64,000 nucleotides of DNA from Ecdyonurus torrentis (taxonomy: Eukaryota > Arthropoda > Insecta > Ephemeroptera > Heptageniidae): positions 2,234,089-2,298,088 of the forward strand of contig OX439133.1 in the NCBI GenBank assembly GCA_949318235.1, in the 5' to 3' direction. The notes beneath the pieces were generated by a model. It had not been told where the DNA came from and made no database searches. It saw nothing but the letters and a program-made list of their open reading frames with translations. Position numbers and translations under genes: made by a program. Within the stretch, counting starts at the first letter, position 1. Each line of letters opens with the position of its first letter. This document shows positions 1 through 64,000 of the stretch, piece after piece.

Positions 1-1942
1 CAAAAGTTCGACGCACTTTCGATTTTTGTGCGTAATTTTCTTAAAACATACGGAAGCTCGTTTGAAAACAAAATATCATAATTACGATAATATTTGGGAG
101 TTATTTGTCTCCTATATTATTGCTATATATAACATACAATGTAAAATTAGTATACAACTCAACTTGTATAAGAATTTTTATAACTATAATATAAACACAA
201 TACTATAAATTTAACATTTTTTTTAAAACATATTTTTATGTTGTAGAAAAAAAAAAAAAAAAAAATGTGCAAGTCATAAAATTAAAAGTCGTTTTTTATT
301 CGTTAGTTTGATACAATGAAATATTTGTAATGCAACTTGTCTATTAAATATTTATAAATATATTTTTAAAAATTTGCTTTTTATCTCGCGTAATAGGTTG
401 CCATTTTTTTTTAAATCGCGAAATTTTTATTTTTTGATAAAAATTGAACTTTTTATTTACAAATTAGTGAAAAAAATCGTAAAAATCGAAGTATTTTCGT
501 AAAAAAAAAAAAATCAAGTTATAAAAAAAATGGGAACGAAAAACGTTCGATAATAATATAATATTTTAATTAAAAAAAAAATTATTAATATACCTAAATT
601 ATCAAAAACACAATTTTTCCTTTATGTTAAATAATATAGTTTACACCACCAAGATGGCGGCCAAGCGCAAGTAGTATTTACAATACATCTAAGCTGTTCT
701 GAAGCTGTTTTATATAGCACCCAACACAGTAGCATTATCAAACAACATTATAATGTGCTTTTTAAATTTTATTAATAATATTTACAAATCATTTAAATAA
801 TAATAATAATTAAAGTAAAATGATGAACATTTACACAGGCAAATAATACGTTTTTAGAAACCTACACTCTGAAAACTGACGTGTACTCAGCATTGAGTAC
901 CACACAATTAAAACAGAAATTTTATCTCTGCTAGTATTTTAATTATTAATAAAAAATTATTTTATTATGAAGAAACTAAAGAAAAAAAAATCCTGCATTT
1001 TGCAAGTTTAAAATCATAATATATTTGATTTCTTAATTTTAAGAATATGCATTCGACACCTTTAAAAAAAATTAAAGCAAATGTAAATTTTTATCCGTTT
1101 TTTCACGACTTTTAAATGAAAAATTCCATTTAAGTCAAAGAAGATAAAAAAAAAAAAAAAAAAAAAAAATCCATATATTTTTTTTAGTTAAAATTTACGT
1201 TTTTTTGAAATTAAAATGTTGAGCTAATTTTCAGTTGTTATAACGATTTTTAAATGGAATTTTTAAGCAACAATTAAAAATTTAAGATTTTTAAATTATA
1301 TTTTTAAACTAATATTTCAGTTAAAAATAGGTACATTATATATTAAAAAAATGTCATATAATTTTCATCTATAAAACTGAAATTTCCAAACAAATTTCAG
1401 TTATAATATTACGATTTTTTGCAAATCAAAAATTTGTTCAAATTAAAAATACTAAAAAAAAAAATACTAAAAAAGAAAAAAAAAGTCATTTATAACTTTG
1501 AATAATTAAGTTATGCAAAGTGTCTATTGATATTTGTATGCGTGATATATATTAATGAATTATACACAATCTAACACATTACGTATATATTTCATGATAG
1601 CAATTTTAAAGTCTAATTTTTTAGACCATAATATATTATTTACAAAAAGCTGCATATTTTTTAACGATTTATATATACATATTATGTATGTATGTATGTA
1701 CATTTGATATTTTTTAAACATTTAAAAAAAAAATTAACACGAGAGAAAGAGGGCACTAAAAAAAAAAAAAAAAAAAAAAATCACGTATTTTCTTTATCGT
1801 AAAATCGATATTAATATATTTTTTTTCACCTACTTTCTCGCATTTTTTTGTGCATTAAAAACACTTTAATATGTTTTAAAATTTGTAATTACTGTAATTG
1901 GTTTTTATAACATATGTTTAGTAATTAAAAAAAAAATAAAAA
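1..1942. other. AT-rich stretch without a recognisable gene
   Basis: Poly-A/T runs and AT-rich sequence. The only recognisable element is at 614-665, a stray copy of the family E end motif (see the E entries), ending CCACCAAGATGGCGGCC. An ATG there opens only six codons (MAAKRK then TAG), so no gene is called. Confidence 0.6.
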
Positions 1943-2963
1943 GATATAATTAGCATCGCTGCGCTTACTTAGGTGCCCAGTAGAAGTTGTATGTAGAGGT
2001 GGAGCTAGGTGTCACGTGGCACACAGTTTAGTTATAATGTTTATATAAGTGTCGTACGTCATTGTAATGACATTATCAATCAAAGTAGAGATTTACACTG
2101 AGCAGCTTCAGTAGCCAGTTCAATGTAATCAGCTTGTCACCAGGATTACATTGAACTGGCTACTGAAGCTGCTAACTTGTATACAAATCAATATTGATTG
2201 ATGTTAGCAGCTACAGTAGCCAGTTCAATGTAATCAGCTCGTCACCAGGATTACATTGAACTGGCTACTGAAGCTGCTAACTTGTATACAAATCAATATT
2301 GATTGATGTTAGCAGCTTCAGTAGCCAGTTCAATGTAATCAGCTCGTCACCAAGATTACATTGAACTGGCTACTGAAGCTGCTAACTTGTATACAAATCA
2401 ATATTGATTGATGTTAGCAGCTTCAGTAGCCAGTTCAATGTAATCAGCTTGTCACCAGGATTACATTGAACTGGCTACTGAAGCTGCTAACTTGTATACA
2501 AATCAATATTGATTGATGTTAGCAGCTACAGTAGCCAGTTCAATGTAATCAGCTCGTCACCAGGATTACATTGAACTGGCTACTGAAGCTGCTAACTTGT
2601 ATACAAATCAATATTGATTGATGTTAGCAGCTTCAGTAGCCAGTTCAATGTAATCAGCTCATCACCAGGATTACATTGAACTGGCTACTGAAGCTGCTAA
2701 CTTGTATACAAATCAATATTGATTGATGCTAGCAGCTTCAGTAGCTAGTTCAATGTAATCAGCTCGTCACCAGGATCACATTGAACTGGCTACTGAAGCT
2801 GCTCAGTGTAAATCTCTACTTTGATTGATAATGTCATTACAATGACGTACGACACTCATATATAAACATTATAACTAAACTGTGTGCCACGTGACACCTA
2901 GCTCCACCTCTACGTACAACTTCTACCGTGCACCTAACTAACGCCAGCGATGCTAATTATATC
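1943..2963. mobile_element. Foldback element S, copy 1, with a hairpin satellite in its loop
   Basis: The two ends are inverted copies of each other over about 155 bases (outer ends AGCATCGCTG and CAGCGATGCT; inner parts include GTGTCACGTGGCACAC and GTCGTACGTCATTGTAATGAC). The loop is not unique sequence but a seven-unit array of the 105-bp hairpin satellite. A second copy with a different loop is at 35541-35866. It has no coding capacity, so it is non-autonomous. The palindrome continues a few bases outwards, so the target duplication cannot be fixed. Confidence 0.85.
2101..2811 (+). repeat. 105-bp hairpin satellite, 7 units
   Basis: Units start at 2101, 2206, 2311, 2416, 2521, 2626 and 2731, an exact 105-base period. 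Each unit has two inverted 30-base arms (AGCAGCTTCAGTAGCCAGTT onward) around a 13-15 base loop, AGCTCGTCACCAG with variants. A spacer follows that contains TTGTATACAA and the palindrome AATCAATATTGATT. Transcripts of either strand could fold into a row of hairpins. Confidence 0.95.
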
Positions 2964-3516
2964 ATTTTTGCAATTCTATTCTAACCTGGATGTTTTTTCT
3001 TCCTTAAATTGATATATTTAGTAATATAATTAAAATAAACGCATATTCAGCGATGCTCTGATATTTTGCTAATTAGCAGAATGAACTACATAATAATGAT
3101 TATAATACATTGTATTTTGAAATATCGATTTGTTGTTGCTAAGTGGACGCCATTTTGATGGTGAAATTTGTATAATTATTATTAACTTCTTTAATATTGT
3201 ATAGACAAAAACATTAAGGCTTTAAAATTTCATTATATGTCATTAAAATATACGTACCCTTTAATCCAATAAAATTGAAGAAAAAAAAGAAGTCTTAAAT
3301 AAATTGTTTCAATCAAATGTTCAAATTATTAATAAAAAAATTAAACAGAAAAAAAAAAGAAAAAAAAAAAAAAGGTTGGTGGAATAGAATAGAGGCTTTA
3401 AAATTTCATTACGTTAACATTATACCTCTTCATATTGTAAAAAAAAAAAAATATATATATATATATATTTGGGGGGGGGGGGGGGGAAAAGAGGAAATAA
3501 AAATGATTGAGAAAGG

Positions 3517-3548
<32 letters not shown>

Positions 3549-3635
3549 CTAAAAAATTGCCCATGATATTTTCCCTATACTTCCCCACACAAAACACGAC
3601 CACCAAGATGGCGCCCACACTAACACATAAGATAT
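2964..3635. other. 3' flank of the zinc-finger gene
   Basis: AT-rich sequence with long A and G runs (about 3470-3546). An E-family end motif sits at 3569-3616, with GCCATCTT facing the stop codon of the zinc-finger gene. A minus-strand ATTAAA at about 3259-3264 could serve as its polyadenylation signal; this is weak evidence. The open frames here are low-complexity Lys/Phe runs. Confidence 0.5.
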
Positions 3636-26239
<22,604 letters not shown>

Positions 26240-26417
26240 TGCCAAAGAAAAACCAAACAAAAACGTGCTGAGAAAATAAAAAAACAAATAGCAGAAATCA
26301 TAAAATAAACATAATAACACTGCTTGAAAAAATAGCATAATATAACATTTTAAAATACTGAAATTTTCTGTTAGAAAATCTATGAATAAAAATAAGCTAA
26401 ATATTTCTTTATAATTT

Positions 26418-27034
26418 ACCGGTAAAATGTACTTTACCGGTATATACCGGTAATTAGATGTAAATTACACTAATGAGCTTACTAATATTTTTCTTCATTT
26501 TTTTTTTTTATTTACCGGTAGCTTACAATTTTTGTTAATAATAAAAAATAAATTAAAGTAGGCAGAAAAAAAAATTCAAAAAAAAAAAAAAAAAAAAAAT
26601 TACGTAACTTAAATTAATTAAATTTGCTTCTTTTTGCTTACTGGCAAATTATTTTTCGTACCGGGACTTTACCAGTAAATTAGTATCAGTATTAAAGATA
26701 CACAATATGATGTGGGCATATATTATCCCGGTAAAAAAAAAATAATAATAAAATAAAATAAAAAATAACAAAAAAAAAAAAAAAAAAAAAAAAAGAAGAA
26801 GAAAGAAAACGAAAATGTGCCATATTGACTACTTATTTCAATTCTAAGTATGTACTGGTAAAATAAAAATACCAGTTTTACAAAACTAAATTATACAACA
26901 TCATAACCTACCGGTAATCATATTAGTTTTACCGGTAACACTATAAGCTAGGAAAAGTAATTTTACAAAATACATACTACCGGTAGGTTCATACATTTTA
27001 CCGGTAAACTACTACAATATTTTTATTCACCGGT
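26418..27034. promoter_or_regulatory. Cluster of nine ACCGGT palindromes upstream of the zinc-finger gene
   Basis: Exact ACCGGT at 26418, 26436, 26446, 26514, 26910, 26931, 26979, 27000 and 27029, most as TTACCGGTAA or TACCGGTA, plus near matches (TACCGGGA, CCCGGTAAA, ACTGGTAAA). This lies 180-800 bases upstream of the proposed ATG, in sequence where a GC-rich hexamer should be rare. Grainyhead/CP2 factors bind AACCGGTT-like sites (established). A regulatory role here is inference. Confidence 0.5.
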
Positions 27035-28224
27035 AAAACGTAAATATTTAGAACTGAACAACACAATAAAAAAATCATAAAGCATAAAAATACACGCCTT
27101 ATAAACTTATAAAAAATTGTAATAAAAAATGTACAGTTATGCGATGAAAGCCAGCAAAAAAGTGCACGTATATAAAGTAAAAAAAATGCACATAACATTT
27201 TAAATAATTAAAAATAATAATAAAAATGTAATAAAAAAATAAAAAAGATTCGAGCCACTTGTTGCATTTGTGAAAACACCCTGTAAAATATTCCACCCGT
27301 TTTTACCTGTTGCACATCAATTGGCCTACTTTACAGGTTCCGTTAGAAAAAATTTCAAATTTTTAACATATTTTATGATAAAAATCAACTATATATATCA
27401 TTTTTACCTATAAATCAATGAAATATAATTGTTTTAGAGGTTTAAAATGTTGAAATATTAATTTTTGCTTGCGTGGCGTGCTTAAATAGGATGCAACCAC
27501 CATTACAGACCCATTGAAAAACAAAATGTAGGCTAACCAGCCATACACCACCAATCACACATTTAATTAACTTTTTAACCAGTATAATATGTACTTTTAA
27601 TTCAAATTTTCTATCAGTTTTGTTTATAATTAATTTAGTTAATTACCTGTAATGTTAGATTAGATAAACAATTAAAATTTTCACTTAAAATTGATAAAAA
27701 ACTGAAGACGACGCCCCTGAAAGTCGGCTACCATGAAGCGTCACAATCAAGTTCACAAATTTTACAAAAGAGGGCGACACTTTTGAAATGCGTAACTTTT
27801 TAGCGCTAAAATTTAAATAATTTTAATTCAACTTATTAATTTTTACACTAATTGTTATTTTTAAATCATAATTAACTATTGTTTAAAGCTTAATTAATGA
27901 TTTTAAATTATATTAAAGTAATTTTCAAGCATTAAAATATAGTTTTCTTTATTAAAATAACTAAAAACGTGTTTAAAAGAATGGTGAAAAGTGCGTAAGT
28001 GAAATATGTACGGCCCCCTTTGTTTTTATATACTTTATCTATTTTAGTATTTTTGCTGGTAGGGGGGTTCATTACATATATAGGGGTATATATTACGCAT
28101 TAACTTCACCAGACGCTATGTGTTTAAGTCCCTCGTCTAAAAAACTATTATTTTATCAATTTTATTTTTTAATATAAAATAAATGTGAAAAATGACTAAA
28201 TGTTCAATTTTATAATGTTTTTCC

Positions 28225-28350
28225 AGGTACCACTTACTTCACTGTCCATCTCAGACCCTATCATTAAGTCAATATGCAAAACTGTAGATTTGTAGAGTGC
28301 AATGTATATATGTATAAGTACACCTTGGTGTTTAATAAATAAAATAATAT
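28225..28350 (+). repeat. Dispersed repeat ending in TTTAATAAATAAAATAATA, copy 1
   Basis: GGTACCACTTACTTCACTGT through GTGTTTAATAAATAAAATA matches 42695-42835 closely in the same orientation. Both copies end in an A/T-rich AATAAA-like tail, as at the 3' ends of SINEs or LINEs. No coding part is found. Confidence 0.65.
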
Positions 28351-29716
28351 TATCAATGTCCCCCCCCCCCCCCCCCCGCTCTCGGAGTCAATTTCAGTTA
28401 ATTTCTTATCCTAATTAGTTTTAATTAATGGCTTTTGAAAATAGGGTTTGGGTTTTCTGGGTACTATATAGGGCAAACTATTTTTTTTTTCAATGTCGGG
28501 CAATATTTTAAACCAGCATTTTTACTAAAGTAAATTTAATAAAGGTATCTTAAGATTTAAAATTAAAATCACATTTTTTTTTCATTTTTTACAAGAAAGA
28601 TTTTATTTCACTTTTTTTTATATAAAATTAAAGTAAAAATACATGAATTTGAAATTACAAAAACAGAAATTTCATTTTTCTATAAAAAGAAAAATAATCG
28701 ACTATAACAAACCTTTGTTGTCAACTAACATTTTATTTAAACTTTATTTAATGAATTTTATTTAAATAAAAAAAAAAAAATCATATCTTTTATGAAAAAC
28801 GCAATTAAAACATTCAATATTTTAAAAAATTTCAAACAAAATTGAGTGTTTCTTTTAACTTTTTTTTTTTTTCATGGCTGCAGAATTACATTTTTTTGAT
28901 CGATTTTTTCCCCCATACAAAAAACATTAACAAAACATTATTTATAGAGTCGTGAATTATAACTTTGTAAAAACATTTTTAACTTAAAAAAACAACCAAA
29001 AGTGTAATTTTTTATTATTTTATTTCAATTTTATATACAATTTTATTTATTTCAATTCAATCCATTTTTCTATTTTTTTTTTAACTTATTTCTTTTATTA
29101 TATTTGAAACAGAAAACAGCTTTATTTTTTTTTAAAGCAGTTATTTATTTATTTTTTTACATTTTTTTTTTCTTTTTTGTTTTGTTTACTTTTAGTTAGA
29201 AAACTGGATACTGTCGTTACAAAAATATAGCATCCCTAAATAACAAATTAATTCTAACGTTTAATATTTAATTAAGTTTATAAAACTCAAAACAGAAATT
29301 AATTGAAAAAGTGGAAAAAACATTTATATCTTTTTACCTGGAGTAAAAAATTATTTTTATTTAAATAATTTTTTAATTTTTACAATTATCACAATTTTTC
29401 CACTTTTTCAAATAGGAATTAAACATAGAAAACTATTTACATTTTTAACATTATTGTTTTGCCATTACATTCATTTAGCCCTATGTTCCTACAATTTAAA
29501 ACAACAAAAAATACATATTTTCAAACCAATTTTCAAAATTCTTGAAAAAAAAAAAAAAAAAAAAAAAATGAAAATTTAAATGGTCCAAATATTCTACTAA
29601 TGGAAATTTTTAAATAACTTGCTATATTATGAAAAAAGTTACCAATTAAGTTTTATGAAAAAAAGTCAAAATTTTGACAAGTATTTTTGAAAAAAGGTCT
29701 CAATTAGACATGCAAA

Positions 29717-29985
29717 TTAAAGGCATAGAACGCATTGAACAAAAAACTTATCTAATATTATAGTCATTGATTTGTAATTTATTTTACATTCACAAAACGA
29801 CAGCTGCGTTATGACGTCACATCTCACTAGTCCATGTGCAAGTAAAACAATTGAGCTGTGACGTCATAAACCCACAGCTATTTTGTAAATGTAAAATAAA
29901 TTAGAAATCAATGACTCCGGCCAAATCACAGTTGATATTTAGATATGTTAGGATATTAGACATGTTTATTGTTCAATGCCTTTAA
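29717..29985. mobile_element. MITE family D, copy 1, flanked by TTAA
   Basis: TTAAAGGCATAGAACGC at the left and AATGCCTTTAA at the right, with inverted arms (ATTGATTTGTAATTTATTTT and its partner) around GTGACGTCATAA. Others at 35887-36195, 48908-49224 and 62072-62655. Confidence 0.88.
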
Positions 29986-30006
29986 GTTTTTTCTTTTAAA
30001 ACATAA

Positions 30007-30205
30007 ATATCGATCTTGTTGCGAAAAAAAGGCCCATCTCGTTTTTTGTCAGTGAAAGCAAAAGGCCTATCTCGAGCGCTATCGCCATAATGTTCGGGAA
30101 CGAGATAGGCCTTTTGCTTCCACTGACAAAATACGAGATACGCCTTGTGCTTCCACTGACAAAAAACGAGATAGGCCTTTTTTTCGCAATAAGATCGATA
30201 TACCT
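30007..30205. mobile_element. Foldback element I, copy 1
   Basis: Ends ATCGATCTTGTTGCGAAAAA and its inverse TTTTTCGCAATAAGATCGAT. Inside are inverted copies of GTCAGTGGAAGCAAAAGGCC followed by TATCTCG. Confidence 0.88.
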
Positions 30206-30804
30206 AAAAAAAAAAAAAAAATTGAAAGTTTGTTTTTATGGACCACTTGAAATGAAATGTTTTTAATTATTGCAACATGTTAGTGAAAATGATTATTCAA
30301 TAAGACATTAAAAATATTTAAATTTATTTTCAATAGTTCATTGATTGCAAGTGGTCTATTTGTCTTAAAAACTTTATTTTTTGAACAGATTTTGCATCAA
30401 GTCATTATTTACATTATTTTCAACAAAACTGAAAGTTTCAATTAAATTTTCATCAATTCATTACTTTAGCATAGCAGGCAAATTATCCAGTGAACAGATT
30501 CGTCAAATTTATACATTTTTGTTACTGTATCTAATTTTAAATACACATCAATTATTTTGGGCTGTTTTTGAATAACTGTTCAAAATGAGAGACAATTAAA
30601 GTGGTTTCTTAATTGGTGACCACTTGGTTCATATTCTTGACCTTGAAGTGACCTAGGTCATATTACTGACCCAGAACAAATACTATGCAGCATTAGTAGT
30701 AACAATTTCACACAGACACGAGATTTCAAGTAAACATAATTTTGGTTGTGGTTTTATGCTGTTTTGCTCTAAAATCTACTGGGAATTTATTTATTCATTT
30801 CAGG

Positions 30805-30835
<31 letters not shown>

Positions 30836-30887
30836 GAACACAACTAATGATAAAAAAAAAGAAGATATCGTCGGCTTGAAATACATG

Positions 30888-31211
30888 TTGATCTTGTTGC
30901 GAAAAAAAGGCCTATCTCGTTTTTTGTCAGTGGAAGCAAAAGGCCTATCTCTTATTTTGTCAGTGGAAGCAAAAGGCCTATCTCGTATTTTGTCAGTGGA
31001 AGCAAAAGGCCTATCTCGTATTTTGTCAGTGGAAGCAAAAGGCCTATCTCGTTCCCGAACGTTATGTAGATGGCGCTCGAGATAGTCCTTTTGCTTTCAC
31101 TGACAAAATACAAGATAGGCCTTTTGCTTCCACTGACAAAATAAGATATACCCCTTTTGCTTCCACTGACAAAAAACGAGATAGGCCTTTTTTTCGCAAC
31201 AAGATCGATGT
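30888..31211. mobile_element. Foldback element I, copy 2, with arm amplification
   Basis: Same ends as copy 1, but the unit GTCAGTGGAAGCAAAAGGCC + TATCTCGTATTTT is repeated four times in the left arm and three times, inverted, in the right. It probably lies in the NUP155 3' UTR if the polyadenylation signal near 30786 is used. The frames reading VEAKGLSRIL are repeat products. Confidence 0.88.
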
Positions 31212-31397
31212 GGATAAAAAAAAAATTTAAAAAAAATACGATTTTTGTCATTTGTAAAAAGCTTACTTCTTTTTTCTTGTCTTTTTGTCTTTTTTCCATA
31301 TAAGACAAATGTATTTCAAGCCAACAATTATATAAAAAAAAAAAAAAAAAAAATGTAAAACTACAAAAGAAAATAATTAAAAATCAAGAGCGTTTAC

Positions 31398-31400
31398 TTC

Positions 31401-31453
<53 letters not shown>

Positions 31454-31454
31454 A
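31398..31454. repeat. (ATC)n microsatellite
   Basis: Uninterrupted CAT/ATC run downstream of NUP155. Confidence 0.97.
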
Positions 31455-31672
31455 TCTCTCTATCTCTCTCTTTTCCCCTCTTTTTAACCAAAATCACAAG
31501 CGATTCAAAATCAAGCAATTAATCAAGGTTAATCGGGCAGTCATATTGCAAAAAAGAAAAAAAAAGTGTTACTTAAAATCCCTCGTCTATAATTAGTCCT
31601 GCAGAAGATACAAAATCCAGCAAAACCAACATATTCAGCTACAACCTGCCCCTCTATCCTAGTCTTCCCAAC

Positions 31673-34272
31673 TTACATGACATTTTGACTCAATCTCTGA
31701 AACTGATTCAAAAGTTCTCTAAACAAAGTGACTTTCGTTGCCACAGTCGTACTTGGACTCTTATACAGTAAATTGAGACAGTTCGTTATGATATCCACAC
31801 ACACAGTCAACGACTCTCGACGAACTTGCCCGCTAGAAGGCAACAAACCGTTATTCTCTTGCAGATCTCTCAACAACTGAGCAACGACGTCAATCAGGTG
31901 AAGTTCGTTGCCAGCAGACGCCCAGCTCCAATCTTGCTGTAACACGAGCTGATCGTAAGCGTGAATCACTTCCTGTACACGTACCCCACAGTTCAGGAAC
32001 GCTTGGTACACTTGCCCTGGCAAGGAACGTTCCTTACACGCCTGCAACTCAAGCTCCTTGATCAAGAACTGGACAGGGAACAGGATGGGGGTCCTCTCGT
32101 ATCTATTCCCCAAGACTTCAATTTTCTGAAGCAGTAAACCCATACGATTCATGCCGTGTGGCGTCTTGTATATCTCACTACTGATGAACTTATGCCAGAT
32201 TTCCTGAATTAGGTTTGAATCTTGGTACCCAGATATATGTATAGCGTCTAATTGTATCTCCCATAACTCTAGCGGGGTAGCGAAATCTTCAAATAACTCC
32301 GTTAACGAGATTAAAGAATTCCCTAATTTTGTCATTGAATTTGGTGATAGATTATTTTTAGTCGACTGAATCTGTTCTAACATTTTTAATTGCAATCTTG
32401 CTACTGTTAACTGATCTTCTAGTTCTTTACTGAATGCTCCGATAGCTTGAGCGTATCCCACGGAATCAGAACGCATGCATAGTATCGCACGAGACAAGCA
32501 GAACATGCGTTCGTTCAACGAGAAACCATCGTCGATGCTGGTAGCGATGTTTTGTAGTATTTTAGCTGCAGCGGCGTGACGACCAGTTTTCTCATACATC
32601 GACCATAGTAATTCTGCTATTGAGCGATCATTAGGGTTAGCAGCTGCAATACGTTCTAGGTAACCTTCCAACGTGGTACCTTCTGGTGCGTTAGAGTTGT
32701 TGATCAGGATATCGTTACGTTGAAGAAGTTCAGCTTGTAAGAATCCACGTCGTACGAGCCATTCAAACACAGCAACTCGTAATAGATAATCATCTTGATT
32801 TAAGGATACTCGTAATAAGTTACGACCTAAGTTTTGACCTTCAGGTGTATTATATAACTTGTCAAGGGCATTGATCGTTTCTTTATAACATTCCTTACGT
32901 CCGTCAAAAGCTTGTCGTCCTTGTACGTCATTACCAGGTTCTTTGTTTTTGTAATATAGTATCGCGCGATCTTGTGAGTCCATTGATTTGGCAGTTACGA
33001 TGCAGATTTTGACGATACCTTCGTAAAACTGACAAGCACCAAACTGCTGACACACGGCGGGTAGGTTAACATGTGGGGCTGCGTCTTGGAGAAGTTTCAG
33101 AGCTGCTTGCAGGAATTTGTTCTTTTCCTGTGAATCTTTTTCAGTGTGTGCTTTCAGGATGAATTCATTAGCCTTGGAACAGCTAGCGTCTTCTTGACGA
33201 TACAACGTAGGGCACGTATCTCTTAACTTAGCACTGACTGCGTTGATACTGGCGTTATCTTCAAGATAAATTTGCACTAAACTGTTCACCAAAGCACCGC
33301 ACAGATCATGGCCAACCAATACTAAATCCTTGAACGTCGCTGCTAATAAACGATGTTTCTGTTCGTTACTCAATTTTTCAGCGATAACATGAAACTGATG
33401 CTCACATAATACTTTCCATAACCCAAGAATCTCTAACGAATACGTAACGAGAGTCTGTAGAGCTAACAACGACTTTCTTTCATCGTTACTATCGTTATAA
33501 TTGTCATTTTGAGTCATGAGAACCATGTTTTTAATTAAGAACTGTTTGAATGCATTCAAGTAAGTACAGATGGCTGATAGAATATCAGTATCAACTCCTG
33601 ATAATAAGATATGCTTGTTGTTATCAGTTACCATCTCGTTCGCTGTTTTCAAGTGCCAGATTGGGCGTAAGATGCGACTCAAGAACAAATACAGTCCCTC
33701 GTGACGAGCTGAATATCCCGCTGAGTTCATATTTAAATTTCGCGCGCTGATAGGGGTTGAAACTTGGCTAGGGTTGAACTGTATCGGAGACATTATAGAT
33801 GCGTTATTGTTTCTTCCATCACCACCGTACACCAAGAATGCTTTTGTCGCTGCCTCCGCTAAAGTAGGATTCGTTGAGCCTTCCAGACATGCTAGAATGA
33901 GAGCGATGGCGCACGCCTGATCCTCCCCTAAGAATGCAAAGAACGACTTAACCGCGTTACTCTCAACTCCACCGGGCCCGAGCAACGCTGCCTTCAATAC
34001 GTCACTGGGACGAAGCTTGGTGTGGACTTGAACACCTAACGTGGACAACGTAACGTATTTGCTTGGGTTCTCCATGTGTTGAGTAACAAACAGTGGAGGG
34101 TCCATCTTGTTTGGTAGTGGTGAAGTGTGGTATTCTTCAATGGCAAAGAGCTGGTCGTCCATGGATATTTGTGTTTCTGTCTCCGCTAGGTAGTGGATTG
34201 AGGGAAGTAGGTCTCGGCTGAGACAGGTGATAGTGCTACGGTCTCCTACCTTCGAGACCATCAGGAACGTAC
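31673..34272 (-). CDS. NUP155: NUP155 exon 7: single 2.6-kb terminal exon
   Basis: Phase 1 in, after acceptor CACTTGCAG|GTACG. It runs 866 codons without an intron to TAA at 31673-31675. It holds the end of the propeller and the whole alpha-solenoid. All other exons in the window are 13-374 bases, so this one is exceptional. Confidence 0.97.
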
Positions 34273-34417
34273 CTGCAAGTGATAGAGGCATTGGTAACTA
34301 ATATTACAATAATAATAATACACATTTTACCTTTTATAAAAATAAAAAAAAATGTTTGAAAAAAATATTGGCAAAAATTTAAATTTAAATAAGATATGAA
34401 AAAAATCCCAAAAATTT

Positions 34418-34463
<46 letters not shown>

Positions 34464-37400
34464 GAGTCATTTTAGTTTGCTACGTATATTAAAGTTTTGT
34501 TATACTGTTAAGGTTTTCCTTATGAATTTTAGGAAGAACATCAAAATTAAATAGCTTGATAGAAACACATAGATTAGGAAAAATTAGGGAATGGTAAATA
34601 GTATGAGCTTACACATACAGGGACGCCGTGGTAGAGAAATTATTCTATCCCATGACAAAATAAAATTTTATGCGTATGTAAAGTGGCTCATATTGCTCTG
34701 TACAAAGCGAGCTTCATTAAAAAAAGGGAATTTTGGCTTGCATATTGGTTTAGACGGCGTGACAATTGCGCATAGCACAGCACTGTCATTTTCAGCACCT
34801 CATATCTCTAGCCATGGACAGCTGTTTCGTCCTTACCGGGACTCATCAGCATGGCAAGGAGAGAGAAGCCTCATGCCCTACCTCCAGCCTCCTTGAAGGC
34901 TGGAAGAGAACTGAGTGCCTGACTGACTGGGCTGCGGCAATTTATACCCGCGGCCGTGAGCCACTTTACATACGCATGAAATTTAATTTTGGCCTGGGTT
35001 AGAATATTTTCTCTACCTCGCCTCCCTGTAAGTTCATACTATCTCACATTACACAATTGTTCCTAATCTAATAATAATAATTAATAATTAACGGCTTTTT
35101 ATTGGGCGAAATCAGGCGTACAACCTCTCAATTTAACTCAACTGTTTTACAGTACAACCAGTTACAATATATAATAAGTAATACGTGTTAGACATATAAT
35201 GTTAATAAAAAATGGATTAAAAATATTATGTTGATAAGATTTCACTAAAATTAGTTCATTTATAAACAAAATATTTCAATTTATGTTTTCCTTTCACTAA
35301 ATTACTAAATCTATCTATGTGTTTCTATCAAATCTTTTATATATTATCAACTATTGCACAGACGATTTTTGGCTAGTATTTAAAATTAAATTGCTGTTAT
35401 AAAATTTTTCTAAATCAATATTTTACTGTACATATTTAAAACTAACATGGTCAATTTATGGAAAAAAAAAAAACATCATCCCAGTTAGGATTAATAATAA
35501 AGACTAGAATAGGATCACAGGATAGAATTACCTTACTTACTTAGCTGCACAGTAGAAGTTGTATGTAGAGGTGGAGCTAGGTGTCACGTGGCACACAGTT
35601 TAGTTATAATGTTTATATAAGTGTCGTACGTCATTGTAATGACATTATCAATCAAAGTAGAGATTTACTTGAGCACATCACTGAGCAGTACAAGACTACA
35701 CACTGCTCAGTGATGTGCTCAAGTAAATCTCTACTTTGATTGATAATGTCATTACAATGACGTACGACACTTATATAAACATTATAACTAAACTGTGTGC
35801 CACGTGACACCTAGCTCCACCTCTACATACAACTTCTACTGCACACCTACGTAAGCCCAGCGATGCTGCTGTTTCTAGTCTTTTAATTAAAGGAATAGAA
35901 TACATTGAACAAAAAAGATGTCTATTATCCTAACAAACCTAAATATCAACGTTGATTTGACCAGTCATTGATTTCTAATTTATATTACATTCACAAAATG
36001 TCAGATGCATGTTTATGACGTCACAGCTCGCTAGTCCATGCGCGTGGACCAGGCGAGCTGTGACGTTATAGGCATGCAGCTGACATTTTGTGAATGTAAA
36101 ATAAATTAGAAATCAATGACTCTGGTCAAATCAACGTTGATATTTAGGTTTGTTAGGATAATAGACATGTTTTTTGTTCAAAGTTTTCTGTGCCTGTGAT
36201 ATTGCTCCTAACTGGGATGATTTCTATACTAAAATTGATAAAACAGGAGGGGGGGGGGGGGGGATTTATTATCAAAATAAAATGTAATTAAAATATAAAA
36301 AGAAAAAAAGAAAAAGAAAAGAAAAGAAAGAAAAAAAAGGAAGAAAAAAATGAAGAAAAAATAACAAATTTGCTGCTTTGCATATTGATTGATTTTTTTT
36401 TTTTAATTTTTTTTTTTTTTTTTTTTTTTTTGGTAGTGTATATTTGAGTTACCTCTCTTGTAATGTGCCTGGTAGACATTCTGTGGCTGTCCATGGTTAG
36501 CCTGAGCTGTGTAGCCTGGAGGTAACCTCACGTGCACCAAGTGTAGTCCACTGGGTCCTGGTGACCAGCTGGGGGTCACTGCACCCACGCCAAGCTAGGA
36601 GAGAGGGCAAAGTTTTACGTTAGATAAACTGTTTAGTGAGAAAACTACTGCACTGAGGTCACAAATATTTAAATGTGGAATACTAGACATACTTTTACAT
36701 GTTTTAAGACAGTAAAATGTACTAATTTCACATTGTAGAAGCCTCTTGTTAGTGTGTTTGTGAGAAAACTACTGCACTGAGGTCACAAATATTTAAATGT
36801 GGAATACTAGACATACTTTTACATGTTTTAAGACAGTAAAATGTACTAATTTAACATTGTAGAAGCCTCTTGTTAGTGTGTTTGTGAGAAAACTACTGCA
36901 CTGAGGTCACAAATATTTTAATGTGGAATACTAGACATACTTTTACATGTTTTAAGACAGTAAAATGTACTAATTTAACATTGTAGAAGCCTCTTGTTAG
37001 TGTGTTTGTGAGAAAACTACTGCACTAAGGTCACAAATATTTTAATGTGGAATACTAGACATACTTTTACATGTTTTAAGACAGTAAAATGTACTAATTT
37101 AACATTGTAGAAGCCTCTTGTTAGTGTGTTTGTGAGAAAACTACTGCACTGAGGTCACAAATATTTAAATGTGGAATACTAGACATACTTTTACATGTTT
37201 TAAGACAGTAAAATGTACTAATTTAACATTGTAGAAGTCTCTTGTTAGTGTGTTTGTGAGAAAACTACTGCACTGAGGTCACAAATATTTTAATGTGGAA
37301 TACTAGACATACTTTTACATGTTTTAAGACAGTAAAATGTACTAATTTAACATTGTAGAAGCCTCTTGTTAGTGTGTTTGTGAGAAAACTACTGCACTGA

Positions 37401-40400
37401 GGTCACAAATATTTAAATGTGGAATACTAGACATACTTTTACATGTTTTAAGACAGTAAAATATATTAAATTCTTAATAATAAATTCTAGGAAGATAATG
37501 ATTAAGACATTTAAAATTCAAAATTTCCCGCCTTGGCTGTATGATTGGCTAACACTGACCTGCTGTGAGTGATGCATGGGTGCCAGCGCAGACATGGGCA
37601 GCGTAGTGAAGTACATCCTCACTCCCGAGGAGGTCACGGCGACGAGGTGCAAATGTTTGCTCTCGTGGCTCTCTATGGCTTGCAGACTGACGATAGGCTT
37701 GAAGTGACTGCCGTCCAGGGTACGTACTACGTTGAGAGCCTGCTGTACCACTGAGGACTGTGGACATTATGTAAGAGATCAGTACTGCGTCGTGAGTTAG
37801 AGTGGGTGGGAGATATTATGTGTGGAGAGTGGTGGGAGGCAGGGAGAATAGAGGGAGTCTATTCTGAATTTAAGTCATTTAGGCCACACACACACACCCT
37901 TTCATTTTATTTTATTTATTATTATTATGAGTTCTTTTCTTTCTTCTTGTGTAACACCAACACCGGAATCCTACTTGATTCAAGGTGAAGGTGAGAATAA
38001 TCCAGTACCAATTATGTCAGAAACTGCAGGAGGTATACAGAGGGGTCACAAACTAAGCACTTTGCGCACTACGATGTTAGCTGTGCCAAGAACTGCAGCT
38101 TTCTGCATGACACGTAAATGCCTGTGCTTGAGGTTTAACTTTTCTCTTGCTTTATTATTATTATTATTTTACATTTTTCGAGAAAGAAACAAACAATTTA
38201 GTACAGGGTACGTACCACGTTGAGAGTATTTGGTACATTAAAAAAAAAGTTAAAAAGAAAAAGAAAAATTTATTTTGTTTTTAAATAATCTAATTACCGG
38301 GACTACATATTATTATTTCAAAGTACATACCAAATTTACTTTGATTAGGCTATTTGCTTTAAAAATTTCAGAAACTATTACCAGTACTTACAGTTAGGCT
38401 GTATGTTTAAAAAAAAAAAAAAAAAAAAAAAAAATATATATATATGGAAAGTACCGGTAATATTACTATACAAATTATTACCGGTACTGTTTTTTGAAGT
38501 TTTTTTATTATTTATTTTTAACCAGTTTTCAGTAAAAATGTTACAATTATTGTTGCTATTTAAAAAAAAAAATGGAACAGTTGTTTCCTATGTTACCAAT
38601 ATAAATAACACCACCAAGATGGCTGACACTCACCTCAGAGAAAGTAGCTAACTGTGTGATGCTGCCCTGGGTATCCCCCAGCTGATACGCTCTCACTTAA
38701 TATTAACCCTATGTTACCAATATAAATAACACCACCAAGATGGCTGACACTCACCTCAGAGAAGGTAGCTAACTGTGTGATGCTGCCCTGGGTATCCCCC
38801 AGCTGATACGCTCTCACGCTTCCCTTCTTAGTCAAGGCGTACATCAGGTTACGAGAGTTGTCCACGCACAGCTGCACGATGGCGTCTCTCTCGGCAAAGT
38901 TGAGGAACGAAGGCACGAGGTACGACAGCATGGAGTGAGAGTGGTTCACACGTTTGCAGCTCTTGCCAAACCAGCCTTCGTTACCCTGGTACGTGATCTC
39001 ATAGAGACAGCCGTCCTCTCCTCCCTGCATGCAACGAAACAAACACAAAGTCAGTGAGACAACAAATATCAAGTTTAAACCAATTAGTTAATTCAATCAA
39101 TTATTAACGGTGAACCTCAGGCCTGGCCCCTCCCTCCCTTTTTTTTTTTTTTTTTTTTTTTTGAACAACTAATCGTAAAATATTTTAAAAAATATTTTTG
39201 GATAGATCTTATTTTTACAAAATAGAAGTTCAAGTATAATTTCTTCATAATTGCCATACATTTCTCACAATTAATTTTTAACCATTTTTATTTTGCTGCA
39301 AAATTCAAAATCAATGTTATTCAAATGGGCAAACTAACGCTTAATTTTCTCAAACCACAAATAATTTTGAAATATAAAACAAAATCGATAGAACATGGAA
39401 ATATCTATAAAGTAAAAAAAAAAAAAGTTGTCAAACCATTTTTTTTTTTTTAATTGAAAAAACAAAAACAATGCTAATTATATGCAAATTTTAATCCTAA
39501 TTATTTCGAGTCACAAATAAATTTTGAATATTCTGTTAACTGGAGCTCGTAGATAATGATATTTCGAGGGCTACGCGGCATTTCGGTACTTGTGCAATCT
39601 CCTCGGGTGCAATTTTGGCACATGTACACCACGCCTTCTAATGGCACATCTGTACAGGCAAAGCGTATTAAGATGTTTTAAAAAAGGTGAGCGCGGAGAA
39701 TGCACTTGTGCCAAAAATGCACCCGCGGAGATTGCACTAGTACCGAAATGCCGCGTAGCCCTCGATTTTTTAATACAGTACTGTACCCCAAAAGTTTTTT
39801 TTTAAAAAGTTGTCAAACCCATTTTGAGATGTTTTGCTTTTCCCAGGTCTGAGGTTAATCCTTAAAGTCACAATAACTTCATTTTTTACTTTTTTTTATT
39901 ATTATAATTTTTTTAATGCAACTTTTCAAACTTTCTTATTTAGATAAAAAAAATATAAAAAAAAAAGTGCCAAAATTAATGGTACTTAATAATTAATTTA
40001 CCCCTGGTTACTCCTAGAAGATACCAAGTACTCTCTCTCTTTCTAAGAGAATTGCTGCTTTTTTTTTTAACATTTTAAAGAGATCCTGATGGCCATATGT
40101 TATTTGTGTGATTAATGGTTTTGATTACTAGTGACTTTAAAACTCTCTCACCTGGAAGATCCTGCCGTCGCTGGTGCCCACGGTGGTTGTGATGACGATA
40201 CCCTCGGTGGACAGTTCAAATATTGGGTCAGGTAGCAGGTTGATCAGCTGACCATGAGAGCCTTGGACGTAGGTCATCCCCAGGATCACAATCTCCACTG
40301 ACGTACACAGCACCAGCAGTTGACGTACGAACGACTGGAATACTCCGTGACGTGGTCGTACCTGCAATATATCATCTTAATTAGAAATACTTAATTAACA

Positions 40401-43400
40401 TGGGGATTTAACAAATATACCAGTATAGGATTTTTTTTTTTTTAAAGGGCGAGGTTTAAACCTGACAAACCTACCCTTAATCTTAAAGCCCTGTCCAACT
40501 TACTTTTTTATCAGTTAGAATACTAGATTGATAATTACCATACTTTATCATCCATGAATTAGACACCAACACGTTGACTTTGTATTTATTTTGATGGTTA
40601 TTTCACGTATCTGACGTCACAATGTACCGCCGCCAATCACAGTCACCGCTCTGGTCACGTGATAAATTTAAGCCCCTCCCTCAAGTTTTTTACACCTATC
40701 ACGACCCCATCGCTACATTGTGACGTCAGATACGTGAAATAACCGCTAAAATGAAGGTAAATGAAAATAAATACAAAATCAACGTGTTGGTGTCTAATTC
40801 ATGGATAATAAAGTATGGTAATTATCAATCTAGTATTCTAAATGATAAAAAAGTAACTTGACAAGGGATTTAACACTAACAGAAAATAATAATAAGTTTT
40901 GAGTACAGTACGTAATTATAAAATTATCAAAACTTTAACATATAAATGTGTGACAAAACCATCGTGGTTAATCCTACTAAAACAATAGGATAGATATAGG
41001 ACGAGAGAAATTAGAGCACCGTGTTTTGAAAATTAATGCAAAGTGAAATTCTCTAATTTTGATAATTAATAGGATAGGTACATTCAAATTAATTTACTAG
41101 CATTGCTATATAGGACAGTTTTTAAGAATATGAGAAAAAAAATTAAATAACTTTTATTGACTTTAATGAAATTTGTTTTCAATCCCATCTGTAAATATAA
41201 AAAATAAAAATCCCATATTTTAGACCGGTTGCACTCATATTAAAGAGACGTCATTTTGTTGGTCAGGAATACATAGGCCAGCATAGGAAAAACATCATTT
41301 TTATATTTTTAATAGCAAAAGAAGCTTCAAACCTCAATCAAAGACTTATTTCTAGCTCCTAATAAGCTCAAAGAATGTGAGAAAAATTTGTTCAGTTGAA
41401 ATAAACTCTTATTTAAGTAAAAAATTAGTAGAAATGCTGTTTCCCCTATGCTGGACAATGTATTAGGCACCACAAACATGGCGACAAAGACTGACCAGCG
41501 CTACTCCAGTGATGGTCTCGGTCAGTCTATCGTAGTACGCAGTATCACTGCCCTGCTCATACGTCCACACGTAGAGGTCAGAGTCTATGGTCATCCAGGC
41601 ACGTCGTATGTCAGGGAACAATCCTCGCATGCTGTGGAAGTGAGAGGCTCGTACGTGCTCTGTGATCTCTCGGGGCAGGGGCACGCGGGATATCGTGGCA
41701 ACCTGGGAGCAACAGTAACATACAGTGAATTAGTTTTATTATTTAATGTAACTGGGATTATTATTACCCGTTATGCGGTGCACGGTTTCCACCATGTAAT
41801 CTGTCAGATTAAAGAATATCACGAGTGTAATGATAAATGTGTATGTTTGTTATGTGGTGGCCTATGTACTAGGTACCACCAGGCTACTTCATACCCTATG
41901 TTAATTGTGTCTCCGTTTTCAAGCATATTGCTGTTTTCGACAACCAGGGGGCTCTGGCTGACATCGCGAACACCCCACCCACCCACCCTCACACGATGCA
42001 TTCGAACACTCATCCCTCCCTTTTGTACAAAACATTTTGCCTTTTTCTTATAAATATATCTTTTTTCGTTTGCGCAATCTTTTTCAAGAGGAGGTGAAAA
42101 CTATAATGCATTACTTGACTTATAATTGTCGTAGAATCATGAATGAAACGAGAAAATAAGTTATTTTTTTCCATAACTATGTAATAAATGATAAAATTAA
42201 GGCTATCATGAATATTTAAGAAAGTTAATATTTCGATTGAATTTTATTACTCCTGCGGTTTCATGCTGTGACTACCCTTTTCGGTCCTTTTCGGGAGGGA
42301 GTGAAAAATATCAATGCATTACTTGACTTCTAATTGTCGTAGAATCACGAATGAGACGAGAAAATAAGTTACAGTATTTTTTTACAAAACTATTTAATAA
42401 ATGATAAAATTAAGGCTATCATGAATATTTGAGAAAGTTAATATTTCGATTGAATTTTTATTACTCTTGCGATTTCACGCTGTGACGACCCTAAATACCC
42501 TTCCGGTTGCCTCGTCCCCCTCCTTCCCCGTTGGAGGGAGATTGTAAATTTTTCTTTCATACTGAAAAAGACCTTTCGAGAGTAAGAAAAAGGGACAATG
42601 AGTACAACTACTGCCATCCAGTGAACAGAAACACGATGAGATAAAACGGCGACATTCTGTCCATATGGTCTAGAGTTATATATATTCTTTATTACATGGT
42701 ACCACTTACTTCAGTGTCCATCTCGGACCCTATCATTAAGTCAATATGCAAAAATGTAGACTTATAGAGTGCAATGTAAATATATATGTATAAGTAAACC
42801 ATGGTGTTTAATAAATAAATAATAATAATAATAATAACTGGGATATACAGTTGTTATAACTACATAACTGAAGCCCACATTGATTAAGTCTCAAGGGACA
42901 AAAAAATAAATAATAGGGCAATACAGTAAAACCTCATTATAATGACATTCCAGGGACCCTGGGAATCGCTACTTCGTTATAACAACCACACTGTTATCTT
43001 TATGAGAAAACACTTTGGCCACTGCTAACCCATTGTCAAACTACTGGTCAGAGCTGTACAGTGTCCGAATAATAAAAAGTACAGTCAACTGGGGTGACTT
43101 TGAACGCCCGGGGTGACTTTGAACATCCATTTATCTCTACTTTGGGCACTCATTTCAAAATTTTGAAACATGCCATTTAGATCAAAAACAAATTTGAACA
43201 ATAGTGCAATTTTTCAAATTTCTAAAATGAGGCCCCAAGACAGAGATAATTGGGTGTTCAAAGTCACCCCAGTTGACTGTAACCATTTAAACTTGATCTA
43301 TTTTTGCGCGCCACAAAATATTATGCGTAAACGAGAAATCTTCCTTCTTACTTGAATAAAAAATATGTTTTTATCATGAAGCTTGGAAGAAGAAGACAAG

Positions 43401-43501
43401 GATTGTTGAAGAAGAGAAGAGGTAGCTCCTCGCTGATCAGGTGATTGCTAGCAAGCAAGCCAAACACTCCTCATTCTGCCGTCCATGAACTTTGCTTGTC
43501 C

Positions 43502-43567
<66 letters not shown>

Positions 43568-44558
43568 CACTTTTATATTTTTTCTTACCACTCTTTTGAT
43601 ACTGTAAAACAGGCATAGCTTTGATATTGTAATGATTTAAAAGGTTAGAAGTTATATTTGTTTATTCACGTTCATTAATAAAATAAAAACAGCTAAAAAA
43701 ATCTAGTCAATGGCAGAGACAGAAAGACATTGAGTTGGGCACCACGGCTCGTGTTTGGCTTGCTGGCTTAGCTGGCCAAGCAGCTCACCTGAGCGCAAGG
43801 AATGAACTCTTCTCTCTTTGTCAATTTTCGTCTTTTTCTTCAGAGCTTCGTGATATATATATATATATTTTTATTCACTTAAGAAGCGAGATTTCTCCTT
43901 TAGGCATAATATTTTGTGGCGCGCAAAAATGTATCAAGTTTAAATGCGGTTACTTTTTATTATTTGGACTCTGTACAGTAATGTGAGATAGTAATGAGCT
44001 TTGACTGACAGTGACGTTATAGAAAATACTTTCTAACCTAGGCTGCAAAAGAAATTTACATATTAACTAATACAGTAACAGCTGTTTTGAGGCTGACTTT
44101 ACGCGATTCCGCTTGCATCTGCTTCCGTTTTGACGTACTGCGCATGCGTAGAAGTTTGGAACAGAAACGGATGTGAGCAAAATTGCTTGTTGTCGGGCTC
44201 ATAATAGGTTTCCTTGATCAGTCAATACGTTTATAAATATGTTTCTAGGGACTTAACCAGTAGCCCCCCCCCCTCCCCCCTCTCCTGCTACCAGTAGCCC
44301 CCCCCCCCTCTCCTGCTACCACCACTCACACATACATACCTGAGTGATATCCAGTCCAGGTAAGATAGAGTCCAGTCTCAGATAGTCCATGTCGTTGAGT
44401 CCACTAGCAGTCTGCAGACATTGCGGAGACACCTTGGTCACTTCTAGTAACGTAGGGAACGTTCCATCTTGTCCCAGACTTCGCTCCAGCATGGTGCCAG
44501 CGTTGGACAGACTTTCCATGTTTGACCCCAGCATGGTGCTGGACATACTGCCACTCAT
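31673..44558 (-). CDS. NUP155: Nucleoporin Nup155, 7 coding exons, 1281 aa (whole gene span)
   Basis: Scaffold of the nuclear pore inner ring (Nup155/Nup170 family), binding Nup35/Nup53, Nup93 and the pore membrane. Exons in transcript order: 44558-44340, 41702-41496, 40361-40152, 39024-38755, 37757-37560, 36594-36453, 34272-31673; 3846 nt with all phases matching. The N-terminal beta-propeller (about residues 60-500) shows family signatures RAWMTIDSDLYVW, DGCLYEITYQ, INxLPDP-like and LVHVRLPPG. The C-terminal helical solenoid shows FLGEDQACAIALILACLEGS, LCEHQFHVI and FYEGIVKIC. Length is close to the vertebrate protein (about 1390). Seven bases before the ATG is an acceptor (TTTCAG), so at least one 5' UTR exon lies further upstream. 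It is head-to-head with TRAF3IP1. Confidence 0.97.
34575..35071 (-). mobile_element. Hammerhead-containing inverted-repeat element H, copy 2 (in NUP155 intron 6)
   Basis: Inverted arms of about 110 bases (ATGCGTATGTAAAGTGGCTC and GAGCCACTTTACATACGCAT at the inner edges; AGATTAGGA and TCCTAATCT outermost) enclose a core of about 275 bases with a minus-strand hammerhead. Arms match the truncated copy at 55838-56320, not those at 16237. Confidence 0.85.
34811..34855 (-). ncRNA. Hammerhead ribozyme 2 (type I-like)
   Basis: Minus strand 5' to 3': GCCATG (stem I), CTGATGA, stem II GTCC/GGAC with a 6-base loop, GAAA, stem III CAGCTG (self-complementary), TC cleavage site, CATGGC pairing fully with GCCATG. 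All core residues are present. Stem I differs from ribozyme 1 on both strands yet still pairs, which supports function. Confidence 0.93.
35541..35866. mobile_element. Foldback element S, copy 2 (NUP155 intron 6)
   Basis: Near-perfect arms of about 150 bases (AGTAGAAGTTGTATGTAGAG and its inverse) as in 1943-2963. Here the loop is GAGCACATCACTGAGCAG, a short unique piece, and the inverse, with no 105-bp satellite. Confidence 0.93.
35887..36195. mobile_element. MITE family D, copy 2
   Basis: Left end TTAAAGGAATAGAATAC. Arms around GACGTCACAGCTCGC. The right end is diverged and lacks a clean TTAA. Confidence 0.82.
36453..36594 (-). CDS. NUP155: NUP155 exon 6
   Basis: Phase 0 in (acceptor TCCTAG|CTT), phase 1 out. 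It encodes the conserved LHLVHVRLPPGY segment of the propeller. Confidence 0.93.
36631..37465 (+). repeat. NUP155 intron 5: 124-bp satellite, about 6.7 units
   Basis: The array fills nearly all of the 965-base intron 36595-37559. Units are near identical, with single-base variants (AAATATTTTAAT / AAATATTTAAAT). Confidence 0.97.
37560..37757 (-). CDS. NUP155: NUP155 exon 5
   Basis: Phase 0 in and out. It encodes SSVVQQALNVVRTLDG and HLVAVTSSGVRMYFTT, matching the family LLAVTHAGVRLYF region. Confidence 0.95.
38205..38240. repeat. Possible decayed copy of part of NUP155 exon 5
   Basis: CAGGGTACGTACCACGTTGA + GAGTATTTGGTAC resembles exon 5 bases 37716-37751 (CAGGGTACGTACTACGTTGA + GAGCCTGCTGTAC). 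Only about 35 bases align by eye. Confidence 0.5.
38587..38707 (-). repeat. Tandem duplication of the NUP155 exon 4 donor junction (121 bp)
   Basis: CCTATGTTACCAATATAAAT through GCTGATACGCTCTCAC at 38587-38696 repeats at 38708-38817. Each copy has the last 62 or so coding bases of exon 4, the donor gtgagt and the E-type motif GCCATCTTGGTGG. The outer copy sits in the intron and differs by one base in the coding part. Confidence 0.95.
38755..39024 (-). CDS. NUP155: NUP155 exon 4
   Basis: Phase 0 in and out, 90 codons. It encodes GGEDGCLYEITYQGNEGWFG, VNHSHSMLSYLVPSFLNF and VDNSRNLMYALTKKG, all propeller signatures of the family. The intended donor is the one at 38754, the copy contiguous with the full exon. 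Confidence 0.96.
39120..39870 (-). repeat. Dispersed repeat L, copy 2, interrupted
   Basis: Inverted relative to 14545-15100. The match breaks at 39563 and resumes after 39765, where a foldback MITE is inserted. Confidence 0.65.
39564..39765. mobile_element. Foldback MITE Q inside repeat L
   Basis: Ends TCGAGGGCTACGCGGCATTT and AAATGCCGCGTAGCCCTCGA are perfect inverted repeats. Further in, GTGCAATCTCC pairs with GGAGATTGCAC. About 200 bases; the 71-codon frame across it is not a gene. Confidence 0.9.
40152..40361 (-). CDS. NUP155: NUP155 exon 3
   Basis: Phase 0 in and out. It encodes VRQLLVLCTSVEIVILG, LLPDPIFEL and GTSDGRIFQ. Confidence 0.95.
40485..40876. mobile_element. MITE family C, copy 2 (NUP155 intron 2)
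   Basis: Same arms as 17393-17779 (AATACTAGATTGATAATTAC, TATCTGACGTCACAATGTAC), with TTAA near both edges. Confidence 0.88.
41221..41492. mobile_element. MITE family E, copy 1, abutting NUP155 exon 2
   Basis: Left end TAGACCGGTTGCACTC, then CATTTTGTTGGTCAGGAATA and ...GCATAGG. Right end CCTATGCTGGACAATGTATT and CCACAAACATGGCGACAAAG. Homology with the second copy (62172-62450) reaches to within about seven bases of the exon 2 donor. Both ends carry the same motif in inverted orientation, which defines the element. Confidence 0.8.
41496..41702 (-). CDS. NUP155: NUP155 exon 2
   Basis: Phase 0 in and out. It encodes VPLPREITEHV, RRAWMTIDSDLYVWTYEQG and YYDRLTETITGVAL. Confidence 0.96.
42060..42505 (+). 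repeat. Tandem duplication of about 230 bases
   Basis: GCATTACTTGACTTATAATT ... GAAAGTTAATATTTCGATTG ... GCTGTGACTACCC is followed by a second, roughly 90% similar copy. In NUP155 intron 1. Confidence 0.85.
42695..42835 (+). repeat. Dispersed repeat ending in GTGTTTAATAAATAAATAATA, copy 2
   Basis: Partner of 28225-28350; ends in an AATAATAATA tail. Confidence 0.65.
43080..43281. mobile_element. Tc1/mariner-type MITE with TA duplication
   Basis: Ends ACAGTCAACTGGGGTGACTT and AAGTCACCCCAGTTGACTGT between TA dinucleotides, 202 bases. The motif GGGGTGACTTTGAAC is repeated inside the left end. Just upstream, CAGTAAAACCTCATTATAA at about 42926 looks like one end of another such element. Confidence 0.85.
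43287..43955. mobile_element. Inverted-repeat element with a (TC)n in its loop
   Basis: AACTTGATCTATTTTTGCGC + GCCACAAAATATTATGC on the left is inverted at 43910-43945. A second inverted pair inside includes AGCAAGCCAAACAC / GTGTTTGGCTTGCT. The (TC)n run is at 43500-43564. Confidence 0.75.
44340..44558 (-). CDS. NUP155: NUP155 exon 1 (first coding)
   Basis: ATG at 44558, phase 0 out, 73 codons. It encodes a Ser/Met-rich start, then SGLNDMDYLRLDSILPGL, which corresponds to the family DMDYPLQ...L segment. The preceding acceptor (ATATTTCAG|AGCTATC) shows the 5' UTR is spliced. Confidence 0.9.
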
Positions 44559-44671
44559 GATAGCTCTGAAATATTTAAATTATTTTTTAACACGTAAATG
44601 AGGAAGAATTTAAACTTTAACGGTCAAAATTTAAGTTTGTGTAATTTTGACCGGTATCTTTGTGTACACAT

Positions 44672-46156
44672 GTATGGTAGATGACCCGGTTTTCGGCACC
44701 TTAAGGATTTCAAAATGATAAATTCGTTATAAAAACTAAATTACTAACCTTATGGTTTAAATTTTTGAATCAGCTGGTTAAAGGATATTGGGAGAACACA
44801 ATTGGTAGAAAAAATTTGATTATTTAATCAGTCTATTATTTTAAAATAAGGCGCAAAGTCAAACAATTAAAATTCGCTATTTTCGGCAGCTTTTGTGAAT
44901 ATCTGGCATACTAAATTCCTATATTCGGCAGCCCTCACCAATATTCGGCACCCCTCGCACCAATATTCGGCAGCCTTCACGCTAGTGCCACACATTTATA
45001 AGCTATTTTTTAGCATGTTTGCGCACGATTGATACTTTAATTTTTTCCTCAAATGATTAAAATGTATCCAATTATTGTAGATAGTAGGAAAAAATTAGCA
45101 TATTGCAATTATTTTGGTTCCTAGAGCGTTTTAAATTTGCTAAACCGCACGCTCACCGGCACGCGTGCCAACTTTTGGTATTTTTTATTGCTGGAGATAT
45201 TTATTTAGGGGGATGTGTAATCACTTGAAGTCACTCTCAATACAACATAATATGAAATAAAAATAGTAAAACTGTTCACACAACAGTGAGTTGCGCATAT
45301 GATTGACCCTCAAAATGGTGCGCGACGCTCTGGCTCGGGCGTACTTTTTTTTAGCGGAAAATATATTACAATAAAAAAAAAATCATGACTTAGAGGGTTT
45401 TGATATTTGAATTCTACGATGTATGAGGAACATTTCTGTACATATAAAAAATTACGATTTTTTTTACCCCTTTGAAGAACTTAGTAATTTTCACAAAAAA
45501 ACGAGTGGTGGGGTGGGGAGTTTTGGACCGTATTTTGACAGCGACTTTGGTCTTGAGAGCTGTTTTCTTATTTTTTACTAAAAATATGTTGTCCTGAGAT
45601 AAAGTTCAGGTAATCAAACCTGACTCAAATGTACAGTTTTACCAGGAAAAAATATTGAAAAGAGCAAATTAGGTGACTGCCGCGAAACAGCACAACATTA
45701 GCTGCCGAAAATAGAAACCTGCCAAACGACCTATGTTCAGTTTTCGGCAGCCATAATAAATCGTTATTTACACACAAAATAATTAATGAAGTGTTTCAAA
45801 TATGAGTTTTAATCGTAGAATATACTCAATTTATCCATTATTTCTTTGACTGGTGCCCAAAAGTTGGTGTATTTATCTTTAAAACCTTAACAAAACAGAG
45901 CGCGGGATTTCTCGTTTCTTAACAATGGCGGACAAATTTTTTTTCCTCACGTTCCCGCGGTAATATTTTTTTATTTATAATTTTTCCATAGGGTGGAAAC
46001 AGATGTAATATACTGCAAAATAGTCTCAAAAGAGGTCGCAAGCAGTTAAAATAGAAACAAAACTCGTAGATACAATAGAATTATTTACAGATCGCTTTAA
46101 AGTTGAACCTGCCGAATACTGGGGGGGTGCCGAAAACTGGGACATCTACCATACTG
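44672..46156. mobile_element. 1.5-kb non-autonomous DNA transposon with CGGCAG subterminal repeats
   Basis: Ends GTATGGTAGATGACCCGG then TTTTCGGCACC, and GGTGCCGAAAACTGG then GACATCTACCATAC, are inverted with a few mismatches. Inside both ends, TTCGGCAGC/GCTGCCGAA-type sequences recur (about 44880-44980; 45705-45755; 46110), like subterminal transposase sites. No open frame of note. It sits between NUP155 exon 1 and TRAF3IP1, possibly in the NUP155 5' intron. Confidence 0.85.
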
Positions 46157-46378
46157 GTATCATACAACTATTATTTTTATCCTAACTTTTGTAAATATTG
46201 CAACCGAAAAATGTGAATAAATCATTATTTTTAAAAGGTATCTGAAAACATAATTTTATGTAATAATAAACGTTATTTGTTGCGAATAATTAAAAAAACT
46301 GAAAAGTTTGAATGCAAAAACACAACAAACTTTTCGGTTGGCTTTGATAGGACAGATAAAAACAATATTTGATAACTT

Positions 46379-46441
46379 ATTTTAATAGCCACAGAAAGGT
46401 TTAAAATATCATATTTTAAACCTTTCTGTGGCTATTAAAAT
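46379..46441. repeat. Perfect 31-base inverted repeat with a one-base centre
   Basis: Arms ATTTTAATAGCCACAGAAAG... and its exact complement meet at a single C (46410). It could form a cruciform or a nearly loopless RNA hairpin. Confidence 0.92.
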
Positions 46442-46947
46442 TATTTTAGATATTCCTTAATGATGAATAAACATTTATTTTTAGTTATTAGATATAAAAA
46501 CTTACTTTAATTGAGTATTTCTTGAATAATCAAGAAAAATTGAAAGGATCTAGAAACTAGACAGAAGCATGGCGCCAAAAATCACAATTTTTAACAACGT
46601 ATTTTTCAAAATTTAAAAAATATATTTTCACTTTTTATACGTTATTTATAGAAAATAGGTATTTAAAATTAATATTTAATTACTTTTTACACAATTTTTA
46701 ATGGCTAAATACTTAAATTATTCGAAAATCTCACGCAAGTCCAAGAACGCGTGAGATTTTTTTCTTTTCTTTGCTGGTGTTTGATACCAACTGTAAAAAA
46801 ATTCAAAAGATTCTTAATTGCATTTTAATATTTAATTTTCAATTAAAAAAAGGTTTTTTAATTAAAATTATAATTAGTTTTATTTAATGAATAAGGAAAT
46901 TTACAAGAATTATGTAATTTAAAATTATAAAATTCAGTTGGTATTGT

Positions 46948-46974
46948 GTTGTCATGGCAACGGTTTGTTTACAA
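46948..46974 (+). promoter_or_regulatory. X-box (RFX site) with adjacent forkhead site
   Basis: GTTGTCATGGCAAC (46948-46961) differs at one position from the palindromic RFX consensus GTTGCCATGGCAAC. Three bases on, TTGTTTAC is a forkhead core as used by FOXJ1. It lies 239 bases upstream of the IFT54 ATG. RFX control of IFT genes is well established in animals; function here is inferred. Confidence 0.8.
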
Positions 46975-47199
46975 TCACATTCCTGTGCTTATAAAGCGGG
47001 TTTCTGTAAATTGTGATCTTAAAAAACATAAAATAAGTAATATTTTGATAGTTTAACATATTTTCTAATATAAAATCAGTAATTTAAGTTAATTATGAAT
47101 AAAACTAATACAAAATTTCAGTGTAAATATCGTTAAAAATGTTTAAAATTTCATAAAATATGTACATAAAGTTATTGCTCTTTGTTGTGTAATGTTGAA

Positions 47200-47334
47200 A
47201 TGGGTGAAGAAATTAAACCAATTGTGATTAAAAAGACTCAAGATTTATTAGGAAAATTTTTAAAGAGACCTCCGTTAACTGAAAAATTATTAAAGAAACC
47301 TCCATTTAGATTTCTTCATGATATTATAACCGCT
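47200..47334 (+). CDS. TRAF3IP1: TRAF3IP1 exon 1
   Basis: 45 codons, phase 0 out, donor GCT|gtaagt. First part of the CH-like domain. Confidence 0.96.
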
Positions 47335-48759
47335 GTAAGTATAGATTTAAAAACAAGAAATCATGATTCTGATTTTGTCATTTTTTTTTAACGTTTTTCT
47401 ACACCCTATATCTAAGTCTCTTGTAGCATAATTATTTGAAAATAAATACAAAAAATATCCCTAAACACAAAATTTTATCTGAAAATGGTGATAGATTAAA
47501 GGTTTTATGTAAAAACTGTGTTTGAAAATCACTTTATCGAAGCAGCATATAAAAAAATAAATCACTGTCTTTCAATATGAGCTTCATTTTGCATGAAAAG
47601 CATGTTTGTTTTGTATTGTACTTTAGAAATACCGGTAAACTAGTGTTATTAATTAAAATTTGTATGTATTTCCGACAGGTGATTCGCCAATATGGTCTGA
47701 TGGAAGGATTGTTTACTGCTGATGAAATGGTTTCTGACAACGTAAAAGATAAAGAAAGTAAAATTGCTTTCTTACAAAAAGTCATAGATACAATGAGTAA
47801 GTATATTTGGCCATCTTTGTGTAGTCAAATACATTACACAGCATAGGAGAAATGTATTTCACATGTTATACATACCGGTAGAGATGTATTAAGGTTCTAG
47901 CTAATCATGTTGAATGCTGGTAAATTGCATTGAAAAGTAAATTTAATTCAGCATTTGGCTTTAAAATGATATTGATTTCCAATAATGCTTAAAGTATCAT
48001 TCATATGGAGTGAAAGCCTAACGTCTGTCGACGGGTAAACAAAGTTGAAAAAGTATTGTTGCAACTTGTTTATAATGTAAAAAAAAAAAAAAAACGAACC
48101 CTTTTACGTGGTTTTAAAACTGACAGATACTGACGGGTAAAGCTGGAAACACCCAGCTTTTCTACCCATCACTATCTGTCGGAACGATGGGTACTATACT
48201 GACGGGTGCATGTGGACGGTTGCATTTGTTTACATAAGCGCAGCTCCATCCATCAGTATCCGTCAACAATATCCCACGGGAAAGGGGTGATATGTTTATA
48301 TTAGCACAGCTCGATCTGTTTGTATCCGTCAGTTTTTGCGCGTATGCACAGTAATGTGATATTTTTCTCTCATGTGAAACAAACCAATTCACATAACCTT
48401 CAGTTTCCATCAATATCCATTGACGAACGTCGACGGACGTAGACACCATATGAATGATACTTAAGAGTGTTACAGTTTTATCTGCAATGTTGATGACGTT
48501 GTTTAGAGCTGGTGACGGGGGCTAACTTGACTGTACGTCCCTCTAAGATAGTGGCTGGACAAGAGGCAGACAAAACCAATGAACTTCTGCAAGCCATCGC
48601 CAAGGCACTCGACAAGAAGGTACATAATTTATATCAAATTACCAATCAAATTTATCATACCTATAACCACGATGGTTTACCTAACCGCGATGGTTTATTT
48701 TCCTTAACATCAAATTACCAATCAGATCAATTTGTTTGAAGTACATATAGGAAAAGTAC

Positions 48760-48825
<66 letters not shown>

Positions 48826-50231
48826 TTTGAGGAGTTCTTACTGTTTAACTATTTCTGTTAACGAAAATATTTGCTATTTCTAACCTTTTATTTATTTTTG
48901 AAATATGTTAAAGGCATAGAACACCTTGAACAAAAATGTTGTGTAATATCCTAATAAACCTGAAAATCAATATTGATTTGGCCGGAGTCATTGATTTCTG
49001 ATTTATTTTATATTCACACAATAACGCTTGCCAGTCACTGACGTCACAGCTCGCCTGGTTTACGTTCGCTTAAACTGGGCAAGCTGTGACGTCAGTGAAC
49101 ACCAGTGTCATTTTGTGAATGGAAAATAAATTAGAAATAAATTACTCCGGCCAAATAAACGTTGATTTTCAGGTTTGTTAGGATATTAGACAACTTTTTT
49201 GTTCAAGGTTTTCTACGCCCTTAAGGAAAATAAACCATTGTGGTTTGATATGATAAATTTGAAATAAAATGCTAGGAGACACCAGTGCTGGTCTTACCAT
49301 AGTGAAGAGAGTCCCATAGTTTGGTGACAAATCTTGCTAGCACAGATATAACAAACTAACACACTTCATCTCTCTTGTAGTTTATTGCCAAAATATTTCT
49401 AATGTGTTAGTTTTTTATATGTGTGCTAGCAAGATTTGTCACCAAACTATGGGACTCTCTTAACTATGGTAAGGCCATAGCTGGATTCTCCTAGCATTTT
49501 CTTTCAAATTTATCATTTTTATTCATTATAGATCTAAACAACTGGGGTAAAATTTACGACTATATTCTTCCTATGTTCTGCAATGTATTTAGTGCCACAA
49601 AGATGGCCGACCAGTTAATTATGTACTTTGGTATGTTTCAGCTAAGCAGCAAGAAAGCAGTAGATCAAGTTTTAGGTAAAAGTAAAGAACCAGGAGCAAG
49701 CGACACTGCAAGCAAAGTCAAAACTAAAGAAACCAAAGCTACCAAGGTAACAATTGTTTAAAATACTGTAGTAAAATTTACATAGTGAGGTGGCATACAG
49801 TTTAGTGTTAGCATAGTGAAGATATATTGCTTGTAAGATTACCGTTCTAAACTATGGGACTCTCTTCACTATGGCGTTCTCAATACTTTCTCCTCTGTAT
49901 TATTGATTGATTTATTGATATTGATTGATTTATTGATTTATTTATTGATTGATATTGATTGATTGATTGATCTGTTGATTGATATTCATTGATTGGTTAA
50001 TTGATTGATTGATTGATACTGATTGATTTTTGATACTGATTGATTGATTGATCAGTTGATTGATTGATTGATCAGTTGATTGATATTGATTGATTGATAT
50101 TCATTGATTGATTGATTGATTGGTTAATTGATTGATTCTGATTGATTGATTGATTGATATTCATTGATTGGTTAATTGATTGATTGATACAGATTGATTG
50201 ATTGATTCATATGGATTGATTGGTTGATTGG

Positions 50232-50285
<54 letters not shown>

Positions 50286-51224
50286 ATAGGAGGTAGTGAA
50301 TGGCAAAGAGAAGATTTCCAGCCGCAAGAGAAGTGACGCCACAGACAAGAAGCCAGCAGAGAAGAAAGAGAGAAGTAAAGTTGGCAGCAAAGAGGCGACC
50401 ACCAAGAGAACAAAGAAACCTAGTCCTGAGAAACATGTCGTTGACAACGTGTGAGTATACCTAGCTGACAATATTGTGGCATGCTTATTGTCACAAATAA
50501 TAATAAATATACTTTGGCGGGAAATCAGCTATGTACTATGGGATTTGAATAAAATGTTGTAAACAAAGAAATTTTAAAATTTTGCACAGTGATCGATCTA
50601 GAAAAATTTGCTAGATTTTAAATTATTATGCTATGATTTTATTTATCATTATTATTATTATTATTATTTTGAAGTTTTAGTCCCATAAGAGCCCATGTTA
50701 ATTTCAATAGCTATTTTCTCTCTTATCTGATGGTCACGGGTTCTAAAATTTTATTATATAGGTAGCTGTTACTGTTAACTTTCAAATGTCATAAAGTTTG
50801 CAAGTTTTATTTTTAGATCCAAGCTATCTGTACAAAACCTTTGACTGAATCTTGAAACTGTAAAATATTGCAGATTTTTAACAACATAATAACTCTATTA
50901 AGGATTTTCAAAATATACTTTTAAAGCAATAAAAAAATAATACATAATAAAAAAGTTAAAAATTGTGATAATTTGCAGTTATTTTATGTGATAACTTGAA
51001 TATCAATATAATTGCTCTTCTTATTTTGTTTACAGTGTAGAAGAGCAAGTTGACGCTCCCCCTGCTCCTCTCCCCCTTGCAGTGGAGCAGCTCCCCTCAC
51101 TGGGAGCCACAGAGGAGCAACTTGCTCCCTCGTACGAGCCCTCTGCTCCTGAGCTCACTCCTGAACCTAGCATCCAGCCTAATAGTCTTCCTTTTCAAAC
51201 TGAGGTAAGATTATTGACAGTAAG

Positions 51225-51258
<34 letters not shown>

Positions 51259-51595
51259 AGTAACAAATGACAATATGGTACAGTATCTTAATTTATTAAA
51301 TTTCCATACATGGTAATACTCTTTTTTTTTTTTTTTTTTTCTTTTTTTTTACAGATATATTTTTATATTTTTTACAAGATTTTGTCTCTGATACGGAAAT
51401 TTTTAAACCTTGTTGCCATAGTTTTTTTTTTATATTATTTTTTTTATCTAATATAAAAATATCTTGGCATCAGGAGGGGTTTTCCGTAAGGTCTCGTTTC
51501 ACTTCTCGGTACCAAATTCATTGTTGAACCTTATGGATCTCGATACCGAGAAGTGCAATGAGAGCTTCGAGGAGGGAACAGCCCCTCTGGAGAGA

Positions 51596-51659
<64 letters not shown>

Positions 51660-53488
51660 CTTATTGTAATTTATATTTTAGGTTCCTGGGTCTACAGCAG
51701 AGCTTGGAGAAGTTCTACCCAGTGATGAGTCATCTCAACCCAAACCTTCTGTCACCCCTGCACCTTCCACCTCACAACTAGAGTCATCTGAACCCATCGT
51801 CTTGGGTAATGATCAACCAATTCAACCCAGGTGAATATAGTGATAAATGGCTTTAAATCCCTTGTCAAGTTACTTTTTTATCATTTAGAATACTAGATTG
51901 ATAATTACCATACCTTATTATCCATGAATTAGACACCAACACGTTGATTTTGTATTTATTTTCATTTTGAAGGTTATTTCACGTATCTGACGTCACAATG
52001 TACCGCCACCAATCACAGTCACCGCTCTAGTCACGTGATAAATTTAAGCTCCTCCCTCAAGTTCTTTACCAGTATCGGTACATTGTGACGTCAGATGCGT
52101 GAAATAACCGTTAAAATGAAAATCAACGTGTTGGTGTCTAATTCATGGATATTAAGGTATGGTAATTATCAATCTAGTATTTTAAATGATAAAAAAGTAA
52201 GTTGACGAGGGTTTTAATAAAATATAATTTAAGACAGTAAAATGTACTAATTTAACATTGTAGAAGCCTCTTGTTAGTGTGTTTGTGAGAAAACTACTGC
52301 ACTGAGGTCACAAATATTTAAATGTGGAATACTAGACATACTTTTACATGTTTTAAGACAGTAAAATGTACTAATTTAACATTGTAGAAGCCTCTTGTTA
52401 GTGTGTTTGTGAGAAAACTACTGCACTGAGGTCACAAATATTTAAATGTGGAATAATAGACATACTTTTACGTGTTTTAAGACAGTAAAATGTAGAAATT
52501 TAACATTGTGGAAGCCTCTTGTTAGTGTGTTTGTGAGAAAACTACTGCACTGAGGTCACAAATATTTAAATGTGGAATACTAGACATACTTTTACGTGTT
52601 TTAAGACAGTAAAATGTACTAATTTAACATTGTAGAAGCCTCTTGTTAGTGTGTTTGTGAGAAAACTACTGCACTGAGGTCACAAATATTTAAATGTGGA
52701 ATACTAGACATACTTTTACATGTTTTAAGACAGTAAAATGTACTAATTTAACATTGTAGAAGCCTCTTGTTAGTGTGTTTGTGAGAAAACTACTGCACTG
52801 AGGTCACAAATATTTAAATGTGGAATAATAGACATACTTTTACGTGTTTTAAGACAGTAAAATGTACTAATTTAACATTGTAGAAGCCTCTTGTTAGTGT
52901 GTTTGTGAGAAAACTACTGCACTGAGGTCACAAATATTTAAATGTGGAATACTAGACATACTTTTACATGTTTTAAGACAGTAAAATGTACTAATTTAAC
53001 ATTGTAGAAGCCTCTTGTTAGTGTGTTTGTGAGAAAACTATGTACTGCATGTTACAGCCCCCCTAACTCCAGCACTGAGGCCAGCAGAGCCCCCACTGCA
53101 GTGGCCTCCTCTCCTATTGCTGTGACAAGGCCTGGTTCAGTGAGGCCTGGCTCAGCCAAGCCAAGACCTATCACCGCCAGGCCTGCTGCTCCCAGGCTTA
53201 AGGAGAGAGTCGTCAGGCCTGCACTGGAGGAAACACAGCCCGAGTAAGTCTGAATTAAAAGTCTATCTTTTTGTTATTAATGTAGTAAGTGACCGACTGA
53301 TATCTCGCAAACTAGACGCTTGTTAATAATAATATTAACACAAAGTAAAGAAGAAATGTTACTTAAAAGTTTAGCTACGTCAAACATGTGAAAACATAAT
53401 CAAATATTCAAGTTATTTCACTTTGAAGATTACCGGTACATGCAAATGTGGAAATTTAAATTTTAAAAGCAAATTTTAGTCAAATCAA

Positions 53489-53519
<31 letters not shown>

Positions 53520-53715
53520 CAAAATTAAAAATATTATTAAAGCTTTTTGGAACAAAAAAGCAACATTTATTGAATTTACTCGACTTCAATAAATTATATT
53601 GTTTGTTTTGCTGTAAATAAATATTGTACAAAGAATTATTGAGAAAATATAGTTCCTCTTTTAACGATTTCCAGGCCAAGCAGTCGGTCACCAACTTTGT
53701 TAAATAAAAATATTT

Positions 53716-53748
<33 letters not shown>

Positions 53749-56700
53749 GTTAAAAGAATTTGAAAAATAGACATTATAAATTTGTAAGAAAATGATAGTA
53801 GAAATAAGTGTTGGCCTTTTGCCATAGTAAAGAGAGTCCCATATCATACCAGTATGTGTTTTTTTATGGTTTAGTGAAAATCTTGCTAGCACAGAGTTAA
53901 AAAATAAACATAGGGGAATGGAGTGTGTTATGCCTTCTTCAGTCCTGAAAACTATTCCCAGTTTATCTCTAAGTCTGAAGTGACTGACAAAGGCTCACAC
54001 TCTTGTAATTCAGTACCAAAAGCTCTCCAATATGTTTATTATCTGTGCTAGCAGAGTTGTCACCAAACTATGGGTAAAACCAAACCAGTGCATGGTTTTC
54101 ACCTAGCATTTTATCACAAAATTAATGTACTGTACTATTTATTTAAATATTTGTCTAATTTTCCCCAGGCCAGTGGTAAACACCCCTAACTTGATTCTTG
54201 ACTCTGGGAAGGTAGAAGAAGATGACTCCACTTTCATTGTTGAAGAGGATCAGCCAACAATGCAGGTGCGATTTAATTGTATTAAAAATAATGCTTAGCT
54301 ACCAAAAATGCATAATTCCTAAGTTTTTTTTTTTTTTTTTTTTTTCTTTTTCTTTTTTCTTTTTTCTTTTCTTTTCCTTTTTTTTTTTTTTTTTTGCATT
54401 TTTGAAGATAACACCTTAATGTATCACTGAAAATTTTCAGATTTTCCTTTCTTCGCAATTTTTTTAGTCAAATCCTGCAGTAGGGTACCTGATTTCGCAC
54501 CTTAACCCTTTAGATTATAGTTCAAATAGGGAGGGTTTGGTGAATTTAACTGTATTTCATTGCCCCATAAGATAGCATGATAAATAATGATAAACTCATA
54601 TAGTACTTTATATTAATATGTATTAAGGAAAATAAACCATCGCGGTTAGGTATGATAATTTGAAAGAAAAGGATAGGAGAAAACCATCGCTGGCCTTACC
54701 ATAGTGAAGATACAGTCCCATAGTTCGGTGAAAATCTTGCTAGCACACATATAAAATAGCTAACACATTGGAAATATTTCGGCAATCGACTCCAAGAGAG
54801 ATATGGAGCGTGTTATGCCTTCATCAGTCCTTACAGACTCAGATTTATAGTTTCTCTCTGAGTCTGTAAGGACTGATGACGACACTTCATCTCTCTTGGA
54901 GTCGATTGCCGAAATATTTCCAATGTGTTAGTTATTTTATATCTGTGCTAGCAAGATTTTCACCGAACTATGGGACTCTCTTCACTATGGTAAGGCCAGC
55001 GATGGTTTTCTCCTATCATTTTCTTTCAATTTATCATATAGTACTTTGTTAATTTTTTTATTATTTCCTATTATTATTATTATTTTTTTTTTAAACTTTT
55101 ACTATTATTTTTTACTTTGGATGTTTACAACAATATAAAAGCTTAAATCACAGGCTTGTAATAATTTCAATATTTTCTCCCTTATCTAAAGGTCACTGGT
55201 CCTGAAAATTTTATCATATTGTCCTGTTCACGTCAAAAGTCCTCATCTCCAGTGATCAGCATTTCATTCAAGGCCCTATCTACAGTGCAAACGATATGGC
55301 AAAATCAATGAAGATAGGACATTTGTCACATTGCTGATCACTGGAGATGAGGCATTTTGCCATGACTAGGTAGTTGTTACCATGGTCTTGGAAATGACAT
55401 CACAAAATTAGGGGCTCAAAATTAGGGTCAAAATTAGGGGGTCAACTTGAAAGTTTCAGAGATACAAGCTATCTAAAAAATTAACTGGCATTGAAATATT
55501 TCAGGATATTGACGCAGTGTTAGAGGAAGCCCCGACCTTGCCGACCTCTGTACTGGAGAGTGGAGAACCTCAAGGTCACCTTGTGACCCAGATATTGGGC
55601 ACTCAGAGAGAACTTGAGGACACTAAGGATAATCAGCAAGCAGAGGTATGTGGCGGCCATCTTGGTGGTAGTGAATACATGGTGTGATATAGGAGGATTG
55701 TATGCAGATCTGTTGAGATCTAGGGGAGGGCTTGTGTTGAAAGTAGATGTCATTGAATTTTGTAATTAAAATTACTGCTTTTTTTTATTCATTGTATTAA
55801 TAATTAAAAAAGATTTGATATAAAAACACATAAGATAGATATAGTAAAAATTGTGTAATGTGAGATAGTATGAGTTTATAGGGTGTGTACGCATGACGTC
55901 ATTCTGAGTGCTTTTCGATGCTCTTCTTGAGCAATGAATAACATTGCTCAGTACAGGACAAACGTAGTTTGTGGCTATTTTATTTGGAAAATGGCTATTT
56001 TTTTGGTTATTATTATCTTTCTTGCATACTTGAGGTACTAATTCAACTTGTTAACAACATCATTGCTCTCAAAATAATCGCGAAGTGTTTTTAAACTGGC
56101 AAAATGTGACATTTTCCTATACCGTCCAATGTTATTTAGTACTCACTTATGACGTCGACTTTAGCATGAATGAAACCACGCTATACAGGGACTTGAGGCA
56201 GAGAAAATATTCTAAGCAAGGTCAAAATTAAATATATAAGCGTATGTAAAGTGGCTCATATTGCTCTGTGTAGAAAGTGAGCTTCATTTAAAAAAAAGTG
56301 AATTTTGGCTTGAATGTTTTTTTTTTTTCAAACTTTTACATTTTTTTTAATTAATTTTAAATTCATTTTGTTCATATATTCAGTTCTATCTCATTTCATT
56401 ATTGATTATTTTTACTAATTACTTGGTGTACACCAGGAGTACAAGTGGACTGGCCGAGAGGTTGCTAGGAAAGAAGTCAGTCGACTGAGAGAGGCCGTGC
56501 AAGGCCTGGTGAGAGCTGCCAACCCACTGGCCAGACTGCTGGACTTTCTGCAAGAAGACGTGGAGTCCATGCAGCTGGAGCTGGAGCAGTGGAGTGGGGA
56601 GAACAGCAAGCTGAGTCTGGATATAGCCAGGGAGAAAATGTGAGTTTAATATTGTAGAAGTCTCTTGTTAGTGTGTTTGTGAGAAAACTACTGCACTGAG

Positions 56701-58002
56701 GTCACAAATATTTAAATGTGGAATACTAGACATACTTTTACGTGTTTTAAGACAGTAAAATGTACTAATTTAACATTGTAGAAGCCTCTTGTTAGTGTGT
56801 TTGTGAGAAAACTACTGCACTGAGGTCACAAATATTTAAATGTGGAATACTAGACATACTTTTACGTGTTTTAAGACAGAGTAAAATGTACGTACTTATT
56901 TAACATTGTAGAAGCCTCTTGTTAGTGTGTTTGTGAGAAATCTACTGCACTGAGGTCACAAATATTTAAATGTAGAATACTAGACATACTTTTACATGTT
57001 TTAAGACGGTAAAATGCACTAATTTAACATTGTAGAAGCCTCTTGTTAGTGTGTTTGTGAGAAAACTACTGCACTGAGGTCACAAATATTTAAATGTAGA
57101 ATACTGGACATACTTTTACGTGTTTTAAGACAGTAAAATGTACTAATTTAACATTGTAGAAGCCTCTTGTTAGTGTGTTTGTGAGAAAACTACTGCACTG
57201 AGGTCACAAATATTTAAATGTGGAATACTAGACATACTTTTACATGTTTCAAGACAGTAAAATGTACTAATTTAACATTGTAGAAGCCTCTTGTTAGTGT
57301 GTTTGTGAGAAAACTACTGCACTGAGGTCACAAATATTTAAATGTAGAATACTAGACATTACATGTTTTAAGACAGAGTAAAATGTACTAATTTAACATT
57401 GTAGAAGCCTCTTGTTAGTGTGTTTGTGAGAAATCTACTGCACTGAGGTCACAAATATTTAAATGTAGAATACTAGACATACTTTTACATGTTTTAAGAC
57501 GGTAAAATGCACTAATTTAACATTGTAGAAGCCTCTTGTTAGTGTGTTTGTGAGAAAACTACTGCACTGAGGTCACAAATATTTAAATGTAGAATACTGG
57601 ACATACTTTTACATGTTTTAAGACGGTAAAATGCACTAATTTAACATTGTAGAAGCCTCTTGTTAGTGTGTTTGTGAGAAAACTACTGCACTGAGGTCAC
57701 AAATATTTAAATGTAGAATACTGGACATACTTTTACGTGTTTTAATACAGTAAAATGTACTAATTTAACATTGTAGAAGCCTCTTGTTAGTGTGTTTGTG
57801 AGAAAACTACTGCACTGAGGTCACTAATTTAACATTGATATTCCCATGTTCCAGGATCACCCTGGAAAGCCTCCAGCCTCTACAAAAAGAACTAGCGGAA
57901 CTCATCACACAGGTAGAAACACAAAAACAAATGAACGCAGCTCTCAAAACTGCCGTTATTTTGAATGATAATAAACTTATGTCCACCCTGCTCAAAGATT
58001 GA
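47200..58002 (+). CDS. TRAF3IP1: TRAF3-interacting protein 1 / IFT54, 12 exons, 574 aa (whole gene span)
   Basis: IFT-B subunit of cilia; binds IFT20 and microtubules. Exons: 47200-47334, 47679-47796, 48507-48619, 49642-49746, 50290-50450, 51036-51204, 51682-51830, 53058-53243, 54169-54265, 55505-55645, 56437-56639, 57855-58002; 1725 nt with all phases matching. Residues 1-122 are the calponin-homology-like tubulin-binding domain ([59 protein letters not shown]). Residues 123-215 are Lys/Arg-rich; 215-410 are Pro/Ser/Glu-rich with RPGSAKPRP near 350. Residues 455-574 form the C-terminal coiled coil ([29 protein letters not shown]). Start MGEEIK fits the family start; an upstream out-of-frame ATG lies at 47192. 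The protein is shorter than human (about 690) mostly in the charged middle. Confidence 0.97.
47679..47796 (+). CDS. TRAF3IP1: TRAF3IP1 exon 2
   Basis: Phase 0 in, phase 1 out, donor ATGA|gtaagt. Encodes [19 protein letters not shown]. The E-type motif GCCATCTTTGTG begins 13 bases after the exon, followed by ACATTACACAGCATAGG. Confidence 0.95.
47993..48463. mobile_element. TTAA-flanked inverted-repeat element N
   Basis: TTAAAGTATCATTCATATGG at the left and CCATATGAATGATACTTAA at the right. Inside are several inverted GACGGGT / TATCTGTC / CCGTCAGTATC blocks. In TRAF3IP1 intron 2. Confidence 0.85.
48507..48619 (+). CDS. TRAF3IP1: TRAF3IP1 exon 3
   Basis: Phase 1 in (TTTAG|AG), phase 0 out. Encodes [19 protein letters not shown], end of the CH-like domain. 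Confidence 0.95.
48760..48825. repeat. (TTGA)n microsatellite
   Basis: Pure run of about 16 units. Confidence 0.97.
48908..49224. mobile_element. MITE family D, copy 3
   Basis: TTAAAGGCATAGAACACC to TCTACGCCCTTAA, with TTAA at both edges and inverted arms around GACGTCACAGCTCGC / GCAAGCTGTGACGTCA. Confidence 0.9.
49268..49505. mobile_element. MITE family G, copy 2
   Basis: ATGCTAGGAGACACC ... GGTGACAAATCTTGCTAGCA | TGCTAGCAAGATTTGTCACC ... TTCTCCTAGCATTTT, palindromic. A fragment of a similar element (CTAAACTATGGGACTCTCTT) is at 49795-49885. Confidence 0.88.
49642..49746 (+). CDS. TRAF3IP1: TRAF3IP1 exon 4
   Basis: 35 codons, phase 0 in and out, Lys/Ser/Thr-rich. The acceptor follows the E-type motif CCACAAAGATGGCCGACC by about 35 bases. 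Confidence 0.85.
49903..50288. repeat. (TTGA)n-rich low-complexity intron 4
   Basis: TTGATTGATTGATATTGATT-type degenerate repeats fill most of the intron up to the acceptor TTATAG. Confidence 0.95.
50290..50450 (+). CDS. TRAF3IP1: TRAF3IP1 exon 5
   Basis: Phase 0 in, phase 2 out. Lys/Arg/Glu-rich ([23 protein letters not shown]), as in the basic central region of IFT54. Confidence 0.9.
50685..50825 (+). repeat. Dispersed repeat J, copy 2
   Basis: TTTAGTCCCATAAGAGCCCA ... TATCTGATGGTCACGGGTTC, as at 20480. Confidence 0.65.
51036..51204 (+). CDS. TRAF3IP1: TRAF3IP1 exon 6
   Basis: Phase 2 in, phase 0 out. Pro/Glu/Ala-rich ([21 protein letters not shown]). Confidence 0.85.
51601..51657. repeat. 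(GA)n microsatellite
   Basis: Lies 24 bases before the exon 7 acceptor. Confidence 0.97.
51682..51830 (+). CDS. TRAF3IP1: TRAF3IP1 exon 7
   Basis: Phase 0 in (TATTTTAG|GTT), phase 2 out. Ser/Pro-rich ([18 protein letters not shown]). Confidence 0.85.
51851..52215. mobile_element. MITE family C, copy 3 (TRAF3IP1 intron 7)
   Basis: TTAAATCCCTTGTCAAG at the left, arms and CACGTGA centre as in 17393-17779. Followed at once by the 124-bp satellite. Confidence 0.9.
52226..53040 (+). repeat. 124-bp satellite, about 6.6 units (TRAF3IP1 intron 7)
   Basis: Runs to within 18 bases of exon 8. The last partial unit ends at GTGAGAAAACTA and the acceptor GTTACAG follows. Confidence 0.97.
53058..53243 (+). 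CDS. TRAF3IP1: TRAF3IP1 exon 8
   Basis: Phase 2 in and out. Encodes [20 protein letters not shown], matching the RPGSARPAPPR motif of IFT54. Confidence 0.93.
53287..53695. mobile_element. MITE-like repeat K, copy 2
   Basis: Begins GTGACCGACTGATATCTCGC and ends GCAGTCGGTCACCAA; partner of 10771-11140. Confidence 0.75.
53815..54115. mobile_element. MITE family G, copy 3 (diverged)
   Basis: AGTAAAGAGAGTCCCATA ... TGTGCTAGCAGAGTTGTCAC ... CCTAGCATTTTATC. The G centre (GTGACTGACAAAGGCTCACA) is present. Confidence 0.75.
54169..54265 (+). CDS. TRAF3IP1: TRAF3IP1 exon 9
   Basis: Phase 2 in, phase 0 out. Acidic [13 protein letters not shown] matches the family EEDDQFVVE motif. Confidence 0.93.
54655..55030. 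mobile_element. MITE family G, copy 4
   Basis: Long palindrome with outer AAAGGATAGGAGAAAACC / GGTTTTCTCCTATC and inner CTCCAAGAGAGATG / CATCTCTCTTGGAG arms. Confidence 0.88.
55240..55343. repeat. Short palindrome CCTCATCTCCAGTGATCAGC
   Basis: Arms CCTCATCTCCAGTGATCAGC and its exact inverse around about 60 bases. It sits within a diverged J repeat (about 55155-55470). Confidence 0.85.
55505..55645 (+). CDS. TRAF3IP1: TRAF3IP1 exon 10
   Basis: 47 codons, phase 0 in and out. Acidic and Gln-rich, ending [15 protein letters not shown]. The donor gtatgt runs straight into GGCGGCCATCTTGGTGG (E-type motif). Confidence 0.88.
55838..56320. mobile_element. Element H, copy 3 (truncated), interrupted by E2
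   Basis: TTGTGTAATGTGAGATAGTA at the left edge and GTATGTAAAGTGGCTCATAT, GTGAATTTTGGCTTG at the right match one arm and the start of the core at 34575. The copy stops before the hammerhead. Confidence 0.8.
55885..56180. mobile_element. MITE family E2, copy 2, nested in H
   Basis: GCATGACGTCATTCTGAG to TATGACGTCGACTTTAGCAT, inverted relative to 8645-8940. H sequence continues on both sides. Confidence 0.82.
56437..56639 (+). CDS. TRAF3IP1: TRAF3IP1 exon 11
   Basis: Phase 0 in, phase 2 out; donor AAAAT|gtgagt. Encodes [19 protein letters not shown] and [19 protein letters not shown], the family coiled coil. Confidence 0.96.
56645..57835 (+). repeat. TRAF3IP1 intron 11: 124-bp satellite, about 9.6 units
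   Basis: Starts five bases after the exon 11 end and stops about 20 bases before exon 12, so the 1215-base intron is satellite. Units here are more diverged (GTAGAATACTGG, GACGGTAAAATGCAC, small indels near 56880 and 57360) and some pairs share variants, suggesting duplication of multi-unit blocks. Confidence 0.97.
57855..58002 (+). CDS. TRAF3IP1: TRAF3IP1 exon 12 (terminal)
   Basis: Phase 2 in; ATG Met codon spans the junction. Encodes [20 protein letters not shown] and ends LLKD then TGA at 58000-58002. Candidate AATAAA signals downstream include 59258. Confidence 0.95.
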
Positions 58003-58124
58003 AGTTTATTGATTTTACAAAATATTGATTTTTAAATTTAGGTGTCATTTCTCGTATTCAGTTATTTATTTTTAAGAACTTTTCAATTTTTTGATTTATA
58101 TAAAATACATGATAAATTTGAGAT

Positions 58125-58743
58125 ACAATGCTAGTAAAAAACCATACCCAGGTCTTACCATAGTGAAGATAGTCCCATAGTTTGGTGACAAATCTTGCTA
58201 GCACAGATAATGAACCTATTGCAGAGCTTTTGGCACTTAACTACAAGACTGTGAGCCTTTGTCAGTCACTGCAGACTTAGAGAATTCATTCCTAGTTTGT
58301 CTCCAAGTCTGTAGTGACTGAGAAAGGCTCACACTCTTGTAGGTCAGTGCCAAAAGCTCTGCAATGGGATGTATGCGGATGACGTCATATTGAATGCGCT
58401 TGGAGGCCATACTGGAGTAGTGAATAACATTGCTCAGCATAGGACAAACTTCATTTAAGCCAATTTTCTTTGGGAAATTGGTTAATTTTTTGTTATTGTT
58501 ATTTTTCTCACATACTTGAGATACTAATTCAACATATTTACAACATCAATGCTCTCAAAAATATTGCATAGTGTTTTTAAACTGGCAAAATGATTTTTTG
58601 TCCTATGCCACCTATGTTATTCAGTTATCTATCATGGCGTTGACTTTAACATGAATGCATAGAGCCTATATGTTTATTATCTGTGCTAGCAAGATTTGTC
58701 ACCAAACTATGAGACTATCGTTTGGTTTTTCCTAGCATTTTAC
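58125..58743. mobile_element. MITE family G, copy 5, interrupted by E2
   Basis: G ends (AATGCTAGTAAAAAACC / TTTTTCCTAGCATTTT) with CCAAAAGCTCTGCAAT up to 58367 and ATGTTTATTATCTGTGCTAG from 58669. It lies in the IFT54 3' flank or UTR. Confidence 0.85.
58368..58668. mobile_element. MITE family E2, copy 3, nested in G
   Basis: GCGGATGACGTCATATTGAA to GGCGTTGACTTTAACATGAA; partner of 55885 and 8645. Confidence 0.82.
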
Positions 58744-58915
58744 AGTAAAAACTAGATTTTATACAATCCAAACTTATGAAGTTTTGCATTTTATGGATTC
58801 ATTTTTTAGGTTCCACCCATTGAATTACTTCAGCGTTTTAAAGTTGATAAACTCCATTTTATGCAATTCGAACTGGTCATTTTTTGCGACTTCACAAAAT
58901 TGAGTTTTTACTGTA
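58741..58915. mobile_element. Tc1/mariner-type MITE, TA-flanked
   Basis: TACAGTAAAAACTAGATTTT and AAATTGAGTTTTTACTGTA, 175 bases. Confidence 0.8.
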
Positions 58916-59318
58916 TTTCAAATTATAATTAAAATATAAGAAAAGGATTTTTTAGGTCATGTTTTAGGATATTTGACCTTTACTATTTGACCTCTATAGC
59001 TTGACCCCAGAGCTAGAGGTCACCAGTGTTAAATACACTTTTTTTGTAGAGAAATTAAATATATTAGATTAATAAAATCAATATTTATAAAAATTGCGAC
59101 CAATTTTCTAAGATAAATCTTTAACCATATTTTAGTAGTTGAATTAAATCTATAATAATGATTTAAATATTATCAACCTTAATGTACCATGTTTCTCTTG
59201 TTATTGTAATTTAGAAATTTTAGAAGAAATTTTATTGTTGTATCTATATGAGTGTGAAATAAAAATGTTAACTCAAATATTTGATTATTTTTAATTTTTT
59301 TTTTACCAACTATTTTCC

Positions 59319-59355
<37 letters not shown>

Positions 59356-59466
59356 CACAACTATTTTTTGTATTTTCGTGTTTTTTATTTTTCTTTTCTT
59401 TTCTTTTTTCTTTTCTTTTTTTTTTTTTTTTTGTTCTTCTTACATTTTTCTAATAAATTTAAGGCA

Positions 59467-60108
59467 GTAGGGTACTGTCCTTATATCTCAAAAACTAGAA
59501 GTGTTTTGGGTCTAAATTTGGTGTCATTGTGTAGCTAAGGGTCACACCTAGCCGTGATAAAAATTTCATAATGTTTGACCGCCCTGAAAAAAATAAAAAA
59601 AATAATTAAAATTAACATTGGGTCTAATGGTCTTAAAATTTCAAAAAATCATCTAAATTTCATTTGCATGGTGACACCCCAAAATTGATATATATTTGAA
59701 ATGGTCCCAAGCTGAAGTATCATTGTGCAAAATTTCAGATTTTTTTGATGAGATAATGGCGGACCTCGGTACAATACTACCTTAAGGGAGTAGGGTACCA
59801 ACGTCCGCCATTAGACTCAAACTTTTTCTCATCAAAAAAATCTGAAATTTTGCACAATGATACTTCAGCTTGAGATAATTTCAAATATATAAAAATTTTG
59901 GGGTGTCACCGTGCAAATTAATTTTATATGATTTTTTGAAAATTTAAGCCCATAAGGCTCAATGTTAATTTCAATAATTTTCTTCTTTTTTTGGGGACGG
60001 TCAAACATCATGAAATTTTTATCACGGCTAGGTGTGACCCTTAGCTACACAATAACACCAAAATTAGACCCAAAACACTTCTAGTTTTTGAGATATAAGG
60101 TCCTTAAT
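59467..60108. mobile_element. 640-bp foldback, arms meeting at TTAA
   Basis: Arms of about 320 bases are inverted (TCAAAAACTAGAAGTGTTTT / AAAACACTTCTAGTTTTTGA; GACACCCCAAAATT / AATTTTGGGGTGTC). They meet at CTACCTTAAGGGAGTAG with no spacer, unlike the other foldbacks. Confidence 0.9.
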
Positions 60109-60554
60109 ATAATTTTTTTTTCCCTGAGGAGAAAAGGTTATTTTGAAATAAAAATGTTATTTTTTTCTAATATATATCACGTTTATTGTCTGTCCCATTA
60201 ATTTGGTCATAACATTAACATATTTTATTTTATATATAAATAAGGCTTATGTGCAATTTTTTAGTATATCTCTATATCATATGTATATATGTACATAATA
60301 TTCTTATGTATGTGTGTGTGTTAGGTTTTTTATTTTGTAACTTTAGCGGCAAATATTTTTACTGCATATTCATGAATAGTTTTTATTATTTGATTTTTAA
60401 GCACCCTGTATACATTTTATTAGAAAAAAAATTAAAACAAATTTTTATTAATATACTGTAGGGGTAATAATTTATTTTGTATGAACCCCAAGAAAAAAGT
60501 GGCCGATTTGCTTAAAATTTTACACACTAAAATTTTTGGGAAAAGAATTTTTTT

Positions 60555-60589
<35 letters not shown>

Positions 60590-60882
60590 TTTTTAGTTTT
60601 TTTATAGAATATGCAATAAAAATATTTTTCGCCCCATTTTACATTTTTTTCCTTCAGTTTTTTTTTTTTTTTTTTTTTTTCATCTAATTTTAAATTCCAT
60701 TTTTCCCACTTTCTAATATATTGACAAGTACAAAATTTGCACCATATAAACTCACATATTTCACCAATAAAAGTGCAAATTTTTGACTTGATCTGATTAC
60801 TAACAGCTGAGAAAATAGAGGTTTAAGTGAGATGAAATATATTCGTTCTAACAGGAACACGATTGTGATAAAATTTTACTAA
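60109..60882. other. AT-rich stretch, nothing recognisable
   Basis: Long T runs and AT-rich sequence; open frames are Phe/Leu-rich T-tract products. Confidence 0.6.
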
Positions 60883-61545
60883 CTTGATTACATTGAACTG
60901 GCTACTGAAGCTGCTAACTTGTATACAAATCAATATTGATTGATGTTAGCAGCTTCAGTAGCCAGTTCAATGTAATCAGCTCATCACCAGGATTACATTG
61001 AACTGGCTACTGAAGCTGCTAACTTGTATACAAATCAATATTGATTGATGTAAGCAGCTTCAGTAGCCAGTTCAATGAAATCAGCTCATCACCAGGATTA
61101 CATTGAACTGGCTACTGAAGCTGCTAACTTGTATACAAATCAATATTGATTGATGTTAGCAGCTTCAGTAGCCAGTTCAATGTAATCAGCTCATCACCAG
61201 GATTACATTGAACTGGCTACTGAAGCTGCTAACTTGTATACAAATCAATATTGATTGATGTAAACAGCTTCAGTAGCCAGTTCAATGAAATCAGCTCATC
61301 ACCAGGATTACATTAAACTGGCTACTGAAGTTGCTAACTTGTATACAAATCAATATTGATTGATGTTAGCAGCTTCAGTAGCCAGTTCAATGTAATCAGC
61401 TCGTCACCAGGATTACATTGAACTGGCTACTGAAGCTGCTAACTTGTATACAAATCAATATTGATTGATGTTAGCAGCTTCAGTAGCCAGTTCAATGTAA
61501 TCAGCTCGTCACCAGGATTACATTGAACTGGCTACTAAAGCATTT
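60883..61545 (+). repeat. 105-bp hairpin satellite, about 6.3 units
   Basis: Units at 60948, 61053, 61158, 61263, 61368 and 61473 with a half unit on the left. Same orientation as 2101-2811, but not inside an S element. Confidence 0.96.
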
Positions 61546-62071
61546 TGTAATTACAAATGATTTAAGCGGGAAATTTTTAAAATAGTAATTTTATATCACA
61601 ATTGTGTGTACATTTTCTAAATATTTTGATATTATTTAAAATGTTCACAAAAAAAATAAGTATTATGTGCAAAATATGAATTACATTATTTGTATGATAA
61701 GTATAGTCTTTTTTGAAAACAACACAAAAAAACAAACAAAAATAACATCAGAAATATATGAGGAAACGGAAAATAAAATATATTTTTAAAATTAATAGTT
61801 GCACTTCAAATACAACCCACATGTGAGTTTTCAGTACCCAATTCAGTTGGAATTTATAAGTTACTCAAAATTATTAATTTATTAATTACGAACACCTGAG
61901 TTATTTTTAACTAATTTTTTTACCCTTTTTATTTTCCATTTCTGAGCACAAAATAAAGATTTATTAAAATAAAAAACAAGTTTGATATTTTTTAAGATAA
62001 TTAATAGACACCATATTTAGTCATTTCTTTGTATATATATATTCACTGATTTTTACATTTATGCAAATTTT

Positions 62072-62655
62072 AAAGGCATAGAACACCTTGAACAAAAAAC
62101 ATGTCTATTATCCTAACATACCTAAATATCAACGTTGATTTGATCGGAGTCATTGATTTCTAATTTATTTTCAATAGACCCCTTGCACATCCTTGCGCTT
62201 TGTCGCCATGTTTGTGGTGCTTAATACATTGTCCAGCATAGGGGAAACATCATTTTTCACATTAAAAGTGTTCATTTCAACTGAAGGAATTTTTCTCATA
62301 TTCTTCAAGCTTATTAGAAGTTAGAAATAAGGCTTTAATTGAGCTTTGAAGCTGCTTTTGCTATTAAATAAAAATGACGTTTTTCCTATGCCGGCCTATG
62401 TATTCCTGACCAACAAAATGGCAACTCTTAAATATGAGTGCAATCTGTCTATACAGAAAATGTGCGGACTCTTATGTCTCAGCTCGCCTGATCCACACGT
62501 GTGTAGAACGTGCGAGCTGTGACATCAGAAATCCTTACACATCATTTTGTGCATGTAAAATCAATTAGAAATCAATGACTATGGCCAAATCAACGTTGAT
62601 ATTTAGGTATGTTAGGATATTATACATGCTTTTTGTTTAGTGAGTTCTACTGTTC
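62072..62655. mobile_element. MITE family D, copy 4, interrupted by E
   Basis: AAAGGCATAGAACACCTTGA to TCTAATTTATTTTC (62171), then resumes AAAATGTGCGGACTC with GTGACATCAGAAATC and the second arm. Confidence 0.85.
62172..62450. mobile_element. MITE family E, copy 2, nested in D
   Basis: AATAGACCCCTTGCAC, then GCCATGTTTGTGGTGCTTAA ... CAGCATAGG, AT-rich middle, CCTATGCCGGCCTATGTATT, CAACAAAATGGC, GAGTGCAATCTGTCTA. This copy shows the full ends, which the exon-adjacent copies lack. Confidence 0.85.
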
Positions 62656-62819
62656 TACGTCGTTCATTAATAGTCGGTAATTTTTAACTGGTTTCATCAA
62701 GTGCTTTAGGACATTTTTAGGTGTCTCGTTAGGTCATGTGGTTTGAGATAAAAGGTCATATGACCCAAGCTGTATTAGGAAATTATCTGTCCTAGTTGTG
62801 AGAATAAAGACCCAAAATA

Positions 62820-63235
62820 GTACTTAGTTTTTAGGAATTAGCAAAAATGTGTGCCTAAATATTTTGACGACCTATTTCTGACAGCATTTGACCCAAAATA
62901 TGACCTAAATTTTAAGAAATGGCAAAAACGTGAACCTAAATACTTTTACAATTCTTATTTCTTATAGTATGTATTTGACCCAAATTTTAAGAAATAGCAA
63001 AAATGTGTACCTAAATATTTTTACATGACCTATTTTGGACAATATTTGACCCAAAATATGACCCAAATTTTTAGCAATAGCAAAAATGTGTACCTAAATA
63101 TTTTTACATGGTCTATTTTGGACAGTATTTGACCCAAAATATGACCTAAATTTTAAGAAATGGCAAAAATGTGTACCTAAATATTTTGACATGACCTATA
63201 TCTTATAGTATTTGACCCAAAATATGAGTATGACA
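62820..63235 (+). repeat. Degenerate tandem repeat (GACCTAAATTTTAAGAAATG type)
   Basis: AAATGTGTACCTAAATATTT and TATTTGACCCAAAATATGAC recur roughly every 110-120 bases, 3-4 units. Confidence 0.8.
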
Positions 63236-63519
63236 TAATATTATGGACAAGACCTAGAACATGACCCATTTTATTACCCAAGCACTTGATATAACCAGTG
63301 AAAAATACCGTAAAAAAAGTTGTAATATTCGTATTTTTAATGTGACTTTAAGAGCTTTTATAGCTTTCCCATAAATTTTAATTAATTTTTTATTTACAGT
63401 TTTTTGCCCCATTTTCTTACTTCAATTTTGTAAAGGGTCAAAAAAATTGACCCTCCAAAAGTCACATTACAAATTTAAAAAAAAAATGACACTCCAAAAG
63501 TCACATTACAAATTTTTAA

Positions 63520-63553
<34 letters not shown>

Positions 63554-63897
63554 AACACAGTTATTTTATTTTGCCTCATAAGAAAGCATGTTAAATGAAG
63601 ACTAATAAATAATTCTACTACATAGCATCATAAATGATTTGTATTTAATATTAAACCCCATTTTTTTTATCTATAATTAATTGCATATTTATATATTTAA
63701 TTACAATTAAATTAACAGTAAATAAAATAAAAAATTCTAACCATATTCTATAGAAGATCACGTTTTTTTAAGAATTGGAATTTCTCTTTTTTTTTTTTTA
63801 GCTCAGAAAATTGAGCCGTTATTTTTGATACACTTTAAGGTTTGATATTTTAAATTTTTGAGTATTTTCCCGCCATTTTACTAAACTATAAATAATG

Positions 63898-63999
63898 CTG
63901 TTCGTAAACCCTGTTCTCTGCTCCTAAAATGACGATCGCCTTTGGTTATTCAAATGGAATGCGCATTTGTTGGTGCACGAAAGCAGGGTTTACGAACAA
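63898..63999. mobile_element. Short MITE at the window edge
   Basis: Ends TGTTCGTAAACCCTG and CAGGGTTTACGAACA, about 100 bases. Confidence 0.8.
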
Positions 64000-64000
64000 C

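Follow-up and report, generated by a model that had tools for sequence, protein, structure and literature searches.

A hammerhead ribozyme in a NUP155 intron of the mayfly Ecdyonurus torrentis: probable component of a palindromic element mobilised by Penelope-like machinery

Introduction

An intron of NUP155 in Ecdyonurus torrentis contains, in the sense of the gene, a short sequence with all the parts of a hammerhead ribozyme. This raises the question of whether the ribozyme serves its host gene or belongs to a mobile element and, in the latter case, how that element inserts. We analysed the 64,000-nucleotide stretch of DNA that holds it (contig OX439133.1, positions 2,234,089 to 2,298,088, forward strand; hereafter the window) together with copies elsewhere in the genome. 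The literature searched contains no mention of a hammerhead ribozyme together with mayflies. In the parts of three reports that bear on the subject, the insertion of Penelope-like elements (PLEs), the origin of their palindromes with an optional tail, and the mover of animal ribozyme elements are treated as open questions (PMC11167929, PMC3846280, PMC7229834).

Results

The window contains a minimal type I hammerhead ribozyme

The minus strand at 34811-34855 reads, in succession, GCCATG, CTGATGA, GTCC, CGGTAA, GGAC, GAAA, CAGCTG, TC and CATGGC, so that every hammerhead part named in the original prediction is present and in the right order. That prediction had proposed an Rfam covariance-model scan of both strands as its check. 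The scan of the 64 kb returned a single match above gathering score, RF00163 (Hammerhead_1) at 34855-34811, with 36.9 bits against a cut-off of 34, an E value of 1.2e-5 and model positions 1-45 of 45 covered. A permissive Rfam scan of 34600-35100 listed RF00163 alone, two weaker overlapping clan matches being left out. The sequence has the CUGANGA...GAAA core, stems I to III in order, an open stem I and an NUH site, as expected of a type I hammerhead, and the predicted cut falls between 34817 and 34816, preceded by TC, at a GUC cut site. Relative to RF00163, the match covers all 45 positions and neither the core nor the GUC site is altered; a loopless 4+4 stem is also what the consensus shows at the place of the short stem III (CAGCTG), and there is otherwise no notable difference. 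The sequence is a minimal type I hammerhead ribozyme with predicted self-cleavage, correctly described beforehand as the kind known from Penelope-like elements and retrozymes.

The exact core pattern CTGANGAGTCC-N3..12-GGACGAAAC occurs 1,122 times in the genome (566+556) and its reversed control not once, and the window match is therefore not a chance occurrence.

Fold predictions depended on context. The isolated 45-mer was predicted to take a non-hammerhead fold (-15.3 kcal/mol; a structure with just stems I and II reaches -10.3 kcal/mol), while the predicted fold of the dimer is a double hammerhead at -34.5 kcal/mol. For the RNA of the whole window element, a long hairpin is predicted in which the ribozyme occupies the loop and the active fold is not adopted. 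The ribozyme of an Anolis PLE is described, in the part of the report that covers it, as not cutting unless protein is added (PMC11167929).

The ribozyme lies in a palindromic element within the NUP155 intron

The exon that begins at 34272 on the minus strand encodes the C-terminal part of NUP155, as judged by matches to Nup155 chains (E 3.4e-112) and to Pfam Nucleoporin_C (E 1.2e-114); two further exons match Nucleoporin_N. Its best named relatives are mayfly proteins, from Ephemera danica (48%), Neocloeon (46%) and Cloeon (44%). The intron, 36452-34273, spans 2,180 bp, its borders set by reading of the frame and the splice ends. These exon matches, the GT/AG ends and the frame continuous across 36452-34273 bear out the predicted location of the ribozyme in a NUP155 intron, and its sense orientation holds as well, both being on the minus strand. 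The features of the locus are as follows.

34273..36452, minus strand: NUP155 intron with the element (exon matches; GT/AG ends, continuous frame ..HYKR, G, TFLMVS..)
34543..34556, unstranded: left target-site duplication AAAATTAAATAGCT, 13/14 identical to the right copy
34557..35381, unstranded: putative non-autonomous Penelope/retrozyme-type element, a head-to-head inverted repeat (inverted repeats, genome copies, ends, target duplication)
34557..34957, minus strand: left long arm, holding the ribozyme, with its untailed outer end at 34557 (inverted repeats; inner border approximate)
34811..34855, minus strand: minimal type I hammerhead ribozyme (Rfam RF00163, sequence)
34921..34926, minus strand: TCAGTC site, about 66 nt before the ribozyme, which we take to be an initiator-like motif (sequence; putative meaning)
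34941..34946, minus strand: TATAAA box, promoter-like site upstream of the ribozyme (sequence; putative function)
34957..35381, plus strand: right short arm, about 113 bp of left-arm homology plus the tailed end (inner border approximate)
35071..35309, unstranded: unrelated dispersed repeat nested in the right arm (genome matches; borders approximate)
35332..35381, plus strand: tail, absent from the other end, containing a T run and the stem-loop ATTG-CACAGA-CGAT at 35353-35366 (end mapping, sequence)
35382..35395, unstranded: right target-site duplication AAAATTAAATTGCT, outside the inverted repeats

The element measures 825 bp and is bounded by a 14-bp target duplication (13/14); its borders were placed at 34557-35381 because the duplications lie outside the inverted repeats. 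These repeats are nested around the ribozyme (34627-34690/34957-35020, 34570-34613/35027-35070 and 34556-34574/35313-35331). The transcript sense of the left arm runs outward, from 34957 to 34557, and the right arm matches it in inverted orientation at 81% over 121 columns, the end match covering Q2-76. In the window copy a single unit is paired with an inverted one. The repeat nested in the right arm (35080-35305 searched) gave 40 matches at 91-100% from the best 40 of 1892 candidates. A tblastn search of the 64-kb window with the PLE protein found nothing, and the longest ATG/GTG/TTG ORF overlapping the element, of 101 aa and antisense to the ribozyme, is not an autonomous PLE ORF. On its sequence, the element appears to be non-autonomous and of the PLE/retrozyme type.

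Several other repeats lie nearby. In the same intron, 35475-36221 is a second palindromic repeat with another palindrome within it; it matches the 3' region of the resident PLE at 68-78%, or at up to 91% in short pieces, and its ends resemble the PLE tail (CATCATCCCAGTTAGGA / TCCTAACTGGGATGATT). Between NUP155 exons, 36630-37469 is a 124-bp tandem repeat of 6.8 copies with 98% matches, and 38587-38817 is a near-perfect 121-bp tandem duplication (99% matches) that takes in the end of a NUP155 exon. Further palindromic repeats occupy 29900-31300 and 39564-39765 (GGCCTATCTCG.. and GCGGCATTTCGGTAC..), with arms of at least 65 nt that are mostly 89-95% complementary. The stretches read suggest that the genome is palindrome-rich.

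Two families of ribozyme elements occur in the genome

A ribozyme model search of the 503-Mb genome, in which 74 candidates were scored so that its counts are lower bounds, found at least 32 ribozymes at E 0.001 or better, the window copy not among these 32, and at least 27 over the cut-off. Searching with the element DNA gave at least 108 matches, taken from the best 40 of 1,268 candidates. The core-pattern places listed, all on one contig, belong nearly all to a second family with a TAGGTAAA loop, represented here by L061, L082-L084 and L086. The second family and most window-type rows have a TATA box and TCAGT motifs tens of bases before the ribozyme, in the direction of the outer end, and these sites presumably act as a promoter.

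Tandem units were found as well. Locus L086 contains second-family units of 888 bp in tandem, each carrying a single ribozyme. In L040, where the tandem spacing is about 648 bp, a complete unit comes after the truncated end of a preceding one. At L086:365-4216 the units stand head-to-head, two minus and three plus by ribozyme count. Aligned pieces of this array are up to 100% identical, and it is therefore probably young.

Among 45-nt stretches of the arm, compared over 51 arm rows, the ribozyme (0.983) ranks highest in conservation, with 0 of 269 non-overlapping windows reaching 0.983; an overlapping neighbour window lies above it at 0.985, and 10 of 39 full ribozymes depart from a strict core pattern. 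The rows mix copies found via the ribozyme with copies found via the whole element. Conservation would thus support, without proving, selection for cutting during spread, and the comparison is suggestive only because part of the stretches were found through the ribozyme.

An autonomous partner with a window-type ribozyme was sought via the 5' part of the unit, where the best 40 of 157 candidates gave 41 places, and at one tail-only place. It was not found in the two stretches examined, L088 and L087, which proved to be fragments without a PLE ORF. The first holds a window-family piece (about 276-515 of the reverse complement) that extends only from the second stem-loop to the promoter region; it has no ribozyme, tail or palindrome, is flanked on both sides by CAGTTTTATAA, and stands outside the one-tail pattern described below.

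Scored insertions have one tail per palindrome

We mapped the insertion ends of the window family by merging loci L001-L067 into 35 genome stretches, which gave 74 end matches. Dropping six tail-only fragments left 36 left and 32 right ends, forming 30 same-locus pairs. A target-duplication score of at least 9 was reached by 20 of these 30 pairs, compared with 29 of 1,119 cross-locus control pairs. The duplications vary in length, from about 10 to 20 bp, as expected of a non-autonomous PLE derivative.

Nineteen of the 20 scoring pairs join a tailed to an untailed end. The exception, C11:29289977 (score 10), has two untailed ends, of which the right one also belongs to a tailed/untailed pair with a score of 12. 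This pair and one other, each having an end in common with a better pair, were removed, and the 18 insertions that stayed include the window copy. In 18/18, the start falls at tail position 1-4 for one end and at 30-59 for the other. The set includes two insertions that neighbour each other within one stretch, one whose duplication falls in an AT repeat, and one, C26:50601400, whose duplication is weak. The window copy and these insertions thus show the arrangement that marks a non-autonomous PLE derivative, namely units in inverted or tandem order and a tail at a single end. The ten pairs without a duplication comprise three tailed/tailed, three untailed/untailed and four mixed pairs; we judge these, and the exceptional pair, to be composites or old, decayed copies.

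The ribozyme pattern, with up to two errors, was found in both arms of five of the 18 insertions, in one arm of 12 and in neither arm of one. The truncations look independent, since the length of the shorter arm varies from about 60 to about 409 bp.

The same asymmetry was found in other elements. All seven PLE insertions, in pairs chosen from the PLE match list, have the tail at one end only, and their untailed ends use the same untailed site in five and are cut further in for two. The flanks of each insertion agree along 13-20 bp and differ at one position at most (scores 13-18), a score of 13 being reached by 0/42 cross pairs; offsets were hand-set in 2/7, some flanks lie in low-complexity DNA, and the C12 pair scores 0 with the fixed offset of the cross-pair control and 15 with a hand-set one. 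In the second family the tail stands at exactly one end in 3/3 insertions, for which no control was run. L087 is a miniature of about 65 bp in which TTTAATACCG repeats enclose an untailed and a tailed end and hardly anything else; it was picked from the tail list, and only its untailed end is informative.

For the 28 retained insertions (18, 7 and 3), the odds of finding one end of each kind throughout are about 4e-9 if ends are independent with equal odds, a figure that gives a scale only, the retained set being filtered and the true null possibly different. Inverted pLTRs have been reported to stand mostly head-to-head, to be accompanied by a target-site duplication and, optionally, to carry a tail at one end (PMC3846280, in part). 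No statement of a strict one-tail rule was found in the literature searched.

A resident PLE has 3' stem-loops in common with, or similar to, those of the ribozyme elements

An ORF near one element copy gave at least 150 matches scored of 645 candidates, often as a minus match followed by a close plus match. Locus L068 is a 99.84% palindrome with two outward ORFs of 1,027 codons. The ORF product matches RVT_1 at E 1.2e-5, which is below the Pfam cut-off, and has 256 relatives, those listed mostly with RVT_1 and several with PF01541. Pfam found no GIY-YIG domain in it even at E 10; its C-terminal part aligns, at E 2e-17, with the Pfam GIY-YIG stretch of relative P0008. No hammerhead was present among the 20 Rfam matches of L068 up to E 1, and no ribozyme was found by pattern in L085. 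The weak microRNA and snoRNA matches of L068, all below gathering scores, were rejected as palindrome artefacts. A helper of the window family, in the form of an ORF-bearing copy with a window-type ribozyme, was not found.

The 20-nt PLE tail AACCGCGATGGTTTTTTCCT recurs intact in the second-family loci L083, L084 and L086, whereas the version in L082 carries a single change. When 1 kb of L061 was compared with the 8.8 kb of L068, only one 29-nt stretch matched below E 1e-3, and this stretch is the PLE tail. The 20-mer has 1,845 genomic occurrences, its reversed control 0. Tandem and 5' copies carry a second weak stem-loop, which in the PLE is ATCG-CACAGT-CGAT, just 3' of the tail, and in the second family ATCG-CCAAGT-CGAT. 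The window-family tail contains ATCG-CACAGA-CGAT in its usual form (-1.6 kcal/mol), a T run and CC, and is followed by AGCGCAAAGTTTGCT, a T run and CC; its stem-loop resembles the second stem-loop of the PLE, ATCG-CACAGT-CGAT, without being identical to it. Predicted energies of -1.0 to -2.2 kcal/mol make all six stem-loops weak, and in longer stretches of sequence the folding is partly different.

The two kinds of insertion end correspond to two start sites, one 5' of the first and one 5' of the second stem-loop. For the Anolis PLE, reverse transcription has been reported to start at two adjacent sites, mostly at an AC-rich stem-loop, the tail being the stretch between them (PMC11167929, in part). 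We infer that PLE machinery mobilises the ribozyme elements.

Discussion

The window contains a real ribozyme and an element of a known kind that gives an unusually clear view of insertion. The ribozyme, the borders and duplications, the palindromes with their independent truncations, the single tail of each scored palindrome, the tandem units and the shared tail can all be read directly from the DNA. The account we favour, and consider probable, is that the ribozyme belongs to a non-autonomous retroelement which the genome's own PLE machinery mobilises, that one copy lies in the NUP155 intron, and that the element spreads by a cycle of paired priming. We read the priming as paired because exactly one end is tailed in the scored palindromes.

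In such a cycle, an internal promoter just upstream of the ribozyme would start an outward transcript. Where units stand in tandem, the ribozyme, acting as a dimer and perhaps aided by protein, would cut the multimeric RNA into units; cutting multimeric RNA is its likely job. The PLE protein would then bind two adjacent stem-loops near the RNA 3' end and cut both strands of an AT-rich target. Reverse transcription would be primed from both strands, a start 5' of the first stem-loop giving the untailed end and a start 5' of the second the tailed end. The two cDNAs, stopped at random points, would be joined mid-way, and the product would be a head-to-head palindrome that carries a single tail and is flanked by a target duplication of about 10-20 bp. 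Purified PLE protein is reported, in the part of the study that deals with it, to cut and extend both strands with starts at two adjacent sites; the same part describes no start-site difference between strands in vitro, which counts against strand-specific starts (PMC11167929).

The most serious alternative is a strict metazoan retrozyme, in which a circular RNA, cut by the ribozyme and ligated, would be the template, tandem units would reflect copying rounds, and the palindrome would be secondary. The tandem units of L086 and L040 speak for it, and metazoan retrozymes have been proposed to use PLEs (PMC7229834, in part). The ribozyme, however, is minimal rather than canonical, the copies read are mostly inverted and not direct repeats, and linear tandem transcripts account for the tandem units equally well. 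We regard this reading as unlikely in its strict form, although it is partly compatible with the paired-priming account.

Self-priming, by which a single cDNA, perhaps with an antisense template, would fold back and copy itself as for rotifer PLEs, has been put forward for head-to-head PLE palindromes (PMC3846280, in part), and near-perfect palindromes such as L068 would follow from it directly. Alone, it leaves the two different outer start sites of the scored insertions unexplained, and the two short pieces of L087 overlap by only about three bases. We consider it rather doubtful as the general route.

A third possibility is that the ribozyme works for NUP155 by cutting the intron of the pre-mRNA and so regulating the gene. 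Its sense orientation, intact core and GUC cut site would suit this role, as would the fact that right-arm homology stops short of the ribozyme, which sits in the loop of the element hairpin. It is nevertheless part of a dispersed repeat, the monomer is predicted not to take the hammerhead fold, and the NUP155 intron holds only one sense copy. Amniotes reportedly have ultraconserved intronic hammerheads; these share the type I form and the intronic position, whereas the window ribozyme lies in a dispersed mobile repeat. The original suggestion that the ribozyme could cut the intron is accordingly weak, given a monomer predicted to misfold and a copy with a single sense ribozyme. Cutting of this intron probably matters little, since only the dimer is predicted to give a double hammerhead. 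On present evidence the ribozyme is not a NUP155 regulator; we hold such a role to be very improbable and take the NUP155 copy to be, most likely, a passenger.

A DNA-transposon MITE with long terminal inverted repeats and a chance ribozyme would fit the long inverted repeats and the small size, but we reject it as scarcely credible, since instead of equal terminal inverted repeats and a fixed-length duplication each scored copy has two different outer ends, with arms of about 60 to 409 bp and target duplications of variable length, and the family has tandem units and the same geometry as ORF-bearing PLE copies.

The paired-priming account can be extended, more tentatively, to PLEs in general. 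We think it somewhat short of an even chance that PLE insertion is two-handed: an enzyme dimer on adjacent stem-loops would prime both strands, every new insertion would be an inverted pair with one tail, and ribozyme passengers would carry similar stem-loops. If this is true, the palindrome would be the direct product of insertion and not of later rearrangement, and animal ribozyme elements would be PLE passengers. With its 1,845 PLE-tail matches, an ORF-bearing PLE and two ribozyme families, this genome offers a one-tail pattern that can be tested.

Among known systems, the closest are PLEs with inverted pLTRs, namely Penelope of Adineta vaga (PMC3846280, in part) and Poseidon PAc of Anolis (PMC11167929, in part), with which the window element shares head-to-head units, a tail at one end and target-site duplications of variable length. 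The PAc unit also carries a ribozyme, as described in the relevant part of PMC11167929, and an RT-bearing relative is present in the mayfly genome. Unlike those PLEs, the window element has no PLE ORF, and ORF-bearing L068 has no ribozyme that we found. The tail described as optional in the pertinent part of PMC3846280 is present exactly once in the retained scored insertions here. Metazoan non-LTR retrozymes (Cervera and de la Pena 2020, PMC7229834, in part) resemble the mayfly elements in being small and non-autonomous, with a type I hammerhead per unit and some tandem copies. They differ in that the stem III here is minimal, the copies read are mainly inverted palindromes, units measure 648-888 bp as against about 170-400 nt, and the tail of the second family is held in common with a PLE.
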